From the NCBI GenBank assembly GCA_016218085.1, contig JACREY010000012.1, positions 62,001 through 126,000 on the forward strand: a stretch of 64,000 bases of DNA, written 5' to 3'. Shown here in pieces: positions 1 to 64,000 of the stretch. The notes beneath the pieces are model-generated. The model searched no databases and was not told the DNA's origin. It saw nothing but the letters and a program-made list of their open reading frames with translations. Made by a program: the position numbers and the translations under genes. This stretch comes from Ignavibacteriota bacterium (GTDB lineage Bacteria > Bacteroidota > Ignavibacteria > Tepidaquicellales > Tepidaquicellaceae). Numbering within the stretch: position 1 is the first letter of the stretch; the number at the start of each line of letters is the position of its first letter.

Positions 1-140
1 TTATATTATCTGTATTTTTGTTCTATTCTATATCTGCCGATTTCAGCAATGCCGAAAATCAGGGCTTTAAAAGCCACATACCAAAATATATTTTATATAT
101 TTTATTCCTGCTGATTACAGCGGGTATAGGATTTCAGTAA
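1..140 (+). CDS. C-terminal end of a membrane protein (partial)
   Basis: The frame starting at base 3 is open from the window edge to a TAA at 138-140 and gives the last 45 residues of a protein. After a short polar stretch, the end is strongly hydrophobic (ILYILFLLITAGIGF), as expected for a final transmembrane helix. No family can be named from so little sequence. The small gene at 179 follows on the same strand after 38 bp, so the two may be co-transcribed. The call rests only on the open frame and its hydrophobicity. Confidence 0.4.
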   Translation, partial: ILSVFLFYSISADFSNAENQGFKSHIPKYILYILFLLITAGIGFQ

Positions 141-178
141 TTCTAAATTAATTTATAATAACTTTTCGGATTTATAAT

Positions 179-577
179 ATGAAAATTGATTATTTGCAAT
201 GTAACACCTGCACACGCCTGCTTATTAAGAATGCATCTGAAAGATCGCAATTATTCCGTTATACACGAAATATCTTAAAGTATGTAATGCGCATTTGGGT
301 AATTTTAAGAAGAATAGACTTATCTAATTATATTATTAAATCACCTTATTGCAAAAATTGCAACAGGGTTTATAAAAATGCCCTTAAAGATAATTCAAAA
401 GTATTTTTAAAATTTAATAATATTATTAATCCTTATTTCGATTCTTACATTGAGAAAAAGCTTGGAAAAAGCAATATAGCCGAAGCAAAAATAAAAGCCC
501 GTGAACTCAAGCAATTGAAAGAAATATACGAGTCGGTAAATATCAATACAGATATTACCAAATGGACAAAAATATAA
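179..577 (+). CDS. Small basic protein with two CxxC zinc knuckles, unknown function
   Basis: A 132-residue protein I do not recognise. It has two CxxC pairs, C8-C11 (CNTC) and C58-C61 (CKNC), about 46 residues apart, which could bind one zinc as a split ribbon. Between them is a basic, partly hydrophobic segment (about 27-45). The C-terminal third is lysine-rich and probably helical (about 90-120). There is no signal peptide, so it is likely cytoplasmic. The upstream partial membrane protein may be in the same transcript. No clear Shine-Dalgarno precedes the ATG, which is common in this phylum. The AT content is high even for this window. Confidence 0.55.
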   Translation: MKIDYLQCNTCTRLLIKNASERSQLFRYTRNILKYVMRIWVILRRIDLSNYIIKSPYCKNCNRVYKNALKDNSKVFLKFNNIINPYFDSYIEKKLGKSNIAEAKIKARELKQLKEIYESVNINTDITKWTKI

Positions 578-580
578 TAA

Positions 581-612
581 AAAAAACCCGCCACTCTAAA
601 AGAGTGACGGGT
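581..612 (-). terminator. Rho-independent terminator of the cytochrome gene
   Basis: A 12-bp stem with one mismatch (586-597 against 601-612) closes an AAA loop. Read leftward, it is followed by six T residues (581-586), the classic form for the minus-strand cytochrome gene ending at 639. On the plus strand, what follows is not a clean T run, so it probably serves mainly the leftward transcript. Confidence 0.75.
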
Positions 613-638
613 CCGAGTATAATTTATTTATCAATAAA

Positions 639-2426
639 TTATTTAACCAATATCATCTTCTTTGTCATTGCGAAATCATTTGAAACCATTCTGTAAAAAT
701 ACACTCCGCTTGAAACGTTTTCTCCAATATCGTTTATGCCGTTCCACTTAACGCTATATGTTCCAGCGTTTAATTTCTGGTTCAGCAGGTTATAAACTTC
801 GCGGCCTGCAATATCATAAATCTTTATAGATACCAAATCATTTTTCGGAATCGAGAATCTTATTTCAGTAGACGGATTAAACGGATTCGGATAATTCTGC
901 ATAAGTTCAAAGCCCGACGGAATATTAGAAGTAATATTCTGTACGCTCACTGTCCAGATTTGCCTGTTGAACCATCTGTTCAATGTGTCAGCGAGAAGCG
1001 AATCTGTTGTTTGTCTCCAATCTGTTAAAGTAGCATCCGTACCAACACCAAGAGTTGGCACATTTCCCGTCCCCGCAGAAGTGTTCGGATTTCTGTGACA
1101 GGATACCGCACAAGTATTCAGCATACCCAAAGTAGGTGATGACACTCCAAGTTTTTGTAATGTCTTAATAGGTCTTACAATTTTGAAATTGTGTGAAGCA
1201 ATATCATATGAATTTGCAGTAACAGCTACTTTTGTCATGTGGCATTTCACGCAATTTGAGGTTCCTCCGGAGCCGTTTGTATTTGCAGGGTCGTAGGAAT
1301 GTTTTGTGTGCTGAGTAATTTTTGCAATGTTTGGGTTCCCGACGGTTCCGAATGTTGTATGGCACTGCAGGCAAAGGTCATTGTTGGCATAGCTTTTTTT
1401 CAACTGATGAGGAAACGATGTCGGTGTGTGCGGGTCGTGACACTGTGTGTAGCAATTCATGAAGTTATTATGATTCGAATAACTCATATCCTGCCATTGC
1501 TGGTGATGTTGCCTTGCTGTCATTGTATCAGGCCAAACACCCGGTCCGCCAACTGCATTGAAGAATTGTTGCCAGGGTGCAATAAAATTTGATAAAACTA
1601 AACCCGGTCTGTAAATACTGTCGACTGATTCTTTCCATGGGTATTCATAGGTTTTACCTGTGCTTGAGCTTCTGATATGACATTGACCGCATACCTCTTG
1701 TTGTCTCTGTAATCCCGCCGCTGTCATATTTTGCGGACCGAAGATATTATTTTTATTTGGTCCCGAAATATGTGTGCTGCCAGCTCCATGGCAATTTTCG
1801 CAACCTACTTTATTGCTTAATGTATCATTGCTGTTTGCCCAACCTGATAACCATGTAGTATCTGAACCTGATACCTGCTTAACAGGCTTATATCCGACCA
1901 TATGACACCCAATACAGTTTTTTTCATATGATTTTGTTCTAAAAGCATTATTTATTGCTTTCAAAGTACCGTCTGCATTGAACCAATTTCCGGGATTATA
2001 CGAAGCCCAGGCTCCGGATGAATTATCAAGATAACCCTTTAAATTCCATTGTATTGGCAGCATATAATAATTGCTTGCAATCAATACAAGGTATCTTTGT
2101 TTGTAACCGCCACCATATGTATATTTTATTTCATATGTAGCAGGAGTCCCCGAAGAGGGGTTAAGTGTTGCCTTGTATAAACCCGCATCGATTGAAAGCG
2201 ATACAGTGGCGTTTCCATAAGATGCACCCATTGACACGCTCCCGGTCCAGTTCGGTCTGAAGTTTCCCGCAACAGGATTCATATGAATTTGAGAGTGCAG
2301 AGTTGTTTTCCACTCGTTAAAATTTCCTGAGTGGCATGTGCGACAAGCCCCGGTACCAACATAATTTTGCGCATAAATACCGGTGGTTAATCCCAATAAA
2401 ACCAATACGGTAAGAATAAATTTCAT
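639..2426 (-). CDS. Octahaem c-type cytochrome with T9SS C-terminal sorting domain
   Basis: A secreted multihaem cytochrome of 595 residues. The chosen ATG (2424-2426) has a GGGGGAA ribosome site just upstream and begins directly at the signal peptide (MKFILTVLVLLGLTTGIYAQ). An ATG four codons earlier would place the ribosome site inside the gene. Eight haem sites are visible: CRTCH, CIGCH, CENCH, CGQCH, CLQCH and CVKCH, plus two wider ones, CYTQCH and CAVSCH. The last about 85 residues form a T9SS type A sorting domain (NYPNPFNPST, then GREVYNLL and a final KKMILVK). By family knowledge, such cytochromes move electrons or reduce small nitrogen or sulfur compounds. The sorting domain implies export and anchoring at the outer surface. 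The physiological substrate is unknown. No partner oxidoreductase is adjacent. Confidence 0.9.
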   Translation of the reverse strand: MKFILTVLVLLGLTTGIYAQNYVGTGACRTCHSGNFNEWKTTLHSQIHMNPVAGNFRPNWTGSVSMGASYGNATVSLSIDAGLYKATLNPSSGTPATYEIKYTYGGGYKQRYLVLIASNYYMLPIQWNLKGYLDNSSGAWASYNPGNWFNADGTLKAINNAFRTKSYEKNCIGCHMVGYKPVKQVSGSDTTWLSGWANSNDTLSNKVGCENCHGAGSTHISGPNKNNIFGPQNMTAAGLQRQQEVCGQCHIRSSSTGKTYEYPWKESVDSIYRPGLVLSNFIAPWQQFFNAVGGPGVWPDTMTARQHHQQWQDMSYSNHNNFMNCYTQCHDPHTPTSFPHQLKKSYANNDLCLQCHTTFGTVGNPNIAKITQHTKHSYDPANTNGSGGTSNCVKCHMTKVAVTANSYDIASHNFKIVRPIKTLQKLGVSSPTLGMLNTCAVSCHRNPNTSAGTGNVPTLGVGTDATLTDWRQTTDSLLADTLNRWFNRQIWTVSVQNITSNIPSGFELMQNYPNPFNPSTEIRFSIPKNDLVSIKIYDIAGREVYNLLNQKLNAGTYSVKWNGINDIGENVSSGVYFYRMVSNDFAMTKKMILVK

Positions 2427-2604
2427 TTGTTCCCCCATTTTTAATTTTTAATAATTGTTTTTTCTTGAAAGTACAAGTCCAAAATTTCTTATTAGAGCAA
2501 CCGCAAATATTATGCCAACATAACATTAATATTAAAGAAAAATCTGAAATATTTCCCGTGTAAATATAAATATTTATTACAATTTGTGGAAATTTTTCCT
2601 ACCC

Positions 2605-2660
2605 TGAGGAATTATTCCCCTGAGCATTTGTTTAAATGCTTTATGTGGAGTAATTCCTCA
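2605..2660. repeat. Nested imperfect inverted repeat
   Basis: The outer arms TGAGGAATTA (2605-2614) and TAATTCCTCA (2651-2660) match perfectly. Pairing continues inward for about five more positions with a G-T pair and one mismatch. Inside sits a second perfect hairpin, AGCATTT (2623-2629) with AAATGCT (2634-2640). It lies midway between two divergent genes, with no T run after either arm, so an operator or cruciform is likelier than a terminator. Confidence 0.6.
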
Positions 2661-2709
2661 TTACCTATATAAATTAAATGACTTGCTGTTTCATATCATT
2701 TAAACTGTA

Positions 2710-2745
2710 AAATATTTATATTTATTTTTTAAAATATAAATATTT
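2710..2745. repeat. 14-bp AT-only inverted repeat
   Basis: AAATATTTATATTT (2710-2723) is the exact reverse complement of 2732-2745, with an 8-bp spacer. A further copy of the right arm lies at 2562-2575. The right arm ends 9 bp before the ATG of the outer-membrane gene. Being AT-only, part of the symmetry could be chance, but three exact 14-mers are unlikely to be. Confidence 0.5.
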
Positions 2746-2753
2746 GCGGATAA

Positions 2754-4472
2754 ATGATTATGCCCTGCGCAAAATCCAAATCAAACAGATTTTTTGTTAC
2801 GTTTCTCCTTGTTTTTACCCTGTTTCTTTCGGGACAAAATTTACTGAAAGCGCAGGTAGAGCTTGTGCCTGTGAGCAATCCCGTTTATGACTTTTTAAAA
2901 AGAATGCAGCTTGAAGGGTATATACCGGATTACAATTCTTCTAATATCCCGGTATCAAGAGGCGAGGTAGCGGATTACCTTAAAATAGTAAAATCAAATT
3001 CGATTAATCTTGAAACAATTGATAAAAACCTCCTTGGTGATTACTATGTTGAATTCGGATATGACATTGATAAAAATCTTGATAATTCATCTTCATTCTT
3101 AGGAAAAAACAGAAACAGCAACATCTTCGAAGATAAAAAACAAAAGTACATTTTTGCGCATGCTGATTCAACGGTTGCATTTTTCTTTGACGGCAGAGGT
3201 TCTTTGTCATACAGGGGATCAACGGGTGATTCACTTGGAAATAATTCTATATCCCTTGGAGAGATTGGTTTCAGAATGCGCGGTACTTTTTTAAATATAC
3301 TCGGTTTTTATTTAAATCCATCCGGGGGAAAGAAATTATCAGGGAATAAAAAAGATGCCCTATTTGCAAGAAAATATGACACTAAACTGCACGCAAGCAG
3401 TCATTTTGGTGATGAAGGAAAGACGTTTGACTCCTTTGAGGGATATTTAAGATATCAGTCAAAATCAAGAGAGATTGCTGTTACATTGGGAAGAGAAGCG
3501 ATAAATCAAGGTTTTGGTTATACTGATAAACTGTTTTTATCAAACAATACAGTTCCTTACGATTATATCAGGCTTGATTTATCTTATAAAATATTTCATT
3601 ATAATTATCTTTACGGCCAACTGAAAGGTGATTCTCTTGGCCGAGAATTACAGTTTAAAAATATTGTTACACAAAGGCTGGATGTGAAGTTTTCTGATAA
3701 GTTCAGAATGGGATTCTGGGAATCTTTAATTATTTCAGATAATCCTTTTTATTTAACTTATTTAAATCCATTAAGTTTTATTTTCTCTGCTGATATTAAT
3801 ACCCAAGGTGAACAAACAATAAAAAATAATACTCTGTTCGGATTCGATATGGAAATTATTCCGTTCAAAAATTTATCAGTACAGGGTTCATTATTGATTG
3901 ACGATATGAATTTCTCAACCATTTACTCAAAAGATTCTTCCACAAATGATAATAAATTCGGTTATCAGGTCGGCTTGCTTTGGAATAAGGTATTTAATCT
4001 ACCTGGAATGAGTTTAGCTATGGAATACACTAAACTAAGCCCATATACTCTATCGCACCGTTTAAATAAAAGCCAATATACGCACTGGGAAATGCCATTG
4101 GGACCATCTATTTCACCAAATACAGATGAAATTGCAGCAAGACTAATTTATTATCCGTTTAAGAGACTTCGATTAGATTTAAAATTCCAGCATCAGCGCT
4201 CTGCTGAAGGACTGGAATTCGATTCAACCGGAAAATTAGTAATGAATTACGGGGGATATATTTACAGAGGCGACGGTGAATTATTAAATTATAATTATTT
4301 TCTCAACGGAAACCGGATTAATCGCGATATTTTAACTATGAATTTAGTATTTGAACCGGTAAGGCAATATTTTCTTGAATTCTATTATCAGTTCAAATAC
4401 CAGAATCTTCTGTATTTAAATAAAAAGTCAAAAGACCATATTTTCTTTATGACTTTCAGGATGGATTTCTAA
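2754..4472 (+). CDS. Outer-membrane beta-barrel protein, Wzi/capsule-assembly-like
   Basis: A 572-residue exported protein. Residues 1-33 form a signal peptide ending LKAQ. Residues 34-80 (YDFLKRMQLEGYIPDYN...SRGEVADYL) resemble the periplasmic entry segment seen before barrels of the capsule-assembly Wzi family. The rest alternates polar and aromatic residues in beta-strand fashion, with many Y/F/W-G turns, and ends in phenylalanine (FFMTFRMDF), the usual end of an outer-membrane barrel. Family assignment is by general resemblance; the role in capsule or surface polymer is inferred. ATG codons exist at 2754 and 2760. It is divergent from the surface cytochrome and shares its regulatory spacer. 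An SLH-like reading of the N-terminus is also possible. Confidence 0.65.
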   Translation: MIMPCAKSKSNRFFVTFLLVFTLFLSGQNLLKAQVELVPVSNPVYDFLKRMQLEGYIPDYNSSNIPVSRGEVADYLKIVKSNSINLETIDKNLLGDYYVEFGYDIDKNLDNSSSFLGKNRNSNIFEDKKQKYIFAHADSTVAFFFDGRGSLSYRGSTGDSLGNNSISLGEIGFRMRGTFLNILGFYLNPSGGKKLSGNKKDALFARKYDTKLHASSHFGDEGKTFDSFEGYLRYQSKSREIAVTLGREAINQGFGYTDKLFLSNNTVPYDYIRLDLSYKIFHYNYLYGQLKGDSLGRELQFKNIVTQRLDVKFSDKFRMGFWESLIISDNPFYLTYLNPLSFIFSADINTQGEQTIKNNTLFGFDMEIIPFKNLSVQGSLLIDDMNFSTIYSKDSSTNDNKFGYQVGLLWNKVFNLPGMSLAMEYTKLSPYTLSHRLNKSQYTHWEMPLGPSISPNTDEIAARLIYYPFKRLRLDLKFQHQRSAEGLEFDSTGKLVMNYGGYIYRGDGELLNYNYFLNGNRINRDILTMNLVFEPVRQYFLEFYYQFKYQNLLYLNKKSKDHIFFMTFRMDF

Positions 4473-4701
4473 TTCTATCTGTAATGAATGACCGGACTGT
4501 TGATTAAATTCCTGATTTATCGGATTATGAGTCCGAGTTATTAATTGATATGTGTTTTTCTGGCTAAATTGGTTTTTCTTCGGTTAAATCTCTTAATATC
4601 CAATACTTGCTATGGTACTTAATCATTTCTTAAAATTAATGATTTTATGATGTTTTTTAATGCTTTAAATTCAGTATTTTTATGGTCAAATAAAAAACAC
4701 T

Positions 4702-5331
4702 ATGAGTATGAATACATTAAAATCAAAAATATTTTTTATATTTTTATTATTTATTTTTTCGTCCGGTTTCTACGGATGCGGATATAATTCACTCGTCAGT
4801 CTTGAAGAGAAAGTAAATTCCGCCTGGTCGCAGGTCGAAAATCAGTACCAGAGAAGGGCAGACCTTATTCCCAACCTTGTAAAAACGGTTGAAGGAGCCG
4901 CCGATTTTGAAAAAAGTGTTTTAACCGAAGTCACAGAAATGAGAAGCCGTGTCGGGCAAACGAAAATAACGGCAGAGGACCTGAACGACCCGGAAAAATT
5001 TGCAAAATACCAGAAAGCGCAGGACCAGCTTTCATCTGCACTTTCAAGATTGCTGGTTGTAACCGAAAATTATCCCCAGCTTAAATCAAATGAAAATTTC
5101 ATGCAGCTTCAGTCACAACTTGAAGGAACGGAAAACAGGATAGCCGTCGAAAGAAAAAAATTCAACGAAGCTGTTCAGGAATATAATACTGAATCCCGCT
5201 CATTTCCGACCTTGATAATGGCAAAGATTTTTGGATTTAAGGAAAAACAGTATTTCAAGGGCAAGGAAGGCTCTGACCAGGCACCCGACGTGAAATTTGA
5301 CTTTAAAAAAGAAGAAAAGAAGAACAATTAA
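4702..5331 (+). CDS. LemA family lipoprotein
   Basis: A 209-residue protein with the typical LemA pattern. An N-terminal hydrophobic segment (about 8-24) ends at GFYGCGYN, a possible lipobox that would anchor it as a lipoprotein. The LemA core follows: VNSAWSQVENQYQRRADLIPNLV at about 38-60, then long helices. The C-terminal tail is lysine-rich and disordered. LemA proteins are helical bundles of uncertain biochemical role, usually at the membrane facing outward. The start could be the ATG at 4702 or the in-frame ATG at 4708. A TPM-domain partner often follows LemA, but none is present here; the next gene is a sugar-nucleotide enzyme. Confidence 0.9.
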   Translation: MSMNTLKSKIFFIFLLFIFSSGFYGCGYNSLVSLEEKVNSAWSQVENQYQRRADLIPNLVKTVEGAADFEKSVLTEVTEMRSRVGQTKITAEDLNDPEKFAKYQKAQDQLSSALSRLLVVTENYPQLKSNENFMQLQSQLEGTENRIAVERKKFNEAVQEYNTESRSFPTLIMAKIFGFKEKQYFKGKEGSDQAPDVKFDFKKEEKKNN

Positions 5332-5333
5332 TT

Positions 5334-5375
5334 TTGATAGTTAATCATTATTCATTAATCATTAATCATTGATTA
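5334..5375. repeat. Six-unit heptanucleotide-period tract
   Basis: The spacer before the fusion gene reads as consecutive 7-mers: TTGATAG, TTAATCA, TTATTCA, TTAATCA, TTAATCA, TTGATTA. It fills almost the whole gap and ends 1 bp before the ATG at 5377. Comparable 7-bp phrasing occurs at 8309-8350, 28884-28925 and 36121-36155. Confidence 0.65.
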
Positions 5376-5376
5376 T

Positions 5377-7812
5377 ATGCAGGCTGTAATTATGGCGGGC
5401 GGGTTCGGAACAAGGCTGAGGCCTCTTACGAATAATATGCCCAAACCTATGGTTCCGGTTGTCAACAAGCCGATGCTCGAGCATCTGTTTTCTCTGCTGA
5501 AAAATCATAATATAACGGATTATATTATGCTGCTCTATTACCAGCCTGAAATTATCAAAAAACATTTCGGAGACGGAAGTAAATTCGGGGTGAACCTGCG
5601 TTATATAACTCCCGACAGGGATTACGGAACCGCAGGCGCAGTAAAGCTTTCGGAAGAATTTATAAAAGACGATTTTCTCGTAATCAGCGGAGACGTGCTT
5701 ACGAATTTCAACCTTTCCGATTTTTATAATTTTCATAAAGACAGGGATTCAGTTGCGACCATTTCGCTTTACAGTCACGAAAATCCATTGCAGTACGGAA
5801 TTATTCTTACAAATAATAATAACGAAATAGTAAGGTTTCTGGAAAAGCCCTCTTCTTCAGAGGTATTCTCCGATACTATCAACACGGGAATATATTATTT
5901 TAACAAAAAAGTTTTCAACTACATTCCGGAAGGGGAGAATTTTGATTTTTCAAAAGACCTTTTCCCTTCACTGCTCGATAATAAAATCAAAATATTCGGA
6001 TTCAACAGCAAGGGCTACTGGCGCGATGTCGGTACGCTCGAAGAATATATAAATTCAAATCTTGACGTGCTGAATAACAAGCTCGGTTATATTAATTTTG
6101 AAAAGAGCGGCTCAAACCTGATTGGCGGCGCGGCGAATATAGAATTCGGTGCCGTGATAGAAAACAGTATCATTGGCAATAATGTAACGGTTGAAAAAGG
6201 AGCAGAAATAAAGAACTCCGTAATTTGGGATAATGTTACAGTAAAAGCCAAATCAAAAGTCCTGTTCGATGTAGTCGGCCAAAACTGCACCATCGAAGAA
6301 AATACCCGCATAAACGATTTCGTGTTTATCGGAGACAACTGCCACATAGGTAAAAATGTTTTCGTCAGCTCCAGCATTAAAATCTGGGACAGAAAAAAAA
6401 TCGATAACAATTCAAAGGTTACCCGCAGCCTTATTCAGGAAGATACATTCTTCGATGAACTCTTTACAGATTCGAGAATTACCGGACTTTCGAATCTTCA
6501 GATTAATCCCGAGTTCGGAGCTAAGCTGGGCGCGGTTTACGGCGCATCCGTCGGAATGAATAAGCAGGTTTTAGTCGGCAGGGATATTGACGATATTTCC
6601 AATATGATAAAACGCTCTATCACCAGCGGCATTCTTTCAGCGGGCGTGAATGTTTCCGATTTGCAGGTTATCCCGATTCCGATTTTGAGGCAGGAGCTGA
6701 AAAACGGCGGAGGCGCAGGAGGAATATTCGTAAGAAAATCCCCATTCGATAAAGGCACTACCGATATCATATTCCTCGATAAAGACGGAAAGGATTTATC
6801 CAGCAGTAAAACTAAGGGCATAGAGAGATTATTTTTCAGTGAGGAATACCAGAGGGCAAATTATGTTGACGTAGGCACATTAAGGTTTCCCGAAAGAACG
6901 AATGTAAAATACAAAGAACATTTTCTTTCCTGCCTGGATGTAGATGCAATCAAGAAAAAGAAATTTAAGATTGTTCTCGATTACTCTTTTGGAATTGCCT
7001 CTACAATCTTTCCGAATATACTCGGAGAATTCAACTGTGAAACCGTTTCTTTATCGGCACATCTTGATAAGGATAAAATCACACGCGATGCGGATGAATT
7101 TAAAAAAGCATACGACAATTTTTCCTTTGTCGTAAAATCTCTCGGATTCGACCTCGGATTTATGATAGATGCAGGCGGTGAAAAACTATGGCTTGCAACC
7201 AACGAGGGACGTGTTTTCGATGATGACAGGTTCCTTATCATCGTTGCAAAACTTTACCTTATGACAACACCCGGTGTTAAAAAAATTGCGGTTCCGGTAC
7301 AGGCAAGCAGGGAAATTGACCTTGTTGCCGCGGAATACGGAACGGAAGTCATCAGGGTAAAAGATTCACATTACTCAATGATGTCTGCCTGCGTGGATAA
7401 GGAAGTCAAGTTTGCGGGCGGAACGCGCCGTGGAGTCTTCTTCCCGGAATTTCTATATGCTACGGACGGAATGTTTTCCATTGCAAAAATTCTTGAGATG
7501 TCCGCAAAAATTAATATGAGCATAGAGGAAGTGGATAAAATAATTCCTAAACTCCACAGAAAGAAACTTAATCTGAACTGTACACGCGAGGAAAAAGGCA
7601 GAATAATGAGAAGAGTTATGGAAGACACGATGCAGTTCAGACAGCAGTTGATAGACGGGGTAAAAATATTTTTAAACGATACAGATACCGTTCTCTGCAT
7701 TCCCGACAAAGCCCGCGACCTTGTACACCTGAACGTGGAAAGCGACTCCGGGGAAAAAGCGGAAAAAATTCTGGAAGAATACAGACAAAAAATTAAATCA
7801 ATAATAAGTTAA
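5377..7812 (+). CDS. Sugar-phosphate nucleotidyltransferase fused to a degenerate phosphohexomutase
   Basis: An 811-residue fusion. Residues 1-235 are an NDP-sugar pyrophosphorylase (MAGGFGTRLRPLTNNMPKP signature, GDVLTN metal site), making an NDP-sugar from an NTP and a sugar-1-phosphate. Residues about 245-345 are left-handed beta-helix hexapeptide repeats (IENSIIGNNVTVEKGAEI). Residues about 370-811 have the phosphoglucomutase/phosphomannomutase fold, but its signature loops are altered. The TASHNP loop reads RKSPFD near 450, keeping the serine. The DGDADR metal loop reads DAGGEK near 598. The sugar loop GEESGH is GGTRRG near 680. The terminal phosphate loop lacks RPSGTEP. The mutase half is therefore probably non-catalytic or regulatory. 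Similar two-domain mannose-1-phosphate guanylyltransferase-like proteins are known; the actual sugar is not determined. Confidence 0.88.
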   Translation: MQAVIMAGGFGTRLRPLTNNMPKPMVPVVNKPMLEHLFSLLKNHNITDYIMLLYYQPEIIKKHFGDGSKFGVNLRYITPDRDYGTAGAVKLSEEFIKDDFLVISGDVLTNFNLSDFYNFHKDRDSVATISLYSHENPLQYGIILTNNNNEIVRFLEKPSSSEVFSDTINTGIYYFNKKVFNYIPEGENFDFSKDLFPSLLDNKIKIFGFNSKGYWRDVGTLEEYINSNLDVLNNKLGYINFEKSGSNLIGGAANIEFGAVIENSIIGNNVTVEKGAEIKNSVIWDNVTVKAKSKVLFDVVGQNCTIEENTRINDFVFIGDNCHIGKNVFVSSSIKIWDRKKIDNNSKVTRSLIQEDTFFDELFTDSRITGLSNLQINPEFGAKLGAVYGASVGMNKQVLVGRDIDDISNMIKRSITSGILSAGVNVSDLQVIPIPILRQELKNGGGAGGIFVRKSPFDKGTTDIIFLDKDGKDLSSSKTKGIERLFFSEEYQRANYVDVGTLRFPERTNVKYKEHFLSCLDVDAIKKKKFKIVLDYSFGIASTIFPNILGEFNCETVSLSAHLDKDKITRDADEFKKAYDNFSFVVKSLGFDLGFMIDAGGEKLWLATNEGRVFDDDRFLIIVAKLYLMTTPGVKKIAVPVQASREIDLVAAEYGTEVIRVKDSHYSMMSACVDKEVKFAGGTRRGVFFPEFLYATDGMFSIAKILEMSAKINMSIEEVDKIIPKLHRKKLNLNCTREEKGRIMRRVMEDTMQFRQQLIDGVKIFLNDTDTVLCIPDKARDLVHLNVESDSGEKAEKILEEYRQKIKSIIS

Positions 7813-7838
7813 CAGAAAAAATTTACCAATATTTTCTT

Positions 7839-8309
7839 ATGAAAATCAGTGATATATTAACCGAAAACGTAATTGAGTTAAGGCTAGAGGCAAAAGACAA
7901 GACAGAAGCAATCAATAAAATGGTTGACCTTGCAAACGGGTCAGGAAAAATTACCGACATAGAAAAAGTAAGAACGGTTGTTTTCGAAAGAGAAAAACTC
8001 GTTTCTACGGGTGTTGGAAAGGGATTTGCAATCCCTCACGGAAAATCAGACGATATTACCGATATCGTAGCGGCTTTTGCAATTCTTGCAGAGCCGGTCG
8101 ATTTCGATTCAATAGATTCCGAAAAAGTTCAGTACATATTTTTACTTGTTGGAAAGGACAGCATGCTGAATATGCATATAAAACTTCTGAGCCGCATTTC
8201 AAGACTGATGAATAAAGATGAGTTCAGGAATAACCTGTTAAAGGCGCAGAGCAAAGAGGAATTACTTCAGTTCTTTAAAACCGAAGAGCAGAATTATCTG
8301 GACATTTAG
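7839..8309 (+). CDS. PTS EIIA component, fructose/nitrogen (PtsN) type
   Basis: A 156-residue EIIA domain of the fructose/mannitol class. The phosphorylated histidine is in the conserved GFAIPHGKSD segment (about residues 63-72). The start (MKISDILTENVIELRLEAKDKTEAI) and the NMHIKLLSRISRLM helix are also typical. It begins 26 bp after the sugar-nucleotide fusion gene, so the two are probably co-transcribed. No EIIB or EIIC transporter, HPr or EI is in the window. A regulatory PtsN-like role is therefore more likely than sugar uptake. Alternative: a stand-alone EIIA of a split system encoded elsewhere. Confidence 0.88.
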   Translation: MKISDILTENVIELRLEAKDKTEAINKMVDLANGSGKITDIEKVRTVVFEREKLVSTGVGKGFAIPHGKSDDITDIVAAFAILAEPVDFDSIDSEKVQYIFLLVGKDSMLNMHIKLLSRISRLMNKDEFRNNLLKAQSKEELLQFFKTEEQNYLDI

Positions 8310-8350
8310 TTTTCAGTGATTAGTTTTTAGTGGTTAGTTTTTTGTAGTTT
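8309..8350. repeat. Heptanucleotide-period tract after the EIIA gene
   Basis: Six successive 7-mers, each beginning GT: GTTTTCA, GTGATTA, GTTTTTA, GTGGTTA, GTTTTTT, GTAGTTT. The first unit overlaps the last base of the EIIA stop codon. The same GTGATTA unit recurs three times at 28884-28918. Confidence 0.6.
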
Positions 8351-8360
8351 ATTTTTCCCT

Positions 8361-8385
8361 CGTTCCCAAACTGAGTTTGGGAACG
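8361..8385 (+). terminator. Perfect 11-bp hairpin followed by T-rich DNA
   Basis: CGTTCCCAAAC (8361-8371) pairs perfectly with GTTTGGGAACG (8375-8385) around a TGA loop, followed by T-rich sequence on the plus strand. It could end the EIIA transcript. The CTCGTTCC...GGAACG frame is also that of a dispersed palindromic repeat, so it may be a repeat used as a terminator. Confidence 0.6.
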
Positions 8386-8403
8386 TTTGTTTTTATTTTT
8401 CCT

Positions 8404-8429
8404 CGTTCCAACGCTCCTGCGTCGGAACG
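8404..8429 (+). terminator. Second CGTTCC/GGAACG hairpin
   Basis: The arms 8404-8414 and 8419-8429 pair with one mismatch and are followed by TTTTATTTTA. It starts 18 bp after the previous hairpin and shares the same outer CTCGTTCC and GGAACG ends but a different core, so it looks like a second member of the same repeat family. It lies at the convergent junction with the leftward T9SS gene. Confidence 0.5.
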
Positions 8430-8431
8430 TT

Positions 8432-9637
8432 TTATTTTATTAAAACCATTCTTTTCGTTTCCGAAAAATCACCGCAAGTTAATCTGTAAAAATAAATTCC
8501 TGAAGTCAGCCCGCTCCCGTCGAATGTCGCTTCATACGTACCAGCATTTTGTTTTTCCTTCACCAGCGTTGCAATTTCTTTCCCGAGAATATCAAAAACT
8601 TTCAGGGTTACCAATTTGTTATTTGTTATCTGATATTTGATATTTGTAGATGGATTAAACGGATTCGGGTAGTTCTGGGAGAGAGAGTATTTATCTGGGA
8701 TGTTTGAACCGATCTTTTGTATTCCAATTATTTCGGAAAGCAGTCGCCGCCAAACGTAGTTCCCTCTAGTTCCCGCTATTAAGAAATTATTACTAATAAT
8801 AAGTACGTTGATAGGAAATATTTGATTAAATCCTTGATTTTTGTTTAACCAAGTTGTTCCCTGGTCAGTTGAAAGATAAATTCCATTACTATATGTCCCA
8901 ACAATAATTTTGCTCTCGTGAACAACAACAGATAATATTGCTTGTGACGTTGACGAATTACTTATATTAACCCAGCTTTGCCCTTGGTTTGAAGTAAGAT
9001 AAATTCCGTTATTTGTTCCGGTATAAATATTGTTATCAGATCTAGTAATTGACCATATTGTATGGTTTGTCAATCCGTTGTTTGAAAGAATCCAATTTGA
9101 ACCTTGATTAGATGAAATATAAATTCCATTATATGTCCCGGCAAAAATTAAATTGTTAAAAGCGGTTAAAGCATTAATAGTCTGATTGATTAAATTTGTT
9201 GTAGACCAATTAACCCCATTATTAGATGACTTAAACAAACAAAAATCACCCAATAAATTAAATCCCCCCGCAAAAATAAAAGAATTTGAAACAGAAAAAG
9301 TTTTTATTGAGACAATAGGTAACCCACCACTTAAAGGCGACCAATTCAATCCATTATTTGCTGAGTAAAAAATTCCGGTACTAGCGCCTGCATATATTTT
9401 ATTATTGTAACAAAGAGAAGAATTTAATATTCTGTTATCTAGTCCTGAATAATTCCAATTAGCACCATTATCTGTAGATTTAAAAATACCACCCTCATAC
9501 AAAGTAGCAAATATAGTTGGTTCAACATAAGAAAAACTTGTTACATTATTATTAGTTAAACCGTTTGATGGTGTCCATTGTGAATAGGCATTCCCGAAGA
9601 ATGCCAACAACCCAATTATAACCATTAACTTTTTCAT
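8432..9637 (-). CDS. T9SS-secreted seven-repeat beta-propeller protein
   Basis: A 401-residue secreted protein. Signal peptide 1-19 (MKKLMVIIGLLAFFGNAYS). Residues about 25-300 hold seven repeats of about 40 residues built on IFAGTxxGIYxSxNxGxxW, with BNR/Asp-box-like turns, fitting one seven-bladed propeller. The T9SS type A sorting domain follows (NYPNPFNPSTNIKY at about 324, then GKEIATLV and the end SETKRMVLIK). It is the downstream member of a three-gene array with the genes at 9725 and 11178. The adhesion or enzymatic role is unknown. Its sorting domain lacks the two in-frame additions present in its neighbours, so it serves as the reference form. Confidence 0.88.
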   Translation of the reverse strand: MKKLMVIIGLLAFFGNAYSQWTPSNGLTNNNVTSFSYVEPTIFATLYEGGIFKSTDNGANWNYSGLDNRILNSSLCYNNKIYAGASTGIFYSANNGLNWSPLSGGLPIVSIKTFSVSNSFIFAGGFNLLGDFCLFKSSNNGVNWSTTNLINQTINALTAFNNLIFAGTYNGIYISSNQGSNWILSNNGLTNHTIWSITRSDNNIYTGTNNGIYLTSNQGQSWVNISNSSTSQAILSVVVHESKIIVGTYSNGIYLSTDQGTTWLNKNQGFNQIFPINVLIISNNFLIAGTRGNYVWRRLLSEIIGIQKIGSNIPDKYSLSQNYPNPFNPSTNIKYQITNNKLVTLKVFDILGKEIATLVKEKQNAGTYEATFDGSGLTSGIYFYRLTCGDFSETKRMVLIK

Positions 9638-9819
9638 AACCGTTGTGTTTTATATAAAAATTATTATTTATTGAATACCCCTGATTCTCTTCACTTTTCG
9701 GGATTTCCAATAAAGTAGTTTTCATCACTTTATCATCAACATCTTCTTCGTTTCCGAAAAATCTACCATCTGCCGCAGCGGATCTTCGACACTCAACCTG
9801 TAAAAATAAACCCCCGAAG
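9635..9819. repeat. Junction repeat, copy 1 (gene end, spacer, next gene start)
   Basis: About 185 bp that match 11087-11272 with only about seven differences. It covers the first codons of the 8432-9637 gene, the whole 87-bp spacer and the last about 95 bp of the 9725-11089 gene. The spacers are therefore as conserved as the coding ends, indicating recent duplication of a gene unit. Confidence 0.85.
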
Positions 9820-11089
9820 GCAAACCGCTCCCATTAAATTCCGATACGTATTCACCGGCATTTAATTTCTCATTCACCAGCGTTGCAATTTCTTTTCCTA
9901 AGATATCGTACACTTTCAGTGTAACAAATTTGTTATCTGTTATCTGATATTTGATATTTGTCGTCGGATTAAACGGATTCGGGTAGTTCTGGGAAAGAGA
10001 ATATTTATCGGGAATCTCATTACCCGTTTTATTGATGAATGATATTCCCCCTGTTGTTGTTTTTAAAATATGTCCTGAATCATCTGCCATCCATCCGGTA
10101 TTAGCATTATAAAAGTAAACTCTTTTGTAATTTGCAAATATTGGGGAGCTCTGTTGTACCCAGTTTACCCCGCCGTTTGTAGTCCTCAGAATTATGTTGC
10201 TGTCTCCGCAAACCCAGCCGTTATTAATATCAATAAAATTAAAACTGTTCAGCTTAAGTGTATTTGAACTATATACAGCACTGAAATTATATCCCCCGTC
10301 AGTTGATTTTAAAACAAGCCTTTGCCAGTTCGGATACTGCCAGTTATAACTGCAAAAAACGAATCCCGTGTTTGCATTAATCAACTTCAAATCTACGTTG
10401 TTGCCTCCCATATTAATTGCAGTAAAGTTCCAATTTGAACCTCCGTTTGTTGTGTGGTAAAAGATATTTTTATAACCCGTAACCCACACATTGTTCCCGT
10501 CTGCAAAATCCAGTTTTTTAAAATAAGCCGGGTCATCAGTTATATCACCGGTCGTTACTCTTAATGACACATTCCAGTTTGTACCCCCATTTGTTGTTTT
10601 TAGTACATATGTATCAATTAATAATGCCTGCCCTGAAAGATATTCAATAAATCCGCAAGAAAATCCTGTATTTAAATTTAAGAATTTTATAGAGGTCATT
10701 CCTTTTATGGGCGATTCATTGATAGGGATTTCCTGTGAAGTCCAGCTTGAACCGGAATTTGTCGATTTCAAAATCGAACCGTAATTACCGGCTCCCGGAG
10801 AACTGCCTGTAGTAAGCCAGCCGGTATTTTGATCTATAAAATTTATTGAAGTAACATATGCATTTGAGGTGCCGGTTGCATTCCAGCTAATTCCTCCGTT
10901 TGTAGTCTTGCTTATATTTGATTGGGAATAGTTAAAAGGGTGGAACCATCCTGTAAGTGAATCAATAAAAAACATACTGCTGCTATAATTTGTAAATGCC
11001 GTAGAATAATATTGCATATACCATCCGGACTGCGTATACCCATTCCCGAAAAGTATTAAAAAGCCGATGATAAAAATTAACTTTTTCAT
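9725..11089 (-). CDS. T9SS-secreted Ycf48/BNR-type beta-propeller protein
   Basis: A 454-residue secreted protein. Signal peptide 1-19 (ends GNGYTQ). The body has repeats of the form FIDxxTGWxxG...ILKSTNSGSSW, as in Ycf48-like/BNR propellers (about residues 30-350). The T9SS sorting domain begins near NYPNPFNPTTNIKY (about 367). Near the C-terminus, nine residues, VEDPLRQMV, stand between YRLS and DFSETKKM where the paralog at 8432 has only CG. They also occur in the gene at 11178. The spacers on both sides are near-identical repeats. Surface display is implied; the ligand is unknown. Confidence 0.87.
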   Translation of the reverse strand: MKKLIFIIGFLILFGNGYTQSGWYMQYYSTAFTNYSSSMFFIDSLTGWFHPFNYSQSNISKTTNGGISWNATGTSNAYVTSINFIDQNTGWLTTGSSPGAGNYGSILKSTNSGSSWTSQEIPINESPIKGMTSIKFLNLNTGFSCGFIEYLSGQALLIDTYVLKTTNGGTNWNVSLRVTTGDITDDPAYFKKLDFADGNNVWVTGYKNIFYHTTNGGSNWNFTAINMGGNNVDLKLINANTGFVFCSYNWQYPNWQRLVLKSTDGGYNFSAVYSSNTLKLNSFNFIDINNGWVCGDSNIILRTTNGGVNWVQQSSPIFANYKRVYFYNANTGWMADDSGHILKTTTGGISFINKTGNEIPDKYSLSQNYPNPFNPTTNIKYQITDNKFVTLKVYDILGKEIATLVNEKLNAGEYVSEFNGSGLPSGVYFYRLSVEDPLRQMVDFSETKKMLMIK

Positions 11090-11272
11090 AACCGTTGTGT
11101 TTTATATAAAAAATTATTATTTATTGAATACCCCTGATTCTTTTCACTTTTCGGGATTTCCGATAAAGTGATTTTCATCACTTTATCATCAACATTTTCT
11201 TCGTTTCCGAAAAATCTACCATCTGCCGCAGCGGATCTTCTACACTCAACCTGTAAAAATAAACCCCCGAAG
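11087..11272. repeat. Junction repeat, copy 2
   Basis: The second copy of the 9635-9819 segment. It spans the start of the 9725-11089 gene, its spacer, and the last about 95 bp of the 11178-13235 gene, including the coding bases for VEDPLRQMV (around 11220-11239). Homologous recombination between the copies would delete or duplicate exactly one gene unit. Confidence 0.85.
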
Positions 11273-13235
11273 CCAATCTCGAAGACCCGCCGTGGCGGGC
11301 GTCGAATGTCGCTTCATACGTACCAGCATTTTGTTTTTCATTCACCAGCGTTGCAATTTCTTTTCCGAGAATATCGAACACAATAAGTTTTACTATTGAC
11401 GATTGACGATTCACGATTGACGGAATGGAATATCTGATATTTGTCGTCGGATTAAACGGATTCGGGTAGTTCTGTGAAAGAGAAAATTTGACAGGAATGT
11501 TTGAGCTAATATTTTGAACGTTTATTATCTCAGAAAGTGAACGCCGCCAAACCGAATAGTTATAAGTTCCCGCAAAAATAAAATTGTTTGCTACAAAAAG
11601 TGCATATATATTATTGGGAGTTTCAGTGAACCCTTGATTTTTCTGAAACCAATTAACGCCGTTATTTGTGGAAAGAAAAACCCCTCCAATTCCCTGTGTG
11701 TAATTAAGTGTTCCCGCAAAAATATTACTTCCTGAAATGGCAACGGAATATACATATTGATTATATTGAAAAATTTGAATCCAATTAACACCATTGTTTG
11801 TTGATCGAAAGATACCCATAGTTCCTGCATATATATTATTACCGGATATTATCAGGGAAAATACAGGTAGACCCGTTAATGATGTCTGAATCCAGTTTCC
11901 GCCGTTATTTGTAGACAGATAGACTCCGCTCGTATCTGTTCCCGCAAATATATTATTACCCGAAACGGCAAGGGACATTATAAAACGATTGTTTAAAGAT
12001 GTTTGAATCCAGTTTTGTCCAAAATTTGTAGAAAGAAAAATACCATTTGATGTTCCTGCAAAAACATTAGCACCTGAACTAACGAGAGAATGCACATATT
12101 GGTTATTCAAAGATGTTGAAATCCAATTTCCACCGCTATTCGAGGAGAGAATAACACCATAGTAACTATCTCCAGCTAAAATATTGTTTCCAGAAATGCA
12201 AATTGAATGAATATCTTTATCGTTCAATGAAGTTTGAATCCAACTTAGTCCGTTATTTGATGAGCTATAAACACCATTGTAATTTGTTCCTGCAAATATA
12301 TTACCGCCAGAAACTGCAAAGCAATAAGCCGATAAATTTTTAAGTGGGGTTAGTGTCCAGTTTCCGCCATTATTTGTTGAGCGATATACGCCATTATAAT
12401 TTACACCTGCAAAAATATTATTTACCGAAATTGCAATACAATAAACATACTGATTATTTAAAGTCGTTTGACTCCAGTTTCCACCGTTATTTGTGGATAG
12501 ATAAATACCATTACTTCCGATTCCTGCAAAAACATTGTTTCCCGAAATAGTAAGAGCATAAACACTGCTGCTGTTTATAAATATTTGAACCCAATTTAAT
12601 CCGCTATTTGTAGAAAGATAAATGCCATAGAAATCCGTTCCGGCAAACAGATTATTACCTGAAACTGCAAGAGAATAAATGCGTCTGTTATTTAAACTAG
12701 TTTGAGTCCAGTTTTGTCCGTTATTCGAGGAGAGCCAAACACCACTTCCGTTAACTCCTGCAAAGATATTATTACCTGACGCCGAAAGAGAAAGGACATT
12801 GTGATTAAATAAAGACGTCAAAGACCAACTGCCCCCATTATTTGTGGAACGATAAACACCATATGAAGTACCTGCAAAAATATTATTTCCCGAGACAGCA
12901 AGTGAATTTACATATAAACTATTCAAAGAAGTTTGAATCCAGTTTCCTCCGTTATTTGTTGAGAACCATACACCATTACCATCAGTTCCTGCAAATAAAT
13001 AATTTCCTGAAATAGCAAGTGCCTTAACCAGAGGGGCATTTAAAGTAGTTTTTGTCCAGCTTTGTCCGTTATTTGAAGAAAACCAAACACCCGAGGAAGT
13101 TCCTGCAAATATGTTGTTACCTGAAACGGAAAGAGCCTTGACATCCCCTCCGTAAAAACCGTCGCACTGTACCCACTGCGTATATCCATTCCCTAAAAGT
13201 ACCAAAAACCCAATAACAACCATTAACTTTTTCAT
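11178..13235 (-). CDS. T9SS-secreted 14-repeat (double seven-bladed?) beta-propeller protein
   Basis: A 685-residue secreted protein. Signal peptide 1-19. I count fourteen consecutive repeats of about 38-46 residues with the core SLAVSGNNIFAGTxxxGVYxSTNNGGNW, the last being shortened (IYALFVANNFIFAGTYNYSVWRR). Fourteen is twice the seven of the paralog at 8432, so two seven-bladed propellers are likely. The T9SS sorting domain follows (NYPNPFNPTTNIRYSIPS). It contains an in-frame palindrome-encoded stretch ARHGGSSR (DNA 11279-11306) and the VEDPLRQMV addition. It is the first gene of the three-gene array. Function beyond surface display is unknown. Confidence 0.87.
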   Translation of the reverse strand: MKKLMVVIGFLVLLGNGYTQWVQCDGFYGGDVKALSVSGNNIFAGTSSGVWFSSNNGQSWTKTTLNAPLVKALAISGNYLFAGTDGNGVWFSTNNGGNWIQTSLNSLYVNSLAVSGNNIFAGTSYGVYRSTNNGGSWSLTSLFNHNVLSLSASGNNIFAGVNGSGVWLSSNNGQNWTQTSLNNRRIYSLAVSGNNLFAGTDFYGIYLSTNSGLNWVQIFINSSSVYALTISGNNVFAGIGSNGIYLSTNNGGNWSQTTLNNQYVYCIAISVNNIFAGVNYNGVYRSTNNGGNWTLTPLKNLSAYCFAVSGGNIFAGTNYNGVYSSSNNGLSWIQTSLNDKDIHSICISGNNILAGDSYYGVILSSNSGGNWISTSLNNQYVHSLVSSGANVFAGTSNGIFLSTNFGQNWIQTSLNNRFIMSLAVSGNNIFAGTDTSGVYLSTNNGGNWIQTSLTGLPVFSLIISGNNIYAGTMGIFRSTNNGVNWIQIFQYNQYVYSVAISGSNIFAGTLNYTQGIGGVFLSTNNGVNWFQKNQGFTETPNNIYALFVANNFIFAGTYNYSVWRRSLSEIINVQNISSNIPVKFSLSQNYPNPFNPTTNIRYSIPSIVNRQSSIVKLIVFDILGKEIATLVNEKQNAGTYEATFDARHGGSSRLASGVYFYRLSVEDPLRQMVDFSETKKMLMIK
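11279..11306. repeat. 28-bp palindromic element inside a T9SS sorting-domain ORF
   Basis: The core CCCGCC-GT-GGCGGG (11286-11299) is a perfect palindrome, flanked by TCGA arms. The whole 28 bp is identical to 55631-55658 in another T9SS gene. Here it codes for part of DARHGGSSRL, where the paralog at 8432 has DGSGL, a net gain of five residues without disturbing the frame. The flanking DNA to the right is identical to the paralog for more than 30 bp. Confidence 0.85.
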
Positions 13236-13505
13236 ATTCGTTGTGTTTTATTGAATTACACAAATGTATTGAAATATTAAAATAAATATAGGTCAAAATT
13301 TATGGACAGGGGGTATGTTTGGCTGCCGCGCTGATTTTACTCCCGCTTTTCATATCCTTCATATTTTCTTAATAGTTAAGCGCTATTTTCACATAAAATA
13401 AGGGCTTTTTTGGGTGGATATGTGCTCTAATTTTTGTCTGTTATATGGTTTTCAAAATGATTAAATTTATAATTACATTTCTAAAATTAAAACGGAAGTA
13501 TTAGT
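13236..13505. other. Divergent spacer before ppdK
   Basis: A 270-bp region between the leftward T9SS array and the rightward ppdK gene. It should contain promoters for both directions, but I could not assign consensus boxes. It holds one imperfect hairpin with a T run (13380-13411) and no credible open frame. Confidence 0.4.
13380..13411 (+). terminator. Imperfect hairpin with T6 tail in the ppdK leader
   Basis: CTATTTT and AAAATA pair around CACAT. The stem extends to GC/GC with a bulge and one mismatch, and is followed by TTTTTT (13406-13411). It points toward ppdK and lies about 95 bp before its ATG, so it could be a leader attenuator or the remnant of a terminator. The stem is weak. Confidence 0.3.
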
Positions 13506-16259
13506 ATGCCCAAAAAATATGTATATTATTTCGGCGGAAAAAAAGCAGATGGTAAAGCAAATATGAAAACCCTCCTCGGAGGAAAAGGCGCCAATCTTGC
13601 AGAAATGGTAAACATCGGTTTACCGGTACCGGCAGGTTTCACACTTTCAACTGAAGTCTGCACGGCTTATTATGATAATAAGAAAAAATATCCGAAAGAA
13701 TTAAAACCACAGGTTTTAGCGGCACTCGCAAAAGTTGAAAAACAAATGGGTGCTAAATTTGGTGATAAAGTTAATCCCTTGCTCGTTTCGGTCCGCTCCG
13801 GCGCAAGAAGCTCGATGCCCGGAATGATGGAAACCGTTCTTAACGTGGGACTGAACGATGTCACACGCGAAGGACTGATTGCAAAAACAGGAAACCCGAG
13901 ATTTGTTTATGACTCGCAGAGAAGACTTATCCAGATGTATTCAGACGTGGTGATGGAAAAAGCGGCAGGAATAGAGCCGGCTGAAGGCAAAGGTGTAAGG
14001 CATCAGCTCGAAAAAGAATTGCATAAAATGAAATCCGAAAAAGGATGTAAACTTGATACGGATTTAACAGCAGATGATTTAAAAACGCTTGTAGAAATCT
14101 ACAAAGCAAAAGTATTCGAAGTTCTCGGAAAACCTTTTCCGGAAGATGCAATGGAGCAGCTTTGGGGCGCAGTCGGCGCAGTATTCCAGAGCTGGATGGG
14201 TAAAAGAGCAATTTCTTACAGAAGAATAGAAAGCATTCCCGATGAATGGGGCACAGCAGTAAACGTGCAGTCGATGGTATTCGGTAATATGGGCGATACA
14301 TCTGCAACAGGCGTTGCATTTACAAGAAATCCCGCAACAGGAGATAATCACTTCTACGGTGAATGGCTCGTCAATGCACAGGGCGAAGACGTGGTAGCAG
14401 GTATCAGAACTCCGAACCCGATAAATGAAGTAGGAAAAAGCGAGCATAACGAGCACTTAGTTTCGCTCGAACTCGGAATGCCGAAAGTTTATAAAGAATT
14501 GGATAAGATTCAGAAGAGTCTTGAAAAGCATTATCACGATATGCTTGATTTGGAATTCACTATTCAGGACGGAACATTATATATGCTTCAGTGCAGAGTC
14601 GGAAAACGCAACGGCGCCGCCGCAGTGAAAATGGCAGTAGATATGTACAAACAGAAATTGATTTCAAAAGAAGAGGCAGTAACAAGAGTAAAACCCGAAC
14701 AGCTCGATGAATTGCTTCACCCGATACTCGAAGCAGCAGCCGAAGTAAATGCAGTTAGAATTGCAAAAGGTTTACCTGCAGGACCCGGCGGAGCAACAGG
14801 ACAGGTTGTGTTTTCGGCTAATGATGCAGTTGAATGGGCTAAGAACGGAAAACAGGTTGTGTTAGTCAGAGAAGAAACCAATCCCGAAGATATCGAAGGC
14901 ATGAGAGCCGCAGAAGCAATACTCACGGCACGCGGCGGAATGACCTCACACGCGGCACTTGTTGCGCGCGGCTGGGGAAAATGCTGCATAGTAGGCGCAG
15001 GCACGATTGAAGTCAATATGGAAGCAAAAGAATTCACAGTCGGTGAATATACAGTAAGAGAAGGCGACTGGATTTCACTTAACGGAACAAAAGGATATGT
15101 ATATCAGGGACAGGTTCCTATGATTGATGTTGATGCTGAAAACCCGACACTCGTCGAGTTCTTAAAGATTTGCGATAAAGTAAGAGTGCTGAAAATCCGC
15201 ACAAATGCAGATACACCGGAAGACGCCGCAAGAGCAAGAGTATTCGGCGCAGAAGGTATCGGACTCTTCAGGACAGAACATATGTTTTACGGAGAAGGCT
15301 CAGACCAGGCATTATTCTTACTCAGAAAAATGATTATGTCTGACACCGAAGTCGAAAGAAGAAATGCTCTAAACGATTTATTCCCCTTTGTAAAAGAAGA
15401 CATAAAAGGAACACTTCTTGCAATGGACGGATTCCCTGTAACCATAAGGACACTCGATCCGCCGCTTCACGAATTCGTTCCCGAAAATCCTGAACAGAGG
15501 GAAAAGCTTGCCGAAAGCCTTGGAATTTCATTTGATGATTTTAATTCAAGAGCAGATAAGCTTCACGAAAATAACCCTATGCTCGGACACCGCGGCGTTA
15601 GGCTCGGCGTAACTTATCCCGAAATTACCGAAATGCAGGTTCGTGCAATACTCGAAGCTACAGCAGAACTTCTTGCTGAAGGCAAAAAACCTTTCCCGGA
15701 AATTATGATACCCGTAGTCGGAATGGAAATGGAATTGAAGAATCAATATGTAATAGTTAATAAAGTATATAAAGAAGTTCTCGAAAAATTCGGATTGAAA
15801 AAAATCGGACATTTAGTCGGCACCATGATTGAAATTCCGAGAGCTGCCATAACTGCCGATAAGATTGCAGAGTATGCGCAGTTCTTCTCATTCGGAACAA
15901 ACGATATGACACAGATGACATTCGGATTCTCCCGCGATGATATCGGTGGATTCCTTCCTGATTACCTGAAAAAGAAATTGTTACCGGTTGACCCGTTCCA
16001 GGTTATCGATAGAGCAGGAGTCGGAAGACTTATGACAGTCGGCGTCGAGCGAGGCAGAAAAGTAAGACCCGACCTTAAAGTCGGTATCTGCGGCGAGCAC
16101 GGCGGCGAACCGAATTCAATTGAATTCTGTCATATGCTCGGATTGAATTACGTAAGCTGTTCACCGTTCAGAGTCCCAATCGCAAGACTCTCCGCGGCAA
16201 GGTCAGCAGTGGAATTCAAATTCGGCTGTATCTTTACACCCGAAAAGAAAAAGAAATAA
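13506..16259 (+). CDS. ppdK: Pyruvate, phosphate dikinase
   Basis: A full-length 917-residue enzyme that interconverts pyruvate, ATP and phosphate with phosphoenolpyruvate, AMP and pyrophosphate in the cytoplasm. The N-terminal ATP-grasp domain begins YYFGGKKADGKANMKTLLGGKGANLAEM. The swivelling phosphohistidine domain has GGMTSHAALVARGWGKCC near 478-495, with the catalytic histidine. The C-terminal PEP-binding TIM barrel contains FRTEHMFYG, SFGTNDMTQMTFGFSRDD and GICGEHGGEP. The length is normal for the family. It is a single-gene unit: divergent from the T9SS array, with a strong terminator after it. In this lineage it can serve glycolysis or gluconeogenesis. Confidence 0.97.
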   Translation: MPKKYVYYFGGKKADGKANMKTLLGGKGANLAEMVNIGLPVPAGFTLSTEVCTAYYDNKKKYPKELKPQVLAALAKVEKQMGAKFGDKVNPLLVSVRSGARSSMPGMMETVLNVGLNDVTREGLIAKTGNPRFVYDSQRRLIQMYSDVVMEKAAGIEPAEGKGVRHQLEKELHKMKSEKGCKLDTDLTADDLKTLVEIYKAKVFEVLGKPFPEDAMEQLWGAVGAVFQSWMGKRAISYRRIESIPDEWGTAVNVQSMVFGNMGDTSATGVAFTRNPATGDNHFYGEWLVNAQGEDVVAGIRTPNPINEVGKSEHNEHLVSLELGMPKVYKELDKIQKSLEKHYHDMLDLEFTIQDGTLYMLQCRVGKRNGAAAVKMAVDMYKQKLISKEEAVTRVKPEQLDELLHPILEAAAEVNAVRIAKGLPAGPGGATGQVVFSANDAVEWAKNGKQVVLVREETNPEDIEGMRAAEAILTARGGMTSHAALVARGWGKCCIVGAGTIEVNMEAKEFTVGEYTVREGDWISLNGTKGYVYQGQVPMIDVDAENPTLVEFLKICDKVRVLKIRTNADTPEDAARARVFGAEGIGLFRTEHMFYGEGSDQALFLLRKMIMSDTEVERRNALNDLFPFVKEDIKGTLLAMDGFPVTIRTLDPPLHEFVPENPEQREKLAESLGISFDDFNSRADKLHENNPMLGHRGVRLGVTYPEITEMQVRAILEATAELLAEGKKPFPEIMIPVVGMEMELKNQYVIVNKVYKEVLEKFGLKKIGHLVGTMIEIPRAAITADKIAEYAQFFSFGTNDMTQMTFGFSRDDIGGFLPDYLKKKLLPVDPFQVIDRAGVGRLMTVGVERGRKVRPDLKVGICGEHGGEPNSIEFCHMLGLNYVSCSPFRVPIARLSAARSAVEFKFGCIFTPEKKKK

Positions 16260-16271
16260 TCTTTAATAATT

Positions 16272-16302
16272 GTCATCCCCGCATGTTTTAAGCGGGGATC
16301 TC
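16272..16302. repeat. Solo GTCATCCCCGC/GCGGGGATCTC palindromic repeat
   Basis: GTCATCCCCGC (16272-16282) and GCGGGGATCTC (16292-16302) enclose a 9-bp loop; the 8-bp inner stem is perfect. The element with its flanks matches 55089-55126 at all but about two positions. Here it stands alone between ppdK and its terminator; at 55 kb the same element borders a GIY-YIG nuclease gene. Confidence 0.8.
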
Positions 16303-16308
16303 GTTCTT

Positions 16309-16347
16309 AAATCGTTCCTGTGCGAATGTGCAGGAACGATTTTTTTT
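16309..16347 (+). terminator. Rho-independent terminator of ppdK
   Basis: AAATCGTTCCTG (16309-16320) pairs perfectly with 16331-16342 around a 10-base loop, followed by a run of T (16340-16347). It is a strong plus-strand terminator 50 bp after ppdK. Its CGTTCC...GGAACG ends echo the repeat hairpins at 8361 and 8404. Confidence 0.85.
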
Positions 16348-16354
16348 AGAGCTT

Positions 16355-16452
16355 TGACCGCAGATTATCACGGATTTGACTGATTTACACAGATAGAACA
16401 AATATAATATTTGCTATTTGTGCGTTCTTCGCATCCGCCGTGGCGGATTATT
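16355..16452. repeat. Degenerate CAGATT/CACAGAT segment and a small GCCGTGGC palindrome
   Basis: Bases 16360-16395 (CGCAGATTATCACGGATT..., ACACAGAT) belong to the same sequence type as the ends of the GxxExxY cassette near 62.8 and 63.2 kb. Just after, ATCCGCC-GT-GGCGGAT (16433-16448) is a perfect palindrome with the same GCCGTGGC centre as the in-frame elements at 11279 and 55631. It lies between the convergent genes ppdK and queG. Confidence 0.55.
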
Positions 16453-17367
16453 TTATATTTGCAAATTTCGTTTCCATCTCTCATACTTACTGCGTCTGAT
16501 TGGCGTGCCTTCGAATTCTTTGTTGAATTCTTCTTCGGTGAGTTTTAAAAGTTCTTCGCGGGTTTTGTTGAATATGTTCGGCTTGGGATAAAAACTTTTA
16601 TCTATTGAAAAGAATTTCTTTTTATTATGCGGACATACATCCTGGCAGATGTCACATCCGAATATCCAGTTGTTCAAGTCTATGTATTCGGGAATTTCAT
16701 TCCTGTTTTCGATTGTGTGATACGCAATGCAGAGATTCGCATCGAGCTTGTATTCTTCGTAAAGCGCTCCCGTCGGACACGACTGAATGCACAGACTGCA
16801 CGTACTGCATAAATCCTCTATCGGCTTATCATACGCAAGTTCTGCGCTGATAAGGATTTCCGAAAGAAAGAAAAAGCTTCCGTATTCGGGATTGATTACC
16901 GTTGTGTTTTTTCCCTGCCAGCCGATTCCTGATTTCACAGCCCAACTTTTTTCAAGCACAGGTCCGTCGTCCACATAAAATTTGGTTGTCGCACCGTCAA
17001 TATATTTCTCAATCGAAAAACAGATTTCCTTGAGTTTTCTTTTTATGATTTTGTGATAGTCGCGCTCCCCCCATGCATAGCGTGAGATTTTCGGAATATC
17101 GGGAGAGTCAGAATGCGTATAAGGCGTGTCGTATAAATATGCAAGAGATATAATTGATTTCACTTCAGGCATAATTACGGCGGGGTTAATTCTTTTTTCC
17201 GTTCCCTGATTCATCCAATCCATATCAGCATTCCTGCCTTCCGCGAGCCACTGCTTAAGCTGTCCGGCTTCTTCGGCAAACGGCTCTGCTTTTGAAATTC
17301 CGACTTTAAAAAATCCGTAGCTTTTGCAAATGTCTTTTATGCGCGATGTGATTGTGTTTATATCCAT
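16453..17367 (-). CDS. queG: Epoxyqueuosine reductase
   Basis: A 304-residue cobalamin-dependent iron-sulfur protein that carries out the last step of queuosine synthesis, reducing epoxyqueuosine in tRNA. The N-terminal domain carries the family's SIISLAYLYDTPY and YAWGERDYHKIIKRKL segments. Two 4Fe-4S motifs lie near residues 185-250: CSTCSLCIQSCPTGAL and CDICQDVCPHNKK. It lacks the C-terminal HEAT repeats of longer homologs, as is common in Bacteroidota. Its ATG follows the Rieske stop by 1 bp, so it is the last gene of the leftward operon. Confidence 0.95.
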   Translation of the reverse strand: MDINTITSRIKDICKSYGFFKVGISKAEPFAEEAGQLKQWLAEGRNADMDWMNQGTEKRINPAVIMPEVKSIISLAYLYDTPYTHSDSPDIPKISRYAWGERDYHKIIKRKLKEICFSIEKYIDGATTKFYVDDGPVLEKSWAVKSGIGWQGKNTTVINPEYGSFFFLSEILISAELAYDKPIEDLCSTCSLCIQSCPTGALYEEYKLDANLCIAYHTIENRNEIPEYIDLNNWIFGCDICQDVCPHNKKKFFSIDKSFYPKPNIFNKTREELLKLTEEEFNKEFEGTPIRRSKYERWKRNLQI

Positions 17368-17368
17368 A

Positions 17369-17710
17369 TTAAAAATCGAAATTGAATTTCGTCTTGCCCG
17401 ATGGCTTTACAAAAAGGAAACCATCTTCAATTTTTGTTTCAAACAGTTCAAGGTTTCCTCCGAGGAAATTTTTCGGCTTGCCGTCTTTCAGGCTGAATTC
17501 ATAAAGGTGTATTGGGCAGACAACAAAATCTTTTTTTATAAAACCGTTATACATTTTCGGAGTATGATTATGCGGGCATACGTTGTCCACTGCGTAAATT
17601 TTATCTTTGATTTTAAATACGGCGATTTCCGTGATGGAGTCGAGCTGGAATTTGTGCCCCTTGAATTCTTCGAGGTCCGCTATTGCGCAAATTTTTATGA
17701 AATGTTTCAT
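17369..17710 (-). CDS. Rieske 2Fe-2S ferredoxin-like protein
   Basis: A 113-residue single-domain Rieske protein resembling the small subunit of nitrite reductase and ferredoxins of aromatic dioxygenases. The cluster ligands are visible as CPHNH (about residues 44-48) and CPIHLYEF (about 64-71), separated as usual. It has no signal peptide, so it is cytoplasmic. It sits between the STAS gene and queG with 1-18 bp spacing. A role as electron donor for a neighbouring or distant oxidoreductase, possibly QueG, is inference from position only. Confidence 0.88.
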   Translation of the reverse strand: MKHFIKICAIADLEEFKGHKFQLDSITEIAVFKIKDKIYAVDNVCPHNHTPKMYNGFIKKDFVVCPIHLYEFSLKDGKPKNFLGGNLELFETKIEDGFLFVKPSGKTKFNFDF

Positions 17711-17728
17711 GCGGTAAATTTTACCGTA

Positions 17729-18040
17729 TTATTTTCCGTCTATGTTGAAAACCCTGTCCAGTCTTGCGAGTTTTAATAGGTCTATTACATTTTTATTTAA
17801 TCCCTGCAGTATCAGTTTTGCGCCTTTTTCCCTTTCTATTCTTTCTGCAAGCAGAAGGCAAGAGAGTCCGGAACTGTCGCATCTGGTAACATCTCCAAGG
17901 TCTATTATGAACTGGTTGCTTATTTCCTTCTGAAGAAAAATCAGCTCAGTTTTTAAATCGGATGAAATATCCTGACCAAGGCTTTTTTCCTTAAGCTTGA
18001 AAATTGTTTTGTCCTTTTGTTTGTCTATTTCGTACTTCAT
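17729..18040 (-). CDS. STAS-domain anti-sigma-factor antagonist
   Basis: A 103-residue STAS domain of the SpoIIAA/RsbV type. The conserved phosphorylation-site region reads DLGDVTRCDSSGLSCLLL (about 48-65), with the serine pair where partner-switching kinases act. The final helix is LKLARLDRVFNI. By family knowledge it would bind an anti-sigma kinase when unphosphorylated. No such kinase or phosphatase is nearby. It is 18 bp upstream of the Rieske gene and follows a hairpin after pnp, so it may be partly uncoupled from pnp. Confidence 0.88.
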   Translation of the reverse strand: MKYEIDKQKDKTIFKLKEKSLGQDISSDLKTELIFLQKEISNQFIIDLGDVTRCDSSGLSCLLLAERIEREKGAKLILQGLNKNVIDLLKLARLDRVFNIDGK

Positions 18041-18068
18041 GATATTCCCCGTAATTTTTAATTTAATT

Positions 18069-18094
18069 GCAAAAGTCCCGTGCGGGACTTTTGC
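18069..18094. terminator. Perfect 12-bp hairpin between pnp and the STAS gene
   Basis: GCAAAAGTCCCG (18069-18080) pairs perfectly with 18083-18094 around a TG loop. It begins about 12 bp after the pnp stop codon on the leftward strand. Only AT-rich DNA, not a clean T run, follows, so it may be a partial terminator or an mRNA-stabilising stem. Confidence 0.6.
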
Positions 18095-18105
18095 ATTATT
18101 AATTA

Positions 18106-20286
18106 TTAATGTTTAGGTCTGTAGGGTTTTTTATCTCCGCGGTGCTCGCGTTTTTCATGATGCTCACGCTTTTCGTGGTGTTCACCTTTATCATCACCTT
18201 CTTCTTTTTTAAGCAGAACTTTTCTGCTGAGCTTGAACTTGCCCATCTCGTCTATTCCCAAGAGTTTCACCTGTATTTCGTCACCTACTTTTAAAACATC
18301 GCCCACTTTTGCAACGCGCTTGTTATCTATTTCTGAAATGTGCAGAAGTCCTTCCTTGCCCGGCAATATTTCCACGAATGCTCCGAAATCCTTTATTGAT
18401 TTCACTATTCCTTCGTAGATTTTTCCTGCTTCGGGAACTTCCGTAAGGCGCTCAATCATCCTTCTTGCTATTGCGGCGCTTTCCTTGCTTACCGCTGCGA
18501 TTGTCACCTTGCCTTCGTCATCGATATCAATTTCCGATTTGCTTTCTTGAATAATGTGTCTTATCATCTTGCCGCCCGGTCCTATTACCGTACCTATCAT
18601 ATCCACGGGTACCATAATCGTGTATAAGTGCGGTGCATATTGAGAGATTGCCTCTCTCGGTGCAGGGAGAGCTTCATTCATTATTCCGAGTATGTGAAGT
18701 CTTCCGTCCTTTGCCTGGGCAAGAGCGGTTTCCATAATGTCGAATGATATTCCGCGTATCTTTATATCCATCTGAATTGCCGTTATGCCGTCTGTTGTTC
18801 CTGCTACCTTGAAATCCATATCACCGAAGTGGTCTTCGGAGCCTAGTATGTCGCTGAGCACAACCACTTTTTCTTCTTCTTTAATCAGACCCATTGCAAT
18901 TCCCGCTACAGGTTTTTTAATCTGCACACCACCGTCCATTAGGGAGAGTGTTCCCGCACAGACTGTCGCCATCGAAGATGAGCCGTTTGACTCCAGTATA
19001 TCCGATACAATCCTGATTGTATAGGGAAAGTCGTTAATATCGGGAAGCATTTTTTTCAAAGACCTCTCTGCGAGATTTCCGTGACCTATTTCTCTTCTAC
19101 CGGGTCCGGGCCTTCCGCCAACTTCACCCGTACTGAACGACGGGAAGTTGTAGTGAAGAATAAATCTTTTATATGCATCTTCTTTCAGCAAACCCTCTAC
19201 GAGCTGTGCATCCTGCTTTGTTCCGAGTGTCATTGTTGTCAAGCTCTGCGTTTCTCCTCTTGTAAAGAGAGCCGAGCCGTGAGTTCTGGGCAGGACACCC
19301 ACTTCACAGGTTATTGGTCTTATCTGTTTGTTGTTTCTGCCATCGAGTCTTATGCCTTCATCAATAATCATTTTTCTCATATCCGCCGCCTGGATGTCGT
19401 GCATTATTTCCTTCAGCTTCTGTTCCATTTCGGGATACTTTTCTGTAAGCGAAGTTAATACCGTGTCTGTAAGTTCTTTATGCCGGTTATGCCTGTCATC
19501 TTTTGAGAGTATTGTTCTGTCGAGTTTGACAATTCCGTCGAGATACAAATTCTTTACATCTGAAATCATTTCGGTCAAATCTTCTGCAGGTGTAAGGTCT
19601 CTTTTTTTCTTTCCGACTTCCTTTGCACATTCAAGCTGGAAGTTGCAAAGTTCGATTATGAATTTATGTGCAAACTTAACGCCCTCGAGGAAATCAGCTT
19701 CGGATATTTCCTTCGCTTCACCCTCTACCATGGCTATTGAATCGACTGTTCCAGCAACGGTGATGTCATAATCACCCTGTTCGAGCTGTTCGAATGTCGG
19801 GTTGACTATTAATTCTCCGTTCACTCTTGTTACTCTCACTTCCGAAATCGGAATGTCAAACGGAATGTCCGAAATCATGAGCGCAAAAGATGCACCGTTT
19901 GCCGCAAGCACGTCTGTATCGGATTCTCCGTCCGATGAAAAAACGTTGCAGTTTATTTGTGTCTCGCAGAAGTAACCCTCCGGAAACATAGGCCTGATAG
20001 GTCTGTCGATAAGCCTTGCCGATAATATTTCTTTTTCAGTCGGTCTGCCTTCTCTTTTAAAAAAACCACCCGGAATTTTACCTGCCGATGCCGATTTTTC
20101 CCTGTAGTCAACCGAAAGCGGGAAGAAATCCTGCCCCGGATTTGGTTCGTCTTTTGCTACTACTGTACACAAAACCACATTGTCGCCCTGTGAAATTAAT
20201 ACAGCTCCGTTAGCCTGCTTTGCAACACGTCCTGTCTCGAGCATAATTGTCTTTCCGCCAATTACTATACTCTTTCTGTAAATCAT
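18106..20286 (-). CDS. pnp: Polyribonucleotide nucleotidyltransferase (PNPase)
   Basis: A 726-residue enzyme that degrades RNA 3'-to-5' using phosphate. Two RNase PH cores are seen: the first begins with GRVAKQANGAVLISQGD, the second contains FTRGETQSL and the phosphate-site FPSFSTGEVGGRPGPGRREIGHG. They are followed by a KH domain (MIGTVIGPGGKMIRHI, about 560) and an S1 domain (GIVKSIKDFGAFVEILPGKEGLLHISEI, about 630). The tail is His/Glu/Lys/Arg-rich, with repeated EHHEKR units. It lies in the classical rpsO-pnp order, 126 bp after rpsO. Confidence 0.97.
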   Translation of the reverse strand: MIYRKSIVIGGKTIMLETGRVAKQANGAVLISQGDNVVLCTVVAKDEPNPGQDFFPLSVDYREKSASAGKIPGGFFKREGRPTEKEILSARLIDRPIRPMFPEGYFCETQINCNVFSSDGESDTDVLAANGASFALMISDIPFDIPISEVRVTRVNGELIVNPTFEQLEQGDYDITVAGTVDSIAMVEGEAKEISEADFLEGVKFAHKFIIELCNFQLECAKEVGKKKRDLTPAEDLTEMISDVKNLYLDGIVKLDRTILSKDDRHNRHKELTDTVLTSLTEKYPEMEQKLKEIMHDIQAADMRKMIIDEGIRLDGRNNKQIRPITCEVGVLPRTHGSALFTRGETQSLTTMTLGTKQDAQLVEGLLKEDAYKRFILHYNFPSFSTGEVGGRPGPGRREIGHGNLAERSLKKMLPDINDFPYTIRIVSDILESNGSSSMATVCAGTLSLMDGGVQIKKPVAGIAMGLIKEEEKVVVLSDILGSEDHFGDMDFKVAGTTDGITAIQMDIKIRGISFDIMETALAQAKDGRLHILGIMNEALPAPREAISQYAPHLYTIMVPVDMIGTVIGPGGKMIRHIIQESKSEIDIDDEGKVTIAAVSKESAAIARRMIERLTEVPEAGKIYEGIVKSIKDFGAFVEILPGKEGLLHISEIDNKRVAKVGDVLKVGDEIQVKLLGIDEMGKFKLSRKVLLKKEEGDDKGEHHEKREHHEKREHRGDKKPYRPKH

Positions 20287-20411
20287 TATGTTATTTTTAT
20301 TTTATAAAACTTTTATTCCGTAAAAACTGCGGAACATATTAATACATTTGAATGTAATAAGGTTATTCTCCGAAAAAAGAATAAATAACCGTTAATTTCC
20401 CCTAAAATAAA

Positions 20412-20684
20412 TTATTTTCTTAATTCAAGGTCTTTTACAATCTGTCTGTATCTTGTGATGTCTTTCTTCTCGAGGTATTTAAGAAGTCTTCTTCTCTTGC
20501 CGACCATTTTCAATAAACCGGTTCTTGAGTGAGTGTCCTTCTTGTGTGTTCCGAAGTGTCCTGCCGATAATTCATTAATTCTGTTTGTAAGAATTGCTAT
20601 CTGCACTTCAGGTCTTCCCGAGTCTTTTTCGCTCTTTCCGAATTTCTTAGTGAATTCGAGCTTCTGTTCTTTCGTTATTGCCAT
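20412..20684 (-). CDS. rpsO: 30S ribosomal protein S15
   Basis: A 90-residue S15 protein of normal length that binds the central domain of 16S rRNA. The family core [50 protein letters not shown] is visible from about residue 22 onward as successive blocks. It lies between ribF (26 bp upstream) and pnp (downstream), the conserved order in many bacteria. Translation is often self-controlled through a leader structure in this family; none was identified here. Confidence 0.98.
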
Positions 20685-20709
20685 TTTTTATATTTAATTT
20701 GTTAAAATG

Positions 20710-21648
20710 TTAATGCTGTTTTTTAATTAACCCCATACAGGTTTCTTTATCTTTTTTTAATTGCGATGTTAATTCTTCGAGGGAAGAAAATTTTCTCTCG
20801 TCCCTTAGAAATTCTATGAATTCTATCTTCACCGTTTCGCCGTATATGTCATCCTCAAAACCGAATAAATTCACCTCAATAAAAACCTCCTTATTCTCTG
20901 CAATCGTAGGCCTGTTGCCGATGTTCATCATTCCGTGAAATTTCATTCCCTTAACTTCCGCTTCCACAAAATAAACCCCGTTTTTTGGAATCAGCTTGTG
21001 CTCCGAAAGCGGCTCTATGTTTGCAGTAGGAAAGCCTATTGTGCTGCCTCTCCTGTCGCCCGAAACCACTTTGCCCGAAAAATAATAATTATTTCCCAGC
21101 AGGAACGATGCCTTGCTTACATTTCCTTCAGCCAGAAAATTCCTTATTGTTGTGCTGTTTACCCTGTCACCGTTTATCTTGAATTCATCAACCTTATGAA
21201 CTCCGAATCCGTATTTTTCTCCGAATCCTTTCAGAGACTCAAAATTTCCTTCCCTGTTCTTGCCAAAATTATGGTCGTATCCGAGAACTATATCTGTCAG
21301 TCCTATTTTTTCAATCAGGTAATTCCTGAAAAAATCCTCAGCACTGATTTCTGCAAACTCCCTTGTGAAATTCAGTATGTAAACAAGGTCAACACCAATC
21401 TTTTTAAATTCTTCCAGCTTTTCTTCCGTAGTTGAAAGAAGTTTAATTGCCTGATGTTTGTTTTTAAGAATCAACTGCGGATGCGGTTCAAAAGTCACAA
21501 CCACGCTTCTCAGGTTTTTCCTGTTTTTTATTTCAAGTAAATCGGATATAATTTTCTTATGTCCAAGATGTATACCGTCAAATGTACCGACCGTAACCAC
21601 ACTATTCTTACTATAGCAGGGTTTTTCGCCTTCTTTTATAACAAACAT
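20710..21648 (-). CDS. ribF: Bifunctional riboflavin kinase / FAD synthetase
   Basis: A 312-residue enzyme that phosphorylates riboflavin to FMN and adenylates FMN to FAD. The N-terminal nucleotidyltransferase domain has VTVGTFDGIHLGHKKII (about 19-35) and VLGYDHNFGKNREG. The C-terminal flavokinase domain has GDRRGSTIGFPTANIE (about 198-213). The length is normal. Its start lies 6 bp after the peroxiredoxin stop, so it belongs to the same leftward transcript, and it precedes rpsO as in many genomes. Confidence 0.97.
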   Translation of the reverse strand: MFVIKEGEKPCYSKNSVVTVGTFDGIHLGHKKIISDLLEIKNRKNLRSVVVTFEPHPQLILKNKHQAIKLLSTTEEKLEEFKKIGVDLVYILNFTREFAEISAEDFFRNYLIEKIGLTDIVLGYDHNFGKNREGNFESLKGFGEKYGFGVHKVDEFKINGDRVNSTTIRNFLAEGNVSKASFLLGNNYYFSGKVVSGDRRGSTIGFPTANIEPLSEHKLIPKNGVYFVEAEVKGMKFHGMMNIGNRPTIAENKEVFIEVNLFGFEDDIYGETVKIEFIEFLRDERKFSSLEELTSQLKKDKETCMGLIKKQH

Positions 21649-21654
21649 CAGTTT

Positions 21655-22140
21655 TTACAGAGACTTTAATACTTCTTTTATTTTTTCAAAATTAGGGAGC
21701 TGTCCAGCATCTTCGAGAACTTCCGCATACCTAATCACGCCTTCTTTATCTACAATAAAAGCCGCTCTTTTTGAAACACCGTTCATCCCGAGTACAAATC
21801 CACCGTCCGGGTATAAAGTACCGAATTTTGCGCAAACTTCTTTGTTAAAATCACTTAAAAGTGCTATTTTTATGCCGTTTTGCTTTGCCCAGGCTTCCTG
21901 AGTAAATATAGAATCCACGCTGATTCCGATTACATCTGTTCCTAAATTCGAATAAAATTCAAACCCTTCCGAAACACTGCACATTTCGCTTGTACAAACC
22001 CCCGTATAAGACAGGGGATAGAACAGAATTACGAGGTTTTTACCTTTAAAATCGCTTAAAGCGATATCTTTAATTTCGCCTGTCTGATTCTTCGATTTCA
22101 GCGAAAATTCAGGGGCTTTATTGCCAATTGATATAGACAT
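21655..22140 (-). CDS. Peroxiredoxin (AhpE/BCP-like)
   Basis: A 161-residue thiol peroxidase. The active-site segment is FYPLSYTGVCTSEMC, giving the PxxxTxxC peroxidatic cysteine near residue 49 and a second cysteine four residues later. A GTLYPDGGFVLGMNGVSKRAAFIVDKEG block follows. No signal peptide, so cytoplasmic. It reduces hydroperoxides with thiol donors by family knowledge. It is the first gene of the leftward ribF-rpsO-pnp operon and divergent from the T9SS gene at 22370, with a 229-bp shared spacer. Confidence 0.92.
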   Translation of the reverse strand: MSISIGNKAPEFSLKSKNQTGEIKDIALSDFKGKNLVILFYPLSYTGVCTSEMCSVSEGFEFYSNLGTDVIGISVDSIFTQEAWAKQNGIKIALLSDFNKEVCAKFGTLYPDGGFVLGMNGVSKRAAFIVDKEGVIRYAEVLEDAGQLPNFEKIKEVLKSL

Positions 22141-22369
22141 AGTCGTATAATATTAAAAATTATATAAACACTAAATATAACAAATAAAAGAAACATTAAC
22201 AATCCGATATATAAACTACAAAAACAGGCGTTTTTTTATAATAATCTTGTAATTTGATATTGCAAATAAAACATTCATTCGTTACTTTTACAAAATAATT
22301 AATAAATAAATTTAAATTTTTTAAGAAACAAATATTTGCATTCGCAAAATGCAGAAGAAGGAGTAAAAA
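22141..22369. promoter_or_regulatory. Divergent spacer, with strong RBS for the T9SS gene
   Basis: This AT-rich spacer must hold promoters for the leftward peroxiredoxin operon and the rightward T9SS gene. The one clear site is GAAGGAG (about 22357-22363), well placed before the ATG at 22370, and one of the best Shine-Dalgarno sequences in the window. A small GCATT/AATGC inverted repeat lies at about 22338-22352. Confidence 0.5.
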
Positions 22370-23692
22370 ATGAGGAAAGTAAAATTACTTTTTGTTTTAT
22401 TCGCTTTACTGGCCATGACCTCAGGTGTCTTTGCACAAACCTGGACGGCACAGACAATTCCCGTAACATCAGATTTGAACAGCTGCTGGGCAACAAGTAC
22501 AACTGTTTGCTGGGCTTGTGGACCGGGTTCTGTAGTAATTAAAACAACCAATGGCGGTACGTCATGGACAAGCGCAGCCGGAAATATGCCGGCAGCAACA
22601 GATTTATACACAATCTGCGGTATTTCGGACCAGATTTGCTGGGTAGGAGCCGGTGATGGCAGTTTGTATAAAACAACCAACGGTGGAACCAACTGGACAT
22701 TCGTTTCCTTGCCAACACCTGCAACCGCATTTGTTGACGTCGTACATTTCTTTAATGCAAATACCGGATTTGTTCTTGGTGACCCGGTAGGCGGTGTTTG
22801 GTGCTACTACTGGACAACTAATGCGGGTACAAGCTGGACATTCGGTCCTGCTCCGACTGCAACCGGTACAGAAGCGGGATGGAATAATTCGTATGCGGCA
22901 ATTGATACCGGACACATCTGGTTCGGAACCAATTTCAGCAGAATTTACAAAGGCGGATTAAGAAGCGGATTTACATATGGAACAACCACAAGTCCGTATT
23001 CATTTGGAATGTGTTTTTATGATTATAACACAGGCTCTGCAGCAATGACAACAAGTACACCGTCAGTTGCAGGGAACGTTAACACAACCAACGGCGGAAC
23101 AACCTGGACAGCATCAGGTTTTACTCCTGCGAACATTTGCTTCGGAATGAAATCTGTTCCCTTCAGCAGCACATACGGATGGATGGCTTGCGGCGGATCT
23201 GCTACAGCGGCAGGAAAAATTTACAGAACAACAAATAAAGGAACTTCGTGGACAGAGCAGACAACCTCACTTGCAACAGGAAAATCATTCTATGCGATGT
23301 CGATGTTCAATGTTAACTGCGGATGGGCAGTTACGGGTACGGCAGTAACAGGCGGTACAAACGGCGGCGTATTCAAATATACGGACAATATCAGTCTTAT
23401 CGGCAGCAATACCAATTCAACTCCGACAAGCTTTGCTTTGAATCAGAATTACCCGAATCCGTTTAACCCGACTACAACAATCGATTTCTCGATTGCCAAA
23501 GCATCTTTTGTTACACTAAAAGTATATGATGTGCTGGGCAACGAAGTAATGACACTGATAAACAACGAATTAAAATCAGCAAACAATTACAGCTATACCG
23601 CTGACTTCTCGAAGTTGTCTTCGGGTGTATATTACTACTCGATTAAAGCCGGTGATTTCACCTCGACAAAGAAGTTAATGTTAATAAAATAA
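22370..23692 (+). CDS. T9SS-secreted Ycf48/BNR-type propeller protein
   Basis: A 440-residue secreted protein with a signal peptide (MRKVKLLFVLFALLAMTSGVFAQ) and a strong GAAGGAG ribosome site. Residues about 24-345 hold BNR-like repeats of the type IKTTNGGTSW, IYRTTNKGTSW and STYGWMACGG, as in Ycf48-family propellers. The T9SS type A domain starts near NYPNPFNPTTTIDF (about 361) and ends STKKLMLIK. A strong terminator follows, yet the next T9SS gene starts only 84 bp on, so the two may be separately controlled. The higher GC content and strong ribosome site suggest high expression. Confidence 0.88.
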   Translation: MRKVKLLFVLFALLAMTSGVFAQTWTAQTIPVTSDLNSCWATSTTVCWACGPGSVVIKTTNGGTSWTSAAGNMPAATDLYTICGISDQICWVGAGDGSLYKTTNGGTNWTFVSLPTPATAFVDVVHFFNANTGFVLGDPVGGVWCYYWTTNAGTSWTFGPAPTATGTEAGWNNSYAAIDTGHIWFGTNFSRIYKGGLRSGFTYGTTTSPYSFGMCFYDYNTGSAAMTTSTPSVAGNVNTTNGGTTWTASGFTPANICFGMKSVPFSSTYGWMACGGSATAAGKIYRTTNKGTSWTEQTTSLATGKSFYAMSMFNVNCGWAVTGTAVTGGTNGGVFKYTDNISLIGSNTNSTPTSFALNQNYPNPFNPTTTIDFSIAKASFVTLKVYDVLGNEVMTLINNELKSANNYSYTADFSKLSSGVYYYSIKAGDFTSTKKLMLIK

Positions 23693-23710
23693 AACCTAAA
23701 CTTTTATAAT

Positions 23711-23753
23711 AAATGAGGCTGTTACCGGTATTTTTTCAGGTACAGCCTCATTT
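23711..23753 (+). terminator. Terminator hairpin between two T9SS genes
   Basis: AAATGAGGCTGT (23711-23722) pairs with ACAGCCTCATTT (23742-23753), with extra pairs across one bulged T. The downstream bases are TTTTATTAATT. It follows the 22370-23692 gene by 18 bp. Confidence 0.8.
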
Positions 23754-23776
23754 TATTAATTCAAATAATTATTAAA

Positions 23777-25756
23777 ATGAAAAACAAAGCATTAAAACTT
23801 TTTATTGTCTTTGCCCTCGCTCTCTCTGTTATTGCCGGTATAAATGCCCAGACAAAAGATTATCCGACTACAAGATTTATTCTACCATACGCATACAAAG
23901 TTCAGCCGTACGGTCTGGATAACATTCTTGGCGTTGTATCTGTGGGAGCATTCGACAATTATACAATTTCAACTTCGGGCGGCTTTATGGAAACAGATGT
24001 CGTTGTTAACCGTACTAATCCCTTGAATTTTGTTGCCACTGATAACAGAATTATTACCGGGGCAAACTACGTTTATTATACAAACAACGGTGGTGTAAGC
24101 TGGAGCTATTCAACCGTTCCGACAAGTTACGGCGACCCTGTTTTTGCATCGGATGGACAGGGTAATCTTTATCTCGCATACCTTGTCAGCACCGGTGTCA
24201 GAATTCAGAGATCGACAAACGGCGGTGTTAGCTGGAATTCTGCAGTCCAGTGTGCAACCAATTCTTCCGCTGATAAAGAATGGATTGCCTGTGACCAGAC
24301 TACCGGCACATATAAAGATTATGTCTATATGGCTTATTTTAACGCAGCCTCGGGAAGCCAGAGAGTGGATTTTCACAGAAGCACCAACAATGGAACTAGC
24401 TGGCTTGGCGCGCAGATACTTGCCCCTACTGTTTCAACAAACCCGGGACCTAATATAGTCGTGGACTGGACAGGTAAGGTATATGTCTTTATAACAACTT
24501 CCAGCGGTGCCGCTTATGTGGTTTCAACAGACGGAGGAGCAACATTCGGCTCAACATTATCAGCCGCGGCTTATGTTGAACCCGGAACGATTAATGCAAC
24601 TACCGGCAGGCATTGTGTTAAAAGCAATATCAGAACAAACGGACATCCGCAGGCAGCTACCGATATGTCAAACGGTCCATATAAAGGCTATACATATATT
24701 TCTTATGCGGCAAATCCTCCGGGACCGGATATCGCAAATGTTTATATAACCAGAACTACTAACGGCGGTGCATCATTTGGTTTTCCTGTTCAGATAAATG
24801 ACGACGGAACAACTACAGACCAGTGGATGTCGGATATATCTGTGGACGATGCAGGCAGAGTCTGGGTTTACTGGTATGACTCAAGAAATGACCCGTCAAA
24901 TATTCTGACCGAAATTTACGGAGCTGTTTCAACTGACGGTGGAGCAACTTTCTCCCCGAACTTTAAAATTTCGAATCAGAACTTCAACCCGAATACGATT
25001 AAACAGTATCAGGGGGCAGACCATTATTATATCGGAGACTATGTCGGAATGTCAGGCAGAACATTTACATTCCCGGTTTATTCGGGACAGAATAACTCAC
25101 TGAATGATTATACTGCATACCTTCCGGATTACGGAGTTTCGTTCCAGAAAGCATCGGATAATCTTACCGTAAGCAATACTTCGGTAAACTATGTAAGAAT
25201 TCCGATGATGGGCAATTACAGCGGAACTGTTACTTATAGTGCATCAGTTTCACCTGCTCCATCCACCGGCTCGATTACTTTCACCTGGGCTCCAGGTAAC
25301 GTAAAAGTTCTTACCGGTACACCGGATTCGCTTAAATTAAGCGCCACAACTTCATCAAACTGTTCATACGGCACCTACACGGTAACAGTTACCGGTGTTG
25401 AAACAGGCGGACCAAGAACACACGCAAGAACATACACACTTGTAGTCGGCTCTACTCCGAGCGGAATAAATAACAATACACAATCCGCTTATCAGTATAA
25501 TTTATACCAGAATTATCCGAACCCGTTCAATCCTTCTACAAGTATTGAATTTTTCCTTCCGAAACAATCTTTGGTAACTTTAAAAGTTTATGACCTGGTT
25601 GGAAAAGAAGTGGCAACGCTTGTAAATAATGGCACAAGAAAAGAAGGACTGCATCAGGTTTCGTTTGACGGCACGAATTTATCTTCAGGTGTGTATTATT
25701 ACAAAATCACCGCAGGTGAATTTACAGATATAAGAAAAATGCTTTTAGTAAAATAG
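23777..25756 (+). CDS. T9SS-secreted sialidase-fold/BNR repeat protein
   Basis: A 659-residue secreted protein. Signal peptide 1-24 (ends GINAQ). Residues about 60-450 carry several Asp-box motifs (TNNGGVSW, STNGGVSW, STNNGTSW, STDGGATF), typical of sialidase-like propellers. A beta-sandwich-like segment with SASVSPAPSTGSITFTW follows at about 480-560. The T9SS domain (NYPNPFNPSTSIEF, about 582) closes the protein with DIRKMLLVK. No Arg triad typical of sialidases was identified, so enzymatic function is not claimed. It resembles the gene at 52087 in layout. Confidence 0.87.
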   Translation: MKNKALKLFIVFALALSVIAGINAQTKDYPTTRFILPYAYKVQPYGLDNILGVVSVGAFDNYTISTSGGFMETDVVVNRTNPLNFVATDNRIITGANYVYYTNNGGVSWSYSTVPTSYGDPVFASDGQGNLYLAYLVSTGVRIQRSTNGGVSWNSAVQCATNSSADKEWIACDQTTGTYKDYVYMAYFNAASGSQRVDFHRSTNNGTSWLGAQILAPTVSTNPGPNIVVDWTGKVYVFITTSSGAAYVVSTDGGATFGSTLSAAAYVEPGTINATTGRHCVKSNIRTNGHPQAATDMSNGPYKGYTYISYAANPPGPDIANVYITRTTNGGASFGFPVQINDDGTTTDQWMSDISVDDAGRVWVYWYDSRNDPSNILTEIYGAVSTDGGATFSPNFKISNQNFNPNTIKQYQGADHYYIGDYVGMSGRTFTFPVYSGQNNSLNDYTAYLPDYGVSFQKASDNLTVSNTSVNYVRIPMMGNYSGTVTYSASVSPAPSTGSITFTWAPGNVKVLTGTPDSLKLSATTSSNCSYGTYTVTVTGVETGGPRTHARTYTLVVGSTPSGINNNTQSAYQYNLYQNYPNPFNPSTSIEFFLPKQSLVTLKVYDLVGKEVATLVNNGTRKEGLHQVSFDGTNLSSGVYYYKITAGEFTDIRKMLLVK

Positions 25757-25787
25757 TAATACTGATTACACTGATTTCGTTGATTAT

Positions 25788-25825
25788 AAAGCCCTTTAGC
25801 AAACAAGCAGAAGGGCTTTTCTGTT
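25788..25825 (+). terminator. Terminator after the 23777-25756 gene
   Basis: AAAGCCCTT (25788-25796) pairs with AAGGGCTTT (25811-25819), followed by TTCTGTT. Nine perfect pairs around a 14-base loop, 31 bp after the stop codon. Confidence 0.75.
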
Positions 25826-25913
25826 ATCCTGCTCTTCCAACTCTATACTCACTAAACACTCTACACACTCTATTCACTTTTTTCTAAATCCCATTTTTGA
25901 TAATTTGATATAT

Positions 25914-27215
25914 ATGATAGAAACTTCAAAAATTGCGGAAAAAACCGTTTTGGTTTTTTTCGCAAAGAAAAATGAAAATACGGTAAAAATAAAGGAATCT
26001 CTGGACGAACTTAAACTGCTCTCAGCCACGGCGGGGGCCGATGTTGTCAAAACTTTCTACCAGGTAAGCGATTCGTTCGATTCGCGTTTTATGATTGGTA
26101 AAGGAAAGGTTGAAGAAATTGCGGAATATGTCGAAGATAAAAATGTCTCACTCGTAATTTTTGAAAATGAACTTTCTTATACACAGCTCAGAAATCTCGA
26201 ACAGAAAATAAAATGCAAGATATTGGATAAGTCTAACCTGATACTGGATATTTTCGCCAATAATGCGCGCACCGCACAGGCAAAGCTTCAGGTGGAACTT
26301 GCTCAGCTGGAATACCTTCTGCCCCGGCTTACCCGCCAGTGGACACACCTTTCCAAGCAGTACGGCGGAATAGGGACAAAAGGTCCCGGCGAAACGCAGA
26401 TTGAAACAGACAGAAGGTTAATAAAAACTAAAATATCCGTTCTTAAAGAGAAACTCGGAAAAATAGACAGGCAGAGGAAAACACAGGCGCTTGAAAGAAA
26501 AAATCACATCAGACTTTCGCTTGTAGGATATACGAATGCGGGAAAATCAACCCTGCTGAACCTTCTGACGGATTCTAATGTATATGTAGAGGATAAGCTT
26601 TTTGCTACTCTGGATACTTCTACGCGCGCTCTTAAACTCAGCAATGAAAAAGTGAAAAAAGTTATATCGAGATTTCCGAAGAAAGTCCTGATATCGGATA
26701 CGGTGGGCTTCATTAAAAATCTCCCGCATAACCTGATAGAGTCTTTCAAGTCGACTCTCTCTGAAGTCGTGGAATCCGATATCCTGCTCCACGTTATCGA
26801 TGCCTCGAATCCGAACTTTGAAGAGCAGATGGCGGTTGTAAGGGATACGCTGGATGAAATAGGAGCGGGAAGCAGGAAAACAATAAATGTATTTAACAAA
26901 GTTGATATGCTAAAGGATTTTGAATTGCTCAGTCACCTTAAGGAAATGCATCCTGACGGTGTTTTTATTTCAGCCCGGAAAGGATTGAATGTTGAAAAAC
27001 TTCTGGGCAAGGTCAAAGAAGAACTGAGCAGTGAATATGAAGAGCGTATAATAAAAATCAAAAAAGAAAATTATAAATTGTTAAGCAATATTTACAAGCT
27101 TGCGGAAGTGCTGGATGTAAAGTACCTGAAAACCTTTACCAAAGCCACTCTTCGTGGTACCAAAGATAATCTTGATTTAATAGAAAAATTAAATTATGCC
27201 GACAACAACCATTAA
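25914..27215 (+). CDS. hflX: GTPase HflX
   Basis: A 433-residue ribosome-associated GTPase that splits stalled or hibernating ribosomes. The N-terminal HflX domain ends with GTKGPGETQIETDRRLIKTKI (about residues 153-173). The G domain has GYTNAGKSTLLNLLT (G1, about 205), DTVGFIKNLPHNLIESFKSTL (G3) and NKVD (G4). The ATG at 25914 is preferred over a TTG three codons earlier (25905), which lacks a ribosome site. The upstream spacer is rich in repeated ACTCT/CACTCT phrases (25840-25880). It is probably transcribed alone or with the small membrane gene that follows after 124 bp. Confidence 0.96.
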   Translation: MIETSKIAEKTVLVFFAKKNENTVKIKESLDELKLLSATAGADVVKTFYQVSDSFDSRFMIGKGKVEEIAEYVEDKNVSLVIFENELSYTQLRNLEQKIKCKILDKSNLILDIFANNARTAQAKLQVELAQLEYLLPRLTRQWTHLSKQYGGIGTKGPGETQIETDRRLIKTKISVLKEKLGKIDRQRKTQALERKNHIRLSLVGYTNAGKSTLLNLLTDSNVYVEDKLFATLDTSTRALKLSNEKVKKVISRFPKKVLISDTVGFIKNLPHNLIESFKSTLSEVVESDILLHVIDASNPNFEEQMAVVRDTLDEIGAGSRKTINVFNKVDMLKDFELLSHLKEMHPDGVFISARKGLNVEKLLGKVKEELSSEYEERIIKIKKENYKLLSNIYKLAEVLDVKYLKTFTKATLRGTKDNLDLIEKLNYADNNH

Positions 27216-27339
27216 ACAGTCGTAACAAAATTAACCTGAAGATATGAAATGATATTTTAATGTTCTGAAATTTAAACTGATAAAAAAAGTGCAACAGGTT
27301 ATAAAATAATTTTAGGAACATAAATAAATTTTACATTCT

Positions 27340-27672
27340 ATGGAGAATACATTTTTAAGCAAGAAAATGAAATGGTATCATTATTTAATGGTATTTCTTT
27401 CTGCGTTATTTTTAGCCAACTTTGTACCTCATTTTGTAAACGGAATATCCGGAATTCCTTTTCCGTCGCCATTTTCAAATCCCCCGGGAAAAGGACTGTC
27501 TTCACCATTAACAAATGTCATTTGGGCTTTCATAAATTTAATTCCGGGTTATTTTCTGTTAAGATACAGCAGAATGAACAGTAAAAATTATCTTGCCCTA
27601 ATTATTTTCTTTATTGGTATAGTAATTATGAGTATAAATTTAAGTTTGACATTTGCGGATAAAATGAAATAA
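27340..27672 (+). CDS. Small membrane protein, unknown function
   Basis: A 110-residue protein with three predicted membrane segments: about 12-30 (YHYLMVFLSALFLANFV), 60-78 (LTNVIWAFINLIPGYFLL) and 85-104 (LALIIFFIGIVIMSINL). Between the first two is a proline- and glycine-rich loop (GIPFPSPFSNPPGKG). No family is recognised. It lies 31 bp upstream of the acyl-CoA dehydrogenase, so they may share a transcript, but nothing links their functions. Confidence 0.7.
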   Translation: MENTFLSKKMKWYHYLMVFLSALFLANFVPHFVNGISGIPFPSPFSNPPGKGLSSPLTNVIWAFINLIPGYFLLRYSRMNSKNYLALIIFFIGIVIMSINLSLTFADKMK

Positions 27673-27703
27673 AGATATTATTAAAAATTACGAAAATTAA
27701 ATT

Positions 27704-28879
27704 ATGGAAATATCAAAAAATAAAAATCCTGATTATTATTTATTAAACGAACTTTTTACCGATGAGGAAAAAGCAATCAGGGATACCGTGAGGGAATTTG
27801 TTAATCACGAAGTGATTCCCATCATAGAAAAATACAATCAGGAAATGAAATTTCCGTTTCAGATTATTCCTAAAATGGGCGAGCTTGGAATCTTCGGTCC
27901 CACGCTCCCCCCCGAATACGGCGGAATGGGAATTAACAATGTTGCCTACGGACTCATTATGCAGGAACTCGAGCGAGGCGATAGCGGCGTAAGAAGTTTT
28001 GCCTCCGTTCAGTCAGGACTTGTTATGTATCCGATTTACACTTTCGGAAGCGAAGAACAGAAAAAATTCTGGCTGCCGAAACTTGCATCCGCAGAAAAAA
28101 TCGGATGCTTCGGACTTACCGAGCCCGATTTCGGAAGCAATCCCGGCGGAATGATTACAAAAGCAGAAAAAGTTGACGGTGGATACCTGCTTAACGGTGC
28201 CAAGATGTGGATTACAAACGGCACCATCGCAGATGTTGCAGTTGTCTGGGCTAAACTTGAAGGTAAGGTTCGCGGCTTCCTTGTTGAAAAAGGAACGAAA
28301 GGATTTTCCGCTCCCGAAACAAAAGGGAAATTATCCCTTCGCGCATCGGTTACATCCGAACTTGTATTCGAAGACTGCCTTATACCCGAAGAAAATATTC
28401 TGCCCAACAGCGGAGGACTTAAGTCTCCGCTTATGTGCCTTACGCAGGCAAGATACGGAATTGCCTGGGGAGTGGTCGGACTTGCAATGGAATGCTACAA
28501 TACCGCGCTTGATTATTCACTCTCGCGCATTCAGTTCGGCAAACCCATAGCATCTTTTCAGATTACACAGGAAAAACTTGCTTATATGCTTACTGAAATT
28601 ACAAAAGCGCAATTGCTCTGCTTCCATCTTGCCAAACTGAAAGACGGCGGCACGATGCGCCCCCAGCACGTTTCTATGGCTAAGCGTAACAATTGCGAAA
28701 TTGCAAAAACAATTGCAAGTATGTCACGCGAAATGCTCGGCGCCAACGGCATTCTGGACGAATATCCCGTGATGAGGCATCTGAATAATATCGAATCCGT
28801 AAAAACATATGAAGGCACGCACGAAATGCATACGCTCATTCTCGGCGAAGATATTACGGGAATAGCCGCATTTGAATAA
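27704..28879 (+). CDS. Acyl-CoA dehydrogenase, glutaryl-CoA dehydrogenase type
   Basis: A 391-residue flavoprotein. The glutaryl-CoA dehydrogenase subgroup is suggested by GVRSFASVQSGLVMYPI (about 94-110), whose arginine and following serine match the residues that hold the glutarate carboxylate in the human enzyme. The catalytic base glutamate is in KTYEGTHEMH (about 367-376). FAD-binding segments include CFGLTEPDFGSNPGGM and KMWITNG. The reaction would be oxidation and decarboxylation of glutaryl-CoA to crotonyl-CoA, as in lysine or tryptophan breakdown. No electron-transfer flavoprotein gene is adjacent. A 7-bp-period repeat tract separates it from ispH. Confidence 0.92.
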   Translation: MEISKNKNPDYYLLNELFTDEEKAIRDTVREFVNHEVIPIIEKYNQEMKFPFQIIPKMGELGIFGPTLPPEYGGMGINNVAYGLIMQELERGDSGVRSFASVQSGLVMYPIYTFGSEEQKKFWLPKLASAEKIGCFGLTEPDFGSNPGGMITKAEKVDGGYLLNGAKMWITNGTIADVAVVWAKLEGKVRGFLVEKGTKGFSAPETKGKLSLRASVTSELVFEDCLIPEENILPNSGGLKSPLMCLTQARYGIAWGVVGLAMECYNTALDYSLSRIQFGKPIASFQITQEKLAYMLTEITKAQLLCFHLAKLKDGGTMRPQHVSMAKRNNCEIAKTIASMSREMLGANGILDEYPVMRHLNNIESVKTYEGTHEMHTLILGEDITGIAAFE

Positions 28880-28883
28880 TTAA

Positions 28884-28925
28884 GTGATTAGTGGTTGGTG
28901 ATTAAAGGTCGGTGATTAGTTTTTC
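28884..28925. repeat. Heptanucleotide-period tract between acyl-CoA dehydrogenase and ispH
   Basis: Six 7-mers in register: GTGATTA, GTGGTTG, GTGATTA, AAGGTCG, GTGATTA, GTTTTTC, then TAATTTA and TTATTTA. From about 28950, the phrase AATAAC recurs at 7- to 9-bp spacing up to the ispH start at 28983. Nearly the whole spacer is periodic. Confidence 0.7.
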
Positions 28926-28982
28926 TAATTTATTATTTAAAAAGTTTTTAATAACTTAATAACGTAATAACCAAATAACAAT

Positions 28983-30218
28983 ATGAGGGAATTTGACATT
29001 CCGCTGTTTTACAAGAGCAAGGTTATTTCAAGCGTAAAGAAAATGCGCCAGGAAACGGATTCCCGCAAGAAAGATTACACTCCTTCCGTGCTGGATTTCG
29101 GACCCGTTGTGTTTTATATTGCACGGCATTTTGGGTTTTGTTACGGAGTGGAAAACGCAATCGAAATTTCATATAAGGCGCTTGAGGAAAATCCCGGTAA
29201 AAAAATTTACCTCCTGAGCGAAATGATTCATAATCCCGAAGTGAATAACGACCTTGTCAGCCGCGGAGTCAGCTTCATTATGGATACAAGCGGAAGCCTT
29301 CTTATTCCCTGGGAAACACTGAAACCGGATGATATAGTTATCATACCCGCATTCGGAACCACTCTGGAAATACAGAAGAAGATTGACGAACTGAATTCTC
29401 ATACAATCAGCTATGATACGACCTGTCCCTTCGTGGAAAAAGTCTGGAACCGCGCCGCTTCGCTTGGCAAATCCGGCTTCACAATCATAGTACACGGCAA
29501 GCATAACCACGAGGAAACAAAGGCAACATTCTCCCATAGCAAGGAAAACGCACCGACTCTTATTTTAAGAGACCTGAATGAAGCGAAAATTCTCGGCGAT
29601 GTAATACTCGGAAAAAAATCGGATGAGGAAATAAAAGAACTGTTTAAAATTTTCCGCGACAGGTATTCTAAAAATTTTGATATAAATCTCCATCTTGAAA
29701 AAATCGGAGTAGTAAACCAGACTACTATGCTGGCGTCTGAAACCGAGGCAATTGCAAATTACCTGAAAGATATAATGATAAAGAAATTCGGGGAGAAGAA
29801 TATCAGGGAGCATTTTGCGGATACGCGGGATACGCTCTGCTATGCCACGCACGATAACCAGCGCGCCACGCTTGCCCTGCTGGAAAAAGATGCCGATATT
29901 GCTGTCGTGGTCGGCGGATATAACAGCTCCAACACTTCGCACATAGTAGAGCTTTGCGAGGAAAAACTCCCGACATACTTTATTTCATCATCGAAGGAAA
30001 TCGAATCGGATAAAATCATAAACCACTACAACTTCCACGAACATAAAAAACTTAAAACCGAATATTATTTGCCGCAAAAGGAAAAAGTGAAAATCATTCT
30101 CACAAGCGGCGCCTCCTGCCCCGATGCCATAGTGGAAGAGGTGATGAATAAACTGCTTTCATACTTCAGCAATACAAGAAAAACAGACGAAGTGCTTAAT
30201 ACGCTAATTTCAAAATAA
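28983..30218 (+). CDS. ispH: 4-hydroxy-3-methylbut-2-enyl diphosphate reductase (long form)
   Basis: A 411-residue IspH, longer than the about 315-residue E. coli type and like the long form of Bacteroidota and cyanobacteria. It makes IPP and DMAPP at the end of the MEP isoprenoid pathway with a 4Fe-4S cluster. The three cluster cysteines are in ARHFGFCYGVENAI (about 46-59), SYDTTCPFVEKVW (about 145) and TSGASCPDAIVEEV (about 383). The substrate-site VHGKHNHEET is present. It follows the acyl-CoA dehydrogenase after a 103-bp repeat-filled spacer. Confidence 0.95.
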   Translation: MREFDIPLFYKSKVISSVKKMRQETDSRKKDYTPSVLDFGPVVFYIARHFGFCYGVENAIEISYKALEENPGKKIYLLSEMIHNPEVNNDLVSRGVSFIMDTSGSLLIPWETLKPDDIVIIPAFGTTLEIQKKIDELNSHTISYDTTCPFVEKVWNRAASLGKSGFTIIVHGKHNHEETKATFSHSKENAPTLILRDLNEAKILGDVILGKKSDEEIKELFKIFRDRYSKNFDINLHLEKIGVVNQTTMLASETEAIANYLKDIMIKKFGEKNIREHFADTRDTLCYATHDNQRATLALLEKDADIAVVVGGYNSSNTSHIVELCEEKLPTYFISSSKEIESDKIINHYNFHEHKKLKTEYYLPQKEKVKIILTSGASCPDAIVEEVMNKLLSYFSNTRKTDEVLNTLISK

Positions 30219-30406
30219 ACCCCCTCAATACCTTTCCAAAGCACATAAATTATGGATTAGGATAATATATTCGTTATTGATAATTTGTAAAAGAATCCGT
30301 TTTAACGGAAGAGCATCAGGTATGCTATAATAAAATAACAAATTTCATATGGAGCTAAGTTTTAATCCCTGACGGAAGAAAGTTTAACCATAAACTTTAA
30401 ATAATT

Positions 30407-31474
30407 ATGAAAAAGAGAACCATTCTATCCGTTTTAATTATTATATGTGTTTATTTTGCTTTATTTACTTTGTCCTCCTGCCATAAGGATGAAAATCCCG
30501 TCAAGCCGGTTGATCCACCGCCTCCTGTTCATCCGGATACTGCAGACAGGTATGTTTGGAAAGTGTATTATCCTGCTATACATCCTACATTTGTCTATGC
30601 GGCTGATACGGATAGAGTGTATATGATAGGTGATGGATATTTACAGTTATATAATGGATTACATATAGGTGTATATAATCTTAATTATCAGGATTTTAAC
30701 GCTGATAATGTTTATGGTTATGATAAAAATAACGTATTTGTAATAGGAGCATTTTGGATAAGTGAAAAAAGGTATCCGGGATTAAAGAAAATATCAAACG
30801 GCGGCTATACAGATTACCATTGGAATGACACAGGAGCTTATTTGTATGATATGTTTGTAACTGGTCCGAACCAACTATGGATATCGGCATTATATACAAG
30901 CAAAGTATATTATTTTAATAACGGTATTGTTGACACATATAAAATAAATAGTACTGACAGTTTATTGTACGAATTTTTTTATAAAGGAAAAGACAATAGT
31001 TTTTATATATTTGCAATGCAATCATCAAACGAACAAAACGGATATTTTTATACGTATAAATTCGTAAATGACCATTTTGAATTATTAAATAAAGAATATT
31101 ATAATGACTTCCCTTATTTATATAGATGTGGTGTAGATGTATTAATGCGAACATATCATTCACAAAATATTAAATATTTCGATGGAAACGGTTGGGTTTA
31201 TCATTCAACTTATGATTCACTATATACTGAAATTCCTGTAAAAATTGGAGGTGTTTCTAAAGATTCACTTACTGCGATAAGTAATGATTGGGGAAGAATT
31301 AAAACCTATGGATATACCAGCGGTTGGCGTGATGAAAAATTTATGTGGGATGAGCCAAGTGCAAACAGATTAAAATATAATGTCGAGGCAAAATTCGGGA
31401 ACATATATTTTACAGTCTGGGGACTTGGAAACAGTTTGTACATCGGTCGACCTAATAAAAATTTAAAAAATTAA
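30407..31474 (+). CDS. Lipoprotein of unknown function
   Basis: A 355-residue exported protein. Residues 1-24 are a lipoprotein signal with lipobox LSSC, then a charged and proline-rich linker (KPVDPPPPVHPDT). The remainder is rich in Tyr, Asn and Asp with repeated YDKNNVFVIGAFW-like beta segments (about 80-350), suggesting a propeller-like fold related to BNR proteins. There is no T9SS domain, so it is likely anchored by lipid. It is 12 bp from the truncated BNR gene that follows. I cannot name a family. Confidence 0.65.
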   Translation: MKKRTILSVLIIICVYFALFTLSSCHKDENPVKPVDPPPPVHPDTADRYVWKVYYPAIHPTFVYAADTDRVYMIGDGYLQLYNGLHIGVYNLNYQDFNADNVYGYDKNNVFVIGAFWISEKRYPGLKKISNGGYTDYHWNDTGAYLYDMFVTGPNQLWISALYTSKVYYFNNGIVDTYKINSTDSLLYEFFYKGKDNSFYIFAMQSSNEQNGYFYTYKFVNDHFELLNKEYYNDFPYLYRCGVDVLMRTYHSQNIKYFDGNGWVYHSTYDSLYTEIPVKIGGVSKDSLTAISNDWGRIKTYGYTSGWRDEKFMWDEPSANRLKYNVEAKFGNIYFTVWGLGNSLYIGRPNKNLKN

Positions 31475-31486
31475 AATAAAAACGAA

Positions 31487-32011
31487 ATGAAAAAAATAAT
31501 TATAGCAATTCTATTTTTTTGTTCAACAATTCTATTTAGTCAAAGTTCCTGGTACAAAAGCACGATATCAAATCAGGAAAACAAAAATTTATATGTCGAT
31601 TTTATTAATGCTGATGTCGGATATGCAGTTGAATGGGATATGCCGGGTAATAGTACAATGACAATTTATAAATCTACAAATAAAGGTGTTAACTGGTCTT
31701 TAGTAGGAAATTTAGGAGAAGTAACTTCAGATATTGGACCTATTATTAAATTTTTAAACGAAAGCACAGGATATTTATTTTCAACTACTTCTCCGAGTCT
31801 CGAACAAGATGAAATATACGTCTATAAAACTACTAACGGAGGTATTAACTGGAATCAATGGTCTAATTATTTCCATAATTATCATTGGGGACATTGGGGA
31901 AAACCAGAATATTTTTCTCTTGATTTTAAGAGCAACAACTTAGTTTTTTTAAGTACTGAATCCGCTGTATATAAATCTTCCCGTTTCGGAGAGTCTCTCC
32001 GATGTTCTTAA
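31487..32011 (+). pseudogene. Truncated BNR/Ycf48-type secreted protein, cut at a palindrome
   Basis: A 174-residue open frame with a signal peptide (ends LFSQS) and two to three BNR-like repeats (IYKSTNKGVNW, VYKTTNGGINW). It stops abruptly after AVYKSS, where an inverted repeat starts at about 31986. The last residues, RFGESLRCS, are encoded by the palindrome. No T9SS domain follows in any frame before the next gene, although every intact relative in the window has one. The reading is a gene that lost its 3' half when repeat DNA arrived. It could still make a short secreted protein. Confidence 0.7.
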
Positions 32012-32025
32012 TCGGAGGACTCTCG
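31986..32025. repeat. Palindromic repeat at the 3' end of the truncated BNR gene
   Basis: TCGGAGAGTCTCTCCGAT (31986-32003) pairs with ATCGGAGGACTCTCGA (32011-32026) with small bulges. The stop codon of the truncated gene lies in its second half. It has the size and form of the other small palindromes in the window. Confidence 0.65.
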
Positions 32026-32109
32026 AAGAAAACCCTGGTTCCAAAATAAACCCAATAACTCCACTGAATATTTAAAAAATCTTCATTAAATTCCAATTGT
32101 ACACAATAG

Positions 32110-32194
32110 ATGTCATTGTGAGGTGACCGTTTGAAGAAATCCACTTTTTCTATGTTTTTCGAGGATTTTCTTCAGCCGGGGCTCGCAATGACAT
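32110..32194. repeat. 85-bp hairpin-forming repeat with T6 tail
   Basis: ATGTCATTGTGAG (32110-32122) pairs with CTCGCAATGACAT (32182-32194), the single difference being a G-T pair. Inside, GAAGAAATCC (32133-32142) pairs with GGATTTTCTTC (32163-32173) with one bulge. Six T residues follow (32194-32199). It can act as a terminator for the upstream genes, and it sits directly before the purine-type operon. Confidence 0.75.
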
Positions 32195-32253
32195 TTTTTC
32201 TCTCCGATATACAACCAAAAGGAGGAAAGTTTTTTGAAATTTTAAGAGGAATT

Positions 32254-34773
32254 ATGAAACCATTTTTAACAGATGCGCAGTTGAAAGCAGAACTTAATAA
32301 ATGCGAATACTGCGAGGAGAAACCCTGTAAAGAAGCCTGTCCTGTGGATTGCTCGCCAACCGATTTCATTATGGCTGTAAAAAAAGGAGCGGATTCCGAT
32401 TATGAAAGAGCCGCCGCAATTATTATGGGAAGCAACCCGCTCGGAGGTGTTTGCGGATATGTATGCCCTGACTTCCACTGTATGAAGGTGTGCGTACACA
32501 AGAATTTTAACGAGCCCGTGAAAATCCCGCCCGTGCAGGCAACCATTATTGCAAAGGCAAAGAAGCTGAATGCAATGCCGGTCTTTAACAAAAAAGATAA
32601 GAACGGATTTAAAGTTGCCGTGGTAGGCGCGGGTCCCGCAGGTCTGGGTGCGGCATCAGTCCTTGCGCAAAAAGGATACGAAGTCGAGATATTCGAAAAA
32701 GATAAAAAGCCGGGAGGAATGTGCAACCTGATTCCTGATGAAAGACTCGATAAAAAAGTTCTTTATACCGATATAGATTTTCTGCTCGGTCTCGGTAAAA
32801 TCAAAATCAACTACGGCGAAGAGTTTATAACAAACAGAAAAATATCAAATGAAAAATCAAACCCGAAAGATAAAGAAGAATCACCCGATAACTTCGATGC
32901 AATTATTTTTTCTACGGGACTCACAAAGGAATTTACGCTTGGTATAAAGAATGAAGACTATGCACATAAATGGATTGCATATCTTACCAATCAGAAAAAA
33001 ATTAATGTAAAGAATCACCGCGTAGCTGTTATAGGCGGCGGAGCAGTTGCAATTGACTGCGCTCTCACTGCAAAAACCCGCGGAGCAAAATCAGTGGAAA
33101 TGCTGATGCTTGAGAAGCTTGATGAAATGCCGCTTACAGCCGCAGAGCGCGAACACCTGCTCGAATACGAAATTGAAATTACAGGAAGAACAAAAGTTAA
33201 TGAAATTTCCGTAACGGGAAAAAAAGTAAGTGGAATTTTGACGCAGAAAGTTATTCTGCCTTCAAATAAAAAATTCCATCCGAAGAATATTATTACTGAT
33301 AAATCATCAAAACCGCATTTCAGGAATTTCGATACAGTTATTATTGCAATCGGTGCCCGCTCTGAAGTCATACAGGCAAAGGAAAAGGGCGTGTTCTATA
33401 CGGGCGATATGGTGAACGGACCGACAACAGTTGTGGAAGCGGTCGCCGCAGGAAAAAACACAGCCGCAATCGTTGATGCATTTATTCAAAATGAAAAGAA
33501 ACCGAAAATCCCAAAGAATGTAAAAAGCGGGGTTACGCTCGACGGAAAGAATTTGATTCCTGTCAGCCTTGAAACGGAATTCTTCGGCAGAAAAATTTTA
33601 TCTCCGTTCCTGCTTTCTGCCGCACCTCCTTCAGACGGATTTGACCAGATGAAAATGGCATATGAGCACGGCTGGGCAGGCGGTGTGATGAAAACTGCAT
33701 TCGATGATGTTCCGATTCACATTCCCTCGCAGTATATGTTCGCCGTAACGCAGAGCACATACGGCAACTGCGATAATGTTTCGGGTCATCCGCTCGAAAG
33801 AGTCTGCAGGGAAATCGAAATGCTTGTTAGGGAATTCCCGGAAAGGCTTACAATGGCATCAACAGGCGGACCTGTTACCGACAATGATGAAGAAGATAAA
33901 AAAGTATGGGTATCGAATACAAAGAAACTCGAAGCAGCCGGAGCTATGGGAATCGAATACAGTCTCTCCTGTCCGCAAGGCGGAGACGGCACCAAGGGCG
34001 ATATAGTTTCGCAGGATGCGGAGCTGACGGGCAAAATTATAGATTGGGTAATGGAAGCCAGCAATTATGAAACTCCGAAACTTTTCAAGCTCACCGCCGC
34101 AGTAACTGCAATCTATCCTATCATTGCGGAAATAAAAAGAGTCTTTGCAAAATATCCGGGAAAGAAAGCAGGCGTCACGCTTGCAAATACTTTCCCTGCG
34201 CTTTCTTTCAGGAAGGGCGAAAAGGAAACCTGGGAAGAAGGCGTTGTAATCGGGCTTTCAGGCGAAGGGGTTATTCCAATCAGCAATCTCACACTTGCAA
34301 ATGTTTCTAAACTCGGAATAGTCGTTTCGGGCAACGGCGGTCCGATGGATTATAAATCCGCAGCGGATTTCCTTGCGCTCGGAGCAGAGACTGTTCAGTT
34401 CTGCACAATCGCAATGAAATACGGATATGGTATAATAGATGAATTGCATTCGGGATTAAGCTACCTGCTTAAAGAAAGAGGATTGAATTCCGTGAAAGAG
34501 CTTATCGGATGCGCTCTGCCGAATCCTGTTACGGGATTTATGGATTTAACTTCTCTAAAAAAGATTTCCGATGTGAATAAAGAACTGTGCGAGCACTGCG
34601 GAAACTGTACCAGGTGCCCGTATCAGGCGATTGAACTTAACGGTAAAAAAATTCCGGTTACCGATGCATCCAAATGTATCGGCTGCTCTATCTGCGCGCA
34701 GAAATGTTTCTCGGGGGCGCTCTTTATGAGAGAGAGAACAGAAAAAGAACTTGAAGTATTAAACGAAGCATAA
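32254..34773 (+). CDS. Dihydropyrimidine-dehydrogenase-like multidomain oxidoreductase (PreT-PreA fusion)
   Basis: An 839-residue iron-sulfur flavoprotein. Domain order follows mammalian DPD. An N-terminal helical 4Fe-4S domain has C17, C20, C25, C29 and NPLGGVCGYVCP; FAD/NAD(P) domains follow (VAVVGAGPAGLGAASVL at about 120); then an FMN TIM barrel (LLSAAPPSDGF to GNGGPMDYKSA, about 435-745); then two C-terminal clusters (CEHCGNCTRC, CIGCSICAQKC, from about 777). The ATG at 32254 has an AGAGGA site. An upstream in-frame ATG at 32131 would begin inside the 85-bp hairpin repeat. By hand alignment, the loop after LSCPQG reads GDIVSQD where porcine DPD has GLACGQD, so the DPD catalytic cysteine is absent. 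It heads the purine-type operon and may fill the YgfK position. Confidence 0.85.
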   Translation: MKPFLTDAQLKAELNKCEYCEEKPCKEACPVDCSPTDFIMAVKKGADSDYERAAAIIMGSNPLGGVCGYVCPDFHCMKVCVHKNFNEPVKIPPVQATIIAKAKKLNAMPVFNKKDKNGFKVAVVGAGPAGLGAASVLAQKGYEVEIFEKDKKPGGMCNLIPDERLDKKVLYTDIDFLLGLGKIKINYGEEFITNRKISNEKSNPKDKEESPDNFDAIIFSTGLTKEFTLGIKNEDYAHKWIAYLTNQKKINVKNHRVAVIGGGAVAIDCALTAKTRGAKSVEMLMLEKLDEMPLTAAEREHLLEYEIEITGRTKVNEISVTGKKVSGILTQKVILPSNKKFHPKNIITDKSSKPHFRNFDTVIIAIGARSEVIQAKEKGVFYTGDMVNGPTTVVEAVAAGKNTAAIVDAFIQNEKKPKIPKNVKSGVTLDGKNLIPVSLETEFFGRKILSPFLLSAAPPSDGFDQMKMAYEHGWAGGVMKTAFDDVPIHIPSQYMFAVTQSTYGNCDNVSGHPLERVCREIEMLVREFPERLTMASTGGPVTDNDEEDKKVWVSNTKKLEAAGAMGIEYSLSCPQGGDGTKGDIVSQDAELTGKIIDWVMEASNYETPKLFKLTAAVTAIYPIIAEIKRVFAKYPGKKAGVTLANTFPALSFRKGEKETWEEGVVIGLSGEGVIPISNLTLANVSKLGIVVSGNGGPMDYKSAADFLALGAETVQFCTIAMKYGYGIIDELHSGLSYLLKERGLNSVKELIGCALPNPVTGFMDLTSLKKISDVNKELCEHCGNCTRCPYQAIELNGKKIPVTDASKCIGCSICAQKCFSGALFMRERTEKELEVLNEA

Positions 34774-34784
34774 AAAAGAGTTTA

Positions 34785-36116
34785 ATGAATAATACACTAT
34801 TAATAAAAAACGGAATAATAATTTCACTGGGAGATAACTCCAAGGTTTTATATAATCACTCAATTCTTCTCGAAAACGGATTAATAAAAAAAATTGCTCC
34901 TTCTTCTGAATTCAAAGAAAAGTATGACAAAGTAATAGACGCATCGGGAAAAGTTGTTCTGCCGGGATTCATAAATGCTCATATGCATTTTTACAGCACG
35001 CTTGTTCGCGGACTTGGTAAGGCAAAGCCGTCCGGTAATTTTGTTGAAGTACTCGAGAATCTCTGGTGGCGGCTGGACAAAGTACTCTTGCCCGAAGATA
35101 ATTATTATTCCGCACTAATTATGCTTATCAATGGCATAAAAAGAGGTACAACAACTTTCATTGACCATCACTCCAGCCCGCACGCAGTGACGGGTTCGCT
35201 ACAGCAGATTGCAAAAGCTGTGAAAGAAACAGGACTGCGGGCTTCTTTATGCTATGAGCTTTCCGATAGGGATGGTGAAAAAATTGCAGAGGAAGGATTA
35301 AGTGAAAATTATGAATTCATAAAATACACACAGAAGAATAATGATGAATTCCTGAAAGCTCTTTTTGGACTTCACGCATCATTCACTATTTCGGATAAGA
35401 CTCTTGAAAAAGCATCTAAGCTTGGTAATGAACTTAATTCAGGATTTCACATTCACGTTGCAGAAGCTGAATCGGATGAAGAATACAATTTAAAGAATTT
35501 CGGTATGAGGGTTGTCGGGCGTCTGAATAAATTCGGAATACTCGGCAGCAAAACAATTGCAGCGCATTGCGTTCACGTTAATGAAAACGAAATGAATCTT
35601 CTGAAAGACACGCAAACGATTGTCGTGCATAATCCGCAGTCGAATTTAAATAATGCAGTCGGAATTGCAGACGTGGTGAAGATGGCAAACAAGGGGGTCC
35701 TTGTCGGGCTTGGCACTGACGCAATGACGGTAAATATGATTGAGGAAGTCAGAGTTGCAATGTGGACGCAGCATCTGAAACAGAATAATCCAACTGCGGG
35801 ATTTATAGAAATTGCATCAACGCTTTTCTTTAATAATGCAAAGATTGCAAACCGCTACTGGAACAATCCGCTTGGTAAAATTGAAGAAGGTGCGGCAGGA
35901 GATATAGTGTTGATTGATTACAATCCTCCTACTCCCCTTGATGAAAATACTGTTCTCGGACATTTAATTTTCGGAATATCTCAGGCAGATACCGATACCA
36001 CAATAGTAAACGGAAAAGTTCTGATGGAAAACAGGAAATTAAATCTCGATATAGACGAAGAAGCAATTGCGGTAAAGGCAAGAGAGCTTACAGTAAAATT
36101 ATGGAAAAGATTTTAA
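34785..36116 (+). CDS. ssnA: SsnA-like aminohydrolase
   Basis: A 443-residue amidohydrolase, the same size as E. coli SsnA. The metal-binding residues are seen as HMH in GFINAHMHFYSTLVRG (about 63-78), FHIHVAEAES (about 222), IAAHCVHVNENE (about 264) and GLGTDAMTVN (about 307). Family members deaminate or hydrolyse purine-like heterocycles; SsnA itself is genetically tied to the purine/selenium gene group. It starts 11 bp after the oxidoreductase gene. The precise substrate is unknown. Alternatives are guanine or 8-oxoguanine deaminase, but the gene neighbourhood favours SsnA. Confidence 0.85.
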   Translation: MNNTLLIKNGIIISLGDNSKVLYNHSILLENGLIKKIAPSSEFKEKYDKVIDASGKVVLPGFINAHMHFYSTLVRGLGKAKPSGNFVEVLENLWWRLDKVLLPEDNYYSALIMLINGIKRGTTTFIDHHSSPHAVTGSLQQIAKAVKETGLRASLCYELSDRDGEKIAEEGLSENYEFIKYTQKNNDEFLKALFGLHASFTISDKTLEKASKLGNELNSGFHIHVAEAESDEEYNLKNFGMRVVGRLNKFGILGSKTIAAHCVHVNENEMNLLKDTQTIVVHNPQSNLNNAVGIADVVKMANKGVLVGLGTDAMTVNMIEEVRVAMWTQHLKQNNPTAGFIEIASTLFFNNAKIANRYWNNPLGKIEEGAAGDIVLIDYNPPTPLDENTVLGHLIFGISQADTDTTIVNGKVLMENRKLNLDIDEEAIAVKARELTVKLWKRF

Positions 36117-36120
36117 AGTA

Positions 36121-36155
36121 GTAGTTAGAAGACAGTAGTTAGTAGTTAGCATAAA
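36121..36155. repeat. Heptanucleotide-period tract between ssnA and ygeY
   Basis: Five 7-mers in register: GTAGTTA, GAAGACA, GTAGTTA, GTAGTTA, GCATAAA. It fills most of the 55-bp spacer inside the operon. Confidence 0.6.
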
Positions 36156-36171
36156 ATAATTGTAAAAAATA

Positions 36172-37377
36172 ATGGAAAATATATATAATAAGATAAAGAA
36201 AAGGTCAGTAGAGTTAGAGCAGGATACCGCTGACTTTCTTATGGATATGATTCGCGTGCCATCTTTTTCCTGTAAGGAAAAAGATGTGATTCAGGTGATT
36301 AAAAAAGAAATGGAAAAAGTCGGATTCGATGAAGTCAGGATTGACGGGCTTGGCAGTGTTATCGGCAGAATAGGTAGCGGTAAAAGAGTGATTGCTTTCG
36401 ATGCTCACATCGATACTGTTTACCCGGGCGAAATGTCACTCTGGGATTTCGACCCCTTCTCTTCGAAAATCGAAGACGGTAAAGTATGGGGGCGCGGCTC
36501 GGTTGACCAGGAAGGCGGAATGGCTTCGATGGTCTATGCAGGAAAAATGATTAAGGAAATGAATCTGAACAATGACTTCACGATTTATTTTACGGGCACC
36601 GTGATGGAAGAGGATTGCGACGGACTCTGCTGGCAGTACATCATCAACGAAGAAAAAATAAAACCCGAACTCGTAGTGATTACCGAACCGACTAATATGA
36701 ATATCTATCGCGGACACAGAGGCAGAATGGAAATTCTAATTAGCGTGAAAGGACTGAGCTGTCATGGCTCTGCGCCGGAAAGAGGAGATAATGCAATTTA
36801 TAAAATATCACGAATCGCTCTTGAAATCGAAAAGCTTAATGAAAGATTAATCACGGATGAATTTCTCGGAAAAGGCACAGTAACTACGACGCAGGTATTC
36901 TTCAATTCGCCTTCTCAGTGTGCAGTGCCTGATGCGGCAAGCATTCAGCTCGACAGGCGTTTAACTTACGGAGAAACTAAAGAAAGTGCAATTGCAGAAG
37001 TTAAGGAAGCCTGCAAACTTGCAGGTTATCCCGATGCAAAAGTAGAAGTTCTGATGTATGAAGAAAAAGCGTATACGGGTCTCGTCTATCCGACTGAAAA
37101 ATATTATCCGACATGGAAGCTCCTTGAAGATTCCGTTTACCTGAAAGACTCGGTTTATGCCTATAAGAATTTATTTAACAAAGAACCTCTGATTGATAAA
37201 TGGACATTCAGCACGAACGGCGTAGCAATTGCAGGTATGCACGGAATTCCCTGCATCGGGCTCGGACCGGGAAATGAGGTTTATGCGCACGCTCCGAATG
37301 AAGCCTGTCCTGTCGAACATCTCTCGCAGGCTGCGGCTTTCTATGCAGGACTTGTAGCAAAATTAAATAACAAATAA
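36172..37377 (+). CDS. ygeY: YgeY-family M20 metallohydrolase
   Basis: A 401-residue zinc-dependent M20-type amidohydrolase (E. coli YgeY is of similar size). Metal and catalytic residues: FDAHIDTVYPG (about 83-93), GRGSVDQEGGMASMVYAGKM (bridging Asp, about 106), TGTVMEEDCDGLCW (catalytic Glu pair, about 142), VVITEPTNMNIYRGHRGR and, near the C-terminus, YAHAPNEACPVEHL. YgeY proteins accompany YgeW and SsnA in the same group and are thought to hydrolyse an amide of a ring-opened intermediate. This one lies between ssnA and a PLP enzyme gene. Confidence 0.87.
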   Translation: MENIYNKIKKRSVELEQDTADFLMDMIRVPSFSCKEKDVIQVIKKEMEKVGFDEVRIDGLGSVIGRIGSGKRVIAFDAHIDTVYPGEMSLWDFDPFSSKIEDGKVWGRGSVDQEGGMASMVYAGKMIKEMNLNNDFTIYFTGTVMEEDCDGLCWQYIINEEKIKPELVVITEPTNMNIYRGHRGRMEILISVKGLSCHGSAPERGDNAIYKISRIALEIEKLNERLITDEFLGKGTVTTTQVFFNSPSQCAVPDAASIQLDRRLTYGETKESAIAEVKEACKLAGYPDAKVEVLMYEEKAYTGLVYPTEKYYPTWKLLEDSVYLKDSVYAYKNLFNKEPLIDKWTFSTNGVAIAGMHGIPCIGLGPGNEVYAHAPNEACPVEHLSQAAAFYAGLVAKLNNK

Positions 37378-37388
37378 ATTTTATCTTT

Positions 37389-38546
37389 ATGATAAAATAT
37401 AAATGCACATTATGCAGCAAAGAATACAAACGTGACGAAGTGAAATACCTTTGTCCTGATTGCTCGAAGGATTATAAACCGGGAATTCCTTTAAAGGGAG
37501 TTCTGGAAGCAGTATTCAATTATGAATTTATAAAAAAGAAATTCGATAAATCGAATCCTGACTGGAATCTTTTCTCCGCAGTCGAGCCCGAATATTTTCC
37601 GAAGTATCCTGTCGGCAATACTCCTTTTTTTAAAATTGATAACTACGGGAAAGAATTCGGATTTGATAATATCTGGATAAAGAACGACGGCCTGAATCCA
37701 AGCGGGTCGCTGAAAGACAGAGCTTCGTTTCTTGTCGTCGCTGAAGCAAACAGGATTAAAGAAAAAAATATCGTAACTGCATCCACGGGAAACGCGGCGA
37801 GCGCGCTGGCAGCCGTGTGTGCATCGGATAATAAAAAAGCAATTATCTTCGTTCCTGAATCAGCGCCGAAAGCAAAACTCGTGCAGATGTATCTCTACGG
37901 AGCTGAAGTGATAAAAGTAAAGGGTACGTATGATGATGCTTTCAGGCTGTCGCTTGAATACACCGATAAAAATCCGGGACTGAACAGAAATACCGCATAT
38001 CATCCTTTAACAATCGAAGGCAAGAAAACAGTTGGATTGGAAATATTTGCTCAAAATAATTTTAAAGCGCCTGATGTGATTTTAATCCCCGTCGGTGACG
38101 GAGTAATTATCAGTGGAGTTTTTAAAGCATTTTATGATTTGAAAATGTCGGGACTTATTGAAAAGCTTCCGCGACTTGTATGTGTTCAAGCGGAGAAATC
38201 AAATGCTATTCACAATTTTATTCAGACAGGTGTTTATAAAAATGCGGATAACCCTAAAACGGTTGCAGATTCGATTTCAGTTTCTGTTCCGAGCAATGCG
38301 TATATGGCAAAGCGGGCAGTTGAGGAATCAAAAGGATTTTCAATCACGGTATCGGACGAAGAAATATTAACAGCACAAAAATTACTTGCATCGAAAACGG
38401 GCATATTCTCAGAACCTTCTTCATCAGCCGCAGCCGCGGCTCTGGAGAAATTGAAAAGTTCTGAATTGCTTGATAAAAAAGAGCAGATAGTATTGCTGAT
38501 TACGGGAAACGGTCTTAAAGATATCGAAAGCGTAAAAGATTTTTAA
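37389..38546 (+). CDS. PLP-dependent enzyme, threonine-synthase-like, with zinc ribbon
   Basis: A 385-residue fold-type II PLP enzyme. The N-terminus has a zinc ribbon (CTLCSKEY and CPDCSKDY, about 5-28). The PLP lysine is in LNPSGSLKDRASF (about 110), and the phosphate-binding turn is probably TASTGNAASALAAV. The sequence is closest to threonine-synthase-type proteins, but its position equals that of YgeX (diaminopropionate ammonia-lyase) in the E. coli group. I infer a beta-elimination or replacement on an amino acid released from purine breakdown, without proof. Its TAA overlaps the ATG of the next gene by one base (TAATG). Confidence 0.78.
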   Translation: MIKYKCTLCSKEYKRDEVKYLCPDCSKDYKPGIPLKGVLEAVFNYEFIKKKFDKSNPDWNLFSAVEPEYFPKYPVGNTPFFKIDNYGKEFGFDNIWIKNDGLNPSGSLKDRASFLVVAEANRIKEKNIVTASTGNAASALAAVCASDNKKAIIFVPESAPKAKLVQMYLYGAEVIKVKGTYDDAFRLSLEYTDKNPGLNRNTAYHPLTIEGKKTVGLEIFAQNNFKAPDVILIPVGDGVIISGVFKAFYDLKMSGLIEKLPRLVCVQAEKSNAIHNFIQTGVYKNADNPKTVADSISVSVPSNAYMAKRAVEESKGFSITVSDEEILTAQKLLASKTGIFSEPSSSAAAAALEKLKSSELLDKKEQIVLLITGNGLKDIESVKDF

Positions 38547-39883
38547 TGAACACTGCATTAATAAAAAATGGTTTAGTTTGTTTTGAGGATGGAATCCGTC
38601 AGTCGGATATCATTATCCGAAACGGAAAAATCGAATCTTTTAATTCAGATAATAATGCCGATGAAGTTCTCGATGCATCGGGTTGCTACGTCCTGCCCGG
38701 GATGATTGATATCCATACGCACCTGGATGACACTATCGGAAAATATTATCTGGCAGATACTTACAAAACAGGTTCTGAAATCGCAGTGCTGAACGGAATT
38801 ACTACGCTTTTTAATTTCATAACACAGGGAAAAAACGAATCGCTTAATGAGTCTGTGGAAAAAGCCACAAAAAAAGCAAAAGGAAATTTGTATAGCAATA
38901 TCGGCTGGCACCTGACTCCGACAGTTTTTAACGAAGAAGACTGGAAACACATAAAAGATAAAATCAACAACGGCTTTAAAACAATAAAGCTTTATACAAC
39001 ATATAAAAACGCGGGAATATTTACTGATTACGATAAACTCGATAAAGTTTTTGGTGAACTAAAAGAATACGATGTTACTTTTTTAATTCATTGCGAAGAT
39101 AATGATGTTATCGAAGAAGATTTATTGAATAATTACGATTTGTCGAAGCCCTTTACACACGCGCTTTTACGCCCTAAAATAGCCGAATTCAAAGCTATTA
39201 GAAAAGTAATTGAAATAGCAAAAAAGAATAATGCTAAATTGCATATTGTTCACGTTTCTACTTGCGAAGGAATAGATTTAATTAATGATGAAAGAAAAAA
39301 TTTAAAAATAACCTGTGAAACCGCTCCGCATTATCTTTTTCTGAATGATGAATATCTGAAAAAGGAAGACGGTTATAAATGGATTTGCTCTCCTCCTCTT
39401 CGAGATAAAAAAAATATGAATGATATGCAGAAGAAAGCAAGGGAGGGATTGTTCGATATATTTGCAACTGACCACTGTGCATTTGAAAGGAAACATAAGG
39501 ATGAAATGAAAAAAGATATCAGAAATGTTCCGAATGGTCTTGCCGGAATCGGTGCCCTGCCTCACTTGATATTTAAATTATATAGTGATAATTTTAATAA
39601 TGCTTTTTCGGAAATGTGCAAGCGGCTCTCTGAAAATCCTGCTAAAATATCAGGGCTTTATCCTTCAAAGGGTGTCCTGAAAGCCGGTTCAGATGCAGAT
39701 TTAGCGGTAATTAGCCCGGACGGAGCCGAAAGAGAAATAAAATCTTCTCTGTCGGATGTATATGAAACTTATCCCGGATTTAAAACAAAATTAAGCTTTA
39801 AATATGTTTTTCTTAACGGAGAAATTATTGTCAAAAATGATAAACTGATTAACGAAAAGAATACCGGAAAAATTATTACTTAA
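38546..39883 (+). CDS. Hydantoinase/dihydropyrimidinase-family amidohydrolase
   Basis: A 445-residue cyclic amidohydrolase, comparable to E. coli HyuA (YgeZ) of the same gene group. Binuclear metal ligands: IDIHTHLDDT (HxH, about 53-60), a candidate carbamylated lysine in KTIKLYTTYK (about 145), LIHCEDND (about 180), LHIVHVSTCEG (about 232) and FATDHCAFE (about 308). It would open or close a hydantoin-like ring. Allantoinase or dihydroorotase activity is possible, but the purine-type context favours the hydantoinase role. It starts by translational coupling (TAATG) and ends 30 bp before the molybdenum subunit. Confidence 0.87.
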   Translation: MNTALIKNGLVCFEDGIRQSDIIIRNGKIESFNSDNNADEVLDASGCYVLPGMIDIHTHLDDTIGKYYLADTYKTGSEIAVLNGITTLFNFITQGKNESLNESVEKATKKAKGNLYSNIGWHLTPTVFNEEDWKHIKDKINNGFKTIKLYTTYKNAGIFTDYDKLDKVFGELKEYDVTFLIHCEDNDVIEEDLLNNYDLSKPFTHALLRPKIAEFKAIRKVIEIAKKNNAKLHIVHVSTCEGIDLINDERKNLKITCETAPHYLFLNDEYLKKEDGYKWICSPPLRDKKNMNDMQKKAREGLFDIFATDHCAFERKHKDEMKKDIRNVPNGLAGIGALPHLIFKLYSDNFNNAFSEMCKRLSENPAKISGLYPSKGVLKAGSDADLAVISPDGAEREIKSSLSDVYETYPGFKTKLSFKYVFLNGEIIVKNDKLINEKNTGKIIT

Positions 39884-39913
39884 CTTTAAGAACTTTATAA
39901 CTTTACAAACTTT
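39882..39913. repeat. AACTTT phrase repeat before the molybdenum hydroxylase gene
   Basis: AACTTT occurs four times at 39882, 39891, 39899 and 39908, that is at 8- to 9-bp spacing, running to the ATG at 39914. It resembles the heptad tracts in position and style but not in period. Confidence 0.5.
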
Positions 39914-42172
39914 ATGAACAAGATTTCCTGGCGGAATGACGCCTATGCAAAAGTTACGGGAAAGGTAAAGTTTGCTGATGACATCAAGTTTCCGCAAATG
40001 CTCCACGCCATACCTGTTTATTCGGATTTTGTTCACGCAAAAATAAAAAACATCGATACTTCAGCCGCGGAAAAATCGGAGGGCGTAGTACGCGTAATTA
40101 CGGTCAAAGATGTTCCCGGCGTAAACAGGTGGGGACAGATTATAAAAGACTTCCGGATTTTTGCCGAAGATAAAATTTTTTATAACGGTGATGTAGTTGC
40201 CATCGTAGTTGCCGAAACAAAAGCACTTGCTATGCAGGCATCAGAGCTTGTAAAGGTAGATGCAGAAGTTTTGCCCTCTATTCTTGACCCGGAAGAAGCA
40301 ATGAAACCCGGCTCTCTTCTTGTTCACGAAGAACACGGAACGAATATAATAAACCAGCACAAAGTAAGAAGAGGAAATCCGAAAAAAGCATTTGAGAAGT
40401 GCGATTTGATTCTTGAAAAAGAATTTTCAACTCAAACAATTGAACACGCATATATGGAACCCGAAGTAGCGGTCTGCAACCCGCGACCTGACGGCGTTAT
40501 AGAGGTTTACGCAGGAATGCAGCATCCCTTCAGCACGCGCAGGTTTACTGCCGCTTTACTTGGAGTTCCTCTTGCCGATATTGAAATCGTAGGCGTTCCT
40601 GTCGGCGGCGGATTTGGGGGGAAGGATGATACAATTGCAATAGTATGCGCAAGAACAGCGCTCGCCGCAAAACTTACAGGACGTCCCGTAAAAATGTCTT
40701 ATACCCGCGAATGGTCTATTCGGGAAAGCTACAAGCGTCATCCGTATAAAGTTTATTATAAAATGGGTTTGACTAAAGACGGAATAATAAAAGCAGTCGA
40801 AACAAAAATAATTGCAGACGGCGGAGCGTATTGCTCTGTTACTCCATGGGTTACGTGGCGCTCGACCGTTCAGTGCTGCGGTCCTTATGTTGTCGAAAAT
40901 GTTCACTGCGATACATACGGAGTATATACCAACAATGTTGTAACCGGCGCTATGCGTGGATTTGGCTCGCCTCAAATGAATTTCGTAATCGAATCTATGA
41001 TAGAAATCGCATCCGAAAAACTCAGAATACCTTCAATAGAATTTCGCAAAAAAAATATGGTGCGGCAGGACAGCATAACAATAACAGGACAGAAACTCGA
41101 TAACCATAAAGTTGCAATGGAAGATGTTCTCGATGTAATGCTGAAAGAATCAGATTACTTTGAAAAATATAAAAAGTGTAAAACGGAAATTAAAGAAGAT
41201 GAGGTTTACGGAATAGGTCTTGCGATGAGTTACCGCGGAATGAGTCTTGGTGCCGAAGGAGTTGACTTCTGCGCCGCAATTATAAATGTTCAGGCAGACG
41301 GCTCTATCCTTCTCGAAACCGGTATTCACGAAAACGGACAGGGTTCCGAATCTGCAATGTGCCTGATTCTTGCTAGAGAGCTTGGAGTGAAGCTCGAAAG
41401 AATCCGTTACAGAAAACCATCCACTTCCAATATTCCCGACAGCGGTACTACAGTTGCTTCCCGCGGAACCGTTATGGGCGGAGGTGCAACTGTAAACGCA
41501 GTAAAAGAATTGAAGAAAATAATATTCGAATACGCTTCCTCGAAATTCGAATGCCCGATTGATGAACTCGAAATCAGAGATGATAAAGTATTTTCGAAAA
41601 ATAAAACCGCGCCTTTCGAAGAAATAATAAAAGGAATGTACGGCGAAAGAATTTACCCTTATGCATTCGGAGTATTCAAAGCGCCGAAAGTTACGTGGGA
41701 TGAGGAAACCGGGCAGGGAGTAGCATATTTTTCTTTTACATACGGGTGCCAGGTTGTCGAGCTTACCGTAAATAAAAAAACAGGAAAAGTAAAATTGCTT
41801 AATGCATATGCCGCGCACGATACAGGAAAAGTTGCAAACGAAAGCATGACTCTCGGACAGTTCTACGGCGGAATGGCAATGGGCACGGGCTATGCGCTTC
41901 ACGAAGAAGTGAAAAGCACAGACGGAAAAATCAAAACACTTAATTTCAATTCATACAGGATTCCCCGAGCAACCGATATGCCCGAAATGAAGGCCGTGCT
42001 TGTGCAGAATCCCGACCCGAATTCACCAAGCGGCGCAAAAGGAATCGGCGAGCCTACAAATGAACTTATGGCTCCTGCAATTGCAAATGCAATTTACAAT
42101 GCAACGGGAAAAAGATTCTACAAACTTCCGATGAAAATTGATGTAAAGAAAGAGCTGGAGGTATTGCAATGA
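39914..42172 (+). CDS. Xanthine dehydrogenase family, molybdopterin-binding subunit
   Basis: A 752-residue large subunit, the same length I recall for E. coli XdhA. Molybdenum-cofactor segments seen: GVPVGGGFGGKDD (about 227-239), GAMRGFGSPQMNF (about 345), GIHENGQGSESAM (about 473) and GAKGIGEPTNELM near the C-terminus (about 705-717), which holds the catalytic glutamate. It hydroxylates an aromatic heterocycle using water, most likely xanthine or hypoxanthine given the neighbours; nicotinate or another purine cannot be excluded. It overlaps the 2Fe-2S subunit gene by ATGA. No FAD subunit is in the operon. Confidence 0.93.
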   Translation: MNKISWRNDAYAKVTGKVKFADDIKFPQMLHAIPVYSDFVHAKIKNIDTSAAEKSEGVVRVITVKDVPGVNRWGQIIKDFRIFAEDKIFYNGDVVAIVVAETKALAMQASELVKVDAEVLPSILDPEEAMKPGSLLVHEEHGTNIINQHKVRRGNPKKAFEKCDLILEKEFSTQTIEHAYMEPEVAVCNPRPDGVIEVYAGMQHPFSTRRFTAALLGVPLADIEIVGVPVGGGFGGKDDTIAIVCARTALAAKLTGRPVKMSYTREWSIRESYKRHPYKVYYKMGLTKDGIIKAVETKIIADGGAYCSVTPWVTWRSTVQCCGPYVVENVHCDTYGVYTNNVVTGAMRGFGSPQMNFVIESMIEIASEKLRIPSIEFRKKNMVRQDSITITGQKLDNHKVAMEDVLDVMLKESDYFEKYKKCKTEIKEDEVYGIGLAMSYRGMSLGAEGVDFCAAIINVQADGSILLETGIHENGQGSESAMCLILARELGVKLERIRYRKPSTSNIPDSGTTVASRGTVMGGGATVNAVKELKKIIFEYASSKFECPIDELEIRDDKVFSKNKTAPFEEIIKGMYGERIYPYAFGVFKAPKVTWDEETGQGVAYFSFTYGCQVVELTVNKKTGKVKLLNAYAAHDTGKVANESMTLGQFYGGMAMGTGYALHEEVKSTDGKIKTLNFNSYRIPRATDMPEMKAVLVQNPDPNSPSGAKGIGEPTNELMAPAIANAIYNATGKRFYKLPMKIDVKKELEVLQ

Positions 42173-42636
42173 AACTGATAATCAACAAAAAAGAATACAA
42201 CGTTCCAGATTCATACGGGGAAAAAAGATTGACAGATTATATACGCGATGAACTTGATTTAACCGGCGCAAAGAATGCCTGCCAGATGAATGCCTGCGGC
42301 GCGTGCGCTGTGCTTCTGAATAATGAAGTAATCAAAATCTGCCACGTGCTTGTAAAAGATGCCGAAGGAAAAGAAATCCTGACAATCGAAGGTATGGAAA
42401 ATCCCGATGGCACGCTCCATCAGCTCCAGCAGGCTTTTGTAGATGCGGGTGCTATTCAATGCGGATTCTGTACGCCGGGAATGGTTCTTACTGCTCACGC
42501 ATTCCTTATGAAAAATCCGAAACCTACACGCGAGCAAATCAGGAAAGCTCTGCAGGGAAACCTCTGCCGTTGTACAGGCTATCAGCAAATTATAGATGCA
42601 GTGGAAATGGCATCGGAATATTATAGAAAAAATTAA
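42169..42636 (+). CDS. Xanthine dehydrogenase family, 2Fe-2S subunit
   Basis: A 155-residue small subunit carrying two 2Fe-2S clusters. The plant-type cluster uses CQMNACGACAVLLNNEVIKIC (split at about residues 40-60: CQMNACGAC and IKIC), and the second uses CGFCTPGM and CRCTGYQQI (about 100-145). It passes electrons from the molybdenum site. Its ATG overlaps the stop of the large-subunit gene (ATGA), so translation is coupled. An FAD subunit normally receives the electrons next; with none here, an operon-encoded flavoprotein or an unlinked subunit must do so. Confidence 0.95.
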   Translation: MKLIINKKEYNVPDSYGEKRLTDYIRDELDLTGAKNACQMNACGACAVLLNNEVIKICHVLVKDAEGKEILTIEGMENPDGTLHQLQQAFVDAGAIQCGFCTPGMVLTAHAFLMKNPKPTREQIRKALQGNLCRCTGYQQIIDAVEMASEYYRKN

Positions 42637-42652
42637 TAACTAATATTTTTAT

Positions 42653-43810
42653 ATGAACAACTTACTCAAAGAAAATTTAAGCAAACTTTCAAAACTCGAT
42701 TTCAAATTATTTAACAAAGACTTTCTGCTAAACTCGGATAAGACAGATGATGAACTTATGGCGGCAGAACTGACTGCGGAAATTTTTAACGAACTCCACA
42801 GGCTGGGAAAATCATTCAAGGTATTCGATTCGGGACTTGGCATCTCGATTTTCCGCGATAACTCCACGCGCACACGATTCAGTTTTGCCTCTGCCGTAAA
42901 TGCGCTCGGGTTGGGACTTTCCGATCTCGATGAAGTGAAATCACAAATCGCTCATGGAGAAACAGTCTGCGAATCAGCAAATATGATTTCTTTCCTTGCA
43001 CAGACAATCGGCATACGCGATGATATGTACCTCGGCGAAGGAAATAAATATATGCAGGAAGTTTCCGATGCAGTGGAAGAAGGTTATCAAAAGGGCGTTC
43101 TGCATTTCAGACCAAGCGTAGTCAATCTACAATGCGATATCGACCACCCCACGCAGACTCTTGCAGATTTATTAAAGCTGAAAGATTATTTCGGCTCGTT
43201 CGAAAACCTGAAAGGAAAAAAACTCGCTATGACCTGGGCTTACTCGCCAAGCTATGGCAAACCTCTTTCCGTTCCGCAGGGAATAATTTCTCTTATGACA
43301 AGATTCGGAATGGATGTAACTCTCGCATATCCCGAAGGATATGATTTAATTCCCGAAGTAATTGAACAGGCAAAAGGTTATAACAGCAATTTCAAAGTAT
43401 TGAATTCGATGGAAGAAGCATTCAAAGATGCAGATGTCGTTTACCCGAAATCCTGGGCTCCATTTTATGTAATGCAGAGGAGAACAGACCTCCTGAAAAA
43501 ATCAGATAAGGACGGATTGAAAGAACTCGAAAAGGAATGCCTTGCAAACAACGGAAAGCATAAAGACTGGGAATGCGATGAAAAGAAAATGAAGCTAACT
43601 AAAAAAGGCGAAGCCCTGTATATGCACTGCCTGCCTGCCGATATCACCGATGTCAGTTGCAAAGAAGGTGAAGTTTCGAAAAACGTATTTGAAAAATACA
43701 GAATACATACGTATCAGGAAGCAAGCTTCAAGCCGTTTGTGATTGCGGCAATGATTTATTTAACTCGTATGGAAAATCCGGTAAAAAAATTAGAGGAAAT
43801 TATAAAATAA
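42653..43810 (+). CDS. ygeW: Knotted carbamoyltransferase YgeW
   Basis: A 385-residue transcarbamoylase (aspartate/ornithine carbamoyltransferase superfamily). The carbamoyl-phosphate site is FRDNSTRTRFSF (about 67-78), followed by DIDHPTQTLADLL (about 160) and MHCLPADITDVSC (about 324). The long C-terminal half matches the knotted YgeW subgroup. In anaerobic purine breakdown it is expected to release carbamoyl phosphate from a ureido intermediate, which carbamate kinase could turn into ATP. No carbamate kinase gene is in the window. It starts 16 bp after the iron-sulfur subunit. Confidence 0.87.
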   Translation: MNNLLKENLSKLSKLDFKLFNKDFLLNSDKTDDELMAAELTAEIFNELHRLGKSFKVFDSGLGISIFRDNSTRTRFSFASAVNALGLGLSDLDEVKSQIAHGETVCESANMISFLAQTIGIRDDMYLGEGNKYMQEVSDAVEEGYQKGVLHFRPSVVNLQCDIDHPTQTLADLLKLKDYFGSFENLKGKKLAMTWAYSPSYGKPLSVPQGIISLMTRFGMDVTLAYPEGYDLIPEVIEQAKGYNSNFKVLNSMEEAFKDADVVYPKSWAPFYVMQRRTDLLKKSDKDGLKELEKECLANNGKHKDWECDEKKMKLTKKGEALYMHCLPADITDVSCKEGEVSKNVFEKYRIHTYQEASFKPFVIAAMIYLTRMENPVKKLEEIIK

Positions 43811-43814
43811 ATTT

Positions 43815-45263
43815 ATGTCGAAAATAATAAAAAGTATTAATAAAGAAGTAAGAAACAAAACCGCAAAGAGATGCAAGGAAAGAGGAATCACAATTCCGAC
43901 TTTCAGGCAAATGCGAAATCCGGAATCAATTCCCGAAAACATTAAATCAAAACTTGAAGGTGTAGGACTCTGGGATGTGAATCCCGTAAACCTTTTCCGC
44001 ATTACCTGGAAAAATAATATTAATACAGGTCTCTTCGGAGGAGTGAATTATTTTGAAGTGCCGAAAGAAATCACGGGAGTGAAAGCCCGCATCATCGGAC
44101 TTGTCGGAAAATATTTCCCGACCGGCGCGCATAAAGTGGGCGCGGCTTTCGGATGTCTCGTTCCGAGGCTTGTAAGCGGAGAGTTCGACCCCGACGTGCA
44201 TAAAGCAGTATGGCCTTCCACAGGGAATTACTGCCGTGGCGGTGCATTCGATTGCGCACTTCTTGGCTGTACCCCTATTGCAATTCTTCCGCAGGAAATG
44301 TCGAAGGAAAGATTCGACTGGCTTAAGGAAATCGGTGCAGAAGTAATTGCAACTCCGGGATGCGAATCGAACGTAAAAGAAATTTATGATAAATGCTGGG
44401 AATTAAAAAATGACCCGAAGAATATTATTTTTAATCAGTTCGAAGAATTCGGAAATCCGATTTTTCATTATAATGTTACAGGTCCTGCCATCGAAGAAGT
44501 ATTTAAAAAAATTAATACTGAAAATAAACTGCGTATGTCCGGATATGTTTCCGCAACAGGCTCTGCCGGCACGATTGCCGCAGGTGATTTTTTAAAAAAA
44601 TACTATCCTCACTGCAAGGTTGTTGCATCGGAAGCACTACAGTGCCCGACTCTTTATATGAACGGATTCGGCGGACATAGAATCGAAGGAATCGGCGATA
44701 AGCATATTCCGTGGGTACATAACGTAAGAAATACAGACTGCGTTGCAGCAATAGATGATGAAGATTGTATGAGGGTTCTTAGGTTATTTAACGAAAACGA
44801 AGGATTCAAATATTTTAATTCACAGGGTATAAATTTACAAACGCTTGAAAACCTCTCCCTGCTTGGTATTTCAAGTATATCAAATATGCTTTCCGCAATT
44901 AAAGCCGCAAAGTATTTTGAGATGGATGAGAACGATGTTATTTTCACAATCTTTACAGATTCTGTTGAAATGTATAAATCACGCCTCGATGAATTGAAAT
45001 CGGAAAAAGGTGAATATAAAACAATCGATGCGGCAAAAGACCATTCTGCTTCTTTGAATCATCAGAATATAGATTTCATCAAGGAGCTGACTTATTACGA
45101 GCGCAAAGCAATTCACAATTTAAAATATTATACCTGGGTCGAACAGCAGGGAAAAACATATGAAGAGATTATGGAACAGTGGAATCCCGAATACTGGACT
45201 GACCTTTTTGAAAACGAAGTAGTGCATTTCGATAAACTGATAGAGGAATTTAATAGCCTCTGA
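43815..45263 (+). CDS. PLP-dependent enzyme of unassigned specificity
   Basis: A 482-residue fold-type II PLP protein. The likely PLP lysine is in PTGAHKVGAAFG (about 94-105). VWPSTGNYCRGGAFDCALLG (about 134-153) matches the usual substrate/phosphate loop after it. SATGSAGTIAAGDFL is at about 246-260. It differs clearly from the threonine-synthase-like enzyme at 37389 and is longer than YgeX. Cysteine-synthase or lyase chemistry is likely by fold; the substrate is unknown. It begins 4 bp after ygeW and shares TGATG with the next gene, so it is tightly coupled to the operon. Confidence 0.72.
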   Translation: MSKIIKSINKEVRNKTAKRCKERGITIPTFRQMRNPESIPENIKSKLEGVGLWDVNPVNLFRITWKNNINTGLFGGVNYFEVPKEITGVKARIIGLVGKYFPTGAHKVGAAFGCLVPRLVSGEFDPDVHKAVWPSTGNYCRGGAFDCALLGCTPIAILPQEMSKERFDWLKEIGAEVIATPGCESNVKEIYDKCWELKNDPKNIIFNQFEEFGNPIFHYNVTGPAIEEVFKKINTENKLRMSGYVSATGSAGTIAAGDFLKKYYPHCKVVASEALQCPTLYMNGFGGHRIEGIGDKHIPWVHNVRNTDCVAAIDDEDCMRVLRLFNENEGFKYFNSQGINLQTLENLSLLGISSISNMLSAIKAAKYFEMDENDVIFTIFTDSVEMYKSRLDELKSEKGEYKTIDAAKDHSASLNHQNIDFIKELTYYERKAIHNLKYYTWVEQQGKTYEEIMEQWNPEYWTDLFENEVVHFDKLIEEFNSL

Positions 45264-45832
45264 TGAATATATCCGCCCTGATATTAGCCGCAGGTAGCGG
45301 CAGTAGAATCGGTAAACCAAAGCTGATACTGGAATACGGCGGAAAAAGTTTTTTGAAAATAATTGCTGAAAAAATCGGTAACACAGGAATAAAAAACATT
45401 GTTTGCGTAATCAGTTCCGATAAATATGATTGGGCAAAAGAAAATGTTCCCGGAATTGAATATATTATAAATCCGAATCCTGAAAACGGTATGATTTCAT
45501 CCGTGTACTATGGAGTTAAGGAATTAAATATTTGCGATGCGGTATTAATTATTCCCGTTGACCATCCGTTTGTATTGGATGAAACGTATAAATTAATTAT
45601 CGGTGTGGTGCAAGAAAATAAGGGATGTGTGATAAAACCAAAGTACAAAGATAAATCAGGACATCCTGTAATTATTCCGAATGAATTGTTTGAGACAATT
45701 CTAAAAAATGATTTTTCGGTTGGACTGGACAAAATTATCGCGCAATCGGGTTGTAAACAAAAATATATCGATGTAGAAGATATAGGAGTTGTAAATAATA
45801 TTAACACTAAAAATGATTTTAATATAGAATAA
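45263..45832 (+). CDS. Molybdenum cofactor nucleotidyltransferase-like protein (MocA/YgfJ type)
   Basis: A 189-residue nucleotidyltransferase of the MobA-like group. It begins with the signature LILAAGSGSRIGKPKLIL (about 6-23) and has IIPVDHPFV (about 94) as the metal and nucleotide site. By family knowledge it would cytidylylate molybdopterin for a molybdenum hydroxylase (MocA), or act like YgfJ of the E. coli group. Its position directly after the hydroxylase cluster supports a maturation role. The start codon overlaps the previous stop by one base. Confidence 0.87.
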   Translation: MNISALILAAGSGSRIGKPKLILEYGGKSFLKIIAEKIGNTGIKNIVCVISSDKYDWAKENVPGIEYIINPNPENGMISSVYYGVKELNICDAVLIIPVDHPFVLDETYKLIIGVVQENKGCVIKPKYKDKSGHPVIIPNELFETILKNDFSVGLDKIIAQSGCKQKYIDVEDIGVVNNINTKNDFNIE

Positions 45833-45836
45833 TAAA

Positions 45837-46646
45837 ATGGATAATATCTATAATAAAATAACCGAAGCAATAAACAATAATATTCCTTCGTGGCTTGTCA
45901 CCGTATCCAATGTTACAGGCTCTACACCTGCTTCTATCGGAATGAAAATGCTCGTATATTCAGACGGCTCGATATACGGAACGGTAGGCGGAGGCGAAAT
46001 CGAAAAAAAAATCATCGAAAAAATTGTAAGCACCCGAACCGATAAAAATGAAAAATGGAGTTATAATCTCGGGACAAATGATACTGAAGCCGAATCCACA
46101 AATATGGTCTGCGGTGGAATTCAGGAAGTTATTGTAGAGCCGCTCCTGACAGGCACTCCGCTGTATATTATTGGCGGCGGACATTGCGGAATGTCGCTTA
46201 GTCTGCTTGCTGCTAAAACAGGTTTTCTAGTTACTGTGATAGATAACCGTGAAGAATGGTCGAGTAAATCGAAACATCCGAACGCTTCCAATACAATTTG
46301 TTGTGATTACACGGAAATAAAAAAGCATATAAATTTTTTGAAAGATATATTTATTGTGATAATGACTCACGGGCACATTCACGATGCACTTGTTTTGGAG
46401 CAATTGATAAGTGAAGATTATAAGTATATCGGAATGATAGGTAGTAAAAGAAAAGTAAAAATTGTTCTGGAAGATCTTATTAAAAAAGGAATATCCGAAG
46501 AAAAAATAAAAAATGTTTTTTCTCCGATCGGTCTGGATATTCTTACTCATAAACCCGATGAAATAGCGGTAAGCATAATTGCACAAATGATTGCCGTAAA
46601 AAACGGAAAAGTTGAGATTGTCTTTAATCAAAATCCGTTGGCTTGA
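45837..46646 (+). CDS. XdhC-family molybdenum hydroxylase maturation factor
   Basis: A 269-residue protein of the XdhC/CoxI family, which binds molybdenum cofactor, helps insert the sulfurated form and protects it. The N-terminal domain carries VTVSNVTGSTPASIGMKML and GTVGGGEIEKK (about 20-60) and MVCGGIQEV. The C-terminal Rossmann domain has YIIGGGHCGMSLS (about 109) and IVIMTHGHIHD (about 175). This is not the iron-sulfur subunit that shares the name XdhC in E. coli. It is the last gene of the purine-type operon, 4 bp after the nucleotidyltransferase. Confidence 0.92.
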   Translation: MDNIYNKITEAINNNIPSWLVTVSNVTGSTPASIGMKMLVYSDGSIYGTVGGGEIEKKIIEKIVSTRTDKNEKWSYNLGTNDTEAESTNMVCGGIQEVIVEPLLTGTPLYIIGGGHCGMSLSLLAAKTGFLVTVIDNREEWSSKSKHPNASNTICCDYTEIKKHINFLKDIFIVIMTHGHIHDALVLEQLISEDYKYIGMIGSKRKVKIVLEDLIKKGISEEKIKNVFSPIGLDILTHKPDEIAVSIIAQMIAVKNGKVEIVFNQNPLA

Positions 46647-46705
46647 AGAGATTTTATCATTTACTATTTATAATTAACTTGATAACTTAAATAAACAAAA
46701 ATTTT

Positions 46706-47239
46706 ATGTACAAGATATTTTTTTCTTTTTTGTCGTTACTTATTATTTCCTGCGCAGGTTCTCAAAGCGGACCTAAGTGGAGTTCGGTTTCCCTTATGTA
46801 TGAATCCGGACCTCTTCCACCAAAATATCAATATAGCTACACTGTTACAATAAATACCAATGGTGACGGGGGAGTTGTTTGTTTTGTTGGCGCGGACCCT
46901 TCAAATCCGTCACTAACTTATGATTTTAAATGTACACCCGAAAACACAAAAAAAATAGATGAAGCAATTAAGAAAAGTAAAATTCTTGAAGATGAAATCA
47001 CAGAAATGCCCGAAGGAAAACGCCCTATTGGCGGGCACCTTGAAAAGGTACGCGTAATATTGGAAAATGAAAATCCAAACTTAGACCAGCCTCCAAAAGT
47101 AAAAGAATCACCGTATTTTCCCGATGAGAAATACCGTTCTGGACTAAACAATCTGTATGAAACCATACAGAAAATAGTTCCGTCTTCGGTATGGGATGAT
47201 TTTGAAAAGAAAAAATCAGAATACCAGAGCAAGAATTAA
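46706..47239 (+). CDS. Small lipoprotein, unknown function
   Basis: A 177-residue exported protein with a lipoprotein signal (MYKIFFSFLSLLIISCAG; cysteine at 16). The mature part is hydrophilic, with a beta-rich first half (YSYTVTINTNGDGGVVCFVG) and a charged second half. It resembles small uncharacterised lipoproteins of Bacteroidota. Its TAA (47237-47239) directly abuts the stop codon of the convergent cysS gene with no spacer. No relation to the purine operon upstream is evident. Confidence 0.7.
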   Translation: MYKIFFSFLSLLIISCAGSQSGPKWSSVSLMYESGPLPPKYQYSYTVTINTNGDGGVVCFVGADPSNPSLTYDFKCTPENTKKIDEAIKKSKILEDEITEMPEGKRPIGGHLEKVRVILENENPNLDQPPKVKESPYFPDEKYRSGLNNLYETIQKIVPSSVWDDFEKKKSEYQSKN

Positions 47240-48655
47240 TTACAACTGTTTTAAGCTGTAAGCTCCGCCTTTTTCATCTACTACTTCGTAGCCTTTTTGT
47301 TTTATCAGGTCGCGTAGTTCGTCTGCAAGCTTGAAGTTTTTACTCTTTTTCGCTTCTATTCTTTTTTCTGCAAGGTCAATAATCTCTGCGGGCACGTCGG
47401 CATTGGTTTTCACTGCTTCAACTTTTTCCAAATCGAGTCCGAATATATTATCGAATACACTTACAAGAAGAATCTTTTCCGCATAGTTTAGCGTTTCGTT
47501 TTTCAGCAACTCCCATAATAACGCAAGACCTTCTCCTGCATTGAGGTCATCGTTTATGCATTCGCTAAATCTTTCGAGATATTTTCCGGTTCTAGCTACA
47601 TCAACACTGTCAGAATCTTTAACTAAAGATTTTATTTCCGCAATTTTAGATTTAAGGTTGTTGAATCCGTTTCTTGCGGCATCGAGATTGTCAAATGAAA
47701 ATTTTATCTTTTTTCTGTAATGTGTCATTAAAAGGAAATACCTGTAATCAAGAGGAGAATAGCCTTTGTCTATCAGCGTTTGCAGGCGTAGAAACTCACC
47801 CGAAGATTTCGACATCTTTCCTTTATCTTCTATAAGAAATTCTCCGTGCAGCCAGTAATTCACAAACTGTTTACCACTGCATGCCTCTGCCTGAGCGATT
47901 TCATTTGTATGATGAATAGGAATATGGTCAACACCTCCGCAGTGAATATCAAAAGTCTCTCCAAGATATTTTTGGCTCATTGCCGAGCATTCTATGTGCC
48001 ATCCCGGAAAACCCACGCCCCACGGCGATTCCCACTCCATCTGTCTTTTTTCATCTTTTGGTGAAAATTTCCAGAGTGCAAAATCGGTTTTGTTTTTCTT
48101 TTCATCGGAAAATTGAATTCGCTTTCCTTCTTCGAGCCCTTCTATATCCAGCATCGCGAGTTTTCCGTATTCAGGGAATTTACTAGTATCGTAGTAAACA
48201 CCGTCGGCTGTGGTATATGTATACCCTTTTGCTTCGAGGCATTTAATCATATCAATCTGCTCTTTTATATTGTCTGTTGCTTTGCAGTAAATTGTCGGGG
48301 GTATAATATTTAACAAAGAAATATCTTTCTTAAAAGCTTCCGTATAAAAATTTGCAATTTCCCATACGGTTTTTCCTTCTCTTGCGGAGCCTTTTTCCAT
48401 CTTGTCTTCACCCTCATCATCATCAGAGACAAGGTGTCCTACATCTGTAATGTTCATCACGTGCTTAACGTTGTATCCGTTATAAAGTAAAACTCTTTTC
48501 AGAATATCTTCAAAAAAATATGCTCTAAGATTTCCAATGTGTGCGAAGTTATAAACCGTCGGTCCGCAGCAGTACATCTTAACTATGCCAGGTTCGATAG
48601 TTCTGAATTCCTCTTTTCTGCGCGTCAGCGTATTGTATAATATTAGTTTTTCCAT
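47240..48655 (-). CDS. cysS: Cysteinyl-tRNA synthetase
   Basis: A 471-residue class I synthetase charging tRNA-Cys. The HIGH-type motif is [20 protein letters not shown] (about 35-54), preceded by the zinc cysteine in MYCCGPTVY. The central [11 protein letters not shown] segment and the [10 protein letters not shown] signature (about 280) are present. The C-terminal helical domain includes [32 protein letters not shown]. Length and motifs are normal. Its end abuts the lipoprotein gene, and it is 40 bp downstream of the adenine deaminase gene, so they are probably co-transcribed. Confidence 0.98.
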
Positions 48656-48695
48656 TTACAAAATTAAAATTATCTTTGCATAAAATAAATTCAAA

Positions 48696-50327
48696 TCAGT
48701 CTGCAAAAAGTTCCGTAAACTTAAAAGTTCTTCCGTCGAAAAGCCCCTTGTCGCTTAACTTCAGCGATGGTATAACAAGCAGTGCCATGAACGAAAGAGT
48801 CATAAACGGTGCGTGAAGATTCGTACCGAGTGATTTTGCAATCTTGTCCATTTCAGAATATTTTTCCGCAACAATGTATCCGTCTTCGTTTGACATAATC
48901 CCTGCTACAGGCAGTGGGAGCACTTTTGTCTTCCCGTCTGCTGAAATGCTTATCCCGCCCTTATGCAAAATTACAGCATTCACAGCTTCGCATAAATCTT
49001 TATCGTTTGTTCCGACGGCTATTATGTTATGCGAATCGTGTCCCACGCAGGATGCTATAGCTCCTTTTATTAATCCTATATTCTTGATGAAGCACACAGC
49101 CGGCTTTACATCTTTGTACCTGTTAATCACGCTAAGTTTCAGAATATCATTATCTGAATCAGGAACAACCCGGCCGTTTTCCACTGTGGGTTTTATTATA
49201 AGTTCATTTGTTATCAGTTCTCCGTCCATTGCCTCGATTACCCTGATATGATTTCCCCTTGCCGGAACTTCGAAATCTTTTAATGATTTCTTTACAGCTT
49301 TGAAATTATTTATTTCATCTTCCTTAACGGATTTAATAAAAGTCTTTCCGTTTTCCGAAACAAGTTCTCCGTTTATGTACGTCTGCAGAATATTTAAATC
49401 AGTCAAATTGTCTGTAACGATAAAATCCGCAAAATCATTTATCTGAAGCAGCCCGACATCAAGATTGTAGTGCTTTACCGCATTCACGCTGGCACACTGT
49501 ATCACGTCGAATAAATCATATCCGTATTTTAGTGAGCGTTTTACTATTTCATTTATATGGCTTTCGGCTAAATTATCGGGATGCTTGTCATCACTGCAAA
49601 GCATTACCGAACCTGTATGCTCTGAGATTAACGGTCTTAGTGTCTCGTAATTCTTTGCGGCAGAGCCTTCGCGAATTAAAATCTTCATTCCGTATTTTAT
49701 TTTTTCATATGCTTCTTCAATCATATAGCATTCGTGGTCTGTGGAAATTCCTGCTTCTATATAATTTTTCGCATCTTCACCTTTTAATCCCGGTGCGTGT
49801 CCGTCTATAGGTTTTCCGAATTGCTTTGCAACTTCAAGCTTTTTCATCACTTCCGTATCTCTAAATAACACCCCGGGGAAATTCATCATCTCGCTAAGGT
49901 AATGAAGATTATCTTCTTCGAATAATTTTTTTATATCATCCGAATTCAACTCTGTCCCTGCCGTTTCGAATGAAGTTGCAGGAACGCAGGAAGGCGCGCC
50001 AAAATAAAATTTAAAAGGAACTTTCTTTCCATTTTTAATCATATATCTTACCCCGTCTACTCCAAGCACGTTTGCAATTTCGTGCGGGTCTGAAACCGTT
50101 GCTACCGTGCCGTGTACAACAGCCAGCCGTGCGAATTCCGAAGGAATCAGCATAGAACTTTCAACATGTATGTGAGCATCAATATATCCGGGAAGAATAT
50201 AATTATTATATTTTTCGTTGTCTTCCGTAATGTTTATAATCTTTCCGGCTGATACCTCGATTGTTCCCGTGAAAATCCTTCTTTTTATCGGGTCGGCTAT
50301 GTTGCCCGAAATTTTTAATGTGCCCAT
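48696..50327 (-). CDS. ade: Adenine deaminase
   Basis: A 543-residue metal-dependent enzyme converting adenine to hypoxanthine and ammonia. Metal-site segments: LPGYIDAHIHVESSMLIPSEFA (about 44-65), VSDPHEIANVLG (about 82), IDGHAPGL (about 173), STDHECYMIEEAYEK (about 195) and MLCSDDKHPDN (about 245). The C-terminal adenine deaminase domain includes GHDSHNIIAVGTND. Its product could feed the molybdenum hydroxylase encoded 6 kb upstream. It is 6 bp downstream of the beta-lactamase gene on the same strand. Confidence 0.96.
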   Translation of the reverse strand: MGTLKISGNIADPIKRRIFTGTIEVSAGKIINITEDNEKYNNYILPGYIDAHIHVESSMLIPSEFARLAVVHGTVATVSDPHEIANVLGVDGVRYMIKNGKKVPFKFYFGAPSCVPATSFETAGTELNSDDIKKLFEEDNLHYLSEMMNFPGVLFRDTEVMKKLEVAKQFGKPIDGHAPGLKGEDAKNYIEAGISTDHECYMIEEAYEKIKYGMKILIREGSAAKNYETLRPLISEHTGSVMLCSDDKHPDNLAESHINEIVKRSLKYGYDLFDVIQCASVNAVKHYNLDVGLLQINDFADFIVTDNLTDLNILQTYINGELVSENGKTFIKSVKEDEINNFKAVKKSLKDFEVPARGNHIRVIEAMDGELITNELIIKPTVENGRVVPDSDNDILKLSVINRYKDVKPAVCFIKNIGLIKGAIASCVGHDSHNIIAVGTNDKDLCEAVNAVILHKGGISISADGKTKVLPLPVAGIMSNEDGYIVAEKYSEMDKIAKSLGTNLHAPFMTLSFMALLVIPSLKLSDKGLFDGRTFKFTELFAD

Positions 50328-50333
50328 ACTTTT

Positions 50334-51146
50334 TTACATTAATTTTAAACTTTTCAATATTTCATAAGTTATTTCTTTTGCTTTCTTTCCGTTTGCATTT
50401 TCAGGAGTTTCTATGTTTGTAGCAAATACATATGCATTATCACCGAGCGTCAGATAACCGACAAACCATCCCTGTGTACGCTTAATGTCCTTGCTTTCAC
50501 CCGAGCCCGTCTTTCCTCTTAATACATATAAATCGTTTTTATCGAGTGTCATTATGTCTTTTACTGTATTTACCGTTCTCTCTGAAAAAGGTAATTTGTT
50601 AGTAATCAGTTTTAAAAGAAATTCTACCTGCTCATCTGCGGATATTTCTATCGAACTCATCAGCCAGAATTTATCCAACCCTCCCGAAATATCTTTATTG
50701 CCGTAATCAATTTTATCAACATAATATTTCATTTTTTCTTCACCTATTCTCCTCGCCAGTTCTCTGTAATACCACACGACCGAATTAGAAATTGCGGTTT
50801 TCAAAGTGTGGTCTTGATTCCAGGAATCAATTGGTTGTTTTGTTCCGTCCCATTTCAGCGTGAAGTTCTCATCATTCGCAACACCCGTCTCCAATGCTAT
50901 CAGCGAATTAGGGATTTTAAAAGTCGAACAGGGTGACAGCCGTTTTCTGCACTGTTCTTCGTTGTGCCTGATGTAATATTTGTTGTTTACATCATAAAGC
51001 ACAAACGCCCCGACGTATCCTTCAAAATACTTGTCTAAGTTAGTTTCGTAACTTCCTAAAATGTTTTTCTTTTCTTCGGGCTTTTTATTGCATCCCGAAA
51101 AGAAAAATAATGTTAGAATAAAAAATATGAATGATAAATATTTCAT
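50334..51146 (-). CDS. Class D (OXA-type) beta-lactamase, lipoprotein form
   Basis: A 270-residue serine beta-lactamase. All class D motifs are present: CSTFKIPNSL (STFK nucleophile, about 77-80), SVVW (SxV, about 125), DYGNKDISGGLDKFWL (YGN and the conserved Trp region, about 150) and GKTGSG (KTG, about 213). The N-terminus is a lipoprotein signal with FFSGC, so the enzyme is probably membrane-anchored in the periplasm. The setting is chromosomal, between the adenine deaminase and TauE/SafE genes, with no mobile element next to it, so it looks intrinsic. Activity on particular drugs cannot be told from the sequence. Confidence 0.93.
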   Translation of the reverse strand: MKYLSFIFFILTLFFFSGCNKKPEEKKNILGSYETNLDKYFEGYVGAFVLYDVNNKYYIRHNEEQCRKRLSPCSTFKIPNSLIALETGVANDENFTLKWDGTKQPIDSWNQDHTLKTAISNSVVWYYRELARRIGEEKMKYYVDKIDYGNKDISGGLDKFWLMSSIEISADEQVEFLLKLITNKLPFSERTVNTVKDIMTLDKNDLYVLRGKTGSGESKDIKRTQGWFVGYLTLGDNAYVFATNIETPENANGKKAKEITYEILKSLKLM

Positions 51147-51224
51147 CTTATAATAATTTGTTTTGCTCTCTTTTGCGTTCTTTGCGGAAACCTTTGTGAG
51201 CTTTGCGTTTAACTGTACTTAAAA

Positions 51225-51959
51225 TCATTGACAGCAAGGCGGTTTTTTTACTTCCGTTTCCTTATTCATCATCTTGTTAATCTTTTCCATCTTCGGACTG
51301 ATGTATGGTATTCCCAGACTCAATCCTCTTATTATAAACAGCACAGCAATGAGCCCAGCTAAAAAAGGAATCAACTTTGATATCCTCTGCCTAACCTGCA
51401 CATTAATAAAATTTCCGGCCAGCGCAGTACCGAACATAACAGGAACGGTTCCCAGTCCGAACAAAGCCATGTAAAACACTCCGCTTAATACTTCCCCCGT
51501 CACCAGCGCTCCTGCAATTCCCATATATACAAACCCGCACGGGAGAAATCCGTTGAGTATGCCGATTAAAAATAATGACCACATTGAATTATTTCTGAAT
51601 AGGGAACCGAAAGATGTTTTTATCTTTGACGTGAAATTTAACATCGAATACTTTTCTGACATTTTCCCCTTAAAGCCTTTAGGTAAAATTACAATCAGAA
51701 GAATAACAACGCCCGTTGCAATGGTTACACCCTGTTGAAATTCTAGGCTAACAAAAGAAAAGCTTTTTCCCAGCATTCCGAATATCAAACCGAAAAAGGA
51801 GTATGTAATCACTCTACCGAAATTGTACAGTATCCTTCCCGTATAAAAAGAAAAGCTTCTGAATGAACCCGCCGGCAACGCAAGTGCAATCGGTCCGCAC
51901 ATCCCTATGCAGTGCAGGCTCCCGAAAAATCCTATTATTAATCCTTCCCAGATGTACAT
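51225..51959 (-). CDS. TauE/SafE-type (DsbD-like) membrane protein
   Basis: A 244-residue inner-membrane protein with about six hydrophobic helices. The N-terminus has LHCIGMCGPIALALPAG (about 16-32), and the middle has NGFLPCGFVYMGIAGAL (about 136), the paired Cys/Pro-rich segments typical of the COG2836 group related to DsbD/CcdA. It ends KKPPCCQ, a possible metal-binding tail. Proteins of this group often accompany cytochrome oxidase or copper handling, but the neighbours here do not show that. It is first in the leftward group with the beta-lactamase, ade and cysS. Confidence 0.82.
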   Translation of the reverse strand: MYIWEGLIIGFFGSLHCIGMCGPIALALPAGSFRSFSFYTGRILYNFGRVITYSFFGLIFGMLGKSFSFVSLEFQQGVTIATGVVILLIVILPKGFKGKMSEKYSMLNFTSKIKTSFGSLFRNNSMWSLFLIGILNGFLPCGFVYMGIAGALVTGEVLSGVFYMALFGLGTVPVMFGTALAGNFINVQVRQRISKLIPFLAGLIAVLFIIRGLSLGIPYISPKMEKINKMMNKETEVKKPPCCQ

Positions 51960-52030
51960 AAATATTGTATTATTTCTAAAAGTAATAAACCTCTTTTATG
52001 CGTTCAACGCAATTAGTAAAAGTGTAAATA

Positions 52031-52064
52031 AAATAAAAAAGGTTTTGGTTTTCGGCCAAAACCT
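52031..52064 (-). terminator. Rho-independent terminator of the 52087-54936 T9SS gene
   Basis: AGGTTTTGG (52040-52048) and CCAAAACCT (52056-52064) form a perfect 9-bp stem with a 7-base loop. Read leftward, it is followed by TTTTTTATTTTATTT. It lies 22 bp after the stop codon of the leftward T9SS gene. Confidence 0.85.
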
Positions 52065-52086
52065 CTCTAAAGATATTTCTGAAAAA

Positions 52087-54936
52087 CTATTTTATAAATA
52101 TCATTCTCTTTAAATCGGTGAATTCGCCTGCAGTCAGTTTGTAAAAATAAACACCGCTGGATAACTGCTCACCGTTAAACTGCGCTATATAATTACCGGC
52201 ATTCTTCTTTTCACTTACCAGAGTCTGTACTTCCCTTCCAAGCAAATCATAAATCTTTAAAGTGACAAAACTGTTTTTAGCTAACCGGTATCTGATATTG
52301 GTAACAGGATTAAACGGATTCGGATAATTCTGATATAATGCAAATTCTTCCGGTACCTGGTTTTCATTTCCTTTTACATCTAAAACGGAGTTCATAATAA
52401 AGGTAATGTTCGGCCTGTTTACCTGAACTGTTCCGCCTGTCAGGTCTATGCATCCGCTTCCTCCCGGCAGGTCTGACGACTGGTGCCAGACCATATTGTT
52501 CATTGGGGTGGCAAGTACAGATGAATTTGTATTGAATCCGCTGTTATCAAAGCATATTTCTATCAGTATGTTGCTTGTCCCGTCCCAGATGAAGGGGTAA
52601 TGGAAAGTTAAATACTGCCATCCCGTTCCTGCCACTGTGTAATTTAAAGGATTAACATTTGTCCATCCGGTCGAAGTAAAACCTGTTACGGTAGTCTGTG
52701 TAGTATTCTTTATTCTTAAATTAAAATTACTCATTACCTGCGGAGATGCGGATGTAACATTAAATCCTATATGCATTATTCTCGATTGTGTTCCACCCTG
52801 CGCTATCAGTTCAGATGCAAGGTAAAGAATATTTGTTCTCGAATCCGTGTTGAAAGTCCTGAAAGGATACGATGATACTGCCGTCCCGCTTCCGATTCTT
52901 ACCAGATAGTGCTGGTTTATAAATAATTTATTTAGTGCTGTCGAATCCGTATTGTGATTTGAGGAGTTATCCCTTGCGCAGATTCTGTAAAAAATTGAAT
53001 CGTTCGGTTCGACCTGCGATGGCGATGAATTGAATATGCCCTTGTAAAAATCATTTCCAATCGAGGCGAGATTGAACCTGTTGTATCCCGTCGAAGGATT
53101 ATTTTTATACCAGCTTATCCAAACCGAATCTATTCCTGTGTTATCCAGCACCTTTACTATTGCCGTGTCAGGCCATTGATTTTCAGGAACGCTCGGGAAT
53201 GGATTAAAGTAAAACTGCGGCTTTTCAGTATCGGGTCCGGATTTAAATGTAAACTTCGAAGCAGGTGCATCTGTTGGCAAAGTCGAAATTCTTCCCGAAT
53301 TATCCTTTGTTTTTATGTAGTATGTATATGTTGCTGCCGTACCGTTTCCGGGAATTCCTCCTGTCCAGTTATTCCCTCCCGAATTTGTCATAGTTGTACT
53401 GTCACTTAAAGCGCCCCTTGTCCATATCACTTTAGTTTCTCCCGCAGCAAGGGCTGTTCCGAAAGTGTTTATAGCTGCCTGAACATTGTATGGTCCGTTA
53501 AGGTTTTCAGTATCTTTCAGCGGCTCGTGTGTAAAGTATGGCTTCAGGATTACCGATGCAGTATAAATCTGTGCAGGCCCGTTTCTATTGTCTGTCCAGA
53601 ATGTATAAAATGCATCGTTCAGCCCTGCTATGCTGTTGTAATCGGTGTAATATCCGTCTGCATAACCCGACAGCGGCACTGGTTTCTGTGCGCTGCTGCT
53701 TAATCTCATATTAAAAAATGTTCCGCCGCCATCGTATGATATTGCGAGGTATGTGTTGCAGGAATCAAGATTGAAAAAATCCCTCGTATCATAATATACA
53801 ATACCGATTTTTCCGGTTGACTGGTCAACCGAAATCCTTGGCAGGAACTGCGGTTTGCCGTTATTAATCGCATCGTTATTCACTCTTATAGGCGCGCTCC
53901 AGGAGCCGCCTCCGTTTGCCGAATATGCAAAGCAAATATCTGCATCACTGCCGGCAGGCGCAAGGTTCTTCTGAGCCCAGCATAAATATATGTATCCGTT
54001 TTGCGGTCCTCCGCTTCTATCCACTGCCATCGAAGGGAATGAATGTGTGCGTATATTATTTATTAAAACCGTTCCCCTGATTCCGTTTATTGTCAGGGCA
54101 TCAGTTGGAGCAGTCCAGGTTGTTCCGCCGTTTAAGGATTTTGCAAAAACAAATTTTTCTTCTTTGTTATTTGTAATGCTAACAGAAGACCACGCGCAGT
54201 AAATCTCGCCGTTAGGTCCTGTTTGCAGATTGCAACCCTGCTCGTAATGGTTTGCCTGCGGCTGTCCGATTTGCACGGATGTTGTGTATGTTGTCCCTCC
54301 GTCAGTGGAATATGAAAAAAATATTGCCGGCTGAGTTAGAGAAAAATCAGAATAAGCCGCATATACTCTTCCTGAATACGGGCTTGTTGCACCTATATCC
54401 GCAATGTTATTATTCATATCGAATAAAACAGAAGACGGCACAATCACTCTTCCCATCCAGCTGAATCCGTAGTCATCCGAGCGGTCGGATACTATCAGGT
54501 TATCGTAATAATTGTAATGAATCCTGTTGCTGTTGCCGTAAATGCAGGAAGGATTAGTCGAGAAAAACGAAGACCCCGCCAGCAGGTCGCCGCCCGTCCA
54601 GCTTGCGCCGCCGTTGAGCGAGTAGTAATAACCCACGCCGTCGTTTGTGTTTGCTCCCGCAAATATTTTAGGCGGTATGGAGTTGTAAATTGCCGCCGAT
54701 ACGCTCGACTGGTTCGCTCCGGAAGGAAAAATCCTGATGTTAGCAAACGAAGTAGTCACTATGTCCGAATCCTGATACCTGAAATATCCCGCAGGAGATG
54801 TATTGTAATTCGGAATCTGGTTTGTAATGTAAGGTTTAAAATCCTGCGGCTTGACTGTCATCCTCTGCTGCGGGTATGCGGAGGAAAATATTACAGTCAG
54901 AATTGCGGCGATAAAGCAGTAACGCATTGAATTCAT
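52087..54936 (-). CDS. Large T9SS-secreted sialidase-fold/BNR protein
   Basis: A 949-residue secreted protein with a signal peptide (about 1-22; an ATG three codons inside is also possible). Residues about 95-450 form an Asp-box propeller (YSLNGGASW, STDGGTTY, KSLNGGTTW, SANGGGSW). Residues about 475-560 look like an Ig/Fn3-type module (TYTYYIKTKDNSGRIS), with two more beta modules to about 850. The T9SS domain (NYPNPFNPVTNIRY, about 873) ends KRMIFIK. No catalytic residues are recognised. A good leftward terminator follows it. The first half resembles the protein at 23777. Confidence 0.87.
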   Translation of the reverse strand: MNSMRYCFIAAILTVIFSSAYPQQRMTVKPQDFKPYITNQIPNYNTSPAGYFRYQDSDIVTTSFANIRIFPSGANQSSVSAAIYNSIPPKIFAGANTNDGVGYYYSLNGGASWTGGDLLAGSSFFSTNPSCIYGNSNRIHYNYYDNLIVSDRSDDYGFSWMGRVIVPSSVLFDMNNNIADIGATSPYSGRVYAAYSDFSLTQPAIFFSYSTDGGTTYTTSVQIGQPQANHYEQGCNLQTGPNGEIYCAWSSVSITNNKEEKFVFAKSLNGGTTWTAPTDALTINGIRGTVLINNIRTHSFPSMAVDRSGGPQNGYIYLCWAQKNLAPAGSDADICFAYSANGGGSWSAPIRVNNDAINNGKPQFLPRISVDQSTGKIGIVYYDTRDFFNLDSCNTYLAISYDGGGTFFNMRLSSSAQKPVPLSGYADGYYTDYNSIAGLNDAFYTFWTDNRNGPAQIYTASVILKPYFTHEPLKDTENLNGPYNVQAAINTFGTALAAGETKVIWTRGALSDSTTMTNSGGNNWTGGIPGNGTAATYTYYIKTKDNSGRISTLPTDAPASKFTFKSGPDTEKPQFYFNPFPSVPENQWPDTAIVKVLDNTGIDSVWISWYKNNPSTGYNRFNLASIGNDFYKGIFNSSPSQVEPNDSIFYRICARDNSSNHNTDSTALNKLFINQHYLVRIGSGTAVSSYPFRTFNTDSRTNILYLASELIAQGGTQSRIMHIGFNVTSASPQVMSNFNLRIKNTTQTTVTGFTSTGWTNVNPLNYTVAGTGWQYLTFHYPFIWDGTSNILIEICFDNSGFNTNSSVLATPMNNMVWHQSSDLPGGSGCIDLTGGTVQVNRPNITFIMNSVLDVKGNENQVPEEFALYQNYPNPFNPVTNIRYRLAKNSFVTLKIYDLLGREVQTLVSEKKNAGNYIAQFNGEQLSSGVYFYKLTAGEFTDLKRMIFIK

Positions 54937-55090
54937 ATGTGATATTTAACCTTGTAATTAACGGTTAATATAAATTATATCTCAAACACAAAAAAGCCAA
55001 AATAAATTTGGCAGAAATACGATTACTGCATTTAAATTATGCAAAACCAATGCAAAATTGTCCTTGCTCTAAAGCTCTCCAAACAATATT

Positions 55091-55121
55091 GTCATCCCCG
55101 CATGTTCTTAGCGGGGATCTC
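55091..55121. repeat. Left palindrome of the GIY-YIG cassette
   Basis: GTCATCCCCGC (55091-55101) and GCGGGGATCTC (55111-55121) with a short loop. It contains the stop codon of the GIY-YIG gene. It is a near-copy of the solo element at 16272-16302 and is inverted relative to the element at 55480-55531. Confidence 0.85.
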
Positions 55122-55469
55122 GTTCTTGTACTTTTCTTTGAACAAGTCTTCCATTTCTTCTACTTCTTTTGGGGTAATGTAATCAAAAATCAAATCTCTT
55201 AATGTCGGATTTTCATTCTTTATAATTTCGAGTTTCCAATCCCTGTTCCATTTTTTTAATCTCTTCTCTCTTTTTATTGCAATAAAAACATCGGCAAAGC
55301 GTTCAAAATATACCGGTTTTATTACTTTGTATTTTTTGGTGAATCCGTCTGTAATCTTGTATTTGTGTTCGATAACCCTGCGAAGTAAATTGTTGGTAAA
55401 GCCCGTATAAAAAACTGTGTTGTTTTTGTTTGTCAGGATGTAAACATAATATGTGTATGTTTTTTCCAT
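55092..55469 (-). CDS. GIY-YIG nuclease domain protein (UPF0213-like)
   Basis: A 125-residue small GIY-YIG endonuclease-fold protein. The signature reads YYVYILTNKNNTVFYTGFTNN (about 7-27, given as YYVYIL and FYTGFTNN), then LLRRVIEHK with the conserved Arg and His, and REKRLKKWNRDWK with the catalytic-type Glu. Family members are stand-alone, of uncertain cellular role. The last residues (about EIPAKNMRG) are encoded by the palindromic repeat, and the whole gene is enclosed by inverted copies of that repeat, so it looks like the cargo of a small mobile unit. Confidence 0.9.
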   Translation of the reverse strand: MEKTYTYYVYILTNKNNTVFYTGFTNNLLRRVIEHKYKITDGFTKKYKVIKPVYFERFADVFIAIKREKRLKKWNRDWKLEIIKNENPTLRDLIFDYITPKEVEEMEDLFKEKYKNEIPAKNMRG

Positions 55470-55479
55470 TTAAGTCGTT

Positions 55480-55531
55480 GAGATCCCCGCTTTAAGCATG
55501 TCGAAGATGCGCCGTGGCGTACGGGGATGAC
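55480..55531. repeat. Right palindrome of the GIY-YIG cassette
   Basis: It begins GAGATCCCCGC (55480-55490) and ends CGGGGATGAC (55522-55531), the exact reverse complements of the inner and outer ends of the left element. Between them is a CGAAGATGCGCCGTGGCG stretch (about 55502-55519) akin to the in-frame GCCGTGGC palindromes of T9SS genes. Confidence 0.8.
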
Positions 55532-55547
55532 ATACGTGTTGGGTTTT

Positions 55548-57044
55548 TTATTTTAATAAAATCATCTTCCTCGCGTCCATTCTCACCCCGTCCGCATAGA
55601 GGACGTAATAATATACTCCGCTCGGCAGGCTCGAAGACCCGCCGTGGCGGGCGTCGAATTGCACTTCGTAGCTTCCGGGCTTTTGTTTTTCGTTGACGAG
55701 AGTTGCAATTTCTTTCCCGAGGATATCGTAAACTACCAATCGAATAATTGACGATTGATGATTCACGATTGACGGCACAAAATACCTTATATTTGTTGTT
55801 GGATTGAACGGGTTTGGGTAGTTCTGAAATAATTTAAAATTTTTCGAGATAAAATTGCTATTAGAATTAATACTTAAAGGGTCAATATACAGCATTGTAT
55901 CAGTTCTTGCTACAAATATACCTCTATCTGAACTATAACCGGAAAAATATGCGGTACCCACATACATTATATGTCCATCATTTAGCGGTAAAATACTGCG
56001 TGGGTCATAGCCACCATTATTGCTTTTTTTAATTATATTTTTATGTATAATCTTTCCTGTAGAATCAACAATTTTAAAAACCGTCAACGAAATTGAATCA
56101 GAGTAAAAATCATAATAATCATAAGATGTAAAAACAAATCTATTATCATCCAATACATCCAGTCCTCTCATAAAATGTTCTGTTCTGCCCGTACTGTCAA
56201 ATCCATGATGCTGGCTTATAACATTTCCTGATGTATCTATTTTCGCAAAATAATATTTGAAATTGGTGTTTGGGTAGGGGATGGAATCTGCAGCATACCC
56301 CATCAACAGATAACAATTACTTAGTTTTCTGATGATGTTACAGTTAGCATTTATGTTGTAATAAATTTTTTGCCATAAGATATTTCCGTCTATATCAACT
56401 TTTGTAATTACATTGTAATCATCGGGTAAATGACCAGAACATAAATATCCATTGTCAAAAGTTTCTATGATAGAATAAATTTCGCCTGAATTTCCAAGCT
56501 CGCTTGTGTTTTTACTCCAAACATATTGACCTAACGAATCAATTTTTAGAACATAAGAAAACCCGCTCATTAAATAGCCATTATCAGAACACCTTATTAT
56601 TTGGTTAGTGCTATAATAAATATTCTGATTCCCGTATGTCTTTTTCCAAATTAAATCCCCGTTTTGGTTAATTTTCATTGCGTACGGTTTGTAATCGCTT
56701 CTATATCCGGCTATGACGCAACAGCTGTCTGAAGATACTGCACAAGTCATAGCATATATGTCATAAGTTGAAGAGTCAGAGTAGACATTTGACCAAATTA
56801 CATTTCCTAATTTATTAATTTTTATTAAATTTATTTTCATCCTCGGTCCATTTTCGCACTGACCTGCAATTATAAAATCACCATTTTTTACCTGACAAAT
56901 ATCCCAGCCTCTCTGGTAATATTGTCCTGCCGTTCTAAATGCATGCCACCATGTTTGGGTATCTCCGTTTTTATAAGTAAGAATAATTATAATTAAGAGA
57001 AAAATTTGTTTTGCATAACTTGAAAAAAATTCACTTCTCTTCAT
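55548..57044 (-). CDS. T9SS-secreted repeat protein
   Basis: A 498-residue secreted protein with a hydrophobic signal segment (about 12-26). The body consists of repeats of the type KINKLGNVIWSNVYSD, KINQNGDLIWKKTYG and KVDIDGNILWQKIYY, separated by blocks such as DNGYLMSG, a pattern common in uncharacterised T9SS proteins and probably a propeller. The T9SS domain starts at NYPNPFNPTTNIRY (about 412). It contains DARHGGSS, encoded by a 28-bp palindrome (55631-55658) identical to the one in the gene at 11178. Ends RKMILLK. Function unknown. Confidence 0.85.
   Translation of the reverse strand: MKRSEFFSSYAKQIFLLIIIILTYKNGDTQTWWHAFRTAGQYYQRGWDICQVKNGDFIIAGQCENGPRMKINLIKINKLGNVIWSNVYSDSSTYDIYAMTCAVSSDSCCVIAGYRSDYKPYAMKINQNGDLIWKKTYGNQNIYYSTNQIIRCSDNGYLMSGFSYVLKIDSLGQYVWSKNTSELGNSGEIYSIIETFDNGYLCSGHLPDDYNVITKVDIDGNILWQKIYYNINANCNIIRKLSNCYLLMGYAADSIPYPNTNFKYYFAKIDTSGNVISQHHGFDSTGRTEHFMRGLDVLDDNRFVFTSYDYYDFYSDSISLTVFKIVDSTGKIIHKNIIKKSNNGGYDPRSILPLNDGHIMYVGTAYFSGYSSDRGIFVARTDTMLYIDPLSINSNSNFISKNFKLFQNYPNPFNPTTNIRYFVPSIVNHQSSIIRLVVYDILGKEIATLVNEKQKPGSYEVQFDARHGGSSSLPSGVYYYVLYADGVRMDARKMILLK
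55631..55658. repeat. 28-bp palindromic element in frame, second copy
   Basis: Identical at all 28 positions to 11279-11306, including the CCCGCC-GT-GGCGGG core. It encodes the same ARHGGSS residues in the same place of the sorting domain, between the VQFD strand and the SGVYYY strand. Confidence 0.85.
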
Positions 57045-57230
57045 TACGGATTGGAATTTGGTAGAGTTTAATATAAATTATTTATTCATTATAACTTTGT
57101 CAAGCACCATCACTTCAGGGGTAAATTAACTAATTATTATTTTCAGTATTCGTAAAAAAATATAAACAGTTAAAACGGTTGTTTAATGTTTGAATTAACT
57201 TATTGAGATTGTAAAACATATAAAAAAATA

Positions 57231-58073
57231 TTAAAACATCTTTGCCTCTTCTGCTATATCCCCAATCACCTTCTCCAGGTTTTCGTTTGTGCCTTTGAAT
57301 GGATGCTCTGCTCCGAATGTGTGTCCCGTGTTTTCGTAAAGTATTAGTTTTGTTTTCGATTTATCCGAAAAATTGTAAAGAGTCTCTGCGTCCGAATAAT
57401 CCACTGCCATATCCTGCTTTCCGTGTATGATTACTGCCGGCACTTTTATCCTGCTCATTGCATTTTGTATGTTCAGGCGATCATAATTTTTTTCGAGGTC
57501 TTCGATTAATGTGTAGTTCATTCGCATATACTGTTTCGTGCGTGTGTTCAGCACTTCAAGGTATCCTTCTTCCTTCCATCTCTTTTTTCTTTCTTCGGTG
57601 TACCTGTCGAACTCCGCCACCGAAGCCAGCGCAATAAGTTTCTTTATTCTTGCATCTTCAGCAGTTTTCAGAATTGCAATTCCTCCGCCTCTCGAGTGTC
57701 CAGCAAGCACGAGTTTTTCAGTATCAAAGCTGTATTTATCTTTCACGGAAAAAAGAAAATCTATAACGCATCCCAGGTCGTCAAGTTCGCGCGAAAAAGT
57801 ATTCCGTGCAAATAAATCCAGCCTGTTGAAATCAACAGGATTATCTTTCGTGTTATCCGTGCCGTTGAATGAAAAATTAAAACTTACCGTGAAAATATTT
57901 TCATTGGAAATTTTTTCCAGCATATATGGAAAGCTGCCCCAGTCCTTGAATCCCTTGAATCCGTGGCAGAAAATCAGAACCGGTAAGTTTTCTTTTTGAT
58001 TTTCAGGATACCTGAAATCAACAGGGATTATATCCCCCTGCACATTTTTTATTTTGATGTGTTTATATGCCAT
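57231..58073 (-). CDS. Alpha/beta hydrolase
   Basis: A 280-residue serine hydrolase of the alpha/beta fold. LPVLIFCHGFKGFKDWG (about 29-45) supplies the oxyanion-hole region, VLAGHSRGGGIAIL (about 122-135) holds the nucleophile serine, and the acid and base are probably in IIHGKQDMAVDYSDAE and ENTGHTFGAEHPF. No signal peptide, so cytoplasmic. The substrate is unknown. The ATG overlaps the stop of the DUF4097 gene by one base (TAATG), so translation is coupled. Confidence 0.88.
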   Translation of the reverse strand: MAYKHIKIKNVQGDIIPVDFRYPENQKENLPVLIFCHGFKGFKDWGSFPYMLEKISNENIFTVSFNFSFNGTDNTKDNPVDFNRLDLFARNTFSRELDDLGCVIDFLFSVKDKYSFDTEKLVLAGHSRGGGIAILKTAEDARIKKLIALASVAEFDRYTEERKKRWKEEGYLEVLNTRTKQYMRMNYTLIEDLEKNYDRLNIQNAMSRIKVPAVIIHGKQDMAVDYSDAETLYNFSDKSKTKLILYENTGHTFGAEHPFKGTNENLEKVIGDIAEEAKMF

Positions 58074-58915
58074 TATTTTACAATCGAAATCTTTCCGCCC
58101 GTAGTTGTAGCTTTTATAATATTTCCTCCGCCGTTTATTATGCCGTTGAGCGTCTGTCCCGAAACATCCTTGTTCACCAGCACGGAAAAATCCGTTTTAA
58201 TTTCACCTGCCGTGGCTGATGCATCGAGCATTGCCTTTATGGTTTCGGGCAGGATGATTTTTATGTCGCCGCCTGTGGTTTTCAGAGTCATACCCATATT
58301 GTTAGTGCTTGTATAGGTGAGCTTTATGTCACCGCCCGCTGTTTCTGCTTTCACTTCTCCGTCAGAGCCTTCCAGCTTTATGTCTCCGCCCGTTGTGGAT
58401 GCGGTCAGGTTGCCCTTGAATGTAATTACTTTTATATTTCCGCCTGTGTTTTTCATTTTCGATTCGCCTGTAAACTCTGATACGTTTATGTCCCCGCCTG
58501 ATGTTTCAAGCTTGATATTTCCCGTCAGTGAGCCAAGTTTAATTTCTCCGCCAAATGTTTTTACGTCTGCGTTAAAGTATTTGGGCACTGTCACTTCCAC
58601 CCTCAGCGAAAGCGGTTCTTTTCCCGGCTCGCCTTTTGCACTCGTGGTTATTGTGATGTTGCCGTCTTTGCTCTCGACCGTGAAATCTACATTTTTTACC
58701 GCTTCGTTGTTTCCGCGGATAAGCACGTTTACTACCATCTTATCCCAGGTCTTAATTACAATTGCACCTGTGTGGGTTTTAACGTCGAGGTTTTTATAAT
58801 AAGATGATTCGAAAGTTCTTTCTATCAAAGTGAATTCCTCTGCAAGCAAATTTGAGGAAATGAGTAAAATAAAAATTAATGCAGGAATGCTTAAAAAAAG
58901 ATTTCTTTTTTCCAT
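58073..58915 (-). CDS. DUF4097-family beta-helix-like secreted protein
   Basis: A 280-residue exported protein. Signal peptide about 1-25 (ends NLLA). From about 40 onward it has many repeats centred on TGGDIKL, AGGDIKL and FGGEIKL at about 18- to 20-residue spacing, the hallmark of DUF4097 beta-solenoid-like proteins. Family members are often tied to envelope stress or putative adhesins; the role here is unknown. It lies between the DUF4835 gene (37 bp upstream) and the coupled hydrolase gene. Confidence 0.87.
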   Translation of the reverse strand: MEKRNLFLSIPALIFILLISSNLLAEEFTLIERTFESSYYKNLDVKTHTGAIVIKTWDKMVVNVLIRGNNEAVKNVDFTVESKDGNITITTSAKGEPGKEPLSLRVEVTVPKYFNADVKTFGGEIKLGSLTGNIKLETSGGDINVSEFTGESKMKNTGGNIKVITFKGNLTASTTGGDIKLEGSDGEVKAETAGGDIKLTYTSTNNMGMTLKTTGGDIKIILPETIKAMLDASATAGEIKTDFSVLVNKDVSGQTLNGIINGGGNIIKATTTGGKISIVK

Positions 58916-58952
58916 TTAATCTCCCCGTTATATTATATTTAATTTTATAAAA

Positions 58953-59903
58953 TTATCGCGCCCTTTTTTTTGCGTCTTCGTATATCCTCTGGTGAGAGGG
59001 GTCGTACTGGCTCAGCACGTCGTAAACTTTTTTATCGCCGTAATTCAAAAACAGCTCCGCTATCTCTGCGTTTTTTGCCTCGAAGAATAAATCTATATTA
59101 TACGCCTTTACTTCTTTTTTCTTTATTGCGCTTATCTTTCTGATGGCATTCAGTATTATCGAGTGCGAGTTTTTCGAAAGCCCCATCGAATCCAGCCCGA
59201 ACCAGTGATATTCAAAAAAGCTGCTCCTGAAATCCTCGTATCTCGGATTCAGGAGTTCCTGTACGAGCTGTATCCTGGAGGGCTTCGAGCCGCCTCCTGT
59301 TTCCGTCCAGCCGTTTTTATCGGACATTTGCTTGTTGCAGATGTCGAGCGCTTTCTGAAAATATGTACTCTTGTTCTTCGGGTCGTCTTTCGGGAAAAAC
59401 GAATCCTGGTCATATCCGAGAGCCATATATGCATAGTAATCAAGAAGACTGAGCAGTGGGTCGAATCTTAAATCGTTTTTTATGAACTGCATCGACTTGG
59501 TGTATGTAAAAGAGCACCTTTCATCCAGGAACCTGAACAGGGTTGTGTATTTCGGGTCTTTCTTTTTGTCGAATTTGTCTATTATCCTTTGTGTTGTAAC
59601 GAACATCTGCACACTGTAATTGTCGTTGCTGCCAGAGGTGAAATTAAACTGTATCAGCAGTTTCACCTTGTACGCATCTGCTCCGGGCATGTTGTTTTCG
59701 TTGAAATAATTGTTTTCGTAAAACCTGTTTCTGTTGAAATAATCTTCCACCTGCTGCTTGAACGTACTTACCTTATCTTTGGCATCGGGAGATAGCGCAT
59801 CGGTGTTAAGTGTGACCACCGTTTCGAAATCCTGAGCCTTAATTAAAGCCGTAAAACAGAAGAATGATATTAAGATTATTTTTAATGCAAAACTGCAATT
59901 CAT
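58953..59903 (-). CDS. DUF4835-family exported protein
   Basis: A 316-residue exported protein. Signal peptide about 1-23 (ends LIKAQ). The features FETVVTLNTDALS, VEDYFNRNRFYENN and SLLDYYAYMALGYDQDSF match the DUF4835 family found in Bacteroidota genomes. The biochemical function is not known. It is the first gene of the leftward trio with DUF4097 and the hydrolase, and is divergent from the PorV-like barrel gene, with only 69 bp between them. Confidence 0.88.
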   Translation of the reverse strand: MNCSFALKIILISFFCFTALIKAQDFETVVTLNTDALSPDAKDKVSTFKQQVEDYFNRNRFYENNYFNENNMPGADAYKVKLLIQFNFTSGSNDNYSVQMFVTTQRIIDKFDKKKDPKYTTLFRFLDERCSFTYTKSMQFIKNDLRFDPLLSLLDYYAYMALGYDQDSFFPKDDPKNKSTYFQKALDICNKQMSDKNGWTETGGGSKPSRIQLVQELLNPRYEDFRSSFFEYHWFGLDSMGLSKNSHSIILNAIRKISAIKKKEVKAYNIDLFFEAKNAEIAELFLNYGDKKVYDVLSQYDPSHQRIYEDAKKRAR

Positions 59904-59972
59904 TTTATGCCTTTTTTATTAGTTTCTAATTTAATTTTGAATTCTTATTTTAAATAATCAATTCAATATTGA

Positions 59973-60872
59973 GTGAATTATTATTTTTTACATAATCGCA
60001 TTTTTATTGCCCTGACGGTAATTTTGATAATTTTTACCGCAAAGCCCGGCTATTCCCAGTTCGAAAATATCGATATGGGTGCCAGGGCAGTAGGCCTCAA
60101 CGGCGCTTTTACATCACTTTCGAATAATTCACTCGCCATATTCTATAATCCCGCAGGGCTCGGACAGATTAAATACAGGGATTTTTCTGTATTCTATAAT
60201 CCCGCGCCTTTCGGACTGACCGAATTGTCTTCTGCGGCATTTACATTCGCAGAACCGACTAAATACGGTGTCTTCGGCTCGGCTCTCCGCTCTTACGGCT
60301 TTGATTTATACAAGGAAACAGGCATTATGGTTTCCTATGGAAACAGCTTTAAAAACAGGATATTCTACGGCGTGAACCTTAACCTTTATCATCTGAATAT
60401 ACAAAATTACGGCACTGCGACTTCTTTCGGACTCGATGCCGGTGCAATGGCTTATATTAATAAATACCTTAGATGGGGATTTTTCGGAAAAAATATTACA
60501 GGCTCTACCATCGGCTCATCCAAAGAAAAAATTGCACAGGTTTACAGGACGGGTTTGAACTACAAACCCGTAAATGAAGTTAACCTGTTGCTCGAGTTTG
60601 AAAAAGATGTAAAGTACCCCTTATCCGTTCGCGCAGGATTCGAATATTCCCTGCTTGACTATGTTGACCTGAGGGCAGGAGTCGGAAGCGAACCGGCATC
60701 TTTTACCGGTGGAATTGGTTTTAATTACGGACTCTTTACACTGGATTATGCACTGTATAAGTCTCAGGACCTCGGTATCACACATCAGGGTTCACTAACG
60801 ATTAACTTCGGAGGGTTCAAGGGAAGGCAGGAATCCAAGGAACAGCTGAGAAAAGCATTTGAAGAAAAATAG
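59973..60872 (+). CDS. PorV/PorQ-family outer-membrane barrel protein
   Basis: A 299-residue outer-membrane protein beginning with GTG. Signal peptide about 1-28 (ends PGYSQ). The typical N-terminal block is MGARAVGLNGAFTSLSNNSLAIFYNPAGL (about 34-62, seen as MGARAVGLNGAFT and YNPAGL), shared by PorV, PorQ and UPF0164/FadL-like barrels. In T9SS bacteria such proteins shuttle cargo to the attachment complex, so it could serve the eight sorting-domain proteins of this window, but this is inference. The C-terminus is a charged tail (KEQLRKAFEEK) rather than the final Phe of a simple barrel. Confidence 0.75.
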   Translation: MNYYFLHNRIFIALTVILIIFTAKPGYSQFENIDMGARAVGLNGAFTSLSNNSLAIFYNPAGLGQIKYRDFSVFYNPAPFGLTELSSAAFTFAEPTKYGVFGSALRSYGFDLYKETGIMVSYGNSFKNRIFYGVNLNLYHLNIQNYGTATSFGLDAGAMAYINKYLRWGFFGKNITGSTIGSSKEKIAQVYRTGLNYKPVNEVNLLLEFEKDVKYPLSVRAGFEYSLLDYVDLRAGVGSEPASFTGGIGFNYGLFTLDYALYKSQDLGITHQGSLTINFGGFKGRQESKEQLRKAFEEK

Positions 60873-60956
60873 TTTTTATTTTGAATATTTATTTTAAACG
60901 GATACCAATGTGTGTTCCGGTGAACAATCAATTTAATCGAAAGGTAAGAACATAAA

Positions 60957-61895
60957 ATGAAATATATTGTAATAGGAGAACCGTGTGTTGACCTGATTCA
61001 TAAAACCGACGGCAATGTAATACACAGTTACGGAGGTGTGCTTTACTCCGTTATTTCACTGTCAGTGCTTGCGGCGAAGAAGGATGATGTCATATGCCCG
61101 GTTATGAATCTCGGTGCTGATGAATACGATAATATTACGGGAATACTGAAAAAGTATCCGAACATTAATACAGAAGGAATATATAAAGTCGCTCACCCGA
61201 CCAGGAAAGTCAACCTGTATTACGACCTCTACAACTCGGGAAAATCGGCAAGAATGGAAACTTCCACGGAGCCTACATATACAATAGATTATAAATCCAT
61301 CGAAAAATTTCTTCCTGAAGCCGATGCTGTTCTGGTGAATATGATTTCAGGAGTAGATATCACTCTTGATACGCTGAAAAGCATAAGGAAAAATTTCGGA
61401 GGATTTATGCATATAGATATTCACAACTTAGTGATGAAAACAAATCCCGACGGAACAAGGGAGCATACAAACCTCGAAAACTGGAGAGAGTGGTGCTCGA
61501 ATACAAATACTGTCCAGATGAATGAATTTGAAGTTACTACACTGTCCCGCTCGAAAAAAATCGAATATGAAGTTATCGGGGAAGTCCTGATTAATATGAA
61601 CGCCAATGTAACAGGCATCATTATTACACGCGGAAAAAACGGTGTGAGCGGATTTACACGTCAGGAAAAGGTTTTCGGGAACGAAAAATTCTTTGACCTT
61701 GATAAGGATGATGTAAGCGCAGTTGAAAGCCCGCACTTCGTCGACAGCACAGGATGCGGGGATGTTTTTGCCGCATCTTTCACGCTGGATTTCTCCAAGA
61801 ACGGGAATTTCAGGAAAAGCCTGCATTATGCAACACGGATTGCATCTTTTAATACGTCCCTCGAAGGAATTAATGAACTGCATAAATTAAGATAA
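60957..61895 (+). CDS. PfkB-family sugar kinase
   Basis: A 312-residue ribokinase/PfkB-fold kinase. It starts with VIGEPCVDLIHK. The family's second signature, DSTGCGDVFAASFTLDF (about 262-278), holds the catalytic aspartate and anion hole. The middle has the ATP-side IIITRGKNGVSGF. The substrate is unknown; a sugar or nucleoside is likely. It is followed 1 bp later by the reductase gene, so the two are coupled, suggesting a joint role in sugar or sugar-nucleotide metabolism. Confidence 0.9.
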   Translation: MKYIVIGEPCVDLIHKTDGNVIHSYGGVLYSVISLSVLAAKKDDVICPVMNLGADEYDNITGILKKYPNINTEGIYKVAHPTRKVNLYYDLYNSGKSARMETSTEPTYTIDYKSIEKFLPEADAVLVNMISGVDITLDTLKSIRKNFGGFMHIDIHNLVMKTNPDGTREHTNLENWREWCSNTNTVQMNEFEVTTLSRSKKIEYEVIGEVLINMNANVTGIIITRGKNGVSGFTRQEKVFGNEKFFDLDKDDVSAVESPHFVDSTGCGDVFAASFTLDFSKNGNFRKSLHYATRIASFNTSLEGINELHKLR

Positions 61896-61896
61896 A

Positions 61897-62796
61897 GTGG
61901 CTGAAAGAATTTTAATTACCGGTGCAAATGGACTGCTCGGTCAGGCGGTTATGCATATCTTTACAAGGGAATCCGATTTCGAGCTTGTTCAAAGCTCGGT
62001 AGAGGATAAACCGTTCATTAATTTCGGTTCGGAATATTACAAGCTCGATATTACCAATAAGGAAGAAGTAAAAGATGCAGTGCGCAGGTTCAATCCGAAA
62101 ATAATCCTTAACTGCGCCGCATTCACCGATGTGGATAAATGCGAAACCGAAAGGGAACTTTGCTGGAAACTGAATGTCGATGCGGTTAAGAATCTGATAA
62201 TTGCCTCGCGAATAAATGATGCAAAGATTATTCACTATTCCACCGATTACGTCTTCGACGGAAAAAACGGGCCTTATGATGAAACCGCTACTCCAAACCC
62301 GATTTCCTTTTACGGTAGGTCAAAACTTGCAAGCGAAAATGCACTTATCGCAAGCGGAGCTGACTCAGCAATTATCAGGACCATGGTTCTCTTCGGACTG
62401 GGCGTTAACGTAAAACCAAACTTTGCACTTTGGATGATTAACAAGCTTAAAGCAAAAGAGCCCATTAACATAGTTGACGATATGTCGGGAAACAGCACCA
62501 TCTCCGATGACCTTGCATACGGCTCGCTTAAGCTCATAGAAAAAAACGCAAAGGGAATTTACCATATTGCAGGACGCGATATTGAATCGAGATATGACTT
62601 TACGATGAAACTGTGTGATGTATTCGGATTCGATAAAAAACTCATTGCAAGAATTAAAACAAAAGACCTGAACCAGCCCGCACCAAGGCCGCTGAAATCA
62701 GGACTGATAACACTTAAAGCAGAAACAGAGCTCGGATTTACCCCGATGGATACGGTAGAATCATTGAGATTTTTAAAATATCAGCTTGGAAATTAA
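61897..62796 (+). CDS. dTDP-4-dehydrorhamnose reductase-like SDR protein
   Basis: A 299-residue NAD(P)-dependent short-chain dehydrogenase of the RfbD/RmlD type. The nucleotide site is ITGANGLLGQAVM (about 6-18). NCAAFTDVDKCE (about 72), HYSTDYVFDGKNGPYDE (about 110) and the catalytic YGRSK (about 138-142) follow the family order. The start is GTG, 1 bp after the kinase stop codon. It would reduce a dTDP-4-keto-6-deoxy sugar, but other rml genes are absent here, so the exact sugar is open. Confidence 0.88.
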   Translation: MAERILITGANGLLGQAVMHIFTRESDFELVQSSVEDKPFINFGSEYYKLDITNKEEVKDAVRRFNPKIILNCAAFTDVDKCETERELCWKLNVDAVKNLIIASRINDAKIIHYSTDYVFDGKNGPYDETATPNPISFYGRSKLASENALIASGADSAIIRTMVLFGLGVNVKPNFALWMINKLKAKEPINIVDDMSGNSTISDDLAYGSLKLIEKNAKGIYHIAGRDIESRYDFTMKLCDVFGFDKKLIARIKTKDLNQPAPRPLKSGLITLKAETELGFTPMDTVESLRFLKYQLGN

Positions 62797-62801
62797 TTTT
62801 A

Positions 62802-63266
62802 TTGCCACAGATTCACAGATTTAAAGCATATGGAGAAATATTCAAAAGATAATTATCCTCTTCAGGATGAAACTTTTCAGATAATAGGAATTTGTATGGA
62901 AATACATAGAATTCTTGGCAAAGGTTTGTTGGAAATCGTTTATAAAGATGCAATTGAGTATGAATTAAAGAACAAAAACATTATATACGAAAGAGAAAAA
63001 AGATACGATATTAAATATAAGGATATAATATTACCTCATAATTTCTTTGCGGATTTTGTTGTTATGGATAAAATTATTTTAGAAATAAAAGCGCAAAAAA
63101 ATTTAGGTGAAGAACATTTTAATCAGGTTTTAAATTATTTAGCAATATCTAAGTGTAAAATTGGATTAATAGTTAATTTTGGTGAAAGTTCGTTAAAATA
63201 TAAAAGAGTGATTTTATAAATACACGGATTTAATCTGTGGGGTACCCCATGGGTCATCTGTGGCAA
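62802..63266. mobile_element. GxxExxY cassette bounded by TTGCCACAGAT / ATCTGTGGCAA
   Basis: TTGCCACAGAT (62802-62812) is the exact reverse complement of ATCTGTGGCAA (63256-63266). Just inside each end is a second CACAGAT-type word (CACAGATT at 62814-62821; AATCTGTGG at 63232-63240). The 465-bp unit holds one gene for a PD-(D/E)XK-like protein and nothing else. No transposase is encoded, so movement, if any, would need help from elsewhere. Confidence 0.6.
62830..63219 (+). CDS. GxxExxY family protein (PD-(D/E)XK nuclease-like)
   Basis: A 129-residue protein of the GxxExxY family. The name motif is GLLEIVY (about 36-42), inside GICMEIHRILGKGLLEIVYK. A PD-(D/E)XK-like active site is suggested by NFFADFVV followed by IILEIKAQ (about 75-95). 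It ends SLKYKRVIL, typical of the family. The cellular function is unknown. The gene sits alone between inverted CACAGAT-type ends and splits the reductase gene from serS. Confidence 0.92.
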   Translation: MEKYSKDNYPLQDETFQIIGICMEIHRILGKGLLEIVYKDAIEYELKNKNIIYEREKRYDIKYKDIILPHNFFADFVVMDKIILEIKAQKNLGEEHFNQVLNYLAISKCKIGLIVNFGESSLKYKRVIL

Positions 63267-63278
63267 AAATATTAATAT

Positions 63279-64000
63279 ATGTTAGACATAAAACTTATCC
63301 GTGAGAATCCCGGTTACGTCAGGGAAAAACTCAAATTAAGAAACGAAGACGATGCAGTGATTCTAAAGCTTCAGGAAATCGATAAAAAACGTCTTGAAAT
63401 TATCAGGAAAGCAGAAGTGCTGAAGGAACTCAGGAATAAGGTTTCGGATGAAATCGGCACAATGAAAAAAGCTAAGCAGAATGCCGATGATAAAATTGCC
63501 GAAATGAAAAAAGTGTCGGACGAAATCAAGCAGTTCGACGAAGACCTCCGCAAAGTCGACGAGGAAATCGAAAAAGAGCTTTATTACATTCCCGCACTCC
63601 CTGCCGATGATATTCCGGTCGGAAAATCCGCAGATGAAAATGTTGAAAAAATCGTTTGCGGCGAAAAACTTAATTTCGATTTTAAAGTTAAAGACCACGT
63701 CGAGCTCGGCAAGTCGCTCGATATACTTGACTTCGAGCGCGGCACCAAGATTTCAGGAAGCGGATTCCCGCTATATAAAGGTAAAGGTGCAACGATTGAG
63801 AGAGCTTTAATCAATTTTATGCTCGATACTCATATTGCAAATGGATACAAAGAAGTGATGCCTCCCGTGCTTGTTAACCGCGCATCTATGGAAGCCGCGG
63901 AGAAAGTACCTAAATTCGAAGAGGATATGTACCGCACAGACCCTGATGATTTGTTTGCGATTCCAACTGCTGAAGTTCCGATTATCAATATTCACCGCGA
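63279..64000 (+). CDS. serS: Seryl-tRNA synthetase (partial, 5' part)
   Basis: The first 240 residues of a class II synthetase, running off the window end. The start MLDIKLIRENPGYVREKL is typical. Residues about 28-100 form the long two-helix coiled-coil arm that grips tRNA-Ser (rich in Glu/Lys: KKAKQNADDKIAEMKKV). The catalytic domain then begins: SGSGFPLYKGKGATIERALINFM and GYKEVMPPVLVN (about 180-200), with EEDMYRTD and IPTAEVPI (about 218-235). The ATG at 63279 follows the GxxExxY cassette end by 12 bp. Confidence 0.96.
   Translation, partial: MLDIKLIRENPGYVREKLKLRNEDDAVILKLQEIDKKRLEIIRKAEVLKELRNKVSDEIGTMKKAKQNADDKIAEMKKVSDEIKQFDEDLRKVDEEIEKELYYIPALPADDIPVGKSADENVEKIVCGEKLNFDFKVKDHVELGKSLDILDFERGTKISGSGFPLYKGKGATIERALINFMLDTHIANGYKEVMPPVLVNRASMEAAEKVPKFEEDMYRTDPDDLFAIPTAEVPIINIHR

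Follow-up and report, generated by a model that had tools for sequence, protein, structure and literature searches.

A GIY-YIG nuclease gene between inverted GTC-tagged REP hairpins in an Ignavibacteriota bacterium, a pairing that recurs across bacterial phyla

A small GIY-YIG nuclease gene of an Ignavibacteriota bacterium lies between two inverted, outward-tagged REP hairpins, and a further copy of the hairpin stands alone elsewhere in the analysed stretch of 64,000 nucleotides (the window). The pairing of nuclease and REP is specific, oriented and recurrent across phyla, and both elements and solo REPs are present or absent among relatives. We consider it likely that the unit represents a minimal REP element, in which a GIY-YIG gene is placed between inverted outward-tagged GTC (CGTC-type) REPs, the solo REPs are gene-less derivatives and the nuclease replaces the HUH transposase (RAYT). 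In the following, G000 denotes the source genome, G001 a congener, and C2, C3, C6 and C8 are contigs of G000. The window contains these features:

55064..55554, no strand: element, approximate extent; the block common to the second unit on contig C2, reaching slightly beyond the tags
55091..55121, + strand: left REP hairpin on the 3' side of the gene; tag GTC 55091-55093, stem arms 55094-55101 and 55111-55118, loop 55102-55110, tail CTC
55092..55469, - strand: GIY-YIG nuclease gene, 125 aa (ORF, Pfam match, conserved residues, AF2 model)
55481..55531, - strand: right REP hairpin on the 5' side of the gene, inverted and broken by an insertion
55501..55521, no strand: 21-bp insertion within the right hairpin, absent from the second unit
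16269..16311, + strand: solo REP unit, made up of the palindrome 16272-16302 and short conserved edges
16309..16342, + strand: separate intrinsic terminator-like hairpin adjoining the solo, kept in G001

The 441-bp unit (55091-55531) starts with GTCATCCCCG and finishes with CGGGGATGAC, and its inner ends, GCGGGGATCTC (55111-55121) and GAGATCCCCGC (55480-55490), are exactly inverse to each other. In the left hairpin the GTC tag (3 nt) is followed by an 8-bp stem (ATCCCCGC/GCGGGGAT) around a loop of 9 nt and by a tail of 3 nt; this hairpin also encodes the final codons and the stop of the nuclease (EIPAKNMRG-stop). The inverted ends, the inner inverses and the position of the stop codon had been claimed in a first-pass annotation and were all found as described; the solo palindrome it reported at 16272-16302 is present as well, with 2 of 31 positions differing. 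Folding of the hairpin gave z-scores of -5.7 and -5.6, whereas the interrupted right hairpin folds poorly (z -0.9) because of the 21-bp insertion. A chance origin of the palindrome was ruled out, as its pattern had two matches in the window but none in any of 100 shuffles; for the pairing of gene and hairpins, chance was ruled out by the shifted-window controls given below. The GC-rich repeat TCGAAGAYSCGCCGTGGCG, which is inserted in the right hairpin (55501-55521), occurs again at 55631-55649 inside the neighbouring coding region and near other loci of the source genome.

The protein matches the Pfam GIY-YIG domain (PF01541, E 1.1e-13) and carries the conserved Tyr, Gly, Arg, Glu and Asn that characterise the superfamily in sequence. 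Y10, Y21, G23, R31, H35, E68 and N87 are invariant in 56 family members, and by analogy with established GIY-YIG biochemistry these residues would have a catalytic role. Pairwise dN/dS values of 0.00-0.21 show purifying selection on the gene, whose protein is probably conserved as an enzyme. In a profile search no NCBIfam family named the window protein. An AF2 model (pLDDT 91) and profiles placed UPF0213/YhbQ and the structure-specific Slx1, which acts on branched DNA, closest to it; yet the window nuclease belongs to a sequence group of its own with about 20% sequence identity to these proteins, and unlike it they are not reported as REP-flanked. Free-standing homing endonucleases of the I-TevI type and group I intron endonucleases share the GIY-YIG fold and residues, but the window nuclease has neither an intron nor a single target gene, consists of the core domain only and is bounded by REPs.

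A second complete unit was detected at C2:82126-82545; blastn aligned it to the window unit with 82% identity over 440 bp and matched a further piece of 33 bp. Its right end is intact (C2:82517-82545), and its flanks show little homology to those of the window unit outside the shared block (blastn). A third GIY-YIG gene (C8:117908) is enclosed by a different palindrome, GTCATCCCGGCGGATTTTAGGCCGGGATCC, present on both sides in inverted orientation. Of the remaining GIY-YIG genes in the genome, three are small and located at tRNA genes, and two are larger and look like housekeeping genes. Genes of the former kind (about 80-90 aa; L014/L018 at G000:C3:586524-587100, L017 at G000:C6:193643, and L090) adjoin complete and partial copies of tRNA-Asp or tRNA-Cys, a pattern as if they were homing to tRNA genes.

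The source genome (3.3 Mb) holds 13 exact palindromes and 25 matches to a broader pattern; a 43-bp solo unit, similar to the gene-3' end of the element, is present in about 21 copies. The solo in the window is located between a stop codon and the T-tailed terminator. In the congener, where the preceding coding end is 85% identical, the gene end and the downstream terminator are kept and the palindrome is absent. Three solo copies (L003, L302, L306) occupy similar positions inside coding regions, in the C-terminal domain of secreted-type proteins, and in the one intragenic solo whose frame was checked the REP-encoded peptide is added in frame.

The arrangement is not peculiar to this genome. 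Among 59 close homologs (60 relatives), outward-tagged hairpins were found on both sides of the gene in 21 and inward-tagged ones in a single case, whereas both-side outward hairpins occurred at 0/10 tRNA-type and other distant GIY-YIG genes and at 0/49 other ORFs. A GTDB scan yielded 78 usable homolog loci, with outward hairpins on both sides in 40 and on at least one side in 67; the corresponding numbers for shifted control windows, which are more coding than true intergenic controls, were 0/296 and 31/296. Hairpins on both sides were recorded in Pseudomonadota, Bacteroidota, Patescibacteria groups, Omnitrophota, Chloroflexota, Calditrichota, Nitrospirota, a deltaproteobacterium, LCP-89 and UBP14, among others; the same arrangement of nuclease and REPs recurs in about ten phyla. 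A test independent of the hairpin detector (local score between the flanks, threshold 16) revealed flank-to-flank inverted repeats at 88/130 loci versus 6/504 controls, in locus sets that are not phylogenetically independent and in which several genera repeat. The median distance from the gene to the nearest hairpin is 53 bases on the upstream side and 21 bases on the downstream side, and hairpins often overlap the stop codon. Orthologs without flanking palindromes had been named beforehand as an observation that would speak against an element; such homologs, without a strong flank-to-flank inverted repeat, do exist, but they are a minority (42/130), and several of them show variant tags or short stems.

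The idea that any small nuclease gene attracts GTC REPs was rejected: DUF559 genes, with few usable loci, gave none with GTC REPs on both sides, and tRNA-type GIY-YIG genes gave 0/10. Another palindrome family, with members such as TCCCTCTCCTTGAGGAGAGGG, flanks small DUF559 genes in inverted copies at four loci (L263, L270, L281, L283), possibly a parallel case of nuclease-repeat pairing. In Neisseria gonorrhoeae (L284) a member of the GIY-YIG family lies inside an array of GTCATTCCCGCGNANGCGGGAAT repeats, which are probably the known dRS3-type repeats.

Co-occurrence and lineage tie the two partners together. In a set of 297 genomes, 147 encode the nuclease family and 60 contain a REP with the GCGNANGC loop. 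This REP is present in 55/147 genomes with the nuclease versus 5/150 without; expressed the other way, 55 of its 60 host genomes encode the nuclease (Fisher p 1.8e-14, genomes treated as independent of kinship), as do all 29 genomes with at least 8 copies. When six REP classes, set by simple rules and with near-copies adding to the clustering, were mapped onto a maximum-likelihood tree of 105 nucleases, 21 changes were required compared with 46.3 after shuffling, and none of 200 shuffles was as low. One class joins Geobacteraceae with relatives on the Bacteroidota side, and another, with a changed tag, forms a single clade. The hairpin class thus tracks the nuclease lineage.

Comparison of relatives revealed sites with and without the element. 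In the Sphingobium megaplasmids TYG46, MM15, MM7A and TYG73 the interval from fnrL to a response regulator is occupied by REP-gene-REP, the nuclease gene of TYG73 being frameshifted; at the same site TYG64 and TYG74 have a single double-tagged palindrome, and TYG72 has neither palindrome nor element. The TYG64 palindrome equals the left half of the left REP joined to the right half of the right REP. Azospirillum lipoferum 4B shows REP dimer-gene-REP dimer between sufB and sufC and five relatives lack the element, although the intergenic sequence is too diverged for precise junctions. The sufB-sufC gap of Shinella PSBB067 holds another family member. Across species the gap has different occupants (L212, L226, L283): A. 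lipoferum and Shinella have a GIY-YIG element there, Sphingomonas a DUF559 gene. Between IMG/VR loci L187/L202 and L190/L196, the orientation of a conserved block whose ends lie near the tags is reversed with respect to the flanking genes, which are conserved as well. At 26 ends on the left and as many on the right, homology between elements stops at most 5 bp from the tags; in distant pairs the likeness of the REPs themselves may contribute in part to this. No target-site duplication was seen at the inspected junctions, and sites without the element could equally be ancestral or deletion scars, as either direction fits. The Arenibacter loci L156/L163 were rejected as one element at two sites and not counted as transposition, their further matches representing the same neighbourhood in shuffled order. 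The initial proposal of an autonomous element and its gene-less derivative gained support from the second unit with its unrelated flanks, the many solos, the spread over about ten phyla, and relatives that lack either the gene or a solo.

The hairpins resemble a known class of repeats. Di Nocera et al. 2013 (PMC3733652) defined the CGTC REPs, stated the apparent absence of a dedicated transposase and suggested that these repeats may be heading for extinction. The window hairpin shares with this superfamily the (C/T)GTC tag, an AT-first stem of 8-9 bp and a short tail, which is CTC in the window and CCA-like in many relatives; head-to-head dimers, another feature of the superfamily, are also met among nuclease-linked REPs. 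The loop differs, with 9 nt in the window hairpin against 4-5 nt in CGTC REPs, although loops of 4-5 nt prevail at the other loci of this nuclease family. We therefore call the window hairpin CGTC-type and do not assign it to one of the four published families. The superfamily includes Rickettsia RPE-type and probably Neisseria dRS3-type repeats, and A. lipoferum and N. aromaticivorans are among the species named for CGTC repeats (PMC3733652); in both of these species we found the nuclease gene between CGTC-type hairpins. No associated enzyme had been found for CGTC REPs in that study, whereas one is found here. The closest parallel in arrangement is the REPtron (RAYT with GTAG REPs/REPINs), in which, likewise, inverted tagged hairpins enclose one small enzyme gene, further REPs occur alone or as dimers elsewhere in the genome, and the repeat type is specific to the enzyme lineage. 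Membership was rejected despite this likeness: the REPtron enzyme is an IS200/IS605-like HUH tyrosine transposase with the tag GTAG, whereas the window enzyme is an unrelated GIY-YIG protein, for which covalent tyrosine chemistry is impossible, with the tag GTC. A classical DNA transposon or MITE was rejected too, since the unit has no transposase and inspected junctions show no target duplication. An earlier link of GIY-YIG proteins to REP, REPIN, RAYT or palindromes was not found in open-access full texts, with preprints and most subscription journals outside this search, and the novelty of the nuclease-REP link is provisional.

Since GIY-YIG enzymes cleave DNA by hydrolysis and form no covalent protein-DNA intermediate, the joining step must be left to host repair. 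In the mechanism that we envisage, the nuclease would recognise the tag and the hairpin, extruded or single-stranded, and cut at or near the tag; host break repair would then copy or reseal the REP alone, or the complete REP-gene-REP unit, at another site, and REPs could thereby spread in trans. It is plausible that GIY-YIG chemistry would take the place of a transposase. We lean, with less assurance than for the window unit itself, towards the wider claim that a large GIY-YIG family is a dedicated mobiliser of GTC/CGTC-tagged REPs in many phyla, acting through hairpin cleavage and repair by the host, without any transposase.

The main rival is a homing variant, in which the gene encodes a free-standing homing endonuclease that recognises the REP or its dimer: once an unoccupied REP has been cut, the gene would be copied in by break repair and end up between duplicated cores of the REP, so that REPs are target and not cargo. 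The half-and-half palindrome of TYG64, where sister plasmids have REP-gene-REP, would suit this course of events but could equally be a deletion scar. REP dimers are frequently repeated beside the gene, and the many genes between directly repeated dimers also fit homing; the number of these tandem dimers varies between strains (L219 and L218 versus L285 and L235). Homing by itself leaves the arrival of solo REPs at new intergenic and intragenic sites unexplained. We regard this variant as possible though not favoured; it overlaps with the mobile REP element, so the confidences in the two are not exclusive.

Some nuclease copies may be resident rather than mobile. In Bradyrhizobium species the gene stays at one locus while the REPs change, and two Sinorhizobium keep the gene and differ in REP-dimer copy number; for the latter reason hflX-mazG of Sinorhizobium was rejected as a gene-less site. 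Together with the strong purifying selection, these cases agree with a domesticated host enzyme, retained for trimming or resolving the hairpins or cruciforms formed by REPs or for self-regulation through them, and with little mobility itself. Its patchy presence, several copies per genome, the frameshifted TYG73 copy and presence or absence among close relatives speak against this, and we think it unlikely as a general account. Still less probable is a gene enclosed by accident among REPs moved by another enzyme: REP-rich regions are indeed repeat mosaics, but one gene family in one orientation, a matched REP class and co-occurrence across phyla do not suit a passenger, and no other transposase partner is known for CGTC REPs (PMC3733652). 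A reading of the palindromes as immobile hairpins, serving as transcription terminators or placed in 3'-UTRs, is very improbable and was rejected, for although many solos lie downstream of genes, and the first-pass annotation had seen a palindrome always at transcription ends as a possible refutation, the window solo has its own terminator alongside (16309-16342), retained in G001 without the palindrome, other copies lie inside coding regions, and outward pairs surround one gene family.

CGTC-type hairpins are widespread and rank among the commonest short repeats of bacteria, and the nuclease is likely the missing partner that spreads them. Position, orientation, co-occurrence and lineage tie the enzyme to CGTC REPs, and the open question of their partner can now be tested at the bench. 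If the mobile-element reading is true, REP biology would gain a second enzyme chemistry in addition to that of the RAYTs, naturally matched pairs of enzyme and hairpin would become available, and many proteins annotated merely as 'GIY-YIG nuclease family protein' would receive a likely role.
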